DNA of 53,871 nt, from the NCBI GenBank assembly GCA_947088345.1, contig CAMUGE010000018.1, forward strand, positions 1 to 53,871. The letters are read 5' to 3'. Shown piece after piece: positions 1-53,871 of this stretch (the stretch's first letter is position 1; each line of letters opens with the position of its first letter). The notes under the pieces were generated by a model. It had not been told where the DNA came from. It ran no database searches and saw only the letters and a program-made list of their open reading frames with translations. Origin of the DNA: an uncultured Roseburia sp. GTDB lineage: Bacteria; Bacillota; Clostridia; Lachnospirales; Lachnospiraceae. The translations under genes and the position numbers were made by a program.

Positions 1-173
1 AATGGCGGACAGAGGGTATCCTTAAATTTTTATGGTGCTAAAACTTAAAGACGGGGAGAGATAAAAACGGGCACGAAGTGACGGGCAAACCGGGATGTGT
101 TACAATAATAATTACTGAATGCCAAAGTTATACATATTTGGAAAAAATTAATAATTTTCGATTGTTTCAATGA

Positions 174-202
174 TTGACTTTGTGAAAATTGTGTGATATT
201 TT
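174..202 (+). promoter_or_regulatory. Sigma-A-like promoter for the first secreted protein gene
   Basis: TTGACT (174-179) and TATTTT (197-202) are separated by 17 bp. They lie about 40 bp before the start codon at 241, which has an AGGAGGA ribosome binding site at 224-230. The -35 box is 5/6 and the -10 box 4/6 to consensus. Confidence 0.5.
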
Positions 203-240
203 TATATAAAACAATAAAAAATTAGGAGGAGTAAAAGAAA

Positions 241-1125
241 ATGAAGACAAAAAAGTTTTATCAAAGAGCGCTTAGTTTTGTAATTGCACTCGCCATGATT
301 GTGACTGTGTTTGGCGTAGCGGCGCCGACAGAGGTACAGGCTGCTGACAAGTCGTTTGATGGTAAGAAGAAAACAACAACTGTTACAATTTCAGATACGG
401 AATCTTTGGACGCAAGCGCACAGAATCTGCAGCCGTATTATATTCCGTATAAGGCAAAAAATACGGGAACAGTGACATTGAAGTTTCAGTCAGTTTCCAC
501 TCTGTACAGTTACTCTTATGGTAATGTAAGAATTTGCGACAAATCCAAAAAGCCGGTAGGAGCGATGGAGTATTGGAATACCGGACAGACAGATCCTGAT
601 TTTTATACGAGAACATATGGAGTTAAAAAAGGTCAGACTTACTTATTCTATGTAGTAGCTGACGGCGGTGTAAAAATAACAGCTTCATTTAAGGCAGTGA
701 AAAAAGTCAATGCGACAAAGAAAACAAAAGCAAAAGAGATAAGAAAAGGCAAAACAATGACAGGAGTTATTATTGCCGGCGACAAGAAAGCTGACTGGTA
801 TAAGATTAAAATGAAAGGCAATAAAAAGTTAAAACTTTCATATACAGTTAAGACAAATGGAATGGTTAAGAACCTTTCAACGCAGCAGGTTGGCGTTGCA
901 AGTGGAATCAGAATTACATTTTATGACAGGGATGGAAATCCGTGGACGTCAACGTCTTATAATAACATGACGTTAGCAAATGATAAGGATGGAATGGATA
1001 TATTTTTAAGAAATACGTCTACTGGTTCCAAACATTCAATAAAAGATGGTACATATTATATTAAGGTAGAGCCAATCAATACGTCTTCTTCCGGCCAGTA
1101 TACCATTAAGTGGAAAACCTATTAA
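241..1125 (+). CDS. Secreted protein with pre-peptidase C-terminal-like domain (paralog A)
   Basis: 294 residues. Residues 1-35 form a Sec signal peptide (KKF near the N-terminus, a hydrophobic core, then VQAADK as a likely signal peptidase I site). The rest is lysine, threonine and tyrosine rich. The C-terminal half carries a beta-sandwich pattern resembling the PPC domain (PF04151): IIAGDKKADWYKIKMKG, later GTYYIKVEP and a final SSGQYTIKWKTY. The neighbour at 1520 encodes a paralog with the same layout, and both copies keep GDKKADWYKI and the GTYYIKVE...SSGQYT end. No catalytic domain, LPXTG motif or cell-wall binding repeat is visible, so it is probably released or loosely bound to the surface. 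The function is unknown. The start is supported by AGGAGGA ten bases upstream. Confidence 0.85.
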   Translation: MKTKKFYQRALSFVIALAMIVTVFGVAAPTEVQAADKSFDGKKKTTTVTISDTESLDASAQNLQPYYIPYKAKNTGTVTLKFQSVSTLYSYSYGNVRICDKSKKPVGAMEYWNTGQTDPDFYTRTYGVKKGQTYLFYVVADGGVKITASFKAVKKVNATKKTKAKEIRKGKTMTGVIIAGDKKADWYKIKMKGNKKLKLSYTVKTNGMVKNLSTQQVGVASGIRITFYDRDGNPWTSTSYNNMTLANDKDGMDIFLRNTSTGSKHSIKDGTYYIKVEPINTSSSGQYTIKWKTY

Positions 1126-1190
1126 AATGAATAGTTGAATAAGAATTTTAATTACAGATTATTTGTTATGTATGTAATTAAAATGGTAAT

Positions 1191-1240
1191 AGAAAACACC
1201 TTATCTGACTGGAACGTCTGACAAGGTGTTTTCTGTTTTA
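1191..1240 (+). terminator. Rho-independent terminator after paralog A
   Basis: A perfect 12-bp stem, AGAAAACACCTT (1191-1202) with its complement at 1223-1234, encloses a 20-nt loop that can itself form a short GAC/GTC helix. It is followed by GTTTTA, a weak T-tract. Confidence 0.75.
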
Positions 1241-1381
1241 TGAAAAAAATATGGAGATCAGAAAGCTATTGCAGAAAAATAATTTATAGTAGTAAGAGAA
1301 TGATACTGGAAAGATTAGGTAAGATAGAAAGAGGTATGCAAAAACAAGATTTTATTGTATAGGGTACTTTTATACTTGAGT
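1241..1381. other. Spacer between paralogs A and B, no gene seen
   Basis: Most of the interval between the two secreted-protein genes (1126-1519) is AT-rich non-coding DNA. It holds the terminator of the first gene and the promoter of the second, and no convincing reading frame in the remainder. Confidence 0.6.
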
Positions 1382-1410
1382 TTGACGTGATGCTCTTTCT
1401 GTATTATAAT
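1382..1410 (+). promoter_or_regulatory. Strong sigma-A promoter for secreted paralog B
   Basis: TTGACG (1382-1387), a 17-bp spacer and a perfect TATAAT (1405-1410). The predicted leader to the start at 1520 is about 100 nt. Confidence 0.8.
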
Positions 1411-1519
1411 GAAAAACAGCTATATGAGAGAATAGCGTATGTTTGGAATTAATGGAATGTAGCAAAACAGGGACGGCCTGTTATAAAAGCTTTCGTAAAA
1501 ACAGATATAGGAGATGCCG

Positions 1520-2425
1520 ATGAGATCAGGTAAAATATATCAAAAAATTCTTACGTATCTATTGCTTCTGTCGCTGACGGCGGCATTTATGTTTGATAAG
1601 CCACTGGTGACTTTTGCGTCGGAGACGGAGAAAAGCTTTAGCCGGATGGGAACGTCAACTGTTTTGGTTACGGAGAGCGGTACGCAGTATATTAAGTTTA
1701 AATCAGGCGTGACAGGGTATCTAACATTAAAGATTGCAAGTCTGTCAAATGTGTCAGGAACTTTTGCCGATGCCAGGGTTACTTTCTGTGACGGCAGTAA
1801 AAATGCGCTTGGGCAGAAAAATGAATTTCTGACGACAAATACACAGTTGGCGGAGCGATACAGAGTTGCGCTTCTGAAGTATAGCATAAATTTTAAAAAG
1901 TCAAACTGCTATTCAAGAACTTATGGCGTGAGGAAAAATACAACATATTATTTTGCAGTTAAGACAAAAGATCCGATTAAGGTTACTGCAGTTGTAAAAT
2001 CTGTAAGTAAGGGAAAAAATACTACATTAAAGACGGCGAAATCTATTTCAAAGAACAAAAAAACGGAAAATGTAATTATTGCGGGAGATAAGAAAGCTGA
2101 CTGGTATAAGATTAACTTAAAAAAAGCGGGTAAAATACAATTGGAGTACACGGCAAAGACAAATGGTTCTATTGTTTTGCCGGACAATAAATCCGGCATT
2201 AGAATATCTTTCTGTAATTCAGACGGAACATTATTTTATGTGAATGGAAACAATAAGTCCGAGGATTACCTCTCGAGCGTGGTTTCTCAGAGCTGGTGCC
2301 GGTTTTATAGAGTAAATTCTTCGGGGAGCAAGATAGATCTGGCTGCCGGAACTTATTACATTAAAGTAGAACGTCTGACAAAAAAGTCTTCCGGTCAGTA
2401 TACGTTAAAGTGGTCTACCTATTGA
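1520..2425 (+). CDS. Secreted protein with pre-peptidase C-terminal-like domain (paralog B)
   Basis: 301 residues from the ATG at 1520. An ATG at 1514 is also in frame, but AGGAG (1509-1513) abuts it directly and sits 6 nt before 1520, so 1520 is preferred. The N-terminus is a signal peptide with a leucine-rich core (YLLLLSLTAAFMF) followed by VTFASE. The mature part shares with the upstream paralog the blocks YSRTYGV, IIAGDKKADWYKI and a terminal GTYYIKVE...SSGQYTLKWSTY, and it has an extra segment around residues 90-130. The two genes probably arose by tandem duplication and then diverged strongly, since the DNA is not closely similar. Each has its own promoter and terminator. The function is unknown; the protein is exported. 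Confidence 0.85.
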   Translation: MRSGKIYQKILTYLLLLSLTAAFMFDKPLVTFASETEKSFSRMGTSTVLVTESGTQYIKFKSGVTGYLTLKIASLSNVSGTFADARVTFCDGSKNALGQKNEFLTTNTQLAERYRVALLKYSINFKKSNCYSRTYGVRKNTTYYFAVKTKDPIKVTAVVKSVSKGKNTTLKTAKSISKNKKTENVIIAGDKKADWYKINLKKAGKIQLEYTAKTNGSIVLPDNKSGIRISFCNSDGTLFYVNGNNKSEDYLSSVVSQSWCRFYRVNSSGSKIDLAAGTYYIKVERLTKKSSGQYTLKWSTY

Positions 2426-2486
2426 TTTCCGGTCAATTTGCCGAAATGGACAAAAAAATTTACACATAATTTGGTGATTCTGAATC

Positions 2487-2515
2487 TTGAGAAATCAAAT
2501 TTTTTTTGCTAACAT
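2487..2515 (+). promoter_or_regulatory. Possible promoter upstream of livJ
   Basis: TTGAGA (2487-2492), a 17-bp spacer and TAACAT (2510-2515). A terminator-like hairpin starts only 14 bp after the -10 box. It is therefore either the start of a livJ leader subject to attenuation or a chance match. Confidence 0.3.
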
Positions 2516-2528
2516 ACTTTAAAGGACT

Positions 2529-2564
2529 AAAGGCGTTCTGTCAGGAACGCCTTTGAGTTTTCTT
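2529..2564 (+). terminator. Rho-independent terminator (or leader attenuator) between paralog B and livJ
   Basis: A 10-bp perfect stem, AAAGGCGTTC (2529-2538) and GAACGCCTTT (2545-2554), with a 6-nt loop, followed by GAGTTTTCTTT. Confidence 0.75.
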
Positions 2565-2637
2565 TAGAAAGATATGCTGCTTTCCGATTGACGGATGGCA
2601 CAGGGGAATGTTTCAAGATTTTGAACAGGAGGAAGAA

Positions 2638-3867
2638 ATGATGAAAAAAGCAGTAAGTGTATTATTAACAGCGGCTTTGGCGGCAGCCTGCTTTGCTGGA
2701 TGCGGTGATACATCCAGCAATTCAGGAACTAACGACAACAGCGGCAGTTCCGTAAACAACGACAGTGATGCGAATGCGGCAGATGACGGCAGTGCGGCAG
2801 ACGGTCCAGCATTTAAAATCGGCGGAATCGGCCCCACAACCGGGGATGCGGCAATTTATGGCTCAGCAGTTATGAATGCGGCCCAGATTGCAGTAGATGA
2901 GATTAATGCCGCAGGCGGTATCAACGGATATCAGATCGACTATAAATTTGAAGATGATCAGAGCGACGCGGAAAAATCGATCAATGCATACAATTCTTTA
3001 AAGGATTGGGGAATGCAGATCTTAATGGGCACCGTTACGACGACGCCATGTGTTGCAGTTGTAGATAAGACATTGGAGGACGGAATGTTTCAGATTACAC
3101 CGTCTGCGTCATCTACCGATGTAATTGGCGGTGGAAATGTGTTCCAGGCATGTTTTACAGATCCGAACCAGGGTACGGCGTCCGCACAGTATATCGTTGA
3201 CCACAATCTTGCGACAAAGGTTGCGATTATATATGACAGTTCAAGCGTATATTCTTCCGGTATAGAGGCAACTTTTGTGCAGGAGGCGGAAGCAAAGGGA
3301 CTTGAAATTGTAGCAGAAGAGGCGTTTACCGCAGATTCGAAAACAGATTTTTCCACACAGCTGCAGAAAGCGCAGAGCGCAGGGGCAGATTTGGTATTTT
3401 TACCGATTTATTATGCGGAGGCATCCATCATACTGACACAGGCAAACAGCATGGGGTATGAGCCTGCATTCTTCGGCGTAGACGGCATGGATGGAATTCT
3501 TGGCGTTGAAAATTTTGATACTTCTCTTGCCGAGGGCGTTATGCTCTTAACTCCGTTTGCGGCGGATGCACAGGATGAACTGACACAGGCATTTGTATCT
3601 ACTTATCAGGAGAGATATGGTGATATTCCGAACCAGTTTGCTGCAGATGCTTATGATGCGATGTATACCATTAAGGCTGTTGTAGAAGCGGCAAACGCAA
3701 CGCCGGAAATGAGCGTATCAGAGCTGGGAACGGCTCTCTCCGGCGCTATGACGCAGATCAGCGTAGACGGACTGACTGGCGAGGGTATGACATGGCAGGA
3801 AAGCGGCGAAGTCAGCAAGGCGCCGAAAGCTGTTGTAATCAAAGACGGCGCTTATACCGCGATGTAA
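2638..3867 (+). CDS. livJ: Branched-chain amino acid type ABC transporter, substrate-binding lipoprotein
   Basis: 409 residues. AGGAGG at 2627-2632 lies 5 nt before the ATG at 2638, so the upstream in-frame ATG at 2608 is not used. The N-terminus is a lipoprotein signal with FAGC as lipobox, then a linker rich in Asn, Ser, Asp and Ala, then a periplasmic-binding fold of the LivJ/LivK type (Peripla_BP_6). Typical segments are KIGGIGPTTGDAAIYG, AVDEINAAGGINGYQI, a serine-rich ligand loop around ITPSASSTDV, and FAADAYDAMYTIKAVV. It should capture a branched-chain amino acid or related ligand on the outer membrane face and deliver it to the LivHMGF complex encoded downstream. A strong terminator at 3920 and a separate promoter at 4187 allow it to be expressed apart from, and above, the permease genes. 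The ligand cannot be fixed from sequence. Confidence 0.92.
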   Translation: MMKKAVSVLLTAALAAACFAGCGDTSSNSGTNDNSGSSVNNDSDANAADDGSAADGPAFKIGGIGPTTGDAAIYGSAVMNAAQIAVDEINAAGGINGYQIDYKFEDDQSDAEKSINAYNSLKDWGMQILMGTVTTTPCVAVVDKTLEDGMFQITPSASSTDVIGGGNVFQACFTDPNQGTASAQYIVDHNLATKVAIIYDSSSVYSSGIEATFVQEAEAKGLEIVAEEAFTADSKTDFSTQLQKAQSAGADLVFLPIYYAEASIILTQANSMGYEPAFFGVDGMDGILGVENFDTSLAEGVMLLTPFAADAQDELTQAFVSTYQERYGDIPNQFAADAYDAMYTIKAVVEAANATPEMSVSELGTALSGAMTQISVDGLTGEGMTWQESGEVSKAPKAVVIKDGAYTAM

Positions 3868-3919
3868 TACGTGATCAGGACGCAGATGAATAAAAGGAAA
3901 CAGGCGGACAATGAAGTCG

Positions 3920-3950
3920 GCGCATGGTGGTTTTCACCATGCGCTTTTTT
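3920..3950 (+). terminator. Rho-independent terminator after livJ
   Basis: GCGCATGGTG (3920-3929) pairs perfectly with CACCATGCGC (3935-3944) around a 5-nt loop, followed by six T residues. Confidence 0.9.
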
Positions 3951-3993
3951 GATATGACGCGAAATTGTTGAATGATTACTTTTCATCGCGGAT

Positions 3994-4156
3994 GTGAACA
4001 GTAACAAAGAAATGCTGCTGTTCACGCAGGACTTAGCATTTACTGCTAAGTCCGTACAAAAACGTATATATTGCAAGTAAAAATCCATTTGCGAAGCAAA
4101 TTTTGCATGGATTTTTACCTGTTACCGGAACGGAGTGAACAGTAACAAAGAAATGC
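3994..4156. repeat. Cluster of nested palindromes flanked by a 22-bp direct repeat
   Basis: The same 22-bp sequence, beginning GTGAACAGTAAC and ending AAATGC, occurs at 3994-4015 and 4135-4156. Between the copies lie a perfect 10-bp hairpin GGACTTAGCA/TGCTAAGTCC (4029-4053, loop TTTAC) and a 12-bp inverted repeat GTAAAAATCCAT/ATGGATTTTTAC (4077-4088 and 4107-4118) that encloses a small TTTGC/GCAAA hairpin (4088-4100). There is no coding potential. The arrangement resembles a non-autonomous palindromic element inserted between livJ and the livH promoter. Confidence 0.7.
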
Positions 4157-4186
4157 CTGGTTAAGAGAAAGTGCGGGATTAATTTC

Positions 4187-4215
4187 TTGTGCACATGCGC
4201 TTTTTGTGATATACT
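4187..4215 (+). promoter_or_regulatory. Sigma-A promoter for livHMGF, extended -10
   Basis: TTGTGC (4187-4192), a 17-bp spacer and TATACT (4210-4215) preceded by TGA, an extended -10. Transcription would begin near 4222, downstream of the in-frame ATG at 4206, which supports the later livH start. Confidence 0.65.
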
Positions 4216-4271
4216 GTACAAAATTGTTGCATTTTTTTGCAAATAGAATTGGGAAAGGAATGGTTGATGTT

Positions 4272-5153
4272 ATGAATTTCTTGACTTACCTGATCAATGG
4301 GATCAGTCTCGGAAGTGTCTATGCCATTATAGCGCTTGGCTACACCATGGTATATGGTATTGCAAAGATGTTGAACTTTGCGCATGGCGATGTCATTATG
4401 ATTGGTTGTTATGTTGTGTTTCTTGTGATGAGCGGACAGGGACTGCACCCGGTTGTGGCAGTACTTTTGTCTATTATTATATGTACGCTGCTGGGAATTG
4501 CGATTGAAAAAATCGCATATAAGCCGTTAAGGCGTGCGACACCGCTTGCAGTACTGATTACAGCAATCGGTGTCAGTTATTTTCTGCAGAACGGAGCGCT
4601 TCTGTTATTTGGGGCGGACACGAAATCGTTTAGCTCGGTTATCACACTGCCGGCATTAAAACTTGCAGGCGGAAAGCTTACAATATCTTCCACAACAATT
4701 GTCACGGTGCTTGTATGTATTATCATAATGATTGCGCTGACTTTGTTTATCCGAAAAACAAAAGCGGGACGTGCAATGCTCGCCGTATCCGAGGATAAAG
4801 ATGCGGCACAGCTTATGGGTGTTAATGTAAATGCGACAATCTCGTTAACGTTTGCGATTGGTTCCGGACTTGCAGCGATTGCAGGCGTGCTGTTTTGCTC
4901 AGCTTATCCGACACTGACCCCGTATACCGGCTCCATGCCGGGTATCAAGGCGTTTACGGCTGCTGTTTTCGGCGGGATCGGTTCGGTGCCGGGCGCTCTG
5001 ATCGGCGGAATACTGCTTGGTATTATTGAGATTCTGGGGCGTGCATATATTTCTTCGCAGCTTTCGGATGCGATTGTATTTGCGGTTTTGATTATTGTAC
5101 TTTTGGTAAAACCTACCGGAATCCTTGGAAAAAAGATACACGAGAAAGTCTGA
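4272..5153 (+). CDS. livH: Branched-chain amino acid type ABC transporter permease, LivH family
   Basis: 293 residues from the ATG at 4272. GGAAAGGA (4252-4259) is the only nearby ribosome binding site; upstream ATGs at 4206 and 4260 would precede the transcription start or abut that site. The start MNFLTYLINGISLGSVYAII matches the family. About eight hydrophobic segments run through the protein, with the conserved LivH features ALGYTMVYGI and LNFAHGDVIMIG near the N-terminus and a permease coupling region near RAMLAVSEDKDAAQLMGV. It forms a heterodimeric channel with LivM, energised by LivG and LivF. The stop is 18 bp before livM. Confidence 0.93.
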   Translation: MNFLTYLINGISLGSVYAIIALGYTMVYGIAKMLNFAHGDVIMIGCYVVFLVMSGQGLHPVVAVLLSIIICTLLGIAIEKIAYKPLRRATPLAVLITAIGVSYFLQNGALLLFGADTKSFSSVITLPALKLAGGKLTISSTTIVTVLVCIIIMIALTLFIRKTKAGRAMLAVSEDKDAAQLMGVNVNATISLTFAIGSGLAAIAGVLFCSAYPTLTPYTGSMPGIKAFTAAVFGGIGSVPGALIGGILLGIIEILGRAYISSQLSDAIVFAVLIIVLLVKPTGILGKKIHEKV

Positions 5154-5171
5154 GTCGGAGGGGAAATATAA

Positions 5172-6248
5172 ATGGCGAAAACAACAAAAAAATTAATAAA
5201 AAAATCAACAGGAAATCAGCTGATTACCTGTGGAATGGTGGCTGCAGTTTATATTGCTGTGCAGATTATGATAGCGGCCGGGGCGATGTCCTCACTGATG
5301 CAGGGACTGTTGGTACCGATGTGTACATATTCCATCGTCGCAATTGGGCTGAATCTCTGTGTAGGTTATCTGGGAGAGCTTAGTATCGGCCATGCAGGGT
5401 TTATGTGTGTCGGCGCATTTTCCGGTGCGTTTTGCACGAAGCTTTTGGCGGGGACCATTTCCAATTCTGTGCTTCTGTTTGTTCTGGCGCTGCTTGTTGG
5501 TACGGCAATGGCGGCACTGTTTGGATTTCTGGTCGGGATACCGGTGTTACGGCTGCGCGGGGATTATCTTGCGATCGTTACACTTGCTTTTGGAGAAATT
5601 ATTAAAAATATTATTAATGTTTTATATATTGCAAAGGATACGGACGGATTTCATTTTGCAATTTCGGATGGAAATTCAATACGTCTCTCTGAGGAAGGGG
5701 TCTGGCTTATTAACGGGGCGAAAGGGATTACGAAAATTCCGCATCTTTCAAGTTTTACAGCCGGTGTAATCCTGATTTTACTGTTTTTGCTTGTTGTATT
5801 TAATCTGGTTCATTCCAGAAGCGGGCGCGCAATTATGGCAATACGCGATAACCGAATTGCGGCAGAATCAGTCGGCATTAATATTACAAAATTTAAATTG
5901 ATGGCTTTTACAATATCGGCAGCGATTGCAGGCGCCGGAGGCGTACTGTATGCGCACAATCTCTCGACAGTAACGGCAACGCCAGCGAATTTCGGATATA
6001 ATATGTCAATTATGATACTGGTGTTTGTAGTCTTGGGAGGGATTGGAAGTTTTCGCGGTTCTATTATTGCAGCTGTGCTGCTTACGCTTTTACCGGAAGT
6101 ATTAAGAGGCCTTTCCGATTATCGTATGCTGATCTATTCGATTGTCCTGATCGCAGTTATGCTGTTTAACTGGGCGCCAAAGTGTATTGAGTTTCGGCAG
6201 AAAGTGATGGCACGCTTAAAGAAAAGTTCAGGGAAAGGAGAGGCGTAG
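5172..6248 (+). CDS. livM: Branched-chain amino acid type ABC transporter permease, LivM family
   Basis: 358 residues with GGAGGGG before the start. The N-terminus is basic and lysine rich (KTTKKLIKKS), followed by eight or more membrane spans. Family signatures are GLNLCVGYLGELSIGHAGFM, VLRLRGDYLAIVTLAFGEII and, near residue 225, the cytoplasmic coupling segment GRAIMAIRDNRIAAESVGI. It partners LivH. The gene ends 2 bp before livG, so translational coupling is likely. Confidence 0.94.
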   Translation: MAKTTKKLIKKSTGNQLITCGMVAAVYIAVQIMIAAGAMSSLMQGLLVPMCTYSIVAIGLNLCVGYLGELSIGHAGFMCVGAFSGAFCTKLLAGTISNSVLLFVLALLVGTAMAALFGFLVGIPVLRLRGDYLAIVTLAFGEIIKNIINVLYIAKDTDGFHFAISDGNSIRLSEEGVWLINGAKGITKIPHLSSFTAGVILILLFLLVVFNLVHSRSGRAIMAIRDNRIAAESVGINITKFKLMAFTISAAIAGAGGVLYAHNLSTVTATPANFGYNMSIMILVFVVLGGIGSFRGSIIAAVLLTLLPEVLRGLSDYRMLIYSIVLIAVMLFNWAPKCIEFRQKVMARLKKSSGKGEA

Positions 6249-6250
6249 AG

Positions 6251-7009
6251 ATGGCATTACTCGAAGTAAAAAATCTTGGGATTTCGTTTGGCGGACTGCG
6301 TGCAGTAGACGGATTTCATATTTCCATTGAAAAGGGCAGGCTCTATGGTCTGATTGGGCCGAACGGAGCCGGCAAGACGACAGTTTTTAATATGCTGACC
6401 GGTGTGTATACGCCGGACTGTGGCGTAATCAGATTGGACGGGACAGAAATTACCGGAAAAAAGACGATCGACATTAACAAGGCGGGGATTGCACGTACCT
6501 TTCAGAATATTCGTCTGTTTAAAGATCAGTCAGTCCTTGATAACGTAAAAATCGGACTGCACAATGAAATGACATATTCAACGCTGACCGGAATTTTGAG
6601 ACTGCCCAGATACCGAAAAGTGGAAGCGGACATGAACGAAAAGGCGATGGAGCTGTTAAAAGTGTTCCACCTGGATGAAAAAGCGGAGTATCTTTCTTCC
6701 AATCTGCCTTACGGTGACCAGAGAAAACTTGAGATTGCAAGGGCGCTTGCCACGAATCCGAAACTGCTGCTGCTGGATGAGCCGGCGGCTGGGATGAATC
6801 CAAATGAAACAAAAGAACTGATGGAAACGATTCACTTCGTGCGTGATACATTTGATATGACAGTGCTTTTGATCGAGCATGATATGAAGCTTGTCTTCGG
6901 CATCTGTGAGGAGCTGACCGTGCTTAACTTCGGACAGGTGCTGGCAGAAGGCAGTACGAGCAGCGTGTTAAATGACCCGCAGGTAATCAAGGCATATCTT
7001 GGCGAATAG
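6251..7009 (+). CDS. livG: Branched-chain amino acid type ABC transporter ATPase, LivG family
   Basis: 252 residues. Walker A GPNGAGKT is at 36-43, Walker B LLLLDE around 172-177 and the switch histidine at about 210. The signature segment reads LPYGDQRKLEIARAL instead of LSGGQ, which is the hallmark of LivG. The protein powers the LivHM permease together with LivF. Its stop codon at 7007-7009 forms the first three bases of a palindromic repeat, so the repeat array starts exactly at the end of the gene and pushes livF 372 bp away. In most liv operons the two ATPase genes are adjacent or overlapping. Confidence 0.95.
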   Translation: MALLEVKNLGISFGGLRAVDGFHISIEKGRLYGLIGPNGAGKTTVFNMLTGVYTPDCGVIRLDGTEITGKKTIDINKAGIARTFQNIRLFKDQSVLDNVKIGLHNEMTYSTLTGILRLPRYRKVEADMNEKAMELLKVFHLDEKAEYLSSNLPYGDQRKLEIARALATNPKLLLLDEPAAGMNPNETKELMETIHFVRDTFDMTVLLIEHDMKLVFGICEELTVLNFGQVLAEGSTSSVLNDPQVIKAYLGE

Positions 7010-7093
7010 TGTGAGAAGTACTTCTAACCACTCGCAGCAAAGGCGCTAACGCGAAACAGGTTCGCGCGCGAAGAAGTTCTAAGACTCACACTA
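7007..7093 (+). repeat. Palindromic repeat module, long form, copy 1 (diverged)
   Basis: Outer arms TAGTGTGAG (7007-7015) and CTCACACTA (7085-7093), then inner arms AGTACTTCT and AGAAGTTCT, with a CGCGAA/TTCGCG hairpin in the core. It has the same architecture as copies 2-4 but its sequence has drifted while the outer arms stay fully complementary. It includes the livG stop codon. Confidence 0.75.
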
Positions 7094-7150
7094 AGAAATG
7101 CCTGAAATACGGCATTTCTCATCTGGATTTAAGTTGCGGCAGTGCCGCGA
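7094..7150 (+). repeat. Two short hairpins between repeat copies 1 and 2
   Basis: AGAAATGCC (7094-7102) pairs with GGCATTTCT (7111-7119). GTTGCGGCA pairs with TGCCGCGAC at about 7132-7150, with one G-T wobble. The second is followed by CATGTTGGTTAGCG, the linker that also follows the other short hairpins of the array. Confidence 0.65.
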
Positions 7151-7160
7151 CATGTTGGTT

Positions 7161-7244
7161 AGCGTGAAAAGTACTTGTAAGGCTCATGCCAGAGGGCAAA
7201 ACGCGAAACAGGTTCGCGCGCCAACAAGTACTAAGTTTCACGCT
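7161..7244 (+). repeat. Palindromic repeat module, long form, copy 2
   Basis: 84 bp. AGCGTGAAA and TTTCACGCT form the outer arms, AGTACTTGT and ACAAGTACT the inner arms, and CGCGAA ACAGG TTCGCG a central hairpin. It is nearly identical to copies 3 and 4, differing at one or two positions. It lies in the livG-livF gap. Confidence 0.9.
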
Positions 7245-7254
7245 CTGGATATGA

Positions 7255-7306
7255 GATTCCGCAAAGCGGAATCATGGGAGTTAGCGTGAGAAGAGATTCT
7301 AACGCT
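7255..7306 (+). repeat. Short hairpin plus mini-module before livF
   Basis: GATTCCGC AAA GCGGAATC (7255-7273) is followed by the linker ATGGGAGTTAGCGTGA. A mini form of the module then follows: TTAGCGT and AACGCTAA flank only about 13 nt (about 7281-7306), so the long interior of the 84-bp form is missing. Confidence 0.7.
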
Positions 7307-7381
7307 AATGTCTTCCATATGCCTCAAATGCAGTATTTTTGGATTTGTAGTGTCAGGTTATAGAGAAGGAGGAGCCCGGCT

Positions 7382-8092
7382 ATGGCTATGCTGGAAGTAA
7401 AGAATCTTGAAGTATATTATGGAGTGATACAGGCGATCAGGGGAATTTCCTTTGAGGTAAACAAGGGAGAGGTAATTGCATTGATCGGAGCGAATGGGGC
7501 CGGCAAGACGACAACGCTGCAGACAGTCACGGGTATGTTAAAACCTGCAGCCGGAGAAATTATCTTTGAGGGGCAGGATATTTCCAAGGTTGCCGGACAT
7601 AAGATTGTATCCATGGGAATGGCGCATGTGCCGGAGGGCAGACGTGTGTTTGCCGAACTCTCCGTTTATGAAAATCTTCAACTGGGCGCCTATTCCAGAA
7701 AAGACAAAACAGAAATTATGCAGACGCTGGAGAAAGTATACCAGAGCTTTCCGCGTCTTAAGGAGCGCAAAAACCAGCTGGCAGGAACATTGAGCGGCGG
7801 TGAGCAGCAGATGCTTGCAATGGGCAGAGCGCTTATGTCGAAACCAAATATTATCTTGATGGATGAACCGTCCATGGGACTTTCACCGATTCTTGTGGAG
7901 GAGATTTTTAAGATTATTCGCGATATCTCTGCCGGTGGAACGACCGTACTTCTTGTCGAACAGAATGCGAAAAAGGCGCTCGCGGTAGCAGACCGCGCTT
8001 ATGTGTTAGAGACCGGCAGAATTGTCTTGTCGGGAAATGCGAAAGAAATGATGAATGATGATTCGATTAAAAAAGCGTATCTTGGGGAATAG
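7382..8092 (+). CDS. livF: Branched-chain amino acid type ABC transporter ATPase, LivF family
   Basis: 236 residues, with AAGGAGGAG upstream of the start. Walker A GANGAGKT is at 37-44, signature LSGGEQ at 137-142 and Walker B IILMDE at 157-162; HVPEGRRVFAELSVYENL is characteristic of LivF. It forms the ATPase pair with LivG. The interval from livG contains only palindromic repeats and no clear promoter, so livF is probably read from the livH promoter through the structured RNA. That could lower or stabilise its message relative to livG. Its stop codon overlaps the first bases of repeat copy 3. Confidence 0.95.
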   Translation: MAMLEVKNLEVYYGVIQAIRGISFEVNKGEVIALIGANGAGKTTTLQTVTGMLKPAAGEIIFEGQDISKVAGHKIVSMGMAHVPEGRRVFAELSVYENLQLGAYSRKDKTEIMQTLEKVYQSFPRLKERKNQLAGTLSGGEQQMLAMGRALMSKPNIILMDEPSMGLSPILVEEIFKIIRDISAGGTTVLLVEQNAKKALAVADRAYVLETGRIVLSGNAKEMMNDDSIKKAYLGE

Positions 8093-8173
8093 CGTGAAAA
8101 GTACTTGTAATGCTCATGCCAGAGGGCAAAACGCGAAACAGGTTCGCGCGCCAACAAGTACTAAGTTTCACGC
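8091..8173 (+). repeat. Palindromic repeat module, long form, copy 3
   Basis: Same 84-bp unit as copy 2 with only single-base changes; the final base breaks one terminal pair. It begins inside the livF stop codon, just as copy 1 begins inside the livG stop codon. Confidence 0.9.
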
Positions 8174-8175
8174 CA

Positions 8176-8296
8176 GAGAATCCCCGAAAACAGGGGATTC
8201 TCCGCGCAGATTTGAGTCGCGGCAGAGCCGCGACATGGGAGTTAGCGTGAAATTAGAAATTTCACAATCCTGATTTGTATGCCCGCCAAAGCGGGC
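8176..8296 (+). repeat. Run of four short hairpins between repeat copies 3 and 4
   Basis: GAGAATCCCC/GGGGATTCTC (8176-8185 and 8193-8202); GTCGCGGC AGA GCCGCGAC (8216-8234); GTGAAATT with AATTTCAC (8247-8265), a mini-module starting in the linker GTTAGCGTGA; and GCCCGC CAAA GCGGGC (8281-8296). The stems differ in sequence but every one is fully paired. Confidence 0.8.
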
Positions 8297-8307
8297 GCAT
8301 GGGAGTT

Positions 8308-8391
8308 AGCGTGAAAAGTACTTGTAATGCTCATGCCAGAGGGCAAAACGCGAAACAGGTTCGCGCGCCAACAAGTACTAAGTTTCACGCT
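8308..8391 (+). repeat. Palindromic repeat module, long form, copy 4
   Basis: 84 bp, differing from copy 3 only at the last base. It is preceded by the linker CATGGGAGTTAGCG. Confidence 0.9.
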
Positions 8392-8401
8392 CTTGATTTG
8401 A

Positions 8402-8485
8402 GATTCCGCAAAGCGGAAATCATATTGGTTAGCGGGAAATAAGAAATATCGCGATTCTGAAAAAGAATACCCGCCAAAACGGGCG
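8402..8485 (+). repeat. Terminal short hairpins of the repeat array
   Basis: GATTCCGC AAA GCGGAAATC (8402-8421) is the same hairpin as at 7255 with one inserted A. It is followed by the linker ATATTGGTTAGCG, a degraded mini-module (GCGGGAAAT...ATCGCG) and a CCCG/CGGG hairpin at about 8470-8485. The array then fades before the next gene. Confidence 0.65.
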
Positions 8486-8553
8486 AATGAGAGTTAGAAT
8501 GAGATTTTGTCTTGCGAAATCAGATAGATTAGCTGATCAGACGGAGGATATGT

Positions 8554-9180
8554 ATGAAGAAAACAGTGATTACGATTGCGAGAAGTTATGGGAGCGGCGG
8601 CCGTACGTTGGGTAAATTGCTGGCGCAGCGGCTTGGAATCAATTTTTATGACAGAGAGATTTTAAGAATGGCGTCGGACGAGAGCGGAATTAACGAGGCG
8701 TTGTTTGCGCAGGCGGATGAGCGTTTAAAGCGTTCTCCGCTTTTCTCCATTATTAAAAGGGAGCCATACCATGGCAGTATAATACGGCCTGAGAGCGCCG
8801 ATTTTGTGTCGGATGATAATCTGTTTAATTATCAGGCTAAAGTAATACGGGAGTTGGCTGCGGAGGAGTCCTGCATAATTATTGGCAGATGTGCCGATTA
8901 CATTTTGAAAGGACAGCCGGATGTGACACGTCTTTATTTTTATGCACCAATGGAGGATTGCATTGTCAGGGTGAAAGATCAGGTCGGGCTTTCGGAGAAA
9001 GAGGCCGTGAAGCGGATTGAGAAGACAGATAAATATCGTGCAGATTATTATAAATTTTACACCGGAAGAGACTGGAACGATACCAGAAATTATGATGTGT
9101 GTCTAAATACCGTCAGTATGGATTATGCAAAATTAATAGAAGTTGTGGAAAAAATACTCGAAATTCGTCAGATTTTATAA
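8554..9180 (+). CDS. Cytidylate kinase-like family protein
   Basis: 208 residues. GGAGG (8543-8547) precedes the ATG by 6 nt. The N-terminal TIARSYGSGGRTLGKLLAQ is the P-loop-like nucleotide-binding segment of the cytidylate kinase 2 family (PF13189), followed by INFYDREILRMASDESGI and a central CIIIGRCADYIL. The family is widespread in Clostridia and often linked to transporters or CBS domains. Its real substrate is not established, and the canonical cmk gene is a different family. It stands alone after the repeat array, with no partner gene. Confidence 0.85.
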   Translation: MKKTVITIARSYGSGGRTLGKLLAQRLGINFYDREILRMASDESGINEALFAQADERLKRSPLFSIIKREPYHGSIIRPESADFVSDDNLFNYQAKVIRELAAEESCIIIGRCADYILKGQPDVTRLYFYAPMEDCIVRVKDQVGLSEKEAVKRIEKTDKYRADYYKFYTGRDWNDTRNYDVCLNTVSMDYAKLIEVVEKILEIRQIL

Positions 9181-9329
9181 TAAAAAATAAAATATTGTAA
9201 ACAAAAAGTTAAAAAATTACTAACAATATTAAGATTATACGGTTTCCTTTTGGCTAGATTGCCGGTATAATAAACATATCAGGACATTACAGAAAAATGT
9301 CGGTAATTTATCAAAAGGAGGATTTAGTG

Positions 9330-10451
9330 ATGAGAAAGAAAGTTTTATCCGCACTTTTATGTGCAGTAATGGCAGTGACCATGGTTGGATGCGGTTTAAA
9401 GTCGCCGGACAGTGCAGATAACAATGCAGGTGCGAATAACGACGCCAATGCGGATGTTTCCGATGCGGAGGATAACAATGATGCAGCGGATGATGCGGCA
9501 GACGACGATGCGTCTTCAGGCGGCGCGTCGGAGCCGGAGGTAACGCTTGTATACGCAGAAGTAAATCCGCTTGATACGATTGTTGGCCAGACTGCAACTA
9601 AATTTAAAGAAGAGGTTGAGCGGCTTTCTGACGGAACAATTGAAATTGATGTGCAGGCGAGCGGCGTTCTCGGTTCTGAAAACGATGTGCTGGATACTAT
9701 GCTGGGCGGCGGCGGTACGATTCAGATGTCCCGTATTTCCGCATTTGCGCTGACGAGTTACGGCGGTGAGAAATCCATGCTGCTTTCTCTTCCGTATACG
9801 TTTGTAAATCGTGAGCATTTCTGGAACTTTGCTACGTCCGACCTTGCGGAGGAATTTTTGCTTGAACCACAGGAAAATGGAAGCGGTGTCAGAGGCCTGT
9901 TTTACGGTGAGGAAGGATTCCGTCATTTCTTTACAAAGGAACCGGTTGCCGAGATCGGCGATCTTGCAGGCATGAAACTGCGTGTTTCAAATGACCCGGT
10001 TATGAACGGTCTGGTAGAGGGACTTGGCGCAAACCCGACTGTTGTCGCATTTGGCGAATTATACTCTGCACTGCAGACAGGCGTTGTAGACGGCGCTGAA
10101 CAGCCAATTGCAAACTACAAATCAAATGCATTTCAGGAGGTTGCACCGAACTTAATCTTAGATGGCCATACACTTGGGGCAATTCAGGTTATTATTACAG
10201 ATGACGCGTGGAACGGGCTGACGGAAGAGCAGCAGAATATCCTTGTTGAGGCGGGAAAACTTGCTTCTGCATATAACCGTGAGATTTCCGAGAGCGCAGA
10301 AAACGAAGTTTTGGATCAGCTTAAGGCAGACGGCATCAATGTTGTGGAAGTAAGCGATCTTACGCCATGGCAGGATGCGGTAAAAGATGTGATTACAGAG
10401 AATACAAAGGGACAGGAAGAATTATATCAGAAGCTTCTTGACTTACAGTAA
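9330..10451 (+). CDS. dctP: TRAP transporter substrate-binding lipoprotein, DctP family
   Basis: 373 residues from the ATG at 9330. AAGGAGG ends 8 nt upstream, so an in-frame ATG at 9297 is not the start. The lipoprotein signal ends at MVGC, followed by an Asp/Asn/Ala-rich linker and the DctP fold. Recognisable elements are VGQTATKFKEEVERLSDG, a pocket region LSLPYTFVNREHFW and the TRAP-SBP signature around GMKLRVSNDPVMNGLVEGLG, including the arginine that normally binds a ligand carboxylate. The ligand is probably an organic acid such as a dicarboxylate or sugar acid. The permease genes follow after an intercistronic hairpin. A TATAAT at 9266-9271 has only a poor -35, consistent with activator dependence. 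Confidence 0.93.
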   Translation: MRKKVLSALLCAVMAVTMVGCGLKSPDSADNNAGANNDANADVSDAEDNNDAADDAADDDASSGGASEPEVTLVYAEVNPLDTIVGQTATKFKEEVERLSDGTIEIDVQASGVLGSENDVLDTMLGGGGTIQMSRISAFALTSYGGEKSMLLSLPYTFVNREHFWNFATSDLAEEFLLEPQENGSGVRGLFYGEEGFRHFFTKEPVAEIGDLAGMKLRVSNDPVMNGLVEGLGANPTVVAFGELYSALQTGVVDGAEQPIANYKSNAFQEVAPNLILDGHTLGAIQVIITDDAWNGLTEEQQNILVEAGKLASAYNREISESAENEVLDQLKADGINVVEVSDLTPWQDAVKDVITENTKGQEELYQKLLDLQ

Positions 10452-10524
10452 ATCGCGCCATACAGCGACTGCTGTCTGACAGGCCGTATGGATGTCAGTG
10501 TAAAGTAACACAAACAATCCCGGG

Positions 10525-10563
10525 GCACAGAGGCAGTAATATGTTCTCTGTGCTTCTTTTCTA
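10525..10563 (+). terminator. Intercistronic terminator/attenuator between dctP and dctQ
   Basis: GCACAGAG (10525-10532) pairs with CTCTGTGC (10546-10553), followed by TTCTTTTCT. Just upstream, CCATAC (10458-10463) can pair with GTATGG (10486-10491) around a CTGTC/GACAG hairpin, a possible 3'-end stabiliser. The arrangement would give more binding protein than membrane subunits. Confidence 0.65.
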
Positions 10564-10636
10564 AACACCAGGCGGAAATGTTTTAGTTCCATACGTTAGA
10601 AGATGGTGTTATTAGAACAGAAAGGAAAGATAGCCT

Positions 10637-11164
10637 ATGCCAAAATTTTTTCAGACTGTGGATAAGATCAGACCGTTCTATGATATTACATATAAAATCG
10701 TTCTGATTATCTGTAAACTTCTTTTAATTGCCGATATTTTAATTACATCGGTATGTGTTGTCGGCCGTTATGTACCGTTTGTGCCAGATCCCGCCTGGAG
10801 CGAGGAAGTCGTTTTAACGCTTATGTCCTATATGGCAGTGTTGTCGGCTGCGCTTGCGATTCGTCGGGGAGCTCATATAAGAATGACTGCGTTAGACAGA
10901 TATCTCCCGAAAACACTGATTAAAGTATTAGATATTCTTGCTGATGTCTGTGTACTGATCCTTGCCGTTGTCATGCTTGTCGTAGGCTGGCAGTATGCTT
11001 TCGGTCTTGGCGCTAAGGCGTCCTATGTCAGTATGCCGTGGCTGTCAAAATTCTGGATGTATTTCCCTATCCCGCTTGCCGGATTTGCTATGATTGTCTT
11101 TGAACTGGAAGCGGTTTACAGCCATATTAAAGGATTTTTTGTAAAGGAGGGAAAAGATATATGA
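10637..11164 (+). CDS. dctQ: TRAP transporter small membrane subunit, DctQ family
   Basis: 175 residues with four predicted membrane segments (about 25-48, 63-83, 98-121 and 138-160). The DctQ landmarks are WSEEVVLTLMSYMAVLSAALAIRRGAHI, where the arginine-rich turn follows the second span. It holds the DctM subunit and completes the sodium-driven TRAP permease. The start has AGAAAGGAAAG upstream. The stop overlaps the dctM start in an ATGA. Confidence 0.9.
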   Translation: MPKFFQTVDKIRPFYDITYKIVLIICKLLLIADILITSVCVVGRYVPFVPDPAWSEEVVLTLMSYMAVLSAALAIRRGAHIRMTALDRYLPKTLIKVLDILADVCVLILAVVMLVVGWQYAFGLGAKASYVSMPWLSKFWMYFPIPLAGFAMIVFELEAVYSHIKGFFVKEGKDI

Positions 11165-12465
11165 GTACACAAACAATCGCGATCTGTGTGTTATTGATCA
11201 GTTTTATTATAATGATTTTTTTAAGATTTCCGATTGCGTATGCGGTAGCGTTGTCTTCTCTTCTTTGTCTGCTCGCTCAGGGACTTCCGCTTACAACGAT
11301 CTGTCAGCAGATGGTAAAAGGAATCAGTTCATTTAGCTTGATGGCGGTTCCGTTTTTTATTACGATGGGCTGTCTGATGGGTTCCGGAGGTATTTCGGAG
11401 AAATTGATTGCACTCGCTAACGCCTGTGTAGGCTGGATGACGGGCGGAATGGCAATGGTAAATATCGTTGCATCCTACTTCTTTGGCGGTATTTCCGGTT
11501 CTGCGTCTGCAGATACGGCTTCTCTGGGAAGTATATTAATTCCGATGATGGTTGACCAGGGTTATGACGATGATTTTTCAACGGCCGTTACCATTACATC
11601 ATCCTGTGAGGGACTTTTGGTGCCGCCGAGTCATAATATGGTTATTTATGCTATGTCGGCAGGCGGAGTATCCGTCGGAAGTCTGTTTTTGGCAGGATAT
11701 GTGCCAGGGGCGCTGCTTGCGATTTCATTGATGGTTGGTTCCTTTATTATTTCAAAAAAGAGGAAATACCCGAAAGGGGAAAAATTCAGTATCAAAAATC
11801 TTGGAAAACAGTTTATTGTTTCAATCTGGGCGCTTGCTGCAGTTGTGATTGTAGTTGTGGGGGTTGTCGGCGGCTGGTTTACAGCGACTGAGTCTGCGGC
11901 GATTGCGGTAATATACAGTTTGATTGTCAGCGTATTTATCTATAAAGGACTTAACTGGAAAGGCGTCTGGCATGTGCTTGAGCAGTGCGTGGATACGCTC
12001 TCTATCGTCTTGATACTGATTTCAACCTCAAGTATTTTCGGTTACTGCCTGACAACGCTGCATGTTCCGGATCTTGCTGCAAAAGCGATTATAGGACTTA
12101 CAGATAATCCGATTATCCTCGCGCTGTTGTTGGATCTGATTTTGCTTTTGCTGGGATGTATCATGGATATGGCGCCGATTATATTGATTGCAACGCCGAT
12201 TTTGCTTCCGATTGCGACTTCGATTGGGATTGACCCGATCCAGTTTGGCATTATGATGGTGCTCAACTGCGGGATCGGTCTATTGACGCCTCCGGTAGGG
12301 GCAGTGCTCTTTATCGGTTCAGCAGTCGGCAAAGTAAAGATGGAGCGCGTGGTTAAGGCGACCATGCCGTTCTATCTTTGCATGATTGTAGTGTTGCTTC
12401 TGTTGACATTTATTCCGGAGATCAGCCTTTTCTTACCAAGGGCGCTTGGCGGATATACAGGATAA
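11161..12465 (+). CDS. dctM: TRAP transporter large permease subunit, DctM family
   Basis: 434 residues, almost entirely hydrophobic, with the expected 12 or so spans. Typical motifs are FFGGISGSASADTASLGSILIP near residue 105 and GIDPIQFGIMMVLNCGIGLLTPPVG near residue 360, the internally repeated scaffold of the TRAP elevator fold. It overlaps dctQ by 4 bp and is therefore translationally coupled. It imports the ligand captured by DctP. Confidence 0.95.
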   Translation: MSTQTIAICVLLISFIIMIFLRFPIAYAVALSSLLCLLAQGLPLTTICQQMVKGISSFSLMAVPFFITMGCLMGSGGISEKLIALANACVGWMTGGMAMVNIVASYFFGGISGSASADTASLGSILIPMMVDQGYDDDFSTAVTITSSCEGLLVPPSHNMVIYAMSAGGVSVGSLFLAGYVPGALLAISLMVGSFIISKKRKYPKGEKFSIKNLGKQFIVSIWALAAVVIVVVGVVGGWFTATESAAIAVIYSLIVSVFIYKGLNWKGVWHVLEQCVDTLSIVLILISTSSIFGYCLTTLHVPDLAAKAIIGLTDNPIILALLLDLILLLLGCIMDMAPIILIATPILLPIATSIGIDPIQFGIMMVLNCGIGLLTPPVGAVLFIGSAVGKVKMERVVKATMPFYLCMIVVLLLLTFIPEISLFLPRALGGYTG

Positions 12466-12481
12466 GATAAACGGGGTATTT

Positions 12482-12955
12482 ATGGATTATACATTTAAAA
12501 GCACTTTGACGCCGTTTGACTTTTTCAGGCTGTCTATGCACCGGACATATCACTCTGTGATCGGAGTGTGCAATGTTGTGTTTACCGTGGCGGTAATTTT
12601 GCTGACGGCGCATTTTTGGAATCAAACCAGTGATTTTATCGAGGTATTGCTTTTCGCAGGGTGTATTTTGTTTCCGGTACTGCAGCCTCTGGCTGTTTAT
12701 ATGAAAGCAAAGGCGCAGGCGCGTATGGTTCCGCAGGATATGGTACTGAAATTTGACGATGTCGGACTTCATGTTTCGACAGGCGGAAAAAGGGAGACAA
12801 TACGCTGGGAAAAGTTAAAAGGTGTAGTCAGAGAATATAAGATGATCATTTTGTTCTCGGATACCAGGCACGGGTATATTTTAACCGACAGAATGCTTGG
12901 GTGCGAAAAGGAAATGTTTTATGAGCAGGTCAGGAGAAGGATAAGTCAGGAATGA
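12482..12955 (+). CDS. YcxB-like small membrane protein
   Basis: 157 residues from the ATG at 12482, preceded by a weak GGGG site. An ATG at 12446 lies inside dctM and is less likely. Two hydrophobic segments (about 28-46 and 56-76) are followed by a cytoplasmic domain of about 80 residues with FDDVGLHVSTGGKRETIRW and a terminal YILTDRMLGCEKEMFYEQVRRR. That is the usual shape of YcxB-like (PF14317) proteins, which look like membrane-tethered PH-like domains. The position between the TRAP permease and its sensor suggests an accessory role, but no function is established. Confidence 0.65.
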   Translation: MDYTFKSTLTPFDFFRLSMHRTYHSVIGVCNVVFTVAVILLTAHFWNQTSDFIEVLLFAGCILFPVLQPLAVYMKAKAQARMVPQDMVLKFDDVGLHVSTGGKRETIRWEKLKGVVREYKMIILFSDTRHGYILTDRMLGCEKEMFYEQVRRRISQE

Positions 12956-12970
12956 CGAATAGATGAGTTA

Positions 12971-13013
12971 CGGCTGTTGCATGATGCAAGGATGCGGATG
13001 CGGCAGCCGTTTT
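12971..13013 (+). terminator. Rho-independent terminator after the TRAP operon
   Basis: CGGCTG (12971-12976) pairs with CAGCCG (13004-13009), followed by TTTT. An inner TTGCAT/ATGCAA hairpin sits at 12977-12989. It separates the TRAP genes from the sensor genes. Confidence 0.6.
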
Positions 13014-13044
13014 AACGGTTGTCGATTGGAAACGGGGATTTTTT

Positions 13045-14529
13045 ATGAGAAAGAAGTTGCGCCGGTTTTGGCTTGTAGCCACAATTAAACAAAAAATACT
13101 GTTATTTACATGTGTTGTTATGCTGATTATATTTTTTTCTATCTTTCTGGCAGTCTGGGTGGTGCAGTTTTCGATACTGGATTTTGGGGCGATTCTGGAA
13201 GACAATGTAAAATGCAGCAATTTTGTACAGAGCCTTGAGGAGGAAGCAGAACTTTTGCGGGAGTATGTCAAAGGAAACGAGGAAACATCCAGGGAGGCGG
13301 AACTTGACGATGCGATTGGCCGCACGTATCAGGCGCTGAGCGAGATTCCGCTTGACTATACAGAGACAGGGGAACTGCGCTATGCTTTTACATGGTCGAT
13401 TCTGAATTGTTACGAGGTATATCAGAATAAGCGCGACAGCATATTAATTAACAGGCCCGAAAATCCGGAGTATGTACGAATCCTGTATGAGGTTTATGAT
13501 ATGCAGGAAATACTTCTGGTCTATGGGAAAGATCTGATGCGTGAAACGCTGGAGTCCGGAAGTATGGAATATCAGAGAAAAATGTCTGCTCTGATCCATG
13601 TGCCCATGATCGTTGTTGTTTTGGGAACATTGCTGTTGGCATGTATGGTGGCGCTCGCAATGCAGATGTATCGGACCATTATTATGCCGGTTATGGAACT
13701 TGCCAGGGCGTCCCGCCGAATTGCGGCAAATGACTTTTTTATTGACGACGTCTGTGTAGAAAATAAGGACGAGCTGGGTGAACTGGTGCATGCCTACAAT
13801 AAGATGAAATATGCGACCGGTCAGTATATTCTGGCGCTCGAGGAAAAGAGAAACGTGCTGGATTTGCTGCACGCAAAGGAGATGGAGCAGTTAGAGGCTG
13901 AAAAGCGTCTGGAAATGATTAAATTTGAATTGTTAAAGAATCAGATTCGGCCGCATTTTCTTTTTAATACGTTAAATGTGATTGGCGGCATGGCAAATCT
14001 TGAGGAGGCGCAGACAACGGAAAAAATGATTCTGGCGCTCAGCTCTCTCTTTCGCTACAATTTAAAAACGCCGGAAGCTGAAGTGCTGCTTGTGCAGGAA
14101 CTGAAAGTGTTGAAAGATTATATGTATCTGCAGCAGATGCGTTTTGGGGGCAGGATTTCCTATTCGATTGACTGTCTTGTAGATGCGGAAAAGACGATGG
14201 TTCCGACTTTTACCTTTCAGCCTCTGGTGGAAAATGCGATTATCCACGGGCTCTCTCCGAAAGAGGAGGGCGGGCGGATAGTAGTGCGTATCTGGCAGGA
14301 GGGCGAGATACTTACGATAACAGTAGCGGACACCGGGGTCGGCATGACAGAGGAGGAATTGGACATGCTAAAGAAGAGATTAGACGGAGGGGCCGGCAGC
14401 CAGATCGGAATCTCCAATGTATCGCATAGAATTTATGCGCTTTATCCCGAAAGCAGTGTTGCCGTATTCAGCACAAAAGGCGCCGGTACGGTTTTTGTGA
14501 TTAAGATTCCACAGACAGGAGGCAGGTAA
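13045..14529 (+). CDS. Sensor histidine kinase, LytS/YesM type
   Basis: 494 residues. Membrane spans at about 17-41 and 184-207 bracket an extracellular domain of about 140 residues that contains no recognisable Cache or PAS signature. A HAMP-like segment runs from 208 to 262, followed by a helix. The His_kinase domain has IRPHFLFNTLN (His304 as phosphoacceptor), and the ATP-binding domain has QPLVENAIIHGL, VADTGVGM and GIGISN-like QIGISNVSHR. It pairs with the AraC-type regulator whose start overlaps its stop. The third gene of this unit encodes a TRAP-like binding protein, so the kinase probably reads ligand occupancy of that protein. Confidence 0.93.
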   Translation: MRKKLRRFWLVATIKQKILLFTCVVMLIIFFSIFLAVWVVQFSILDFGAILEDNVKCSNFVQSLEEEAELLREYVKGNEETSREAELDDAIGRTYQALSEIPLDYTETGELRYAFTWSILNCYEVYQNKRDSILINRPENPEYVRILYEVYDMQEILLVYGKDLMRETLESGSMEYQRKMSALIHVPMIVVVLGTLLLACMVALAMQMYRTIIMPVMELARASRRIAANDFFIDDVCVENKDELGELVHAYNKMKYATGQYILALEEKRNVLDLLHAKEMEQLEAEKRLEMIKFELLKNQIRPHFLFNTLNVIGGMANLEEAQTTEKMILALSSLFRYNLKTPEAEVLLVQELKVLKDYMYLQQMRFGGRISYSIDCLVDAEKTMVPTFTFQPLVENAIIHGLSPKEEGGRIVVRIWQEGEILTITVADTGVGMTEEELDMLKKRLDGGAGSQIGISNVSHRIYALYPESSVAVFSTKGAGTVFVIKIPQTGGR

Positions 14530-15365
14530 TGTATCGAGTATTGATTGCAGATGATGAACCGATTGAACGACAGGTAGTCGGAAAAAAGATACGAAAGCAT
14601 TTTAAGGATCAATTGGAAATTATAGAGGCAGTAAACGGCAGGGAAGCAGTCGAACTGTTTGATAAACACGGGTGCCAGATTGCCTTACTGGATATAGAAA
14701 TGCCGGGTATGAATGGGCTGGAAGCGGCAGAACGCATACGGGAAAAGGACAAGACGTGCAGCATCATATTTTTGACTGCGTTTGATGAATTTAACTATGC
14801 AAAGCGAGCCATTCTCATACATGCGCTGGATTATCTGCTAAAGCCCGGAACAGATGAGGAACTGATCGCTGTTTTGGAGGAAGCGATCCATATTGCAGAT
14901 ATGCGCGCGGCAGTTGATTTGGAGATTTCCCGTAAAGCATCTGCAAAAAAGACCGGGAAAAAAGATGCGTCGATTGACTGGCATACGGTAAAGAATCAGA
15001 AAGAAATAGAGCAGCTTCCGGAAAACATGCGCATTAAGGCAGTTACCAGAATGATACGGGCGTTTATTGAGGATCATTACAGGGAGGATATCTCGCTGCA
15101 GGACGTGGCAGGCGCAATGAATTATTCGGATGCCTATTTTTGTAAATTGTTTAAGCAGTGTTTTGACAAAAGCTTTATTGTCTATCTATCTGAGTTTCGA
15201 GTGGAAAAGGCAAAAAAAATGTTGGAAGATATTGTAATCAGTGTCAGGGATATCAGCGCGGAAGTAGGATACCGCGATTCTAATTATTTTGCAAAAGTAT
15301 TTAAACGCGTGACAGGCGTGACGCCGAGTGAATACAGGCTGAAAATGCAGAAGAAAGAAGATTGA
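14529..15365 (+). CDS. Response regulator, receiver plus AraC-type DNA-binding domain (YesN-like)
   Basis: 278 residues. The receiver domain covers about 1-120, with the acidic pocket DDE at 8-10, phosphoacceptor Asp55 in LLDIEMPGMNG, Thr83 and Lys105 in LLKPG. A linker rich in lysine and serine follows, then an AraC/XylS domain with two helix-turn-helix units at about 175-275 (ISLQDVAGAMNYSDAYFCKLF and a second near VRDISAEVGYRDSNYFAKVF). The start overlaps the kinase stop by one base (TAATG). Likely targets are the upstream TRAP genes. Confidence 0.94.
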   Translation: MYRVLIADDEPIERQVVGKKIRKHFKDQLEIIEAVNGREAVELFDKHGCQIALLDIEMPGMNGLEAAERIREKDKTCSIIFLTAFDEFNYAKRAILIHALDYLLKPGTDEELIAVLEEAIHIADMRAAVDLEISRKASAKKTGKKDASIDWHTVKNQKEIEQLPENMRIKAVTRMIRAFIEDHYREDISLQDVAGAMNYSDAYFCKLFKQCFDKSFIVYLSEFRVEKAKKMLEDIVISVRDISAEVGYRDSNYFAKVFKRVTGVTPSEYRLKMQKKED

Positions 15366-15369
15366 AGCT

Positions 15370-16380
15370 ATGAAGAAAAAACAGATTTACAGAGCCTTTG
15401 TTTTGTCGATAATATTATTCGCATGGATTGGATATTTGTGGTATAATGAAAACGGAAAGGAGACAGAGCCGGAGTTTGTCTTTACTTATGCGGAAAATCA
15501 GCCCGAAGGTTATCCGACGACGCTTGGCGGCCGTAAGTTTGCCGAGCTGGTGGAGGAGCGGACAAACGGCAGGATAAAAATACTGGTATTTGCAAACGGA
15601 AAACTTGGAGCGGAGGGAGAGGTCATCAGACAGTTACAATACGGAGCCGTTGATTTTGCACGGGTGTCTCTGTCTGAACTCTCCGGGGCAGTCCCAAAGA
15701 TGAATGTTTTGCAGATGCCATACCTGTATACGGATTCGGCGCATATGTGGCGAATTTTAGACGGCAGTATCGGCGATTCGTTTTTGGAGGAGCCGGTAAA
15801 TCAGGAGATGATCGGGCTGTCCTGGTATGATGCGGGATCGAGAAATTTTTATAATATGCTAAAGCCTGTGAGAAGTCCGGACGATATGAAAGGTATGCGG
15901 ATTCGAGTGCAGGATTCGGCGTTGATGAAAGATGTGGTGGAAGCGCTTGGAGCGACGGCCGTTCCGATTGATTATTCTGAAGTTTACGCAGCGCTCGAAC
16001 GGGGCGAGGTGGATGGAGCAGAAAATAACTGGCCGTCCTATGAAGCCACACAGCATTATGAGGTGGCGCCTTATTATACGCTGGACGAACATACGAGAAT
16101 ACCAGAGATACAGCTTAGTTCAAAACACACATGGGAGAAATTAAGCGAGCAGGATCAGCAGGTGATTTTGGAATGTGCGAAAGAATCCGCAGTATATGAA
16201 AGAGAGCTCTGGAGGGAGCGCGAGGGAGAGTCGCGCAGCCAGGCCGAGCGGAACGGCGCAGTTGCAGTGGAGCTTTCGGCGCAGGAAAAGGAACTGTTTT
16301 ATGAGGCGGTGCAGGGCGTTTATGAAAAATATTGCTGTGATTACAAAGATATTATCAAGGCGATCCGAAAAGAAAGTTGA
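15370..16380 (+). CDS. Membrane-anchored TRAP-type solute-binding protein, probable sensor component
   Basis: 336 residues. It belongs to the DctP family (TTLGGRKFAELVEERTNGRI, GMRIRVQDSALMKDVVEALGA, VPIDYSEVYAALERGEVDGAENN). Unlike the transporter binding protein it has no lipobox: residues 9-24 form a single hydrophobic anchor ending in WIGYLWYNENG with no cysteine. It lies 4 bp after the response regulator, in the same unit as the kinase. This placement fits three-component systems in which a binding protein reports ligand to the kinase; a role as a second transporter binding protein is also possible. The acidic GGE/E-rich tail after residue 270 is long. Confidence 0.88.
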   Translation: MKKKQIYRAFVLSIILFAWIGYLWYNENGKETEPEFVFTYAENQPEGYPTTLGGRKFAELVEERTNGRIKILVFANGKLGAEGEVIRQLQYGAVDFARVSLSELSGAVPKMNVLQMPYLYTDSAHMWRILDGSIGDSFLEEPVNQEMIGLSWYDAGSRNFYNMLKPVRSPDDMKGMRIRVQDSALMKDVVEALGATAVPIDYSEVYAALERGEVDGAENNWPSYEATQHYEVAPYYTLDEHTRIPEIQLSSKHTWEKLSEQDQQVILECAKESAVYERELWREREGESRSQAERNGAVAVELSAQEKELFYEAVQGVYEKYCCDYKDIIKAIRKES

Positions 16381-16397
16381 AAGAAAGGCAAGGGTTT

Positions 16398-17018
16398 ATG
16401 GGAAAGACGGAAAAAAACAGGGTATGGAATTACAATGAGGAGATTTGTAAGGAACCGTGCGCAGAAGGCGTGGAGCGCAAAATTCTTGCCTATACAGACG
16501 AGCTGATGTGCGTAGAAAATCATTTTAAGGAGGGCGGTATCGGTGCGATGCATCATCATCCGCATACGCAGATCACTTATGTGGTGTCCGGGCAGTTTGA
16601 GTTTACGATAGACGGCGAGAAAAAGATTGTAAACGCGGGGGATTCGATGCTGAAAAGAGATTCGGTTGAACACGGCTGCGTCTGTTTAAAAGAGGGAATC
16701 CTGCTCGATATCTTTACTCCCATGAGGGAGGATTTTGTTCAGAAACAGACGAAAGAAGAACAGGAGGAAACAGTCCGGATGCAGGAAAAAGAATCTGCGG
16801 AGGCACAGATGATGGCATTTTTTGACGCGGATGATCTGGAAGAGAAATACAATATCCTGCTGTCGCTGCGCGACCGTGTGGATAACCGTATGATTGATAA
16901 TATGGCTGTGGGACTGGATGTTGTGATACCGGACGGGGATATCGACACGCGTTATGAGTCGCTCAAACAGTGCGTCCGCACAAAACAGCGCTATGAAAAT
17001 GACAGGCTGCGGTCTTAG
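16398..17018 (+). CDS. Cupin-domain protein with unrecognised C-terminal extension
   Basis: 206 residues from the ATG at 16398 (AAGGCAAGGG upstream); an in-frame TTG at 16377 overlaps the previous gene and is less likely. Residues about 40-110 are a single cupin barrel with metal ligands in AMHHHPHTQITYVVSGQF and a second motif around NAGDSMLKRDSVEHG. After residue 115 comes a charged helical stretch (KQTKEEQEETVRMQEKE) and a segment of about 75 residues, YNILLSLRDRVDNRMIDNMA to YENDRLR, which I do not recognise. Single cupins near transporters of sugar acids are often isomerases or ligand sensors. Its place as the last gene of the TRAP/sensor group suggests it handles the same substrate. Confidence 0.8.
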   Translation: MGKTEKNRVWNYNEEICKEPCAEGVERKILAYTDELMCVENHFKEGGIGAMHHHPHTQITYVVSGQFEFTIDGEKKIVNAGDSMLKRDSVEHGCVCLKEGILLDIFTPMREDFVQKQTKEEQEETVRMQEKESAEAQMMAFFDADDLEEKYNILLSLRDRVDNRMIDNMAVGLDVVIPDGDIDTRYESLKQCVRTKQRYENDRLRS

Positions 17019-17038
17019 AACCGCAGCCTGTCATTTTT
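17001..17038. terminator. Bidirectional terminator between convergent cupin and arabinofuranosidase genes
   Basis: A perfect 13-bp stem, GACAGGCTGCGGT (17001-17013) and ACCGCAGCCTGTC (17020-17032), followed by ATTTTTGT on the plus strand and ATTTTC on the minus strand. The cupin stop codon TAG (17016-17018) lies in the 6-nt loop, so the left arm is also coding sequence. Confidence 0.9.
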
Positions 17039-17047
17039 GTGCGCCGT

Positions 17048-18550
17048 TTAGGAGAGCGAAAACCGGATGACCTGATAAGAAGCAGCCGGAACAAAGAGCG
17101 TAACACTTCCGTTTTCAAAATCAGGAAGTTCGGGAAGTGTAACCGGTGCAACCGGCTGGTCTTCGATTGTATTGGTACGATGCAGATCGTCGCATGTCAT
17201 CTGCTGCATCATTGCAAGTTGGGCGCGTATAGCGGCAGGCAACGTTATTGTCGTTTCTGCGGCTTCGGTCAGGCTGCGGTTGACCAGAAAAAGTGTAAGC
17301 ATGTCTTTTTCGTCGGAAAGCACGCAGGAAGCATCCAGATACGGAACAGAGTCGCTGATTGCGCATTTGTAAGACGGGCATTCGATTTCTGCGCAAACGG
17401 AACTGCCGCGGCCGTATTTTGCAGCAGCATAAAACGGGTGGTAAATGGTCTGTATATAAGAACCGCCGCCCGGAACCGTCATAATAGGTGCAATTACGTT
17501 TACCAGTTGTGCAAGACATGCAATTTTTACGCGGTCGCTGTTTTTTAGGAGTGTGTTGAGCATGCCGGCTACGACAAGCGCATCGACAAATTCATATTTT
17601 TCTTCTTCAATCGGACTTGCCTGCTGCCAGTGCGGCGGGCGTTTTCCTTCTTTCTGGTAATGGAACCATACGTTCCATTCGTCGAACGAGAGATAAATCT
17701 GTTTGTCCAGATTCTTCTCTTTGCGCACTTCCTCGCAGATTGCGGCGACTTCTTTGATAAAGGCATCCATATCCGTCGGCCGGGCCAGAAATGTCGGCAG
17801 ATCGCCGTCGTTATCGTTGTAATACTGGTGCAGCGAAAGGTAGTCGGCGCGTTCATAGCAGTGACGCAAAACGGTCCGCTCCCAGCTGCCGAATGTCGGC
17901 ATATCTTTTGCGGAGCTGCCGCACAGAACCAGTTCGATGGAGGGGTCCATCCATTTCATCATTTTTGCGGTTTCGCAGGCGATTCGTCCGTATTCCTCAG
18001 CTGTTTTCATACAGATCTGCCAGGGGCCGTCCATTTCATTGCCAAGACACCAGAGTTTGATGTCGTGCGGTTTTTCGTAGCCGTGAGAGCGGCGAAGATC
18101 GCTGTAATATGTTCCGGAGGGAACATTGCAGTATTCTACCAGGTTGGCGGCGTCCTGCGGGCCGCGCGTACCGAGATTCACGGCCATCATAGGCGCAACG
18201 TTTGCCTTTTTGCAGAAATCCATAAATTCGTTTGTGCCAAATTCGTTTGTTTCGGTCGAAAACCAGGCGAGTTCACGGCGCACCGGGCGTTCTTCTTTCG
18301 GTCCGACGCCGTCCTCCCACCGGTAACCGGATACAAAGTTTCCGCCCGGATAGCGGATGCAGCCTAAATTTAACGGGGCAATCAGGTCGAGCACATCCCG
18401 CCGCAGACCGTTTTCGTCGGCGTCCGGGTGTCCCGGTTCATAGATACCGGTGTAGATCGCGCGGCCCATATGTTCCAGGAACGAGCTGTAGATGCGCGGG
18501 TCGATCTTTGCGATCACTTTGTCCGGGTTGATTTTTATTGTTGCTTTCAT
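17048..18550 (-). CDS. Alpha-L-arabinofuranosidase, glycoside hydrolase family 51
   Basis: 500 residues, the normal length for intracellular GH51 enzymes, with no signal peptide. The N-terminus SSFLEHMGRAIYTGIYEPGH and the barrel segment LGCIRYPGGNFVSGYRWEDG are characteristic. The acid/base glutamate lies in LWCLGNEMDGPWQ and the nucleophile glutamate in YLSFDEWNVWF. It cleaves terminal arabinofuranosyl units from oligosaccharides taken up from plant arabinan or arabinoxylan. ACAGGAGA provides the ribosome binding site. The gene is the second of a two-gene minus-strand unit, 15 bp after the DJ-1 family gene, and converges on the TRAP group. It may serve plant polysaccharide use, but a link to the TRAP substrate is only a guess. 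Confidence 0.95.
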   Translation of the reverse strand: MKATIKINPDKVIAKIDPRIYSSFLEHMGRAIYTGIYEPGHPDADENGLRRDVLDLIAPLNLGCIRYPGGNFVSGYRWEDGVGPKEERPVRRELAWFSTETNEFGTNEFMDFCKKANVAPMMAVNLGTRGPQDAANLVEYCNVPSGTYYSDLRRSHGYEKPHDIKLWCLGNEMDGPWQICMKTAEEYGRIACETAKMMKWMDPSIELVLCGSSAKDMPTFGSWERTVLRHCYERADYLSLHQYYNDNDGDLPTFLARPTDMDAFIKEVAAICEEVRKEKNLDKQIYLSFDEWNVWFHYQKEGKRPPHWQQASPIEEEKYEFVDALVVAGMLNTLLKNSDRVKIACLAQLVNVIAPIMTVPGGGSYIQTIYHPFYAAAKYGRGSSVCAEIECPSYKCAISDSVPYLDASCVLSDEKDMLTLFLVNRSLTEAAETTITLPAAIRAQLAMMQQMTCDDLHRTNTIEDQPVAPVTLPELPDFENGSVTLFVPAASYQVIRFSLS

Positions 18551-18565
18551 ATTTTTTCTCCTGTC

Positions 18566-19120
18566 CTATTTTAAATTGTAAATAATGGTTTTTGCAAGTT
18601 GATCTGCTGCCTCCTGGTCCAGAAGATTTGCAGCGATGGCAAGAGAAAATGGAATTGCCGTTCCCATTCCGCGGCTTGTAATAATGTTGTCGGAAACACA
18701 TACTTCGTCCATGCAGATTTCGGCTCCCGTAAGCTTGTCTTCAAAACCCGGATAGCAGGCGGCTTTTTTTCCATTTAAAATGCCGGCAGTTCCCAGCACG
18801 CTTGGAGCTGCGCAGATAGCGGATACCAGTTTGCCTTCTTCTGCAAACGTGCGTATCACCTGATTCACGGTTTCGTTTTTGCCAAGTTTTTGGGTTCCGT
18901 CTAATCCTCCCGGCAAAACTATGCCGTCGAGCGAATCAAAGTCTGTTTTTTCCAGGAGTTCGTCTGCAAGAAATGCAATACCGTGCGAACCTGTAACCTG
19001 TTTTTGATCTGTGAGTGAAATCATAATGATTTCCACGCCGGCCCTTCGCATCAGGTCGACGACAGTAAGACCTTCGATCTCTTCGCATCCGTCTGCCATA
19101 AAAATTCCGATTTTACTCAA
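18566..19120 (-). CDS. DJ-1/PfpI family protein (YajL/ThiJ-like)
   Basis: 184 residues. The start codon is TTG (19118-19120), supported by AGGAGG at the right distance; the first downstream ATG would cut away the conserved first strand. The flavodoxin-like fold has GCEEIEGLTVVDLMRRAG near the N-terminus, the conserved glutamate at about position 15 and the nucleophile cysteine in SAICAAPSVLG, with DGIVLPGGL before it. The family includes chaperones and glyoxalase- or deglycase-like enzymes, so the exact activity is open. It is the promoter-proximal gene of the pair with the arabinofuranosidase. Confidence 0.9.
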   Translation of the reverse strand: MSKIGIFMADGCEEIEGLTVVDLMRRAGVEIIMISLTDQKQVTGSHGIAFLADELLEKTDFDSLDGIVLPGGLDGTQKLGKNETVNQVIRTFAEEGKLVSAICAAPSVLGTAGILNGKKAACYPGFEDKLTGAEICMDEVCVSDNIITSRGMGTAIPFSLAIAANLLDQEAADQLAKTIIYNLK

Positions 19121-19167
19121 ATTTATATCCTCCTATTATTTAATTTTCGATAAATCAATATAAATCA

Positions 19168-19196
19168 AGTATAAATCATTGAAAAAAAAGCGTCAA
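19168..19196 (-). promoter_or_regulatory. Sigma-A promoter for the DJ-1 / GH51 unit
   Basis: On the minus strand TTGACG (19191-19196), a 17-bp spacer containing eight T residues and TATACT (19168-19173). It lies about 45 bp before the TTG start. Confidence 0.8.
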
Positions 19197-19269
19197 TCCT
19201 GTATTATCATCCTATAAGCAGAACAGTCATATGGAAACAGCAGCTGATTTTTATTTTCGGGAGGGTAAC

Positions 19270-19761
19270 ATGGAGATCGAGAGAAAATACCTTATACCAA
19301 AACTGCCGGAACATCTGGAACAGTACCAGTGTAAAGAAATTGAACAGGGCTATTTAAATACGTTTCCCACTGTGCGCATCCGGCGTTCTGACGATACCTA
19401 TACGCTGACTTATAAAAGTAAAGGGTATATGGTACGGGAGGAATATAATCTTCCGCTGGATCGGGATTCTTTTTACCACCTTCAAAAGAAAATCGACGGG
19501 AGGCTGATTCGAAAACATCGTTATCTGATTCCGCTTACCGATCAAACAGGCGAACATACAATAGAACTTGATGTGTTTGACGGAGAACTCGCGCCGCTTT
19601 TGCTGGCGGAAGTGGAGTTTGCGTCGGAGGAAGCGGCAAATGCATTTAACCCGCCGGACTGGTTCGGGGAGGACGTGACCTTTTCCGATAAGTATCATAA
19701 CAGTACGTTAAGCCGTACTTCACTGGCGGCCGGGTTAAAACACGGGGAGTTGAATCTGTAG
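19270..19761 (+). CDS. CYTH domain protein
   Basis: 163 residues from the ATG at 19270, which has GGAGGG four bases upstream; the in-frame ATG at 19231 has no such site. The N-terminal EIERKYL is the ExExK signature of the CYTH (triphosphate tunnel metalloenzyme) fold. Later strands carry alternating charged residues facing the tunnel: VRIRRSDDTYTLTYKSKG, REEYNLPLDR, KHRYLIPL, IELDVFDG and LAEVEFASEEAA. Members hydrolyse inorganic triphosphate or nucleoside triphosphates, or act as adenylate or thiamine-triphosphate related enzymes. It is monocistronic. Confidence 0.92.
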   Translation: MEIERKYLIPKLPEHLEQYQCKEIEQGYLNTFPTVRIRRSDDTYTLTYKSKGYMVREEYNLPLDRDSFYHLQKKIDGRLIRKHRYLIPLTDQTGEHTIELDVFDGELAPLLLAEVEFASEEAANAFNPPDWFGEDVTFSDKYHNSTLSRTSLAAGLKHGELNL

Positions 19762-19780
19762 GATTATTCTGTACGGCAAA

Positions 19781-19823
19781 ACAGCGGCGCAGGTGTTATT
19801 CACACTTGCGCCGCTGTATTTCT
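19781..19823. terminator. Terminator shared by the CYTH gene and the convergent spore protein gene
   Basis: ACAGCGGCGCA (19781-19791) pairs with TGCGCCGCTGT, allowing a G-T pair next to the loop, followed by ATTTCTTT. On the minus strand the stem is followed by TTTTGCC. Confidence 0.8.
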
Positions 19824-19905
19824 TTCATGCAGGTTGCATTGTCTGCAGCATACTTTATATGCAGCATATCTCATTTGCATGAAATGCAGGAAAGGATTCC
19901 GGAGT

Positions 19906-20133
19906 TTACTGACCGGACATCTGCTCTTCCTGTCTCTGGATCATTTTCTTCACCATCTCACCGCCGATGGAGCCGGCCTGTTTGGAAGTAAGATCACCGT
20001 TGTAACCTTCTTTCAAAGGTACGCCAAGTTCGCTTGCCACTTCCTGTTTAAAACGGTTCATTGCGCCGGCTGCTTCAGGTACATTCATTCTGTTGGATCC
20101 ACTGTTGTTAGATCCGCTATTGCTTGATGCCAT
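19906..20133 (-). CDS. Small acid-soluble spore protein, alpha/beta type
   Basis: 75 residues. The conserved core ELGVPLKEGYNGDLTSKQAG followed by SIGGEMVKKMI is diagnostic of alpha/beta-type SASPs, which coat and protect spore DNA and are degraded by the GPR protease at germination. The likely GPR site is in KQEVASELGV. The N-terminal 20 residues are Asn/Ser rich (SSNSGSNNSGSN), longer than usual. GGAGG precedes the start, and a sigma-G-like promoter lies upstream. It confirms a sporulating organism. Confidence 0.95.
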   Translation of the reverse strand: MASSNSGSNNSGSNRMNVPEAAGAMNRFKQEVASELGVPLKEGYNGDLTSKQAGSIGGEMVKKMIQRQEEQMSGQ

Positions 20134-20221
20134 TTTTATTGTCCTCCATACATGTCTGTTCTGGGCGGCTTTCGCCGTCCGTTTTCCGGACGCTTCGTGC
20201 TTTCTCCGTGCGTCCTAATTC

Positions 20222-20250
20222 TATTATGAACGGTTTTAGACAGAATATGT
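20222..20250 (-). promoter_or_regulatory. Sigma-G-like promoter of the spore protein gene
   Basis: On the minus strand ACATA (20246-20250), a 17-bp spacer and CATAATA (20222-20228). The -10 matches the known sigma-G pattern CATWMTA. The leader of about 80 nt can form GGACGC/GCGTCC and GGCG/CGCC hairpins. Confidence 0.6.
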
Positions 20251-20311
20251 TTGGAAATAAAAGGCAATACTTTTATCAAAAGTCACATTCCGTGAAAGAC
20301 ATAAAAAATGT

Positions 20312-20340
20312 TTGTAATTTCCGAAACACTATGCTATAAT
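20312..20340 (+). promoter_or_regulatory. Sigma-A promoter for tig and the protease genes, extended -10
   Basis: TTGTAA (20312-20317), a 17-bp spacer and TATAAT (20335-20340) preceded by TGC. It lies about 75 bp before the tig start. No CIRCE or CtsR-type operator was recognised around it. Confidence 0.75.
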
Positions 20341-20419
20341 CCTAAAATGAATGCGAAAAAGCTGGATAGAAAAGGAAATTGTACATGGGATTGCATGTAA
20401 AGGAGGATAATAACGTATC

Positions 20420-21751
20420 ATGGGTGTACAGGTAGAAAATCTGGAGAACAATATGGCAAAACTCACGATCGAGGTTGCCGCAGAAAAGGTAGAGAAAGCG
20501 ATTCAGGGAGCTTATCTAAAGCAGAGAGACAGGATTCGGGTTCCGGGTTTTAGAAAAGGAAAAGTACCGAGAAAAATGATCGAAAAAATGTATGGCGAAG
20601 CCATTTTTTATGAAGAGGCAGCCAATACACTGATAATGGAAAATTATACAGAGGCAGCGGAAGAGAGCGGTATTGAAATTGTTTCAAGGCCGGTGGTGGA
20701 TATAGTAACATTAAAGGGTGGAGAGCCGTTTGTATTTACAGCGGAAGTTGCGGTGAAGCCCGATATTGAGCTGGGGAACTACAGGGGCGTTAAGGTGACA
20801 AAAGTCGACACGACAGTTTCGGAAGAGGAACTTCTGCGCGAGGTCAAAGCGGAATGTGAAAAGAACGCGCGCAGTGTTACGGTCGAGGATCGCGCTGTAG
20901 AAGACGGCGATACCGTAATCATTGACTATGAAGGATTTGCCGATGGCGTTGCTTTTGACGGAGGAAAGGGAGAAGGACAGTCCTTAAAAATCGGGTCCCA
21001 TTCGTTTATTGATACGTTTGAAGAGCAGCTGATCGGAAAGAACGCCGGTGATGAAGTAGAGGTTTGCGTAACATTTCCGGAGAAATATCATGCGAAGGAA
21101 CTTGCAGGCAGACCGGCAGTCTTTCAGGTAAAAATTCACGAGATTCGCGCCACACAGACGCCGGAGCTTGACGAGGATTTTGCGCAGGATGCCGGTTTTG
21201 ACACAGTGGACGAGTATAAAGAGGATCTCAGGAAAAACTTAGAGGAACGGAAAAAAGAACAGGCAAAACGCGAGCAGGAAGACGAGGCGCTTGGAAAAAT
21301 TATTGAGGACTCTAAAATTGAGCTGCCGGAGCCAATGATCGAGACACAGTGCGAGGAGATGATCAATGAGTCTGCGCGCAGAATGGCGGGAAGCGGACTC
21401 GCCTTTGAACAGTATTTACAGTTCTCTGGTCTGACGGTTGAGCAGTTAAAAGATCAGGTGCGCCCGGAGGCGATCACCCGCATTAAAAGTCGTCTGGTAC
21501 TTGAGAAGATTGCAAAGACTGAAAATATTGAGGTTACAGATGCTGACATTGAAGAGGAGATTCAGAAGATGGCAGAAAATTATCATCTGGATGCCGAGAA
21601 ATTAAAAGCGACCATGGGAGAGAGAGAGAAGAAAGGTCTGACACAGGATATTGCAGTAGAAAAAGCAGTAAATCTGGTGATGGAACATGTAGAAGAAGTA
21701 GAAAAAGCAAAGAAAGAACAAGAGGCCGAAGAAAACGCTGTTTCAGAATAA
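20420..21751 (+). CDS. tig: Trigger factor, ribosome-associated peptidyl-prolyl isomerase chaperone
   Basis: 443 residues. The ribosome-binding N-terminal domain carries the signature VPGFRKGKVPRKMIEKMYG; the FKBP-type domain lies at about 160-245 (GDTVIIDYEGFADGVAFDGG and IDTFEEQLIGKNAGDEVEV), followed by the long helical C-terminal domain and a Glu/Lys-rich tail. It shelters nascent chains at the exit tunnel. The ribosome binding site AGGAGG (20401-20406) is 13 nt from the ATG, an unusually long spacing, but no closer start in frame fits the family. It is the first gene of the tig-clpP-clpX-lon run. Confidence 0.96.
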   Translation: MGVQVENLENNMAKLTIEVAAEKVEKAIQGAYLKQRDRIRVPGFRKGKVPRKMIEKMYGEAIFYEEAANTLIMENYTEAAEESGIEIVSRPVVDIVTLKGGEPFVFTAEVAVKPDIELGNYRGVKVTKVDTTVSEEELLREVKAECEKNARSVTVEDRAVEDGDTVIIDYEGFADGVAFDGGKGEGQSLKIGSHSFIDTFEEQLIGKNAGDEVEVCVTFPEKYHAKELAGRPAVFQVKIHEIRATQTPELDEDFAQDAGFDTVDEYKEDLRKNLEERKKEQAKREQEDEALGKIIEDSKIELPEPMIETQCEEMINESARRMAGSGLAFEQYLQFSGLTVEQLKDQVRPEAITRIKSRLVLEKIAKTENIEVTDADIEEEIQKMAENYHLDAEKLKATMGEREKKGLTQDIAVEKAVNLVMEHVEEVEKAKKEQEAEENAVSE

Positions 21752-21850
21752 GGAGACGGTACAGAGGCATCGAAACAGACTGGCACATTTTGGGCCGGTC
21801 TATTTCGGTTAATGCGTAAAAATAACAAGCACATATCAGGAGGATGAAAA

Positions 21851-22435
21851 ATGAGTTTGGTGCCATATGTCATAGAACAGACCAGCAGGGGGGAGCGCAG
21901 TTATGATATTTATTCCCGGCTGTTAAAAGACAGGATTATTTTTCTGGGGGAGGAAGTCAACGAGGTGACTGCAAGCCTTACCGTTGCGCAGCTTTTGTTT
22001 CTGGAGTCAGAAAATCCGGACAAAGATATACAGCTTTATATCAATTCTCCGGGCGGTATGGTGACAGCCGGCATGGCTATCTATGATACCATGCAGTATA
22101 TTAAATGCGACGTTTCCACAATCTGCATCGGGCTTGCGGCCAGCATGGGCGCATTTTTGCTTGCGGGCGGTACAAAAGGAAAACGTTTTGCACTGCCGAA
22201 TGCCGAGGTGATGATACACCAGCCTTCCGGCGGGGCAAAAGGGCAGGCGACCGAGATTCAGATCGCAGCCGAAAATATTTTAAAGACCAAGAAGAAATTA
22301 AATCAGATTCTGGCAGACAATACCGGAAAGCCATATGATATTGTTGCTGCCGATACAGAGCGGGATTATTATATGTCTGCGGAGGAAGCAAGGGATTACG
22401 GTCTGATCGACGAAGTGATCTCTGTGAAGAGATAA
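21851..22435 (+). CDS. clpP: ATP-dependent Clp protease proteolytic subunit
   Basis: 194 residues. The catalytic triad is visible as Ser98 ([11 protein letters not shown]), His123 ([10 protein letters not shown]) and Asp172 ([12 protein letters not shown]). The N-terminal [21 protein letters not shown] is the family's axial-pore region. It forms the tetradecameric chamber that degrades substrates fed by ClpX. AGGAGG precedes the start. The 99-bp gap from tig holds a weak AGACTGGC/GCCGGTCT hairpin without a T-tract, so read-through is expected. Confidence 0.98.
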
Positions 22436-22460
22436 AACAAGAATATGGAGAACGAGAAGC

Positions 22461-23723
22461 ATGGCAGGTAGATATGAAGAAAAATTCCGCTGCTCATTTT
22501 GCGGGAAGACACAGGATCAGGTGCATAAGCTGATCGCGGGGCCAAACGGCGCTTATATCTGTGACGAATGCGTAGAAATCTGTTCGGAAATTATTGAGGA
22601 CGAAGAGGAAGACTACGATGAGGAGCTGGCTGTTCCGGAGGAGAGCAGGGAGCAGATCAACCTATTAAAACCGATTGAGTTAAAGGCGTTTTTAGACGAG
22701 TATGTGATCGGCCAGGAGCAGGCGAAGAAGGTATTGTCCGTTGCCGTATACAATCATTATAAGCGGATACTTGCAGGCGGCGATCTCGATGTGGAGCTGC
22801 AAAAGAGCAATGTGCTGATGCTCGGTCCGACCGGGTGCGGCAAGACGTTCCTCGCGCAGACGCTTGCGAGGATTTTAAATGTTCCGTTTGCAATCGCTGA
22901 TGCGACAACACTGACTGAGGCGGGATATGTCGGGGAAGACGTGGAAAATATTCTGTTAAAGATTATTCAGGCCGCGGAATTTAACATTGAGCGTGCGCAG
23001 CACGGAATTATCTATATTGATGAAATAGACAAAATTACAAAGAAGTCTGAAAATGTTTCGATCACGAGAGATGTATCGGGCGAGGGAGTGCAGCAGGCGC
23101 TCCTGAAAATACTGGAGGGAACGGTTGCGTCCGTACCGCCGCAGGGCGGAAGAAAGCACCCGCAGCAGGAATTGATACAGATTGATACGACAAACATCCT
23201 GTTTATCTGCGGAGGCGCTTTTGACGGCCTGGAAAAAATTATTGAGAACAGAATGAATCAGAAAGCAATTGGATTTAACGCAGATATCCGTTCCAAATCG
23301 GATTATAATATCGGCGACGTATTAAAACATGTGCTGCCGCAGGATCTTGTGAAGTTCGGGCTGATTCCGGAATTTATCGGACGTGTGCCGATGACCGTCG
23401 CCCTTGATATTTTAGACAGGGATGCAATGATACGCATTCTGACCGAACCGCGCAATGCACTGACAAAACAGTATGCAGCCCTGTTTCAGATGGACGGCGT
23501 AAAACTGGAATTTACCAAAGATGCTTTGGCGGCGATTGCCGACAAAGCGCTTGAGCGCAAAACCGGCGCGAGAGGTCTTAGAGCGATACTGGAGGCAGTG
23601 ACGCTGGATTGGATGTACGAGATTCCTTCCGAGGTATCAGCTACAAATTGCAAAATTACAAAAGAAATGGTAGAGGAATGCCTTGCAATCGAGGAACGCG
23701 AATTAAAAAAGATAGGTGCTTAG
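22461..23723 (+). CDS. clpX: ATP-dependent Clp protease ATP-binding subunit ClpX
   Basis: 420 residues. The N-terminal C4 zinc finger uses Cys11, Cys14, Cys34 and Cys37. Walker A GPTGCGKT is at 122-129, Walker B around IIYIDEIDK (187-188), and the ClpP-docking IGF tripeptide is present in [14 protein letters not shown]+ sensor and arginine-finger segments follow ([25 protein letters not shown]). It unfolds tagged proteins and threads them into ClpP. It begins 25 bp after clpP. Confidence 0.98.
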
Positions 23724-23735
23724 AAAGAATTTAAT

Positions 23736-26054
23736 ATGGATGACAGCTTAATTAAAGTGATTCCTGCAGTGGCGCTGCGCGGCATGGTTATTTTGCCGGG
23801 GATGATAGCACATTTTGATATCAGTCGGGCAAAATCCGTAAAATCGGTTGAAAAGTCGATGGTGAGCGGACAGCAGATTTTTTTGGTGACACAAAAGGAT
23901 GTCAGCAAGGAAGTTCCGCAGATTGAAGATGTGTATCAGATCGGCATTATTGCAGAGATCAGGCAGGTAATCAAGTTACAAAATAATATTGTGCGTATTT
24001 TGGCAGAAGGCAAAGAGAGGGCAGAATTGTCCTCTTTTGTGGATACAGAAGAATATCTTGCTGCAGAAGTGATCTGTTTTGACAGGGAAGTGGATGACGC
24101 AGTTACAGAGGAAATGCGGCTTGCAATGGTGCGCGGCATCAAGGAAGCGTATGGAAGATACATTTCGTTAAATCCGCGCGCTGCGAAAGATGCAATGAAC
24201 CCGGTGAATGAGATCAACGACCTTGATAAACTGATAAACAGGATCTCTGCGACACTGCCTGTTCACTATACGTTAAAACAGAAACTGCTTGAGGCAGTCT
24301 CTGTTGTCGAGCGCTATGAGGTTCTCCTGGCGATTCTGTTACAGGAGGTTGAGATCATTGCGATCAAAAACGACCTGCAGGCAAAAGTAAAAGAAAGTCT
24401 CGACAAAAATCAAAGAGAGTATGTTCTGCGGGAACAGATGAAGATTATACGCCAGGAACTGGGTGAGAATCTGGACACGGATGTGGAGCAGTACCGAAAG
24501 GAACTGGAACAGTTAAAGGCATCCAAAGAGACAAAAGAAAAGATCAAAAAAGAGATCGACCGTCTGGGAAGTATTGGGGTAAATTCGTCCGAGAGTACGG
24601 TTGCACGAACTTATATTGAAACATTGCTGGAACTTCCGTGGGAGAAGATGTCCAAAGACAATCGGGATATCAGAAATGCGGAGCGTATTCTGGATGAAGA
24701 TCACTATGGACTTGAGAAAGTAAAAGAGCGCATATTGGAGTATCTCGCGGTACGTAATCTGACCGGAAAGGGCGACAGTCCGATTATCTGCCTTGTCGGA
24801 CCGCCCGGAACAGGAAAGACGAGCATTGCGCGCTCCGTAGCGAAAGCGCTTGGCAAAAAGTATATACGGATCAGCCTGGGCGGCGTGCGCGACGAAGCTG
24901 AGATCCGCGGACACAGACGCACTTATATCGGGGCGATGCCGGGGCGTATTGTAAACGGCCTGCGCGGCGCCGGCGTAAAAAATCCGCTGATGCTTTTGGA
25001 CGAGGTGGACAAGATGAGCAGCGATTACAAAGGTGATACCGCATCGGCGCTGCTGGAAGTCCTGGACGCCGAACAGAACTGCAAATTCCGGGATCATTAT
25101 ATAGAAATTCCGGTCGATCTCTCGGAAGTGCTTTTTATCGCGACTGCAAATTCGGCGCAGACAATACCCCGACCGCTTCTTGACCGTATGGAGATGATAG
25201 AGGTAACAAGCTATACGGAAAACGAAAAACTGCATATTGCAAAAGAGCATCTGCTGGAAAAGCAGATCGCGCGCAACGGCCTGAAGAAAAAGCAGCTTAC
25301 TGTCACCGACAACGCGCTGAAAAAAATTATCACCGGTTACACGAGAGAGGCAGGCGTGCGCAATCTTGAGCGAAAGCTGGGAGAGATTGCAAGGAAAACA
25401 GCGCGCGAGATCTATGACGATGAGAAAAAGAGCGTCCATATCACCGGGAAAAATCTGGAAAAATACCTTGGCACGGAAAAATACAGTTATGACCGGAAAA
25501 ACGAAAAAGATGAGGTCGGTATCGTCAGGGGACTTGCCTGGACCAGCGTCGGGGGCGATACGTTGGAGATCGAGGTAAACATCATGCCGGGAAAAGGTCA
25601 GTTCCAGCTGACAGGCCAGCTTGGCGACGTGATGAAAGAGTCGGCGAGAGCCGGGATCAGCTGCATCCGATCAATGGGCGATAAGTATCATATTCCGAAG
25701 AAATTTTTCCAGGAAAATGATATTCATATTCATATTCCCGAGGGAGCCGTCCCAAAAGACGGCCCGTCTGCAGGAATTACAATGGCAACCGCTATATTAT
25801 CGGCGATCACAAAGACGCCGGTGCGCGCCGACGTTGCAATGACAGGCGAGATTACGCTGCGCGGCAGAGTACTTCCGATCGGGGGATTAAAAGAGAAAAT
25901 TCTTGCGGCGAAAAATGCCGGGATTAAAAAGGTATGCGTGCCGAGAAAGAATAAGAAAGAAATTGATGAGATTTCGGATGAAATCAAAGGAGGGCTTGAC
26001 ATTATATATGTCGAGCAGCTGCAGCAGGCGCTCGATGCAGCTTTTGTGAAATGA
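23736..26054 (+). CDS. lon: ATP-dependent protease La (Lon)
   Basis: 772 residues, the usual length for LonA. The N-terminal substrate-binding domain covers about 1-200 ([20 protein letters not shown]), followed by a helical linker with [18 protein letters not shown]. Walker A GPPGTGKT is at 355-362, with [13 protein letters not shown] as Walker B. The C-terminal protease has the Ser-Lys dyad, Ser678 in PKDGPSAGI and a lysine near 721 in [10 protein letters not shown]. It removes damaged and regulatory proteins. It begins 12 bp after clpX and ends 7 bp before the GTPase gene. Confidence 0.97.
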
Positions 26055-26061
26055 GGAATTT

Positions 26062-26703
26062 ATGATAATCAAATACGTAAGTTTAGAGACAGTCTGCGGC
26101 GTGACCAGCAGGATTCCGGAAAATGAACATATGGAGATTGCGTTTGCGGGTAAATCAAACGTGGGGAAGTCTTCGCTGATCAATGCGCTGATGAACCGAA
26201 AATCGCTGGCGCGTACGTCCGGCCAGCCGGGCAAGACACAGACAATCAATTTTTATAACGTGAATCATACAATGTACCTTGTCGATCTGCCCGGATATGG
26301 TTTTGCAAAGGTCCCGCCCGGCGAGAAAGAAAAGTGGGGCAGGATGGTAGAAAATTATCTTCATAGTTCCAAACAGCTGCGAGCCGTGTTTCTGCTGGTC
26401 GACATACGCCATGAGCCGAGTGCAAATGATAAAAAAATGTACGAGTGGATGGCATATCAGGGGTATGCGCCTGTCGTGATTGCAACAAAACTTGACAAAA
26501 TTAAGCGCAGCCAGCTGCAAAAGCAGTTAAAGGCGATACGTACTGCACTGGCTATAAAAGATGGTATTCCGGTCATTCCGTTTTCGGCGCAGACAAAACA
26601 GGGGCGTGACGAAATCTGGGAATGGATTGACACCTGCTTTAAGGAGCAGGAACAGGGAGGTATTCATGAAAAAGAAAAAGATAGTGATCGCATTGGGCCA
26701 TGA
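26062..26703 (+). CDS. ysxC: Ribosome biogenesis GTP-binding protein YsxC/EngB
   Basis: 213 residues. GTPase motifs in order: G1 GKSNVGKSSLI, G2 threonine in ARTSGQPGKTQTINFY, G3 DLPGYGFAKV, G4 TKLDK and G5 FSAQT. The family is required for assembly of the large ribosomal subunit, and its position just after lon is widely conserved in Firmicutes. The last 38 bp overlap the start of the carbamate kinase gene, giving an unusually long EKEKDSDRIGP tail. Confidence 0.95.
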   Translation: MIIKYVSLETVCGVTSRIPENEHMEIAFAGKSNVGKSSLINALMNRKSLARTSGQPGKTQTINFYNVNHTMYLVDLPGYGFAKVPPGEKEKWGRMVENYLHSSKQLRAVFLLVDIRHEPSANDKKMYEWMAYQGYAPVVIATKLDKIKRSQLQKQLKAIRTALAIKDGIPVIPFSAQTKQGRDEIWEWIDTCFKEQEQGGIHEKEKDSDRIGP

Positions 26704-27598
26704 CGCGTTGGGCACGACACTTCCAAAGCAGAAAGAAGCCACAAAGCGGACGGCAAAGGCTGTGGCGGAATTTATCAGAGAGGATTACCGGGTTGTGATC
26801 ACACACAGCAACGGGCCGCAGATCGGAATGATTCACACGGCGATGAATGAATTTTGTCATCTGTATCCGGAGTATACGAAGACCCCGATGTCGGTCTGCT
26901 CCGCTATGAGCCAGGGATATATCGGCTATGATCTGCAGAATGCGATACGTGCAGAACTTTTAAACAGAGGCGTCTATAAAACTGTTTCTACCGTGCTGAC
27001 GCAGGTTGTAGTGGACCCGTATGACGAGTCTTTTTACAGGCCGACGAAAGTAATTGGACGCGTTATGAGCGAAGCGGAGGCGGAAGAAGAGGAGAAAAAG
27101 GGAAATCATGTGGTGAAAGAAGGAACGGGATACCGCCGTATTGTAGCTGCTCCAAAGCCTGTGGATATTGTTGAGATTGACGCGATTCGCGCACTGATTG
27201 ACGCGGATCAGATTGTAGTCGCATGCGGCGGAGGCGGGATACCGGTGCTCTCACAGGATCACAACTTAAAGGGCGCGGGCGCTGTGATCGAAAAAGATCT
27301 TGCGGCGGGAAAGCTTGCAGAGCTGTTGGATGCGGATATGCTGGTGATTTTAACGGGCGTAGACAATGTCTGTTTGAATTACGGACAGGAGAATGAGAAA
27401 CCTCTTTCATCTATGACAGTCGCACAGGCGAAAGAGTATATGGAGCAGGGGCAGTTTGGAGAGGGCAGTATGCTTCCCAAAATACAGGCTGCGATAGAGT
27501 TTATCGGTGATTCTGCGATACGATCTGTACTGATTACAAAACTGGACAAAGAAGGAACCGGGTTAAATGCGGGCGTAGGGACTATGATTAAAAAATAG
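26666..27598 (+). CDS. arcC: Carbamate kinase
   Basis: 310 residues from the ATG at 26666, preceded by GGGAGG; this lies inside the end of ysxC in another frame. The start KKKIVIALGHDALG and later THSNGPQIGMI, CSAMSQGYIGYDLQNA, VDPYDESFYRPTKVIG, VACGGGGIPVL and ILTGVDNVCLNYG are carbamate kinase signatures. The enzyme makes ATP from carbamoyl phosphate in arginine, agmatine or purine (allantoin) fermentation. No arcA, arcB or other partner gene is nearby, so the carbamoyl phosphate source is not shown by context. Confidence 0.95.
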   Translation: MKKKKIVIALGHDALGTTLPKQKEATKRTAKAVAEFIREDYRVVITHSNGPQIGMIHTAMNEFCHLYPEYTKTPMSVCSAMSQGYIGYDLQNAIRAELLNRGVYKTVSTVLTQVVVDPYDESFYRPTKVIGRVMSEAEAEEEEKKGNHVVKEGTGYRRIVAAPKPVDIVEIDAIRALIDADQIVVACGGGGIPVLSQDHNLKGAGAVIEKDLAAGKLAELLDADMLVILTGVDNVCLNYGQENEKPLSSMTVAQAKEYMEQGQFGEGSMLPKIQAAIEFIGDSAIRSVLITKLDKEGTGLNAGVGTMIKK

Positions 27599-27622
27599 AT
27601 ATGGAAAGGAAACAAAGGCAGC

Positions 27623-29398
27623 ATGTTTAGAAAGACAAAAATTGTATGTACGCTGGGGCCTGCCACGGATGACGAGGCTATTTTAAGAGAACTGATCAGA
27701 GAAGGAATGGATGTGGCGCGCTTTAATTTTTCTCATGGAACGCATGAGGAGCAGCTTGCGCGCTATCAGATGCTGTGCAGGCTAAGAGACGAATCCAATT
27801 CGCCGGTGGCGGCGCTTCTTGATACAAAAGGTCCCGAGATACGTTTAAAAGAGATTGAGGGCGGAAAGGCACAGTTAAAAGACGGACAGAGTTTTACACT
27901 TACAACTGCAGAGGTGATGGGAGATGATTCACGCGTAGCCATTACTTACAAAAATCTGTATCAGGATATTAAAACAGGTACCAGGATACTGATTGACGAC
28001 GGATTAATCGAGATGGAAGTCACAGAGATCCGGCCGGCCAAAGAGGCGGTTTCGGGCGAAAAAAATCCGCCGATGGATATTGTGTGTACTGTGGTAAACG
28101 GAGGCGTCATCTCAAACAGGAAAGGCGTCAATGTGCCGAATGTCGAACTGTCGATGCCGTATGTCAGTGAGAGGGATTACAGCGATATCGTATTTGGCGT
28201 CGAGCATGATTTTGATATTATTGCCGCATCATTTGTGCGGACAGCCGATGATGTACTGGCCATACGAAGCGTCTTGGAGGAGCGGGGCGGCGCCGATATC
28301 AATATTATCGCAAAAATCGAAAATATGCAGGGCGTTTCCAACATTGATGAAATAATACGCGTTTCAGACGGAATCATGGTAGCGCGCGGCGACATGGGCG
28401 TTGAAATACCGCTTGAGGAAGTGCCCGTGATACAGAAGATGATTATTAAAAAAGTCTATGATGCCGGCAAAAAGGTAATCACGGCGACGCAGATGCTGGA
28501 TTCCATGATGAAACATCCGCGTCCTACCAGGGCTGAGGCGACGGATGTCGCAAATGCAATTTATGACGGGACAAGCGCCATCATGCTTTCGGGTGAGACG
28601 GCGGCAGGCCTTTACCCGGTGGAGGCGTTAAAGACAATGGTTCGTATTGCAGTGCGCACAGAGCAGGATATCAACTATATCCAGCGCTTTAAGCAGAGGA
28701 AGACAATGAGTAATCCGGATATGACAAACGCTATTTCCCATGCAACCTGTACAATGGCGGGCGATCTTAACGCGGCAGCCATTATTACAGTCAGCAAATC
28801 GGGACGCACAGCGCGTATGGTATCAAAATACCGTCCGGATTGTCCGATCGTAGGCACATGTCTGACAAAACGCGTCTACCGTCAGCTGGCGCTTTCCTGG
28901 GGGGTTATTCCGCTTTTGCTGGAGGAGAAAGACGACGCCGAGGAATTGTTTGACTATGCTGTGACACAGGCCGAAGCAGCAGGAATTATCTCAAAGGGAG
29001 ACGTTGTGGTATTGACAGCCGGCGTGCCGCTTGGCGTTTCCGGTACGACAAACCTGATCAAAGTACAGGTGGCAGGCCATATTCTGATTAAGGGAAATGG
29101 AGTAAACGAAAAGAAAGTCTGTGCAAATCTGTGTGTCTGCAGAAGCAGGGAGGACTTAGACAATTTTAAAGAGGGAGATATTATTGTGGCCTCCGACACA
29201 GACAACAGCATGATGGAGCAGATTCGTGATGCGAGCGGTTTGATTGTGGAGGCGGCAAGTGAAAACTGCCATGCGGCAATCGCAGGGTTAAGTCTTGATA
29301 TTCCGGTGCTGATCGGCGCTAAGAACGCATGCTCCGTATTAAAATCAAGCGCTTTTGTAGAACTTGATTGCGAAAACGGTATAGTGTGCGCAAATTAA
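27623..29398 (+). CDS. pyk: Pyruvate kinase with C-terminal PEP-utilizing-type domain
   Basis: 591 residues, the long Bacillus-type form. The catalytic barrel carries KIVCTLGPATDDEA, FNFSHGTHEEQ, LDTKGPEIRL, the active-site lysine segment IIAKIENMQG and MVARGDMGVEIP, and the MLDSMMKHPRPTRAEATDVAN signature. The C-terminal extension (about 480-591) has the phosphohistidine-domain-like fold with ENCHAAIAGLSLDIPV; a swivelling domain of this type is known but its role is unclear. It converts PEP and ADP to pyruvate and ATP. It is the last gene of the run, 24 bp after arcC. Confidence 0.97.
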   Translation: MFRKTKIVCTLGPATDDEAILRELIREGMDVARFNFSHGTHEEQLARYQMLCRLRDESNSPVAALLDTKGPEIRLKEIEGGKAQLKDGQSFTLTTAEVMGDDSRVAITYKNLYQDIKTGTRILIDDGLIEMEVTEIRPAKEAVSGEKNPPMDIVCTVVNGGVISNRKGVNVPNVELSMPYVSERDYSDIVFGVEHDFDIIAASFVRTADDVLAIRSVLEERGGADINIIAKIENMQGVSNIDEIIRVSDGIMVARGDMGVEIPLEEVPVIQKMIIKKVYDAGKKVITATQMLDSMMKHPRPTRAEATDVANAIYDGTSAIMLSGETAAGLYPVEALKTMVRIAVRTEQDINYIQRFKQRKTMSNPDMTNAISHATCTMAGDLNAAAIITVSKSGRTARMVSKYRPDCPIVGTCLTKRVYRQLALSWGVIPLLLEEKDDAEELFDYAVTQAEAAGIISKGDVVVLTAGVPLGVSGTTNLIKVQVAGHILIKGNGVNEKKVCANLCVCRSREDLDNFKEGDIIVASDTDNSMMEQIRDASGLIVEAASENCHAAIAGLSLDIPVLIGAKNACSVLKSSAFVELDCENGIVCAN

Positions 29399-29450
29399 CA
29401 GAGATATTTATCAATTATGGGGACGGTGTTGTGCAAATTTTATATAATTA

Positions 29451-29479
29451 TTGACTTTCTTGCCGTTTTTTAGTAAGAT
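29451..29479 (+). promoter_or_regulatory. Sigma-A promoter for the GGDEF/EAL gene
   Basis: TTGACT (29451-29456), a 17-bp spacer and TAAGAT (29474-29479). The predicted transcript start is close to the in-frame ATG at 29497, which argues for the GTG at 29521 as the real start. Confidence 0.65.
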
Positions 29480-29520
29480 TTGCTATATAGAAACACATGT
29501 TTTTGAAAGGATGGTGTCAT

Positions 29521-31215
29521 GTGTCAGGAAAAGCAGCATCAATTTTGGCGGACTTGTCAATAGAACGTATCGGTGAGATGATAGATCTTTTCAGCCCGAG
29601 TATGGATGATTTTCTCTATGTATGGGATATGAAAGCCGATTATTATCAGATTTCGTCAACAGCGGCGGAACGGTTTTGTATGCCGGCGGATCGTTTTCAT
29701 CAGGTCGATGAAGTTTTTAAAGCTCTTATATATCCGGAGGATTATAATGATCTGATGGAGGATCTAAACAGTGTTTCGTCCGGAGAGAAAGACGAACACA
29801 ACATGGAATATCGGTGGGTGGATCATAACCAGCTGCCTGTCTGGATAAACTGCAGGGGGCTTGCCCTGCGGGATGAGGATGGCAGCCCGCATTTTCTGAT
29901 CGGCTGTATCAACGAAATCGGAAAAAAGCAGAAAGCCGACAATGTCAGCGGATTGTTGGGACAGTTAAGTCTCAAAAAGGAGTTTGAAGCTGCATCGACT
30001 GGCAGAACCGGGTTTATTCTGCGAATTGGAATCGATGATTTTCGCGATATCAATGAAAATATGGGAATTGAATATGGAGATTATATATTGCGCAAAACGG
30101 CGGAATGTATCTCTGAAAACATTACAGATTCACAACAGCATTTTCGTGTTGTTGCAGACGAGTTTGCGATTACTGATTTGTGCGGCGGCAGCATAGAGAA
30201 GGCTGTGGCTTTGTATGGGCGTCTTTGCGCCTCCATTACGTCGTTTATTCAAAAAAACCATTATGAAGTTGTATATACGATTTCGGGAGGGGTTTTTCCG
30301 CTTGACGGAAGCGAGATTTCCTATCAGGAAATGATGACACTGTCGGAATTTGCATTGAGCGAAGCAAAACGCGGCGGCAAAAATACCTGTAAAGTTTTTG
30401 ATTCGGATAACTATGAGAAGTACAAACAGAGAAAAGAACTGGGGCGTATTTTGTATCATGCGGTAAAAGACGGTTTTAAAGGTTTTGAAGCATATTTCCA
30501 GCCGCTCGTCAATGCGCTCGACGGTAAGCTCAGCGGGGCGGAGGCGCTGCTTCGCTACCGCACGCCGGACGGGAATATGGTATCGCCCGGGATTGTGATT
30601 CCGATTCTGGAAGAGTCGGGACTGATTATTCCGGTTGGCCACTGGATTTTAAGGCAGGCAGCGGATGCGTGCAGGGAGTGGCAGAATTATATTCCGGAAT
30701 TTAAGGTCAATGTCAATCTCTCCTATGTACAGGTGTTAAAGAGCAATGTTTTAGAGGAAATCAAGGGAGTGGTCGCAGAGTACGGACTTAGTTCCAAAAG
30801 TGTATGTATTGAGCTTACGGAGAGCGGATTTTTGGAAACAAACCCGCATTTTGCAAGCGTCTGGAACGGGTTAAAGGAGTATGGCATTCTGCTTGCGCTT
30901 GACGACTTCGGGACAGGCTATTCTAATCTGCACTGTCTGTCAGATTTAAAGCCTGCGTTTGTAAAGCTTGATCGAACCTTTATGATGAAAGCGCTGAGAC
31001 AGGAATATGAATATCAGCTGCTGGTACATGTGGTAGAGATGGCGCATACGCTCGGCCTTTCCGTATGTGCGGAGGGGATTGAGAATGAAGAGGAGCTGAT
31101 TCGGGTGCGCAGTGTGGAACCGGATTATATACAGGGTTACTTTTTTGGAAAGCCATGCGACAGAAATGAATTTTTTCAGAAGTTTTTTGCAAGGGAAAGC
31201 ATTGCTGCATCGTAG
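29521..31215 (+). CDS. PAS-GGDEF-EAL protein, probable cyclic di-GMP phosphodiesterase
   Basis: 564 residues from the GTG at 29521, with AAAGGA nine bases upstream. An ATG at 29497 is possible but has no ribosome binding site. Residues about 30-135 are PAS-like (DDFLYVWDMKADYYQIS). The GGDEF domain (about 140-300) is degenerate: the signature reads VVADEF instead of GGDEF, so cyclase activity is unlikely. The EAL domain (about 315-560) looks complete: GAEALLRYR, NVNLSYVQ, ELTESGF, LDDFGTGYSN, KLDR, EGIEN and QGYFFGKP keep the metal and catalytic residues. It has no membrane span. Expected role: hydrolysis of cyclic di-GMP under control of the PAS and degenerate GGDEF regions. Confidence 0.92.
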   Translation: MSGKAASILADLSIERIGEMIDLFSPSMDDFLYVWDMKADYYQISSTAAERFCMPADRFHQVDEVFKALIYPEDYNDLMEDLNSVSSGEKDEHNMEYRWVDHNQLPVWINCRGLALRDEDGSPHFLIGCINEIGKKQKADNVSGLLGQLSLKKEFEAASTGRTGFILRIGIDDFRDINENMGIEYGDYILRKTAECISENITDSQQHFRVVADEFAITDLCGGSIEKAVALYGRLCASITSFIQKNHYEVVYTISGGVFPLDGSEISYQEMMTLSEFALSEAKRGGKNTCKVFDSDNYEKYKQRKELGRILYHAVKDGFKGFEAYFQPLVNALDGKLSGAEALLRYRTPDGNMVSPGIVIPILEESGLIIPVGHWILRQAADACREWQNYIPEFKVNVNLSYVQVLKSNVLEEIKGVVAEYGLSSKSVCIELTESGFLETNPHFASVWNGLKEYGILLALDDFGTGYSNLHCLSDLKPAFVKLDRTFMMKALRQEYEYQLLVHVVEMAHTLGLSVCAEGIENEEELIRVRSVEPDYIQGYFFGKPCDRNEFFQKFFARESIAAS

Positions 31216-31274
31216 CGTGAAAGGCATGTTTAAAACTTATGCCAATGGACAGATCGTGAAAGATTTCGCACGCT
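31213..31274 (+). repeat. Palindromic element at the end of the EAL gene, probable relative of the livG-livF array
   Basis: AGCGTG (31214-31219) and CACGCT (31269-31274) form outer arms. Inside are GGCAT/ATGCC and an ATCGTGAAAGATTTCGCACG stem region. Like the array copies at 7007 and 8091, it starts within the stop codon of the preceding gene and uses AGCGTGAAA as its left end. Confidence 0.55.
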
Positions 31275-31406
31275 GAACAGACTGATTTTTAGGAGGAAAA
31301 ATGTTTGAAATACAGCGTTTTTCATAGTAGTCTGAGATTGCGCAAGCGGGATTGCCAAAGTCGGAGCTGGACAGGAAGCAGGACAGAACAGATAGGGAAA
31401 GGAATG

Positions 31407-31550
31407 ATGGATGATATGACAGAAAGCGGGCTGCTTATATTTCTTGGAATTATACTGCTGCTTGTCGTGATTGTAGTTGTGGTTGCCGTTACGGCTTCGG
31501 TAGCCGGTACAGCGGCTGCAATTGTGGACGATGAGAGCAGCGAGGAATAG
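31407..31550 (+). CDS. Small single-span membrane protein with acidic tail
   Basis: 47 residues from the ATG at 31407, with AGGGA eight bases upstream. A short lead (DDMTESG) is followed by a strongly hydrophobic stretch of about 30 residues (LLIFLGIILLLVVIVVVVAV, then alanine rich) and an acidic end DDESSEE. A TTG at 31305 with an excellent AGGAGG (31291-31296) would give an 81-residue version, but the extra N-terminus is basic and unlike a protein family start. No family is recognised. It is followed by a terminator, so it may be a separate small transcript. Confidence 0.5.
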   Translation: MDDMTESGLLIFLGIILLLVVIVVVVAVTASVAGTAAAIVDDESSEE

Positions 31551-31580
31551 ATTTGAAAGATCGCAGTAAGATAAAAGGGG

Positions 31581-31628
31581 TATCCCGGCCGTTGATTTTG
31601 GAAAAAATTGACAGCCGGGATATTTTTG
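31581..31628 (+). terminator. Rho-independent terminator after the small membrane protein
   Basis: TATCCCGGC (31581-31589) pairs with GCCGGGATA (31614-31622), followed by TTTTTGT. Confidence 0.8.
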
Positions 31629-31687
31629 TCTTATTAGGAAAGACGTTGACACAATAAAGCGTGAAAACGCTTTCCTATAAAACAAAA

Positions 31688-31814
31688 ATAATATGCGCAC
31701 TTGTGCAAGAGGAAAATGTCGCTGCGTGACTGCACTCGGCGCAGCAAAGTGTGCAAGCCAATCCCTCATGAGTGGGGGCAGGGGAGTTGAAGCGGGCTTG
31801 CCCGCTTTGTTTTC
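31688..31814 (+). ncRNA. Candidate structured RNA element X upstream of the RND gene
   Basis: TGCGCACTT (about 31694-31702) can pair with AAGTGTGCA further on, allowing one G-T pair, and encloses GCTGCG/CGCAGC. The element ends in AGCGGG CTTG CCCGCT (31791-31806) followed by TTGTTTT, a terminator-like hairpin. A second element at 41809 shares the blocks TATGCGCACTYGTG, AAAATGYCGC and GCAYTCGG and the same GGGCTTGCCC end. No open frame runs through it. Whether it is a free RNA, a leader that can terminate, or a dispersed repeat is not known. Confidence 0.45.
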
Positions 31815-31858
31815 CGTTCCTAAAAAAAGTATAAATTATTTGGAAATCTATTGCAATG

Positions 31859-31887
31859 TTGACATCATTACGTGTAAACTTTTAACT
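31859..31887 (+). promoter_or_regulatory. Possible promoter of the RND gene
   Basis: A perfect TTGACA (31859-31864) with a 17-bp spacer to TTAACT (31882-31887), a weak -10 (3/6). It lies downstream of structured element X. Confidence 0.4.
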
Positions 31888-31921
31888 ATTGAACAAAAGT
31901 CAAAAGAGAGGGGTCAATCAG

Positions 31922-34900
31922 GTGTTTTCAAAATTTAGTGTGAAAAAACCGTATACAGTGATTGTGGGTGTCATTCTTGTCGTTGTCTTAGGCGTTGTGT
32001 CTTTTACCAGGATGACGACGGACCTGCTGCCCGATATGAACCTGCCCTATGCGATTGTGGCGACAACCTATGTGGGGGCGAGCCCTGAGGAGGTTGAGAC
32101 AAGTGTGACGGCGCCCATCGAGGCGGCCATGGCGACGACTTCCAATATCAAAAATGTCAGTTCAGCTTCCTATAATAATTATTCTACCGTTATTTTGGAA
32201 TATGAGCAGAGTGCAAATATGGATTCCGTCATTATTGAAATGCAGCAGAAACTCGACCAGCTTGAGGGCACATTTTCGGACGGAGTCGGTACGCCCGTGA
32301 TTATGCAGATTGATCCGGATATGATGGCGATTATGGTGGCGTCTGTCGATGTGGAAGGAATGGATCAGTCGCAGATTTCCGATTATGTGAGGACGGAAAT
32401 GGTTCCTGCACTGGAAAGTCTCGAGGGTGTGGCAAGTGTTTCTACAACCGGTGCGCTCGAGGAGAATGTCCAGGTCACGATGGATGAACAGAAGATCGAA
32501 AAACTCAACCGCAGAATCCTTAAGAAGATAGAAGAACAGTTTACAAAAGCAGGGGAGGAGCTCGATGAGGGTGCAGAGGAGATTGCTTCCGGCAAAAAGA
32601 AATTGGAAAGCGGTAAAAAAGAGCTGGAAAATCAGATCAGCAGCGCGGAAAATGAGCTTTTAAACGGAAAAATACAGGCTTTTGTCGGAGAATCCGATCT
32701 GGCGACGAACCTGATGCTTCTGCAGACAACAAAGCAGACGATCGAGCAGGTAATTCCGGTTCTGCAGGCTGTGTATGACGACGGCAAAGCGGCGCAGGCG
32801 CAGATGGATGCGGCACAGAATACAGTCGAACTGCCGGATGAGGCGCAGATGGAGCAGATTGCAAATACAGACCCGCAGCAGTATGCGCAGCTTGCCGAGG
32901 CACAGCGGCAGCTTGATGAGTTAAACCGGCAGGCGGCGGAGCAAAATTCACAGCTCGCAGGGCTTGGAATCTCCGTTGAGTCCATTGATCAGATTCCGCA
33001 GACGATAGCGCAGCTGACACAGCGGCTTGCCGAGACAAATGCGGGAATTGCAGCGATTCAGTCGGCGCAGACGCAGGTTGGGGAAGGGATTACGACGTTA
33101 AACGATGCATTTCAGACGTTAAATAAGACGAAAATCGGCAGCATTTTGGAGATGAGCGAAGTCGCTGCTAGGCTTGCCGATGCGGAGAGCAAAGTGGAGA
33201 TGGGCAGACAGCAGCTTGACGCCGCAAAAGATGATGCGAAGAGTGCGGCCGATCTGGACCAGATCCTGACTGTGGAAATGCTTGGAAATCTTTTGGTGGC
33301 ACAGAATTTTTCAATGCCGGTGGGTTATGTGCAGGGAGAAGAGACACAGTATATGGTGCGTGTCGGCGAAAAGCTTTCGTCTGTCGAGGAACTGAAAAAT
33401 GTTGTGCTGATGGATATGGGGCTTGACGGCATAGAGCCGATACGGCTGTCAGATGTGGCAGAGGTTGAAATGTCGGATAATTCGGCCGAATCTTACGGTA
33501 AAGTTAACGGCAATCCGGCCGTTATGCTCTCAATTGAAAAGCAGACCGGTTATTCCACAGGCGAGGTGACAAAGCGCGTCAAGGCAAAATTTGAGGCAAT
33601 GGAAGCAGAAAATGAGGCGCTTGGCACAGCCGTCTTTATGGATCAGGGCATTTACATAGATATTATCGTCGATTCCGTTCTGGAAAATATGTTGGTGGGC
33701 GCGGCGCTGGCCGTTCTTATCCTGATGATTTTTTTGAAGGATTTCAGGCCGACAATTGTGATTGGCTGTTCGATTCCGCTCAGCGTTATCTTTGCAATTG
33801 TTTTGATGTACTTTTCCGGTATCTCTTTAAATATTATATCGCTCTCAGGACTTGCGCTTGGAATCGGGATGCTGGTGGATAATTCAATTGTAGTGATTGA
33901 AAATATTTATCGTTTTCGGGGAGAGGGATACTCCCTGCGTAAGGCGGCTGTAGAGGGCGCTTCGCAGGTAACAGGCGCGATTATTGCGTCAACTCTTACA
34001 ACAGTTTGCGTATTTGCGCCGATTATTTTTACGGAGGGTATTACACGACAGCTGTTTGTGGATATCGCGCTGACGATATTATTTACGCTTACAGCAAGTC
34101 TGATTGTTGCGCTGACGTTTGTGCCGATGATGTCCGCAGGTGTCTTAAAGAGTACAAAAGAAGTGTCGCAGCCGTTTTTTGATAAGGTGCTGGATCTATA
34201 CGGAAAATTTCTGGAGAAATCACTGCGGTTAAAACCGCTTGTATTTCTGACAGTGCTTGTGCTTTTAGCAGTCAGTGCGGGAGCCGCATTTTCGCGCGGA
34301 TTTACTTTTATGGACATGAATATGGAAGCGGATCAGCTGACTGTGACAATCGGGCCAAGAGATGATGAGGAACTTGATTTTGAGGAGCTGACCGCCTTTG
34401 CGGATGAAGCGGTGGAGCGTCTTTCTTCTCTGGACGGAATTGATAAAATCGGTGCTATGGCCGGCGGCAGTAACGCAATGATGTCGATGGGAGGAGGCGC
34501 GTCGGGCGGTGTTACGCTGTATCTGCTTCTGGACGAGGAGGGCAGTGTTACACAGGAAGAGCTGACCAGGCAGGTGGAGGAAAAAACGAAAGACATGGAG
34601 TGTGCCGTGTCCACAGACTCATCCGCCTCGGACATGAGCGCATTTTTTGGCAGCGGTATCAGCGTTCAGGTCAGAGGGCGGGATCTGGATACGCTTCAGG
34701 ACCTCGCGGCAAAGGTTGCAAAGATTGTGGAAAAGACAGAGGGAACGAAAGATGTAGAGGATGGACTTGACGACACGACGCCGTCTTTTACCATACGTGT
34801 CAATAAGGAAAAGGCAGCAGAGTATGGAATGACGACCGCACAGATTTTTCAGACTGTATATGCGAAGATGGCATCGTCCTCGTCTCCGACTACGATTTCA

Positions 34901-35749
34901 ACGGATTTAAAAGATTTTGAAGTTTATGTGAAAAGTGAAGATCAGACCGATGTGACGCTTGACGAGATTAAGCAGCTGAAATTTACCTATACGGACAGAG
35001 AAGGGAACGAGAAAAAAATTGCGCTGCGCTCGGTTGCCGTATTTGAGGAGGGCATGACGCTCAATACGATCAATCGTGACGCACAGACGCGTTATATCAG
35101 CGTTTCCGCGGCGATTGACGAGGAACACAATGTAACGCTTGTCAGCAGTGAGATACAAAAGGAGTTAAAAAAGCTGGATTTGCCGGAGGGATATGAAATA
35201 AAGATGGCCGGGGAAGACGAGATGATCCAGGACGCTATGCAGCAGTTGTATCTGATGCTGCTGTTGGCCGTGATTTTTATCTATCTTGTTATGGTTGCAC
35301 AGTTTCAGTCATTTCTGTCGCCGTTTATCATTATGTTTACAATTCCGCTGGCGTTTACCGGCGGGTTGTTTGCACTGTTTTTTACCGGAAATGAGGTCAG
35401 CGTCGTCGCTATGATCGGATTTGTTATGTTGGCCGGTATCATCGTAAATAACGGAATTGTTATGGTCGACTATATCAATCAGCTTCGCAGGGAAGGAATG
35501 GGCAAGCGCGAGGCGATTATAGAGTCCGGAAAGACAAGACTTCGACCGATCCTGATGACAGCGCTGACGACAATCCTTGCCATGTCAACTATGGCTATGG
35601 GCATTGGCGACGGTTCTGCAATGATGCAGCCTATGGCGATCGTCACAGAGGGCGGTCTGATTTACGGCACATTGCTCACATTGATTGTGGTGCCATGTAT
35701 CTATGATGCGTTTCATCGCGATAAGAGTATGGTTGAGGAAGAATTGTAA
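31922..35749 (+). CDS. RND-family efflux permease with large coiled-coil insertion
   Basis: 1275 residues from the GTG at 31922 (GAGAGGGG about 8 nt upstream); a TTG at 31889 has no ribosome binding site. It is an AcrB/SwrC-type permease: one N-terminal span, a porter domain (LPDMNLPYAIVATTYVGASP), spans 2-6 around 600-780, a second porter domain and C-terminal spans. The proton-relay region reads GMLVDNSIVVIEN, with one Asp where AcrB has two, and the TM10 lysine is replaced in GIIVNNGIVMVDY. Between about residues 200 and 460, where AcrB has the start of its docking subdomain, there is an insertion of about 250 residues rich in Gln, Ala and Glu with heptad-like helices (KKLESGKKELENQISSAENE). 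It has no adaptor gene next to it. Likely substrates are lipids, peptides or drugs. Confidence 0.9.
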   Translation: MFSKFSVKKPYTVIVGVILVVVLGVVSFTRMTTDLLPDMNLPYAIVATTYVGASPEEVETSVTAPIEAAMATTSNIKNVSSASYNNYSTVILEYEQSANMDSVIIEMQQKLDQLEGTFSDGVGTPVIMQIDPDMMAIMVASVDVEGMDQSQISDYVRTEMVPALESLEGVASVSTTGALEENVQVTMDEQKIEKLNRRILKKIEEQFTKAGEELDEGAEEIASGKKKLESGKKELENQISSAENELLNGKIQAFVGESDLATNLMLLQTTKQTIEQVIPVLQAVYDDGKAAQAQMDAAQNTVELPDEAQMEQIANTDPQQYAQLAEAQRQLDELNRQAAEQNSQLAGLGISVESIDQIPQTIAQLTQRLAETNAGIAAIQSAQTQVGEGITTLNDAFQTLNKTKIGSILEMSEVAARLADAESKVEMGRQQLDAAKDDAKSAADLDQILTVEMLGNLLVAQNFSMPVGYVQGEETQYMVRVGEKLSSVEELKNVVLMDMGLDGIEPIRLSDVAEVEMSDNSAESYGKVNGNPAVMLSIEKQTGYSTGEVTKRVKAKFEAMEAENEALGTAVFMDQGIYIDIIVDSVLENMLVGAALAVLILMIFLKDFRPTIVIGCSIPLSVIFAIVLMYFSGISLNIISLSGLALGIGMLVDNSIVVIENIYRFRGEGYSLRKAAVEGASQVTGAIIASTLTTVCVFAPIIFTEGITRQLFVDIALTILFTLTASLIVALTFVPMMSAGVLKSTKEVSQPFFDKVLDLYGKFLEKSLRLKPLVFLTVLVLLAVSAGAAFSRGFTFMDMNMEADQLTVTIGPRDDEELDFEELTAFADEAVERLSSLDGIDKIGAMAGGSNAMMSMGGGASGGVTLYLLLDEEGSVTQEELTRQVEEKTKDMECAVSTDSSASDMSAFFGSGISVQVRGRDLDTLQDLAAKVAKIVEKTEGTKDVEDGLDDTTPSFTIRVNKEKAAEYGMTTAQIFQTVYAKMASSSSPTTISTDLKDFEVYVKSEDQTDVTLDEIKQLKFTYTDREGNEKKIALRSVAVFEEGMTLNTINRDAQTRYISVSAAIDEEHNVTLVSSEIQKELKKLDLPEGYEIKMAGEDEMIQDAMQQLYLMLLLAVIFIYLVMVAQFQSFLSPFIIMFTIPLAFTGGLFALFFTGNEVSVVAMIGFVMLAGIIVNNGIVMVDYINQLRREGMGKREAIIESGKTRLRPILMTALTTILAMSTMAMGIGDGSAMMQPMAIVTEGGLIYGTLLTLIVVPCIYDAFHRDKSMVEEEL

Positions 35750-35757
35750 TTCCCTCC

Positions 35758-35786
35758 TTGACAAATGGATGTGCTGCTCGTATCAT
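35758..35786 (+). promoter_or_regulatory. Strong sigma-A promoter for valS
   Basis: A perfect TTGACA (35758-35763), a 17-bp spacer and TATCAT (35781-35786). The leader to the valS start is only about 48 nt and holds a GCCGC/GCGGC hairpin, too short for a T-box. Confidence 0.8.
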
Positions 35787-35840
35787 AGGTTCAACAGAAT
35801 GAGAAGAATAGCCGCGTATGCGGCAGAATGAGAGGAAACT

Positions 35841-38561
35841 ATGTGTAAAGAGTGCAGCAAGAGGGAAGAACTGGCAAAGACATATGATCCGAAAGGAATG
35901 GAAGAACGCCTCTATAAAAAATGGGAGGACAACGGCTATTTTTGCGCTAAACCGGATAAGGATAAAAAACCGTTTACTATTATTATGCCGCCGCCCAACA
36001 TCACAGGGCAGCTTCATATGGGACACGCGCTTGACAATACGATGCAGGACATTTTAACGCGTTATAGGAGGATGCAGGGGTATCGTGCGCTCTGGCAGCC
36101 GGGAACGGACCATGCCGCTATCTCTACGGAAGTAAAGGTTATTGAGGAGTTAAAAAAGCAGGGGATTGACAAGGAGGATCTGGGCCGGGAGAAATTTCTT
36201 GACAAGTGCTGGGAATGGAAAGAGCAGTACGGAAGCCGTATTGTGCGCCAGCTGCGAAAAATGGGATCTTCGGCCGATTGGGAGCGCGAGCGTTTTACAA
36301 TGGACGAGGGGTGCTCGGATGCCGTCCTGGAGGTATTTATTAAATTATATGAAAAGGGATATATTTATAAGGGGTCTCATATTATAAACTGGTGTCCTGT
36401 CTGCGGTACATCCATTTCGGATGCAGAGGTTGAGCATGAGGAACAGGACGGGTATTTCTGGCACATTAATTACCCGGTTGTCGGGGAAGAAGGACGTTTT
36501 GTTGAGATTGCGACAACAAGGCCGGAGACAATGTTCGGTGATACGGCCGTTGCGGTAAATCCAAAAGATGAACGCTATCAGGATATCATCGGCAAAATGC
36601 TGAAACTTCCGATGACGAACCGGGAGATTCCTGTGATCGCGGACGAATATGTGGATATGGAATTTGGGACGGGATGTGTGAAGATTACGCCGGCACATGA
36701 TCCGAACGATTTTGAGGTTGGAAAACGTCATAATCTGGAAGAGATTACAGTCATAAACGACGATGCGACAATGAATGGCTATGCCGGTAAATACGAGGGG
36801 ATGGATCGATATGATTGCCGTAAAGCGCTTCTGCATGATTTGCAGGAGCAGGGGCTTCTCGTGAAAACAGAACCCCATTCTCACAATGTCGGTACGCATG
36901 ACCGCTGCAAAGCTACTGTAGAGCCAATGGTAAAGCAGCAGTGGTTTGTAAAGATGGACGAGCTGATTAAACCGGCAGTTGAGGCAGTCAAGAGCGGCGA
37001 GATCAGACTGCTGCCAAAGCGCATGGAAAAGGTGTATTTTAATTGGACAGACAATATACGCGACTGGTGTATTTCAAGGCAGCTCTGGTGGGGGCACAGA
37101 ATCCCTGCCTATTACTGCAGTGAATGCGGCAAAATGGTTGTTGCAAAGTCAGCGCCGGATAAATGTCCGGAATGCGGGCATACGCATATGGAGCAGGACC
37201 CGGATGTGCTTGATACCTGGTTTTCTTCCGCGCTGTGGCCGTTTTCAACGCTTGGCTGGCCGCAGAAGACAGAGGATCTTGCGTATTTTTATCCGACCGA
37301 CGTGCTTGTAACGGGGTACGATATTATATTTTTCTGGGTGATCCGAATGATCTTTTCGGCTTATGAACACACAGGTAAAGCTCCGTTCCATACAGTGTTG
37401 TTCCATGGACTTGTGCGCGATTCCATGGGGCGCAAGATGAGCAAATCGCTCGGAAACGGGACAGACCCGCTTGAAATTATTGATGAGTACGGGGCGGATG
37501 CGCTTCGTCTGATGTTAATCACAGGAAATGCGCCGGGAAATGATATGCGTTTTTATCGCGAGCGTGTGGAGGCATCACGAAATTTTGCAAATAAAGTGTG
37601 GAATGCGTCCCGGTATATTATGATGCATCTTTCCGCAATGGAAGAGACAGAGAGGGAAGACTCTTCCGCAACAAAGAATATTCTGCAGTACGGGCTTAAG
37701 ACTGCCGACAAGTGGATTCTCTCAAGGGTAAACCGGCTTGCACAGGAAGTCACCGAGAACATGGACAAATATGAGCTTGGCATTGCGGTGCAGAAAGTAT
37801 ATGATTTTATCTGGGATGAGTTTTGCGACTGGTATATAGAGATGACAAAGACGCGTATCTATAATCGTGAAACGGATACCGCGTCTGCAGACGCTGCCTG
37901 CCGGATGTTAAAGACAGTTTTAACAGAGGCGTTAAAGCTGCTCCATCCGTTTATGCCGTTTATTACAGAGGAAATCTATTGTACGCTTCACCCCGATGAA
38001 GACACCATTATGCTTGCACAGTGGCCGGAATACAGAGCGGAGTGGGATTTCAAAGAGGAGGAGGAGATTTTACGGCACTGTAAAGAGCTGGTAAAAGGAG
38101 TGCGCAATGTGCGTGCCGAGATGAATGTGCCGCCGTCCAGAAAAGTAAATATTTTTGTTGTGTCAGAGGATGATACCGTGCGGCGCATGTTTGAGGCGAA
38201 CAAGGAAATCTATGCAGCGCTTTCCGGAGCCGGCGGCGTTGTTGTACAGGCCGGGAAATCCGGTATAGACGAAAATGCAGTTTCTGTTGTAATTCCGGAC
38301 GCAGTGCTTTATCTGCCGTTGTCTGATCTGGTGGATTTTGAGAAGGAAACGGAACGCCTGTTAAAGGAAAAAGCGCGTCTGGAAAAAGAGCTTGACCGTT
38401 CCCGTAAAATGCTCTCCAACGAGAAATTTTTAAGCAAAGCTCCTGAGGCGAAAGTTGCGGAAGAGAGAGATAAATTGTCGAATTATGAACAAATGATGTC
38501 GAAAGTAGAAGAACGGCTTGCGCAGGCAAAAAAAATCGCCGATCTGCAAGATATGTCTTGA
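35841..38561 (+). CDS. valS: Valine--tRNA ligase
   Basis: 906 residues. The class I HIGH motif appears in PPPNITGQLHMGHALDNTM and the KMSKS loop in GRKMSKSLGNGTDP. The editing domain contains TRPETMFGDTAVAVNP, and a CxxC pair lies in YYCSECGKM...DKCPECGH, a zinc-binding insertion. A C-terminal coiled coil (ETERLLKEKARLEKELDRS) binds the tRNA elbow. It charges tRNA-Val and edits misactivated threonine. The extra N-terminal CKECSKREE is slightly unusual. The promoter of the next gene overlaps its stop codon. Confidence 0.97.
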   Translation: MCKECSKREELAKTYDPKGMEERLYKKWEDNGYFCAKPDKDKKPFTIIMPPPNITGQLHMGHALDNTMQDILTRYRRMQGYRALWQPGTDHAAISTEVKVIEELKKQGIDKEDLGREKFLDKCWEWKEQYGSRIVRQLRKMGSSADWERERFTMDEGCSDAVLEVFIKLYEKGYIYKGSHIINWCPVCGTSISDAEVEHEEQDGYFWHINYPVVGEEGRFVEIATTRPETMFGDTAVAVNPKDERYQDIIGKMLKLPMTNREIPVIADEYVDMEFGTGCVKITPAHDPNDFEVGKRHNLEEITVINDDATMNGYAGKYEGMDRYDCRKALLHDLQEQGLLVKTEPHSHNVGTHDRCKATVEPMVKQQWFVKMDELIKPAVEAVKSGEIRLLPKRMEKVYFNWTDNIRDWCISRQLWWGHRIPAYYCSECGKMVVAKSAPDKCPECGHTHMEQDPDVLDTWFSSALWPFSTLGWPQKTEDLAYFYPTDVLVTGYDIIFFWVIRMIFSAYEHTGKAPFHTVLFHGLVRDSMGRKMSKSLGNGTDPLEIIDEYGADALRLMLITGNAPGNDMRFYRERVEASRNFANKVWNASRYIMMHLSAMEETEREDSSATKNILQYGLKTADKWILSRVNRLAQEVTENMDKYELGIAVQKVYDFIWDEFCDWYIEMTKTRIYNRETDTASADAACRMLKTVLTEALKLLHPFMPFITEEIYCTLHPDEDTIMLAQWPEYRAEWDFKEEEEILRHCKELVKGVRNVRAEMNVPPSRKVNIFVVSEDDTVRRMFEANKEIYAALSGAGGVVVQAGKSGIDENAVSVVIPDAVLYLPLSDLVDFEKETERLLKEKARLEKELDRSRKMLSNEKFLSKAPEAKVAEERDKLSNYEQMMSKVEERLAQAKKIADLQDMS

Positions 38562-38586
38562 AAAAAGATTAGGAAAATAGTATTAT
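38558..38586 (+). promoter_or_regulatory. Sigma-A promoter for the FapA-domain gene, overlapping the valS stop
   Basis: TTGAAA (38558-38563), a 17-bp spacer and TATTAT (38581-38586). The valS stop codon lies within the -35 box. Confidence 0.7.
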
Positions 38587-38637
38587 ATAATCAGCAAAGT
38601 ATCATGTAGACATAGGATGAGTGGGGAGTTGTTCATT

Positions 38638-40032
38638 ATGATGATGACAGGTAGTTTAAAGCCAAAAGTAAGAATCAGATATGATGAGATGGAAGCATAC
38701 TTGCTTCTTCCTACACCGGAGAACGACGAATTATATAATATGCAGGATTTACAGCAGGTTCTGGCAGAGGGCGGCGTGCGCTACGGAATTGATCAGAATG
38801 TGCTGACAGAGATGATAAACAATAAAATTTATGGTGTAGAACGTATTATTGCGACGGGCGTTGAGCCTGTGGACGGGGTGGACGGATACTACGAATACAA
38901 CTTTAACGCAAATCCGGACAAAAAACCGAAAATCCTGCCTGACGGCTCTGTGGATTACTGGTCAGTCAACAGCATAGAGGAAGTTGTCGAGGGACAGGTG
39001 ATCGCTACCTATTTTCCGTCTGTTTCGGGCAAGGACGGAATGAATGTCAAGGGGCAGGTTGTCAATGCGAAGCGTGCGCGTGACCTGCAGGCGCTCAAAG
39101 GCAAGGGCTTTTCGTTTAATGAGGAGACACTGACATACACGGCATCTTTTGACGGCAAGATTGAGATGCAGAACGGCCGTGTTGTCATTCAGCAGATTCA
39201 TGAAATTCATGGAAACGTGGATTTGAGTTTTGGGAATATTGATTTCCACGGCGACGTACTGATCCATGGAAATGTAGAAAGCGGAATCAGTATCAAAGCC
39301 ACTGGTTCCATTACAGTGGACGGGATGGTTGAGGCATGTATTCTGGAGGCGGGTAAAGATATTATTATCCGAAACGGAATGCAGGGCGGCGGAAAAGCGA
39401 CTGTCAAAACAAAAGGCAATATCACAGCCCGTTTCTTTGAGTTTACGTCGATTGAATGTGACGGGCTGCTGCAGACGGATGTACTGCTGGACTGCAATGT
39501 GCGATGCAGAAGCCGCGTTGTTGTAAACGGCAATAAAGGTAAGATTATTGGAGGAGATATTCGCGCTATAGAGGGGGTTGAAGTATTCTCCCTTGGCAAT
39601 GATGCGGAAAAGAGAACGGAGGTTACGGCAGGCGCGGAGCCGGAACTGTGTAAGAGATTATATGAACTGGAAGAACGTATTTTAGAGGCGCAGGAGAATC
39701 TTGCAAAGATAGAAGACGGCCTTGCGAAATTTGCGAAAGCGGAGGCGGAGCAGGGGATCAGTTATGCGAATGATCCAAGAAGAATGTCGCTTCTGCGTGT
39801 TAAGATCAAGGATACGGCAAATCTTGCAAGTGATGAGGGCGAAGCAAAGAAGCTGAGATCTTTGGTCGAGCGTTCTAAGGGGGCCACAGTAACCGTTTTA
39901 AGCTATGTGTATCCCGGCGTGTTTGTCTACATTGACAATATGCGGTTTAAAGTGAATAATATGGCACAGGAGATTGAGTTTTATAAGCGCCAGGATAAAA
40001 TTGCCACACGTCCCTACTATAACAATCCTTAA
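38638..40032 (+). CDS. FapA-family (DUF342) polymer-forming protein
   Basis: 464 residues from the ATG at 38638, nine bases after GGGGAG; an ATG at 38617 is less well placed. The N-terminal alpha/beta domain (about 20-170) is typical of FapA/DUF342. A right-handed parallel beta-helix follows (about 175-330), seen as repeated short strands with glycine turns (HGNVDLSFGNIDFHGDVLIH, VESGISIKATGSITVDGMVE, NGNKGKIIGGDIRAIEG). A helical hairpin (about 345-420) and a short C-terminal domain follow. Members act in flagellar assembly or as regulators that bind membranes and kinases. No flagellar genes are adjacent here, though a chemoreceptor-type gene lies 3.6 kb downstream. The gene ends in a strong terminator. 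Confidence 0.9.
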   Translation: MMMTGSLKPKVRIRYDEMEAYLLLPTPENDELYNMQDLQQVLAEGGVRYGIDQNVLTEMINNKIYGVERIIATGVEPVDGVDGYYEYNFNANPDKKPKILPDGSVDYWSVNSIEEVVEGQVIATYFPSVSGKDGMNVKGQVVNAKRARDLQALKGKGFSFNEETLTYTASFDGKIEMQNGRVVIQQIHEIHGNVDLSFGNIDFHGDVLIHGNVESGISIKATGSITVDGMVEACILEAGKDIIIRNGMQGGGKATVKTKGNITARFFEFTSIECDGLLQTDVLLDCNVRCRSRVVVNGNKGKIIGGDIRAIEGVEVFSLGNDAEKRTEVTAGAEPELCKRLYELEERILEAQENLAKIEDGLAKFAKAEAEQGISYANDPRRMSLLRVKIKDTANLASDEGEAKKLRSLVERSKGATVTVLSYVYPGVFVYIDNMRFKVNNMAQEIEFYKRQDKIATRPYYNNP

Positions 40033-40073
40033 AAACAACAGAAAAATTTAAGAGAAATATACTTGATTATTAT

Positions 40074-40127
40074 CACCACTATATTATAATGAGAAAGCAC
40101 GACAGAATAATATAGTGGTGTTTTTTT
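40074..40127 (+). terminator. Very strong Rho-independent terminator after the FapA-domain gene
   Basis: A perfect 14-bp stem, CACCACTATATTAT (40074-40087) and its complement at 40107-40120, followed by seven T residues. Confidence 0.92.
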
Positions 40128-40164
40128 CTGAAATGAAATAATAAATGCAGAAATGGGGAATTTT

Positions 40165-40302
40165 ATGATTAATTTTGAAGAAGAGTTAAAAAATTTTAAG
40201 CCAAGCCTTGAGGTAGAAGAGGCAGAGGCTGCAATATATAATCATGAATTAACGGATATGACGGATGTATTGCGTGAAATATTGCTGGATATGAAACAGT
40301 AA
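40165..40302 (+). CDS. Small acidic hypothetical protein (45 residues)
   Basis: 45 residues from the ATG at 40165, with GGGG six bases upstream. It begins INFEEELKNFKPSLEVEEAE and ends LTDMTDVLREILLDMKQ; acidic and helical, with no cysteine and no membrane span. It ends 19 bp before the zinc-ribbon/TPR gene, which suggests one operon. The regular composition and good ribosome binding site support a real gene. The function is unknown. Confidence 0.65.
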   Translation: MINFEEELKNFKPSLEVEEAEAAIYNHELTDMTDVLREILLDMKQ

Positions 40303-40321
40303 AAAGTAGAGAGGTTCATCA

Positions 40322-41695
40322 ATGAAATGCTTTAGTTGTAAAGCCGAGCTCGGAAGAGGTGAACTATGTCCGGGCTGCGGAATCAATGTAAAAGTTTACA
40401 AAAAAATAAAGATGGCTTCCAACGCATATTATAATGAGGCGTTGGAAAAAGCAAAAGTCAGAGATTTGTCGGGGGCGGCGGAAAGTCTTAAGATGAGTCT
40501 GCGCTTTGACAAGACAAACATTGACGCGAGAAATCTTCTGGGACTTGTCTACTATGAAATGGGTGAAATGGTAGCTGCATTGACAGAGTGGGTGATCAGC
40601 AAAAATTGCAGTTCCGTGGAAAATGCGGCGAGTCGTTATCTGAACGAAATTCAGAACAATCCGTCGCGTCTGGACTCCATTAATCAGACGATTAAAAAAT
40701 ATAATCAGGCGTTGCAGTACTGCAGGCAGGACAGCAGAGATCTTGCGGTAATTCAGCTGAAAAAAGTGCTTTCAATGAATCCGAAGCTGGTCAGCGGCCA
40801 TCAGTTACTGGCGCTGCTCTATATTCAGGAGCAAAAATACGACCTTGCAAAAAAATCGCTGCAGCATGCCGCAAAAATTGATGTGAATAATACAGTGACG
40901 CTTCGTTACCAGCATGAGGTTGAAGCGGCAATGTCAGCGGGCGGCGCTGCGAAAAAAGCAAAGAATAAAGATCAGGTTTCCTATCAGTCGGGCAATGAAA
41001 CGATTATCCAGCCGAAATACGGCAGGGATTATTCACCGCTTGGCACAGTTCTTAATATGGTGTTTGGTATAGCCATCGGCGTCGCCATTACATGGTTTCT
41101 TGTCGTGCCGGGAGTGCGCAGGGAGGTACAGAATAATGCAAAAGCCGAGGTTGTCAATGCGAATAACGAGCTTTCGTCGCGTAATCAGACGATCAGTACG
41201 CTGGAAGCACAGGTGGACGAGCTGACACAGGAGGTCTCAAAAGCAGAGGAGGCGTCTAAGGCTACAGAAAGCCGCATCAGCAGTTATGAGCAGCTGGTAG
41301 AAGCGTACCACAGCTACAATGATTCCGATATTGAGGCGGCCGGACAGGCGCTTACCAATGTCAATACAGAATATCTGAATGATTCTGCAAAAACAGTTTA
41401 CGATACGATTAATGCGGAGGTCAACGCCGAGTATCTGCGCACGGTTTACAAAGAGGGAACAACGGCATACAATGCATCGGATTTTGAGACGGCGATTGTC
41501 AATTTCGAGAAAGTTGCTGCGATGGACGAAACGTATGATAACGGGAATGTGCTCTATTACCTGGCGCAGGCGTACCGCAAAGTAGAAGATATCGAACATG
41601 CAAAGGTCTATTATCAGAAAGTGGTGGATCTTTATCCGGGGTCGGAGCGCGCTGCGATTTCTCAGAACTATCTTGCGTCGGAGCAATTCCAATAA
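40322..41695 (+). CDS. Zinc-ribbon and TPR membrane protein
   Basis: 457 residues, with AGAGAGG upstream. The N-terminus has a zinc ribbon (Cys3, Cys6, Cys16, Cys19). TPR-like helical pairs follow (residues 35-200, for example AAESLKMSLRFDKTNIDARN and AVIQLKKVLSMNPKLVSGHQ). One membrane span sits around 243-263 (LNMVFGIAIGVAITWFLVVP), then a coiled coil (ELSSRNQTISTLEAQVDELTQ) and a second TPR region with FETAIVNFEKVAAMDETYDN and AKVYYQKVVDLYPGSERAAI. The topology would put one TPR domain inside and one outside. It probably organises a protein complex at the membrane; the partner is not known. Confidence 0.85.
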   Translation: MKCFSCKAELGRGELCPGCGINVKVYKKIKMASNAYYNEALEKAKVRDLSGAAESLKMSLRFDKTNIDARNLLGLVYYEMGEMVAALTEWVISKNCSSVENAASRYLNEIQNNPSRLDSINQTIKKYNQALQYCRQDSRDLAVIQLKKVLSMNPKLVSGHQLLALLYIQEQKYDLAKKSLQHAAKIDVNNTVTLRYQHEVEAAMSAGGAAKKAKNKDQVSYQSGNETIIQPKYGRDYSPLGTVLNMVFGIAIGVAITWFLVVPGVRREVQNNAKAEVVNANNELSSRNQTISTLEAQVDELTQEVSKAEEASKATESRISSYEQLVEAYHSYNDSDIEAAGQALTNVNTEYLNDSAKTVYDTINAEVNAEYLRTVYKEGTTAYNASDFETAIVNFEKVAAMDETYDNGNVLYYLAQAYRKVEDIEHAKVYYQKVVDLYPGSERAAISQNYLASEQFQ

Positions 41696-41702
41696 GAAGA
41701 CG

Positions 41703-41747
41703 AAAGACATTACCTGTAACATAAGTTACAGGCAGTGTCTTTTTTTA
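41703..41747 (+). terminator. Rho-independent terminator after the TPR gene
   Basis: CCTGTAAC (41713-41720), loop ATAA, GTTACAGG (41725-41732), extended by AAAGACA with TGTCTTT, and a run of seven T residues. Confidence 0.9.
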
Positions 41748-41808
41748 TAGCATAGGAAAAGCCCTGCCGCTGAAAAGCGCCAAAGTGTATCACTGCTTAT
41801 GCTTTAAA

Positions 41809-41952
41809 ATATTATGCGCACTCGTGAAAAAAGTAAAATGCCGCAGAGGCGGCCGCATTCGGGGCGTAATAGCGTGTAATCTCCTCAGGATTGAGAGAAA
41901 AGCCGGCTAAGCTGGCGCAGGAGATAAAAAGGGCTTGCCCGGTTTTCTTTTT
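41809..41952 (+). ncRNA. Candidate structured RNA element Y upstream of spoIIAA
   Basis: It shares with element X (31688) the start AT.TATGCGCACTYGTG, then AAAATGYCGC, GCAYTCGG and the terminal GGGCTTGCCC hairpin (41931-41940) followed by GGTTTTCTTTTT. Its central hairpin is GCCGC AGAG GCGGC, unlike X. It lies between the TPR terminator and the spoIIA operon, so it could affect read-through into spoIIAA. The spoIIA promoter itself, normally sigma-H and Spo0A controlled, could not be placed with confidence. Confidence 0.45.
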
Positions 41953-41989
41953 CACCGAAAATATTAGAATATAGGAAATGAGGTTATGT

Positions 41990-42295
41990 ATGGAAAGTCA
42001 TTATGAATTGAATAACGGCAGCCTGATTATAGGGATGCCAAGAGAGCTTGACCACCACCAGGCAAGCCAGCTGCGCCTGGAGACGGACCTTTTAATCGAA
42101 ACATACCATGTCAGGGAGCTTGTGTTTGATTTTGCAGACACGGAATTTATGGATAGCTCGGGGATCGGCGTAATTATAGGCCGCTGTAAAAATATGCGTT
42201 GTTTTGGCGGTGAAGTCGTGGCAAAAAATTTAAACGAACGTCTGCAGAAAATATTTATCGTATCCGGTTTACATAAAATTATGCAGAAACAGTGA
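41990..42295 (+). CDS. spoIIAA: Anti-sigma F factor antagonist
   Basis: 101 residues from the ATG at 41990, which has GAGG six bases upstream; an ATG at 41978 is too close to any ribosome binding site. It is a STAS domain with the phosphorylation loop FMDSSGIGVIIGR; the second serine (57) corresponds to the one phosphorylated by SpoIIAB. Unphosphorylated SpoIIAA displaces sigma F from SpoIIAB in the forespore. First gene of the classic three-gene operon. Confidence 0.96.
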   Translation: MESHYELNNGSLIIGMPRELDHHQASQLRLETDLLIETYHVRELVFDFADTEFMDSSGIGVIIGRCKNMRCFGGEVVAKNLNERLQKIFIVSGLHKIMQKQ

Positions 42296-42320
42296 ATATG
42301 TAGAAAGGCAAGGGTTTCTT

Positions 42321-42749
42321 ATGTTGCAGAACAGAAATGAGATGAAAGTGTGTTTTGACGCGAGGTCAGTCAATGAGGGGTTTGCCCGTATTGCGGTTGC
42401 AGCGTTTATTACGGAATTAAATCCTACGTTAGATGAAATATCGGATATCAAGACGGCGGTTTCCGAGGCAGTCACAAACGCTATTATACACGGGTATGAC
42501 GACCCCGAAAAAAAGGTAGAGCTATCCTGCAGGATTGACGGCAGACAGATTGAGATTGTTGTGGAGGATACCGGAGCCGGTATACCGGATATCGGAAAAG
42601 CAATGGAACCTTTTTTTACGACGAAACCGGAGCTCGATCGGTCTGGCATGGGATTTGCGTTTATGGAGGCCTTTATGGACGAAGTTATGGTGCAGTCTAA
42701 GGTGGGAGCCGGAACCAGAGTTATCATGAAAAAAAAGATAGGGGACTGA
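42321..42749 (+). CDS. spoIIAB: Anti-sigma F factor and serine kinase
   Basis: 142 residues. GHKL-type ATPase with the N box SEAVTNAIIHGYDD, G1 VEDTGAGIPD and G2 RSGMGFAFMEAFMD. It binds sigma F and phosphorylates SpoIIAA. It ends 5 bp before sigF. Confidence 0.97.
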   Translation: MLQNRNEMKVCFDARSVNEGFARIAVAAFITELNPTLDEISDIKTAVSEAVTNAIIHGYDDPEKKVELSCRIDGRQIEIVVEDTGAGIPDIGKAMEPFFTTKPELDRSGMGFAFMEAFMDEVMVQSKVGAGTRVIMKKKIGD

Positions 42750-42754
42750 TCTTT

Positions 42755-43507
42755 ATGAATCGTTTGGCAGACTTAATCAGGAGGTCACACGATGGGGATA
42801 AAGCGGCACGTGATAAGCTTGTTTCGGATAATCTGGGGCTTGTACATATGGTGGTGAAACGGTTTGAAAACAGGGGGCATGAGCGGGAAGAACTTTATCA
42901 GATTGGGTGTATCGGACTGATTAAGGCGATAGATCGGTTTGATCTGTCATTTGATCTGGCATTTTCTACTTATGCCGTGCCGGTTATTACAGGGGAGATC
43001 AGGCGTTTTCTGCGCGATGACGGGATTGTAAAAGTCAGCCGCACGATCAAAGAGAATGCATATAAAGTAAACAGTGCAAGACGTATTCTGCTCCAGGAGC
43101 TGGACAGGGAACCGACGATTGATGAGGTTGCGGCGGCAACAGGGATAGAAAAGGAGGATATTGTAGTTGCGCTCGAATCGGGACGGGAAGTGGAATCTAT
43201 TTATCGTCCGGCCTATGGCAAAGACGGGGAAGAAATTTTGTATATTGACAGGCTTTGCAGTGAGAATGGAGGCAGATTTGCAGGGGAGGAACCAGAGAAA
43301 GAGGCGGTAATAAACAGACTGACGGTTGAGCAGATCTTACAGACGTTGGAACAGAAAGAGCAGGCGCTGATCAGACTGCGCTATTTTGAAGGAAAGACGC
43401 AGATACAGACGGCCGCTTTGCTCTCTATGACGCAGGTCCAGGTCAGCCGGACAGAAAAGAAGATATTGTTAAAACTGCGGGAGAGGTTTGGGGAAAGGGA
43501 GTCTTAG
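42755..43507 (+). CDS. sigF: RNA polymerase sigma-F factor, forespore-specific
   Basis: 250 residues. Region 2 reads DNLGLVHMVVKRFENRGHE then EELYQIGCIGLIKAIDRFD with AFSTYAVPVITGEIRRFLRD; region 3 has VSRTIKENAYKVNSARRIL and EPTIDEVAAATGI; region 4 ends QTAALLSMTQVQVSRTEKKI. Length, motifs and operon position fix it as sigma F rather than sigma G. It drives early forespore genes after SpoIIAA releases it. Confidence 0.96.
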   Translation: MNRLADLIRRSHDGDKAARDKLVSDNLGLVHMVVKRFENRGHEREELYQIGCIGLIKAIDRFDLSFDLAFSTYAVPVITGEIRRFLRDDGIVKVSRTIKENAYKVNSARRILLQELDREPTIDEVAAATGIEKEDIVVALESGREVESIYRPAYGKDGEEILYIDRLCSENGGRFAGEEPEKEAVINRLTVEQILQTLEQKEQALIRLRYFEGKTQIQTAALLSMTQVQVSRTEKKILLKLRERFGERES

Positions 43508-43511
43508 ATGA

Positions 43512-43540
43512 TTGACGGAAAGGGGAAAAAGTGTTAAATT
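43512..43540 (+). promoter_or_regulatory. Possible promoter of the chemoreceptor-like gene
   Basis: TTGACG (43512-43517), a 17-bp spacer and TAAATT (43535-43540), just after the sigF stop. The -10 is 4/6. A second AT-rich TATAAAAT lies at 43555. Confidence 0.4.
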
Positions 43541-43595
43541 TAATAAGAATAATGTATAAAATGTAACGATTTTTGGGTATCGGGAGGATGAGGGA

Positions 43596-45059
43596 ATGGG
43601 AACACCAAGGATAGCGGAAATGGAACGAAATAACCGTTCCGTAATGCTGTGCCATACGATTGAGGTGATAGCGATTACAGGTACGTTTATGGTACAGGCA
43701 GCTGCCGGAAGACGTACGTGGGGGTATTTTCTGATTGTGGCGCTGCTGACAATTGCGCCTGCTATAGCGGAGTGGATTGCATGGCGTAAGAATCACGAGA
43801 CAGCGCTGATTAAATATTGTGCTTCCTATGGATTCGCAGTCGGCTATGTATTTTTGGTGTTTACGGCAACAAATCAGATTGTTTTTGCCTACGTGATACC
43901 TATGATACTGGCAATTCAGGTTTACCATGATGAGATATATTCTTTAAAGATCAGTGCAGGCAATGTACTGGTATCGCTGATTGCTGTCATCGGCGGGGGA
44001 ATTACCGGCGGATTTGGTTATCGTGACGCGGCGACTGGGCTGATGCAGGTTTTTGTTATGATTCTGGTTGCAGCTTATTCTTTTATTACTGTGCGCACTC
44101 TGGAAAAAAATACGGCGCAGGCGATCGGCGATACAAAAGAGGCGCAGTTGAAAGTGGAGGAAATGCTTGCGTCAGTTTCCGACGTCAACGGAAAAATGAA
44201 AACAGGTATCGAGGAGATACATGAAAGTGTAGATAAATTGGAACAGTCTTCCGAGAGTACGAAAGGCGCCATGGAGGATGTGACATCCGGTGCAATCGAG
44301 ACGGCAGAAGCAGTGCAAAAACAGCTGGAACATACGGAATCTATTCAAAAAATGATTGGAAATGTAGAAGATGTGGCGCATTATGTTTCTGAAAGTATGG
44401 AGAGGACGCTTGGGATTCTGGCAGTGGGCGGCAAGGATGTAAATCGTCTTGTAACAGAGACGGACGCATCGGTCAATCACAGCGAGGAAGTGGCATTAAA
44501 ACTGGAGACACTGGATCAATATATTGCAGAAATGAATTCCATCGTGGAGCTGATCAGCGGTATTACGGAACAGACCAGTCTTTTATCTTTAAATGCAAGT
44601 ATTGAGGCCGCAAGGGCGGGGGATGCAGGAAGAGGGTTCGCTGTTGTTGCGACGGAAATTTCTTCTATGGCGGAACAGACACAGGACGCTACCATACATA
44701 TTACAGAGTTGATTTCCAACATTTCAAATGCAATACGACAGGTGGTACAGGAAGTGCGCAGTATGATCGAAGGGATCGGCGCTGAGAAAGAGGCGACGGC
44801 GAAGATGGCAAGGAGTTTTTCCGAATTGGAGAAAGATACCTATGTTATCCGCGATTATATTACCGGATTGAGTGACAATGTAAAAGAGTTAAAGACTGCA
44901 AACGATGAGATTGCAAATTCAATCCAGACAATTTCCGCAGTTTCGCAGGAGGTTTCTGCGCATGCTAACGAGACGCTGGATGCAGAGCAGCAGAATATGG
45001 AAAATTTAACTGCCATTGCGGATATGGCGCAGTCGTTGTTTGCGCTGGTGAAGCAATAA
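43596..45059 (+). CDS. Methyl-accepting chemotaxis-type protein with multi-span N-terminal domain
   Basis: 487 residues. The first 170 residues contain about six membrane spans and almost no extracellular domain (HTIEVIAITGTFMVQAA, WGYFLIVALLTIAPAIAEWI, VLVSLIAVIGGGITGG). There is no HAMP domain; a helical signalling domain follows, with the conserved hairpin tip LLSLNASIEAARAGDAGRGF then AVVATEISSMAEQT. Receptors of this kind sense membrane state, energy or hydrophobic signals. It directly follows sigF and is followed 36 bp later by an antiporter gene, so a membrane-potential or ion-related signal is plausible but unproven. The start has GGGAGG upstream. Confidence 0.92.
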   Translation: MGTPRIAEMERNNRSVMLCHTIEVIAITGTFMVQAAAGRRTWGYFLIVALLTIAPAIAEWIAWRKNHETALIKYCASYGFAVGYVFLVFTATNQIVFAYVIPMILAIQVYHDEIYSLKISAGNVLVSLIAVIGGGITGGFGYRDAATGLMQVFVMILVAAYSFITVRTLEKNTAQAIGDTKEAQLKVEEMLASVSDVNGKMKTGIEEIHESVDKLEQSSESTKGAMEDVTSGAIETAEAVQKQLEHTESIQKMIGNVEDVAHYVSESMERTLGILAVGGKDVNRLVTETDASVNHSEEVALKLETLDQYIAEMNSIVELISGITEQTSLLSLNASIEAARAGDAGRGFAVVATEISSMAEQTQDATIHITELISNISNAIRQVVQEVRSMIEGIGAEKEATAKMARSFSELEKDTYVIRDYITGLSDNVKELKTANDEIANSIQTISAVSQEVSAHANETLDAEQQNMENLTAIADMAQSLFALVKQ

Positions 45060-45095
45060 GCTTTTCTGCGCGAAAAATGCAGGAGGGCTATTATC

Positions 45096-46694
45096 ATGAC
45101 TGTTGTAATACTTTTGGTATCGCTAGTAATTTTATTATGTGTGCTGGCGGAGAAATTTTCAGATCGTTTCGGGATGCCGGCGTTGATCCTGTTTATGTTT
45201 ATCGGTATGCTGTTTGGCAGTGACGGGGTTTTAAAGATTCCGTTTGAGGATTTTTATCTGGCCGAAAATATTTGCTCCGTTGCATTGATTTTTATTATGT
45301 TCTACGGCGGTTTTAACACAAAATGGAAGCTTGCGAAAGAAGTTGCTGCAAAGGCGGTTACGTTGTCTACGCTCGGAGTCGCCGTTACTGCCGGTGTGAC
45401 GACGGTACTGTGTCATTTTATGCTTCATTTTTCAATGACAGAGAGTTTTCTGATTGGCGCGGTGCTGTCCTCTACGGATGCGGCCAGTGTCTTTTCTATT
45501 CTTCGAAAAAAGAAACTCAATTTAAAGGACGGGACAGCTTCGATTTTGGAGCTTGAGAGCGGCAGTAACGATCCGGTTTCTTATATGCTGACAGTAATTG
45601 GCATAAGCCTGATGGGAATTGGGGACAGTAAAAATATTATTCTTACAATTTTTATGCAGATTTTCTTTGGCATTGTTGCAGGCATTGTGTTTGCGCTGGT
45701 TTCAACAAGGCTTCTTTTGCGGACTACGCTTATATCCGAGGGCTTGGATACGATTTTTATGATTGCTATGGTGCTCTGTTGCTATGGGATCACAAGCGTA
45801 CTCGGTGGAAATTCTTATCTTAGTGTTTATCTGATGGGCATTCTAATTGGTAACAGCAGAATTAAAAATAAGCAGATGATGATCCCGTTTTTTGACGGTG
45901 TGACGGGCCTTGCGCAGATTTTGATTTTCTTTTTGCTTGGACTTTTGACATTTCCGCATGAGATGCCCCGGATTTTTATGACTGCTTTTCTGATTGCGGC
46001 GATACTGACACTTGCGGCGAGGCCGATTGCCGTGTTTTTGCTGCTGCTTCCGTTTCGATGCGGCGTCAGGCAGTGTCTGTTGATTTCATGGGCCGGCCTG
46101 CGAGGGGCCTCCTCGTCCGTTTTCGCGATTATGGCGGTTGCAAGCGGCGTGTTAATGTCGCGCAGTCTGTTCCATATTGTGTTTATGGTTTCTCTGTTTT
46201 CGGTAGCGGTACAGGGAACATTGCTCCCGCAGGTGGCAAAGCGCCTTTCTATGGTGGATGAAAATGCGGATGTCAGAAAGACATTTAACGATTATCAGGA
46301 GGAATCAGCCTTTACGTTGATGCGTATGTACATTCCAAAAGGGCACAATTGGGAAAATAAGTGCATCAGGGACGTCAGCATGCCCACAGGCGCGCTTGCA
46401 CTGATGATTAAGAGAAAAAATGAGACAATTATAACAAAGGGCGATACAAAGATTTTACGGGGCGACAGTGTGATTTTAAATGTGCCGTCGTATGAGCCCA
46501 ACGATGCAGAAGAACTGCAGGAGAAGCAGATTGAAAAAAGTCATCCCTGGTGCAATAAGACGATTGCGGAGCTGTCGCTGCCCGCGGATGAGCTGATTGC
46601 GATGGTGATCCGCGGGTCGGAGACAATTATACCGGACGGAAGAACAGAAATTTTGGAGAATGATGTCGTTGTCACTTATTGTTCGATGATGTGA
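45096..46694 (+). CDS. CPA1/NhaP2-type cation/proton antiporter with C-terminal TrkA-C domains
   Basis: 532 residues. Twelve or so spans cover about 1-385, with the core SSTDAASVFSILRKKKLNLK and ESGSNDPVSYML carrying the ion-binding Asp/Asn-Asp pair, and WAGLRGASSSVFAIMA late in the domain. The soluble tail contains two consecutive TrkA-C-like units: NKCIRDVSMPTGALALMIKR and NKTIAELSLPADELIAMVIR, each with a GDSV or ENDVV end. This tail usually binds a nucleotide or other regulator. It probably exports potassium or sodium in exchange for protons. AGGAGGG precedes the start. Its last 23 bp overlap the convergent Nudix gene. Confidence 0.93.
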   Translation: MTVVILLVSLVILLCVLAEKFSDRFGMPALILFMFIGMLFGSDGVLKIPFEDFYLAENICSVALIFIMFYGGFNTKWKLAKEVAAKAVTLSTLGVAVTAGVTTVLCHFMLHFSMTESFLIGAVLSSTDAASVFSILRKKKLNLKDGTASILELESGSNDPVSYMLTVIGISLMGIGDSKNIILTIFMQIFFGIVAGIVFALVSTRLLLRTTLISEGLDTIFMIAMVLCCYGITSVLGGNSYLSVYLMGILIGNSRIKNKQMMIPFFDGVTGLAQILIFFLLGLLTFPHEMPRIFMTAFLIAAILTLAARPIAVFLLLLPFRCGVRQCLLISWAGLRGASSSVFAIMAVASGVLMSRSLFHIVFMVSLFSVAVQGTLLPQVAKRLSMVDENADVRKTFNDYQEESAFTLMRMYIPKGHNWENKCIRDVSMPTGALALMIKRKNETIITKGDTKILRGDSVILNVPSYEPNDAEELQEKQIEKSHPWCNKTIAELSLPADELIAMVIRGSETIIPDGRTEILENDVVVTYCSMM

Positions 46695-47214
46695 GTCTGT
46701 TTTCCGCAGCTTCCGTATCAAATATCTGCCGTATGCTGTCGTAGTGTAAAAAAATGCCCTGTCTGGCAAATGCTTCGATTTGTGTTTTGTCTGCAAGCAT
46801 AAATTCTGTTGTTTCGGACAGCTGAGGAGAGACGTCTTTCTCATCGAAGTTCAGGAGAAAACGGTAGACGTCTACAAAATAATTGTCGCCTTCGCCGGGG
46901 TTTTCTCGGTGGTAGGTGAACAGGTATCCCCCGTCGGCGAGAGTTACGTCAAGTCCTGTCTCTTCCTTAATTTCGCGAACGACGGCATCTTTTGAGGATT
47001 CGCCAGCCATTGCGGCTCCGCCGGAGATTTCCCACCATCCGGGCGCCCATGCTTTGTCCATAGCGCGCTTTGTAATCAGAAACTTTCCGTCTGTTCGGAC
47101 GACGGCGCCCAGTACGGTCAGATGATATTCATCGTCTTTTAAGCGCCAGTCATTACGTTCCATAGTGCGGCCGGTCGGCTGTTTGTATTTGTCGTAAATA
47201 TCCCATAATTCCAT
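46672..47214 (-). CDS. Nudix hydrolase
   Basis: 180 residues. The Nudix box runs from GGAAMAGESSKDAVVREIKE into ETG, with the catalytic glutamates in REIKEETG. The N-terminal ELWDIYDKYKQPTGRTMERN resembles the isopentenyl-diphosphate isomerase-like/YfcD group, but the substrate cannot be set. AGAGGAA precedes the start. The 3' end overlaps the antiporter gene tail to tail, so transcripts are complementary there. Confidence 0.93.
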   Translation of the reverse strand: MELWDIYDKYKQPTGRTMERNDWRLKDDEYHLTVLGAVVRTDGKFLITKRAMDKAWAPGWWEISGGAAMAGESSKDAVVREIKEETGLDVTLADGGYLFTYHRENPGEGDNYFVDVYRFLLNFDEKDVSPQLSETTEFMLADKTQIEAFARQGIFLHYDSIRQIFDTEAAENRLTSSNNK

Positions 47215-47252
47215 ATAAATTCCTCTTTTCTTTCCTGATTCGGACAGTTTTC

Positions 47253-47281
47253 AGTATAACATGGGGCAATCTGCTTGTAAA
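47253..47281 (-). promoter_or_regulatory. Sigma-A promoter of the Nudix gene, extended -10
   Basis: On the minus strand TTTACA (47276-47281), a 17-bp spacer and TATACT (47253-47258) with TGT before the -10. Confidence 0.8.
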
Positions 47282-47361
47282 TAATAAAACATGGAATAGA
47301 ATATGTAATTTATTATATTTACCTTATATTTTTTGCTCTCAGATTGCCGGTGCAAATGTCT

Positions 47362-47405
47362 GAAAAAATTCCCTGTGTGCCGTTTTAAGTGCGGCACACA
47401 GGGAA
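47362..47405 (-). terminator. Rho-independent terminator of the large surface-protein gene
   Basis: A perfect 14-bp stem, TTCCCTGTGTGCCG (47369-47382) and its complement (47392-47405). On the minus strand it is followed by TTTTTTCA. Confidence 0.92.
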
Positions 47406-47418
47406 TCATCATGTTTAT

Positions 47419-50400
47419 TTATTTCACTTTTAATGGTTTCAGTAAGTTCTTATATGCTTTTTTCTGTTTGGCCGGTACTTTTGCCTGTGCGCCCTTCTTT
47501 ACGCCTTTGAATGCATTTTTTCCGACGGTTTTTAATTTCGTGGAATTTACTTTTACATTCTTTAGAATCTTGCATCCGTTAAATGCCTGTTTGCCAATCT
47601 TTGTTACTTTTTTACCGATTGTAACGCTTGTCATTTTGGTATTTTTGTAAAATGCTTTATCACCGATCTCCGTTACTTTATCCGGTATAGTTATTTTCTT
47701 TAATGCGGTACATTTTTCAAACGCACTTTTGCCAATCTTAGTTACATTTTTGCCTATTTCTACGGTTGCAAGTTTTTTTGCTCCGCTGAATGCAAAATCG
47801 CCGATTGTCTTTACTTTGGCCGGGATTTTGATCTTCGTCAGTGCAGTGCAGCCTTTGAATGCATTTTTGCCGATCTCTTCCAGATTACCGTTTAAGGTTA
47901 CTGTTTTTAATTTTGTGCTGTTTGTAAATGCATCCGCATCAATCTTTTTGATATTTGATCCAAATTTTACGGATGTGACATTCTTTTTCTGGCTTGTGTT
48001 TAAAACGCCCTTTCCAACAGACGTTACTTTGTAAGTAACACCGCCGACAGTTACGGACGGCGGGATCGAAACGATTTTTCCTTTGGCGTCAGTTCCGGTA
48101 AATGCTGCTTCCGGAGCAGTTCCGTCAGACAATCCCTGCACAGTTACCATAAATTTATTCTTCTTGGAATCAGTCAGTTTTGTATCCTTTGGAGCGCTGG
48201 TTGTGGTCGGTTTGAGCGCAACAGTTATTGTTATTGATCCTGTTTTTCCACTGCCGTCTGCCGCAGTTGCAGTAATGTCTGCAGTGCCGTTTGCAACTGC
48301 CGTCACAAGACCGCTTGCTGCGTCAACGGTTGCTACTGCCTGATTTGAACTGCTCCACGTCACATTTTTGTTAGAAGCATTTTCCGGTGTTACGGAAGCG
48401 GTAAGCTGTACGGTTTCATTTACTGCAGTCAAAGTCTTTTTATCAGCGGCTGCAGTTACTGTGATATTTTGTACTTTTATCTCTGTACCGGCGCCATTGT
48501 TTCCGTCGTCTCCACTGCCCGACGGGATTTGCACAAGGATGTCGATGCTTGATTTAATGTCGTCGGCATTTTTGGCTGCCGCGGTAATGGTTGCAGTGCC
48601 GTTTGCAACTGCTGTCACAAGACCGGTATTGTCAACGGTTGCGATAGCATCATTGCTGCTGGACCAGATCACTTCCTGGGAAGCGCCCTCCGGAGCAACG
48701 GAAGCATTCAGTTTTACGGTATCACCAGCTTTTTTTAATGTTGTTTCACCTGCTGGAGTGATCGTAACTGCAGTTGGCGCAACATCTTCGTTTCCGCCTG
48801 TTGTAATGTCGACTGTTATTTCAATTGTATTTTTTACATTTTCAGCGTCTTTTGCCGTTGCGGTAATGGTTGCAGTACCGTTTGCAACAGCTGTTACAAG
48901 ACCGGTATTGTCAACGGTTGCGATGGCGTCGTTGCTGCTGGACCAGATCACTTCCTGGGAAGCGCCCTCCGGAGCAACGGAGGCATTCAGTTTTACAGTA
49001 TCGCCGGCTTTTTTGAGTGTAGTTTCACTTTCTGCGGTGATTGTAACAGTTGTTGGAGTAACGTCTTCATCTCCGCCATTTGGAATTTCTACGGTGATTT
49101 CTATTGAGCCGTCTACTTCACTGCCATCCGCCGCAGTTGCGGTAATGGTCGATTTTCCGTTCTTAACGGCTGTCACAAGACCTGTTTCGCTTACGGAAGC
49201 GATGTCTTTTGCACTTGAAGACCAGGTTACATTTTTGTTTGGAGCATTATCCGGAAGTACGGCTGTGAAAAGCTGTACAGTATCCCCTTTTGCTGTAAGT
49301 TTGACTTTGCCGTCTTTTGCAGTTACTGTGATTTTTGTTACTTTTACAACTTTTACAAGAGCCGCTTTTGCAGTTTCCAAAGCGGTAAGCGCTGCGTCGA
49401 CCGCATCCTGTGTTGCTGTTTCGTCTGCAAGCAGTGTTTTTGCAGTGTTTCTTGCCGTTTCAAAATCTGACCAGCCGGCCGCTTCATAATCTGCCTGTTT
49501 ATAATCTTTTACTTCATCATATAATTTCTGCAGGTTTTGCTTGTCGATAAAATTTTCTGCTTTTGTTGTTCTTGTAAATTCAGTAGAAATTTCTATGTCT
49601 TCAACTGGCTCACCGGAGAGATTAGTTCCGTTAGTAAGGGCTGATAATTTGTATGTGTAAGCTGTTTCCGGAGCAAGGTTTTTATCGGTGTATGTGTATC
49701 TGGTCGGATATGCAGTCACAAGCACATTGTCAAGGAAAGTAGTAATGTATCTGTCATATCTAATATGCATGCCAACCAGAGTGCTGTCTGCCTCCAGCGC
49801 TATGGTATCATCGTATACAATCTGATTGTCTGATTTACGTGTGATGACTACATCGGCAGTGTTGCTGTCGAAGTCAAATTCTCCGCTTAAATGAAACCAT
49901 CCGGTGGAAGCGCCGATCTCAATAGCATCTGTCAGAGGCGTATCATTTACTGACATTTCTGCCCATTTTTTGTCGGTATTTGCTTTATTTCCCACTTTAA
50001 ACAATGTTTTGTTATCAGCGCTCATCAGTTGGATACTGCTTTGGGATTCACTGTTTATATTAGATTTTGCATCCTGTTTAAAATCAAAATCCACTTTGAC
50101 AAGTTTTGCATCATTAATGTCAATATCGCATACAGCGCTTCTTGTTCCGCTTGTGCCATTGTACAGCGACAATACGGAATTGTCGCTTTCTTTTATAATG
50201 TCTGCTGTTGCAGATCTGTTTGCAAAATCTTTGGAGGTCACGCAGGTTCCGTTTGGAAAATCATCCAGTCCTTTGTTGTCTTCGTAGGTTCTTGCAAAAA
50301 AAGTGAATCCTGACTGATCTTTTAAAAGTTCTGCGGTTACTGTTTCATCTGCTTCGGCAGGGCTTATAATTTTGACGGTTTCGTAATCTTCCGCCGCTGT

Positions 50401-51837
50401 TTTTCTCTCTATTTTGTAACCGGAGTTTGTGGTAGGAATACTTGATGTAAATGTAATGTCTACATAATCTTTTCCTACATTACCCTCTTCGGCGGTAATT
50501 ACTCCAGGAGTCAGTATTAAATTGTCATGCGCCGCTATCAGTTCTGTCTGCAAAGCTTTTGCCTGTGCGACGGTAGCCGCCTGATTTTGAATTAATTCTT
50601 TTGCGGCGGTCAGTTTTTCCCGATATGCATTCCAGCTTTCGGGAGTAAACTGCTCAGAATTTATTCCGGCATAACTTTCAACCAACGCCTGAAGCTCGAC
50701 AGTGGCTTCCATTGTTTTTAAGTTTACAGACGGATAAGTATGTAATACATTATCACTGCTGTCTTTCGCAATCACTCTGTACTCATGATCCGCTGCAGGA
50801 GCTGCTGTCTGATCTGTATAGAGATATTTGTTTCTGTAATCAATTTCTATTTTTTTCACTGAAATATTGTCGATAGACGTTGCGGCAACAATATTGCTGT
50901 CTTTATTGTTTCCAAAGTAAATATGTTCCAGTGAAGTGGTTTCCGGATGAACGAAATCCAGAGTTTCATTGTAAAGTTCGGTTTTGTTTTCGTCTAAACG
51001 CGTTATGACAAGTTTAACTTTCTGGCTGGAAAAGTCTATCGTTGCATCCAGATGAAGCCAGCCTGTTGTTGCGCGTCCGGTAAGTCCTGCCTTATTTGAA
51101 TCTTTATTTCCCGTATTTGCGCCGGTTTGTAACAGTGATGCAATAGATGCTCCGGCTGTTGTCTGCGCCGAGCCATTGATTTCAATTGTGCCCCATTTGC
51201 CGCCGGTACCCTCGCCTATAGCTTTTATGGTCAGGATCTGTTTTTCGCTGCTGAAAGTATGGTTTTCACAGCTGTCACCAATTAAAGAAAAATATGTGTC
51301 GTTTGTAGATGCCGGGGCGTCTATTCTTAAATCAAGGGAAATAGATGTATTATCTGTTATCGCTAATGCCTTTGACTGCGCATATCCGATATGGTTCCAT
51401 TCGGTGCACAGAATATAATTGCTTGTATTAGGATTTACTGTAGCGCTGTCTTTTTTTAGATATGCACCGGTAACTGTAAAGCCCTCGAGCGTATTGTTCT
51501 CAAAATCTTCTTTGTAGACTTCTTCCCCGAGTTTTTCACCTATACTGAATTTCTCCCAGCCGGTATCGGATGGCAATACCTGTGCCAACGTTTTAAAGTC
51601 GTTATCTCCGGTTGATTTTCTTTGAATTTCATACTTTGCGGCATCGGTAACTTCTGTAAACTCAACTCCGATTTTTCCAAGCTCTGTTTCCTGCGCAGAA
51701 AGTTTCCCTTCCCATTCTGCCAGCGTTTTGCCAGTTTCTGCTGCGAGGATGCTGTATCTGTCAGTGGCTACTCCGCCAATAATATTTCCTGCGGCCATTG
51801 CAAATGCAAGCATTCCTGCCAGTAGTTTCTTTTTCAT
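47419..51837 (-). CDS. Large secreted surface protein: LamG-like, FIVAR, Big_2 and BspA-type leucine-rich repeats
   Basis: 1472 residues. Signal peptide 1-34 (AFAMAAGNIIGGVA, ILAAE). Two concanavalin/LamG-like beta-sandwich modules (about 105-335 and 545-705), each with the pattern STGWFHLSGEFDF or TTGWLHLDATIDF. Two FIVAR-type helical modules (about 380-440 and 755-815). Four Big_2 immunoglobulin-like domains (about 820-1175); units 2 and 3 are almost identical. A BspA-type LRR_5 region (about 1215-1440) repeats IGKNAFKGCTALTKIKIP. The end is VPAKQKKAYKNLLKPLKVK. There is no LPXTG motif. No glycosidase domain is seen, so it is likely an adhesin or carbohydrate-binding protein. AAGGAGGAG precedes the start. 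The C-terminal end reappears in the gene cut by the right edge of the window. Confidence 0.9.
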   Translation of the reverse strand: MKKKLLAGMLAFAMAAGNIIGGVATDRYSILAAETGKTLAEWEGKLSAQETELGKIGVEFTEVTDAAKYEIQRKSTGDNDFKTLAQVLPSDTGWEKFSIGEKLGEEVYKEDFENNTLEGFTVTGAYLKKDSATVNPNTSNYILCTEWNHIGYAQSKALAITDNTSISLDLRIDAPASTNDTYFSLIGDSCENHTFSSEKQILTIKAIGEGTGGKWGTIEINGSAQTTAGASIASLLQTGANTGNKDSNKAGLTGRATTGWLHLDATIDFSSQKVKLVITRLDENKTELYNETLDFVHPETTSLEHIYFGNNKDSNIVAATSIDNISVKKIEIDYRNKYLYTDQTAAPAADHEYRVIAKDSSDNVLHTYPSVNLKTMEATVELQALVESYAGINSEQFTPESWNAYREKLTAAKELIQNQAATVAQAKALQTELIAAHDNLILTPGVITAEEGNVGKDYVDITFTSSIPTTNSGYKIERKTAAEDYETVKIISPAEADETVTAELLKDQSGFTFFARTYEDNKGLDDFPNGTCVTSKDFANRSATADIIKESDNSVLSLYNGTSGTRSAVCDIDINDAKLVKVDFDFKQDAKSNINSESQSSIQLMSADNKTLFKVGNKANTDKKWAEMSVNDTPLTDAIEIGASTGWFHLSGEFDFDSNTADVVITRKSDNQIVYDDTIALEADSTLVGMHIRYDRYITTFLDNVLVTAYPTRYTYTDKNLAPETAYTYKLSALTNGTNLSGEPVEDIEISTEFTRTTKAENFIDKQNLQKLYDEVKDYKQADYEAAGWSDFETARNTAKTLLADETATQDAVDAALTALETAKAALVKVVKVTKITVTAKDGKVKLTAKGDTVQLFTAVLPDNAPNKNVTWSSSAKDIASVSETGLVTAVKNGKSTITATAADGSEVDGSIEITVEIPNGGDEDVTPTTVTITAESETTLKKAGDTVKLNASVAPEGASQEVIWSSSNDAIATVDNTGLVTAVANGTATITATAKDAENVKNTIEITVDITTGGNEDVAPTAVTITPAGETTLKKAGDTVKLNASVAPEGASQEVIWSSSNDAIATVDNTGLVTAVANGTATITAAAKNADDIKSSIDILVQIPSGSGDDGNNGAGTEIKVQNITVTAAADKKTLTAVNETVQLTASVTPENASNKNVTWSSSNQAVATVDAASGLVTAVANGTADITATAADGSGKTGSITITVALKPTTTSAPKDTKLTDSKKNKFMVTVQGLSDGTAPEAAFTGTDAKGKIVSIPPSVTVGGVTYKVTSVGKGVLNTSQKKNVTSVKFGSNIKKIDADAFTNSTKLKTVTLNGNLEEIGKNAFKGCTALTKIKIPAKVKTIGDFAFSGAKKLATVEIGKNVTKIGKSAFEKCTALKKITIPDKVTEIGDKAFYKNTKMTSVTIGKKVTKIGKQAFNGCKILKNVKVNSTKLKTVGKNAFKGVKKGAQAKVPAKQKKAYKNLLKPLKVK
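48585..49030 (-). repeat. Recent tandem duplication of a Big_2 domain inside the surface-protein gene
   Basis: The coding segments of Big_2 units 2 and 3 give the same protein for over 50 residues (TLKKAGDTVKLNASVAPEGA through to VTAVANGTATITA). Their DNA differs mainly at third codon positions, for example GCGTCGTTG against GCATCATTG. Confidence 0.85.
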
Positions 51838-52543
51838 TTTTGCTCCTCCTTTTTTAATTTAAATACTGAATCCGAAAGGCCTGTTTTATGGCAATTCTGA
51901 TTCCATCTTTGACACTGCCCGCTATCATAAAAGAAAAAATGTCTGTAAACTGCCAAAAAGTTTAGTAAACAGACGTTTGGAAATTTTGTTTTATGTTGGG
52001 AGTGCACTTTAGTTTGTATGTGACCAAAACCCGCCCCACCAGCCCTTGCCAAAAGCCGGTTTCCCGTCCATTCTGTTTCGTAGAGTATGCCACTCTTTGA
52101 AATTTGGGCGTAAATAAGCGGATTTGGCGGGATGAGTATGATGGATGACGGAAAAATTGACGGCGAAAAGTTTTCATTTATATAAAGATAAAGAAAAAAT
52201 ATAAAAGACAAAACATAAGAATTGACATAGAATAAGCATGGCAGATGCTAACAAATGGGATGTAAGACGGCGCTACAATGACAGCACCGCTTTCACTGGG
52301 TCTATTGCATAGATGGTAAAAACTTTGATGTGTTTCCTCTGATTTTGAGATTGGACTGAAAATCATATTTGTGATTTGGGCATAGATTACATAAACCGGG
52401 CAATATTTACCGAAAGGCAGCTTAACTGATGGGACAGGCCAAAGAATTCATATTGGTGAATGTATTATTACAATACACTGAAACATAACAAAAGAAAGTG
52501 GAAGAATGGAAGCAGAAAACAGGGTGCAATTTGGATAGTTTTC
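51838..52543. other. Long non-coding interval upstream of the surface-protein gene
   Basis: About 700 bp separating the divergent surface-protein and JAB genes. It holds an imperfect hairpin GTCTGT AAACT / AGTTT ACAGAC at 51941-51974, a G+C-rich patch at about 52025-52075 and a TTGACA at 52222 without a good -10. A minus-strand frame runs from 52211 to 51834 but has no ribosome binding site and a poor composition, so it is not called. The interval may contain the regulatory region of the surface-protein gene. Confidence 0.5.
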
Positions 52544-52552
52544 TGGTATAAT
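52544..52552 (+). promoter_or_regulatory. Extended -10 promoter of the JAB operon
   Basis: TGG followed by a perfect TATAAT (52547-52552). No good -35 lies upstream, which is usual for extended -10 promoters. It is 38 bp before the start codon. Confidence 0.6.
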
Positions 52553-52590
52553 GCAAGTAGACAAATAATTGGGGAGAGGAGCTGATACCA

Positions 52591-53208
52591 ATGGATGACT
52601 CAAACAGGCCGATAAATTCACAATTTCTGGAGATGGCAAAAAAACGTGACAAGAAAGTGTATATTACTGATATAGCAATAGACAAAGTACCTTTTGTTCA
52701 GTATAAAGGATTTTCGGATCACCAAAATTATATAATGCGAGAGCTGGCACAGGAAGTATTGACCGTCTCCAAAGATGAAAATGATAGTAATGAAGTGGCA
52801 ATAACCTGTGATCTAGGTATGACTGACCCGCTTGAAGTGTATGGTGTTTCTTTGGGAACGGAGCATGAGGTAGATATCAGGGCTGATACGTTATCAAACC
52901 ATATTCTTGTTTCGCAGGAATCTGTGGCAGTAGTTATTTTACACAACCACCCATCCATACAGACATTTTCTATACAGGATATACGGTTTTTTATTGAGTT
53001 TTCAGTTTTACAGGTTATGGTTGTGGTTTCAAATCAGGGAACGGTTCATTATCTAATGCGAGAGGAAGACTATGATCTGAAAAAGGCGGCGGCATTATTC
53101 AATGAATGTGTTGAAAACTTAAAAAAAGATTCTCCGCTGACTGAGATCTATCTTGCGGCATTGTCATTTTTGGCAAAGAGCAGTGAAGTAGGAATATATT
53201 ATCGTTAG
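52591..53208 (+). CDS. RadC/JAB-like metalloprotease-fold protein
   Basis: 205 residues, with GGGGAGAGGAG nine bases upstream. The C-terminal half resembles the JAB domain of RadC: a strand with VAVVILHNHPS, then IQTFSIQDIRFFIEF and VMVVVSNQGTVHYLM. The two histidines and a later Asp (QD) fit the metal site, but the loop between HNHP and S..D is one residue shorter than in RadC (six residues between the second His and the Ser). The N-terminal 100 residues (KKVYITDIAIDKVPFVQYKG) lack the helix-hairpin-helix of RadC. Such proteins are common on integrative elements of Clostridia. Role unknown; no E1, E2 or ubiquitin-like partner is present. Confidence 0.75.
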   Translation: MDDSNRPINSQFLEMAKKRDKKVYITDIAIDKVPFVQYKGFSDHQNYIMRELAQEVLTVSKDENDSNEVAITCDLGMTDPLEVYGVSLGTEHEVDIRADTLSNHILVSQESVAVVILHNHPSIQTFSIQDIRFFIEFSVLQVMVVVSNQGTVHYLMREEDYDLKKAAALFNECVENLKKDSPLTEIYLAALSFLAKSSEVGIYYR

Positions 53209-53220
53209 GAGGCAGATAGC

Positions 53221-53394
53221 ATGGAAAGTTATATTTTGAATGATGTGGAGTATGATTTTAAGCCGTTGGAAATTTTTGTTCCTGATCCGGAATATAAAGT
53301 TGATAAAAAAGACTTGGAGCAAAGTATAGAAAAGAACAGGGCGATCATAACAAGAACGAGAGAAAAACGAAAAAAATATTTGCATGATACTTGA
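53221..53394 (+). CDS. Small charged partner protein of the JAB gene
   Basis: 57 residues. AGGAGG at 53206-53211 overlaps the stop codon of the JAB gene, so the two are translationally linked. The sequence starts ESYILNDVEYDFKPLEIFVP and ends with a strongly basic helix (RAIITRTREKRKKYLHDT). No family is recognised. Its tight coupling suggests that it works with the JAB-like protein. Confidence 0.65.
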   Translation: MESYILNDVEYDFKPLEIFVPDPEYKVDKKDLEQSIEKNRAIITRTREKRKKYLHDT

Positions 53395-53488
53395 TGCGTC
53401 GTTTTGTGTTTCCATCAGAATTGTCGATAAGTATTCAAAAGAGCAAAAAGATTGGCGGCAGGCTGATAACTGCCGGAGTCCGATGTTC

Positions 53489-53647
53489 CTATTTGCTATG
53501 AGCTGAATGGCTTTCCATACCACAATATTTACAGTTAGCAACAGTACAGTTTAGATCGCAGTATATGTATAATTTTTTGCCAGGTTTTGCTACTCTGCTT
53601 ATAGCCAGATTTTCATCCAATTCTTTTAACAATGTATCAAATTCCAT
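53489..53647 (-). pseudogene. Probable N-terminal remnant of an ISL3-type transposase
   Basis: 52 residues from the ATG at 53647 (GGGTGA upstream; an earlier in-frame ATG at 53692 is possible). It reads EFDTLLKELDENLAISRVAK, then YIYCDLN and CKYCGMESHSAHSK, and stops. The order LLK..D.NL, YIYC and CxxCG..S...HS is the start of ISL3-family transposases, which continue for several hundred residues. Here a TAG stands where a conserved aromatic residue is usual. It is either a decayed transposase or a small zinc-ribbon protein. Confidence 0.45.
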
Positions 53648-53784
53648 GTCATTCACCCATTTTATTATGACATAGAAAGACGGATAATTCAACTAACTTG
53701 ACAAAGGGCCAAACTTATTTACACTACCTGTTCCTGATTATTAAAAAAGATTTTTTACCTTGTTATCAATTGTCTTCAACAATG

Positions 53785-53830
53785 AAAATCCTCCGACTGC
53801 TCTGACATACGCTACAGCCGGAGGATTTTT
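53785..53830. terminator. Terminator of the surface-protein gene at the right edge
   Basis: AAAATCCTCCG (53785-53795) pairs perfectly with CGGAGGATTTT (53819-53829) around a 23-nt loop. TTTT follows on both strands, so it may stop transcription in both directions. Confidence 0.75.
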
Positions 53831-53836
53831 ACTGTC

Positions 53837-53871
53837 TTATTTTACTTTTAACGGTTTCAGTAAGTTCTTAT
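53837..53871 (-). CDS. 3' end of a second surface-protein gene (partial)
   Basis: Only the last eleven codons and the stop are in the window. Read on the minus strand they give KNLLKPLKVK, identical to the last ten residues of the 1472-residue surface protein that ends at 47419. At DNA level the two ends differ at two third-codon positions within the last eleven codons. The gene continues beyond the window and is followed by a strong hairpin. It is probably a BspA/Big_2-type paralog. Confidence 0.7.
   Translation of the reverse strand, partial: KNLLKPLKVK

Follow-up and report, generated by a model that had tools for sequence, protein, structure and literature searches.

The window, by which we mean the whole stretch of 53,871 nucleotides analysed here from an uncultured Roseburia sp., contains a livG-like and a livF-like gene and, within positions 7009-8497, two arrays of hairpins, one 3' of livG and the other 3' of livF. 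The arrays combine a long hairpin (H1) with short hairpins, and linkers such as ATGGGAGTTAG connect them. In the features below, R1 is a covariance model of H1 that was used to find and score copies, and z refers to the RNA fold.

6251..7009, plus strand: livG-like gene; TAG stop at 7007-7009, its G common with the first base of unit 1; top NCBIfam match LivG, 292 bits, below the cut-off of 362
7009..7091, plus strand: unit 1 long hairpin H1, second subtype "K2"; R1 41.5 bits, z -2.33
7094..7119, plus strand: unit 1 hairpin H2 (AGAAATGCC/GGCATTTCT), from pairing and fold
7133..7151, plus strand: unit 1 hairpin H3 (GTTGCGGC/GCCGCGAC), from pairing and fold
7152..7162, plus strand: linker ATGTTGGTTAG, its final G being the first base of unit 2
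7162..7243, plus strand: unit 2 long hairpin H1, main subtype "K1", three-way junction form; R1 61 bits, z -5.96
7255..7273, plus strand: unit 2 hairpin H3 (GATTCCGC/GCGGAATC), from pairing
7274..7310, plus strand: linker ATGGGAGTTAG and the truncated start of another unit (CGTGAGAAGAGATTCTAACGC...), from sequence
7382..8092, plus strand: livF-like gene; TAG stop, its G common with unit 3; top NCBIfam match LivF, below cut-off
8092..8173, plus strand: unit 3 long hairpin H1 (K1); R1 57.8 bits, z -5.16
8176..8202, plus strand: unit 3 hairpin H2 (GAGAATCCCC/GGGGATTCTC), from pairing and fold
8216..8234, plus strand: unit 3 hairpin H3 (GTCGCGGC/GCCGCGAC), from pairing and fold
8235..8245, plus strand: linker ATGGGAGTTAG, from sequence
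8245..8309, plus strand: mini unit of GTGAAATTAGAAATTTCAC hairpin, GCCCGCCAAAGCGGGC hairpin and linker ATGGGAGTTAG; z -4.21
8309..8390, plus strand: unit 4 long hairpin H1 (K1); R1 57.8 bits
8402..8421, plus strand: unit 4 hairpin H3 (GATTCCGC/GCGGAAATC, one extra A), from pairing
8422..8432, plus strand: linker ATATTGGTTAG, from sequence
8432..8497, plus strand: second mini unit, decayed, with linker ATGAGAGTTAG at 8487-8497; z -1.47 (8432-8498)
31213..31275, plus strand: further decayed H1 on the TAG stop of a GGDEF/EAL-like gene (29497-31215; NCBIfam GGDEF match above cut-off, EAL-type names below theirs); R1 22.5 bits, E=0.0048, z -2.46

A preliminary description of this DNA had proposed a modular palindromic array split by livF and running from 7007 to 8485, with four long units (three of them nearly the same), at least eight short hairpins that differ in sequence yet are each complementary, a common linker and a mini form of the unit. 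This layout was borne out. The long palindromes at 8092-8173 and 8309-8390 are identical, 7162-7243 is one base different from both, and 7009-7091 has approximately 76% identity to the other three. Pairing was examined in nine more short hairpins (7094-7119, 7133-7151, 7255-7273, 8176-8202, 8216-8234, 8247-8265, 8281-8296, 8402-8421 and 8470-8483), of which 8402-8421 has a stem with one extra base and 8470-8483 has 4 bp. The linker ATGGGAGTTAG occurs three times, together with ATGTTGGTTAG, ATATTGGTTAG and ATGAGAGTTAG, and the mini form lies at 8245-8309. Only the extent needed adjustment, the true edges being the G of the livG stop codon (7009) on the left of the first array and 8497, slightly further than first given, on the right of the second.

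The core unit is the long hairpin H1, of the form G-YGTGARA...TYTCACR-C, followed by hairpin H2; in the Roseburia sp. genome itself the units additionally carry H3 and finish in a 3' end resembling ATGGRRGTTA. The canonical H1 is approximately 64 nt long and, with an additional apical arm, forms the 84-bp palindromes. When the modules were folded, z was -5.2 to -6.0 for the three near-identical long units and -2.3 for the first long unit, while three of four short-module stretches gave -4.1 to -5.3 and the last (8432-8498) gave -1.5. Intrinsic terminators were considered and rejected: a scan of 6900-8600 returned 5 terminator-like sites versus 1.5 in shuffles, and the only one on the sense strand within the arrays was H3 at 7133-7151, with a weak tail.

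The units are not confined to this locus. R1 matched 87 places in the organism's own genome (150 of 1134 first-look candidates were scored), 18 of 62 genomes of the genus, and 31 of 397 genomes of the family in 26 of 334 genera, the own genome being counted. From a total of 153 R1 hits, 19 weaker opposite-strand hits at the same place were removed, and the 134 kept were used for orientation and flank counts; six doubtful loci of one unit each (L119, L129, L130, L132, L134 and L136) were retained in those counts and excluded from the stop-spacing and small-frame counts. No copy was found in viral contigs with two exact patterns, nor in plasmids and phages with one query each, and an exact 21-mer match in a Rudaea record (L040), which had no hairpin by eye, was taken as chance. 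The window had no match in Rfam 15 at gathering score, and at E-value thresholds a further 9 and 15 loci returned only S35 and a T-box (approximately 660 bases from a unit), both below gathering. S35 (RF02894), a Staphylococcus sRNA, is likewise a series of hairpins with a weak full-length match to two arrays, but it scored 26.5 and 20.1 bits, where gathering requires 69, and matched the antisense strand; we claim no homology. A search of the open-access literature, judged by titles and the starts of abstracts, found no paper on this element.

The structure of H1 covaries. In a set of one unit per genome from 34 genomes, which is tilted toward well-paired units because the 11 omitted from the 45 genomes with fetched units (G022, G041, G063, G071, G167, G194, G243, G288, G312, G395 and G537) had mostly weaker or odd-length copies, 20 of the 25 pairs showed two-sided change, with 140 cells versus 45.2 in shuffled alignments and at most 19 in slid controls. 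All 150 aligned matches, in an alignment that was fitted to the model and includes approximately 16 antisense duplicates, gave 22 of 25 covarying pairs and 479 cells versus 143.7 shuffled and at most 55 slid. Further pair types were not clearly above shuffles in the one-per-genome set and were above them in the 150-match set. The preliminary description had attributed the compensating changes to selection on RNA or single-stranded DNA structure. Covariation far above shuffled and slid controls upholds the compensating changes, but does not show selection on RNA in particular: G.U pairs (65 cells) barely exceed A.C mismatches (46 cells), so that DNA-hairpin selection, palindrome correction or subfamily amplification fit equally well, and covariation alone is no proof of RNA selection. 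The 64-65-nt forms conserve the unpaired parts of H1, an AAG bulge and a TC/TTC loop.

Three observations go beyond the preliminary description, namely the sense position at stop codons, a Shine-Dalgarno-like (SD-like) motif on both sides, and presence or absence between relatives. At the loci studied, which are the best-scoring matches and not a random sample, with genes called by a longest-frame rule, 78 of 107 arrays lie between genes in sense with the array and 4 are antisense; the upstream gene is in sense at 93 of the 105 arrays that have one. Among 68 arrays with a near upstream ORF, 53 begin within 5 nt of the last base of the stop codon and 33 have an exact TA|G junction, in which the G of the TAG stop is the first base of H1. 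TAG accounts for 39 of these 68 stops, versus 13/77 or 53/224 background stops. What lies to the left of a unit is similar to that unit's right end, a G-rich stretch and then TA, in coding sequence too. Of the 108 flanks assigned to the external class, 70 have a G at -7; the split from internal flanks was made by pattern and leaves a few ends of older units among the external ones. In coding flanks this G was found in 20 of 29, versus 44 of 224 other genes. By a pattern rule, the right end acts as the SD for the next gene at 18 of 89 arrays, the start of the downstream gene falling outside the linker rule at the other 71.

Orthologous sites differ in whether they carry an array. The livG query had matches in 33 of 62 genomes, and of the 16 livG-livF loci examined, those matching over most of the query, 2 have arrays. 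The livG ends of array-free relatives read GGNGRRTA in 13 of 14, the same letters encoding a conserved protein end. Fifteen sites were located in genome G032: 5 cleanly empty, 2 empty except for TAGTGTGA, 2 element-free with other sequence, 3 with remnants and 3 filled. At the seven empty sites the motif reads GGGAATA, GGAGGATT, GGAGGATTA, GGCGGTTA or GGGAGAAGTA in five, and the G-rich edge motif is missing in two (L027 and L035). Such sites indicate gain or loss of arrays; presence and absence are differences between species, and some "empty" sites could be losses, TAGTGTGA looking like a deletion scar at two of them. Six of seven units at shared sites are closer to their best own-genome copy (0.75-1.00) than to the ortholog (0.47-0.83), own-genome identity being a maximum over many copies and thus favoured over a single ortholog. 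The L033 ortholog in this comparison is cut by a contig end. Array lengths vary between relatives. Several sites show TA or TTA at both edges, but a TTA also belongs to the right end itself.

Among known systems, BOX, REP/RAYT and typical MITEs fit badly. With MITEs the element shares presence or absence at orthologous sites. No terminal inverted repeats were seen by eye, the left GYGTGARA and right ATGGRRGTTA not being inverted copies. MIRU carry small frames that overlap the neighbouring stop and start codons, and have the same polarity as the flanking operon genes. The sense bias of our arrays agrees with this polarity, but the small frame of the element is not conserved across subfamilies, whereas the covarying hairpin is. 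Mycobacterial MIRU are direct repeats arranged in tandem within an intergenic region, which in relatives lacking them spans a few bases, and the element is alike in both respects (PMC2734929). The preliminary description had compared the layout with BOX elements of streptococci, which are described as short, modular intergenic repeats with stem-loops and variable internal modules, possibly co-transcribed with operons and proposed to be parasitic (PMC3049150). The element is also short, modular and intergenic, with stem-loops and variable internal modules, but it does not look like BOX otherwise: BOX elements carry terminal inverted repeats along with target duplications and are enriched between convergent genes (PMC3049150), whereas the element showed no inverted termini and lies mostly in sense at stops between co-directional genes. 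REP/BIME with RAYT, including GTAG- and CGTC-tagged palindromes, are high-copy, palindromic and extragenic and bear a short constant motif at one of their ends, as does the element, but its edge motif is GGRRNTA and its units stand head to tail and do not alternate (PMC3733652). The MRSC-65-2 motif, which is multi-copy, has a long covarying stem and was judged selfish, resembles the element in copy number and stem, but its conserved UYCCGG repeat is missing from the H1 consensus (PMC11109978).

The element is thus repeated across genomes, covaries in structure, lies in sense at stop codons beside a G-rich plus TA motif on its left, and is present or absent at orthologous sites. We consider it probable, with considerable room for doubt, that the family consists of small non-autonomous mobile hairpins, chiefly of one bacterial family (Roseburia and relatives), that insert 3' of an SD-like GGRRNTA and regenerate the motif at their 3' end. 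Insertion would be directional, and since the right end bears the same motif, later copies could insert there, which would produce head-to-tail arrays. By inserting, a copy could also give the following gene a ribosome-binding site again, and entry into an operon would then do little harm. The hairpin would persist because subfamilies re-amplify and because the mobilising machinery recognises it, as single-stranded DNA or RNA; any influence on mRNA folding or decay would come second.

The element could instead be a cis-acting RNA device of operons, in which each unit opens with an SD-like run and a stop that a GTG overlaps (GGRRNTAGYGTGARA), so that terminating ribosomes reinitiate and melt H1. 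H1 and H2 would then govern how the genes on either side are translated or decay, and each copy would be under selection at its own junction. Sense orientation and stop-codon spacing recur in unrelated genes and genera, the G-rich motif stands at SD spacing from the GTG and H1 covaries, all of which speak for such a device. So does a GTG...TAA frame of 17 codons, present in 26 of the 35 listed units that are 65 nt long and begin with GTG, but a small peptide or frame carried by the unit was not accepted as a general feature, since the frame varies with the length of the subfamily, differing among 65-, 66-, 60-nt and other forms (25 commonest unit classes listed; 18 units without GTG). With G.U barely above A.C as well, and sites gained or lost between close species, we regard this explanation as unlikely.

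Palindromes might also spread passively, by recombination or fork template switching, which corrects imperfect palindromes and so mimics covariation, with stop codons being merely tolerated sites. The scarcity of wobble intermediates, the closeness of own-genome copies at six of seven shared sites and the differing array lengths favour this, but tolerance alone would not yield the exact TA|G junction (33/68), the G-rich left motif inside coding sequence or the sense bias of 78 versus 4, and palindrome correction leaves the conserved bulge and loop of the 64-65-nt forms unexplained; we think it quite improbable.

REP-like elements mobilised by a Y1 transposase (IS200/IS605, RAYT) from another place in the genome would share hairpins near both ends, the lack of terminal inverted repeats and of a clear target duplication, and insertion beside a short fixed motif, a likeness to IS200/IS605, but this is very hard to credit, as Y1 (PF01797) was not detected in genomes G000 and G032 (assemblies approximately 90% and 87% complete) nor in 7 of 12 high-copy genomes, the other 5 having at least one. 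IS110-type transposases were not detected in 7 of the 12 either, and both were rejected as common partners. No mobilising gene was found beside the arrays, or as a common transposase, in the genomes examined. Among the 25 neighbour clusters listed, recurrence is limited to ABC ATPases (8 loci) and an unnamed family (4 loci), and a recurrent neighbour as the mobiliser was rejected; the remaining clusters of at least 3 loci are frames inside arrays or largely shared sites.

Returning to small mobile hairpins, a bolder form of that reading, which we offer tentatively and do not expect to hold in full, is a new kind of mobile element homing on translation signals. It would enter operons 3' of an SD-like/stop sequence, nearly always in sense, rebuild the signal at its 3' end, and travel as a hairpin of single-stranded RNA or DNA; the enzyme moving it would belong neither to the Y1 nor to the IS110 type and would not be an inverted-repeat transposase.

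Small interspersed bacterial repeats are mostly regarded as intergenic litter. Here, in dozens of genomes and nearly all in one family, a repeat has a precise gene-end address and strong base-pair covariation, and in some genomes it bears a ribosome-binding motif at its own end. The element provides a route to asking how a selfish element stays harmless within operons, adds dozens of hairpins to gut-bacterial messages, and points to the existence of a mobilising enzyme.

Two arrays of head-to-tail hairpin units lie within positions 7009-8497 of the window:

Array 1, within 7009-8497: begins at the stop codon of a livG-like gene, ends upstream of livF
Array 2, within 7009-8497: from the livF stop codon to upstream of a gene whose sole NCBIfam match, to (d)CMP kinase, is weak

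Each unit opens with H1, a long hairpin, often continues with a shorter one (H2), and closes with a further hairpin (H3) and a linker, for example ATGGGAGTTAG, whose last G is the opening base of the next unit. The four 84-bp palindromes of the preliminary description are copies of H1, starting at 7009, 7162, 8092 and 8309; nine short hairpins are present where at least eight had been counted, and the mini form is found as two mini units, one of them decayed. Canonical H1 is about 64 nt long, and the palindromes in the window are the same hairpin with an additional apical arm. As RNA, H1 of three near-identical copies folds (z -5.2 to -6.0) into a stem that has a bulge of 3 nt, AAG, and carries two hairpins at its apex. 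A GGDEF/EAL-like gene also has a decayed H1 on its TAG stop, at 31213-31275, and sequence to the right of this copy may be what remains of H2/H3.

Copies were sought by BLAST with one unit, which gave at least 51 places in the source genome (40 of 68 candidates scored), and with R1, a covariance model of H1 built from 23 short units of nine genomes, which gave at least 87 (150 of 1134 first-look candidates scored). Under stricter filters than in that search, and with the best candidates per genome scored, R1 matched in 18 of 62 genomes of the genus; in samples of the family (397 genomes, 334 genera) and of the class (391 genomes) it matched in 31 genomes, from 26 genera, and in 6 genomes respectively, four of those 6 belonging to the same family. 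Outside the family, one genome (G763) holds two convincing copies with H2 (L189 and L192), possibly through horizontal transfer, and a second (G537) holds one weak match. In genome G399, the copies at L121 and other places form a subfamily 60 nt long whose apex differs (at least 13 matches, many equal in score). At L119 in G194, the outer stem of a unit-like match has sequence in common with an adjoining tRNA-like gene, recognised by eye, at the 3' end of that gene.

Pairing in H1 was compared with shuffles, which keep the relatedness among units, and with slid alignments, which partly remove it. In the 23 short units, two-sided changes occurred in 12 of 25 pairs (9.2 in shuffles) and in 67 cells, against 20.2 shuffled and at most 4 slid, while further pair types did not differ from shuffles. 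A set of 34 units, one per genome, gave 20 of 25 pairs and 140 cells (45.2 shuffled, at most 19 slid), with further pair types at 40 against 36.5, a value reached by 42 of 500 shuffles. All 150 aligned matches, which include weak and antisense ones and whose alignment to R1 leans towards the model, gave 22 of 25 pairs and 479 cells (143.7 shuffled, at most 55 slid). Within 75 nt 3' of H1, a perfect stem of at least 8 was present in 99 of 127 units and in 17 of 500 control windows; this is H2, or H3 in units lacking H2, and 51 distinct arms were seen, some differing in register only. The earlier proposal that stems change in sequence and stay paired therefore holds against both controls. As to whether the paired form is RNA or single-stranded DNA, there are 65 G.U cells, barely more than the 46 A.C cells (shuffles 206 and 192), so the data do not distinguish between the two.

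Among 107 arrays in the fetched loci, both flanking genes were in sense with the unit in 78; 12 followed a sense gene and preceded an opposing one, 8 lay between divergent genes, 4 were antisense to both neighbours and 5 had one side without a neighbour. On re-examination of 103 arrays, 68 had an ORF of 80 codons or more that ended near the unit; the last base of the stop codon lay within 5 nt of the first base of H1 in 53 of these, and in 33 the G of a TAG stop was exactly that first base. TAG made up 39 of the 68 stops, compared with 13 of 77 for other frames of the source genome and 53 of 224 in a wider background. Of 108 left flanks classed as external, 70 carried G at position -7 and 99 carried A at position -1; some of the 108 are ends of older units. 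For that reason 29 flanks that are coding up to the TAG, with distinct last ten residues and a few of them homologous, were tallied separately: 20 of the 29 had G at -7, compared with 44 of 224 other genes, and 10 had GG at -8,-7, compared with 22 of those 224. This G-rich-then-TA pattern is similar to the unit's own right end as read at internal junctions. A terminal module, GGCGATTTGTGTC...TGCGAACTGCGTTCGCAATGCAGAAATGGGGATTATT with variants, carries a Shine-Dalgarno (SD) sequence immediately 5' of start codons at L009, L012, L023, L026, L031, L032, L035 and L037.

Arrays were present at 2 of 16 livG-livF loci examined, and R1 found none at the other 14 up to E = 1. The array-free gaps measure 4 to 74 nt in 13 loci and about 140 nt in one with an ambiguous start codon. 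In the close relative G032 the gap between the two genes, counted as far as an early ATG, comes to 272 nt or more. Flanks from the source genome were sought in G032, and 15 of 16 were found.

State in G032 of the sites found (L-numbers are fetched loci)
Cleanly empty: 5 (second site of L012, L025, L027, L035, L037)
Empty except for TAGTGTGA: 2 (L016, L020)
Without the element, other sequence instead: 2 (L015, L026)
With remnants: 3 (L010, L018, L028)
Filled: 3 (L019, L022, and L033, whose ortholog is interrupted by a contig end)

At L012 and L025, and less clearly at L037, the left edge resembles an old SD and the SD of the array lies on its right edge. At 6 of 7 shared sites compared, units were closer to copies in their own genome than to the ortholog, L019 being the exception; such sites may therefore have been re-invaded or converted.

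BOX, whose layout the preliminary description had likened to the array, MITE, MIRU, REP/RAYT and MRSC-65-2 were considered as identities, and each misses a tested feature or could be compared only in part (PMC3049150, PMC3733652, PMC2229807, PMC2734929, PMC11109978). Arrays at L025 in the source genome and at L055 and L064 in G032 are followed by a conserved module, about 150 nt long, GTGAACTTGTTCACGTTGGCTATATTGTGCCGAGAACGTCACAAAT...GTTCTCGG, that looks like a complex structured RNA; an Rfam search of the three loci up to E 0.5 gave no match. The antisense strand of L026 contains, at 1633-1853, a full-length sub-threshold match to S35 of Staphylococcus.

Position, orientation, the target-like left motif and presence or absence between relatives fit the expectation for a mobile hairpin. 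Such a hairpin would insert after the SD-like motif GGRRNTA and would re-create that motif, a mechanism that we infer from the pattern of the sequences. Y1 transposases went undetected in the source genome, in G032 and in 7 of 12 high-copy genomes, IS110-type ones likewise in 7 of 12, and a search among genes beside arrays found no mobilising enzyme. The main rival is a regulatory RNA whose action is coupled to ribosomes as they terminate. A mobile hairpin and a regulatory RNA may both be true, since a selfish element can be co-opted.
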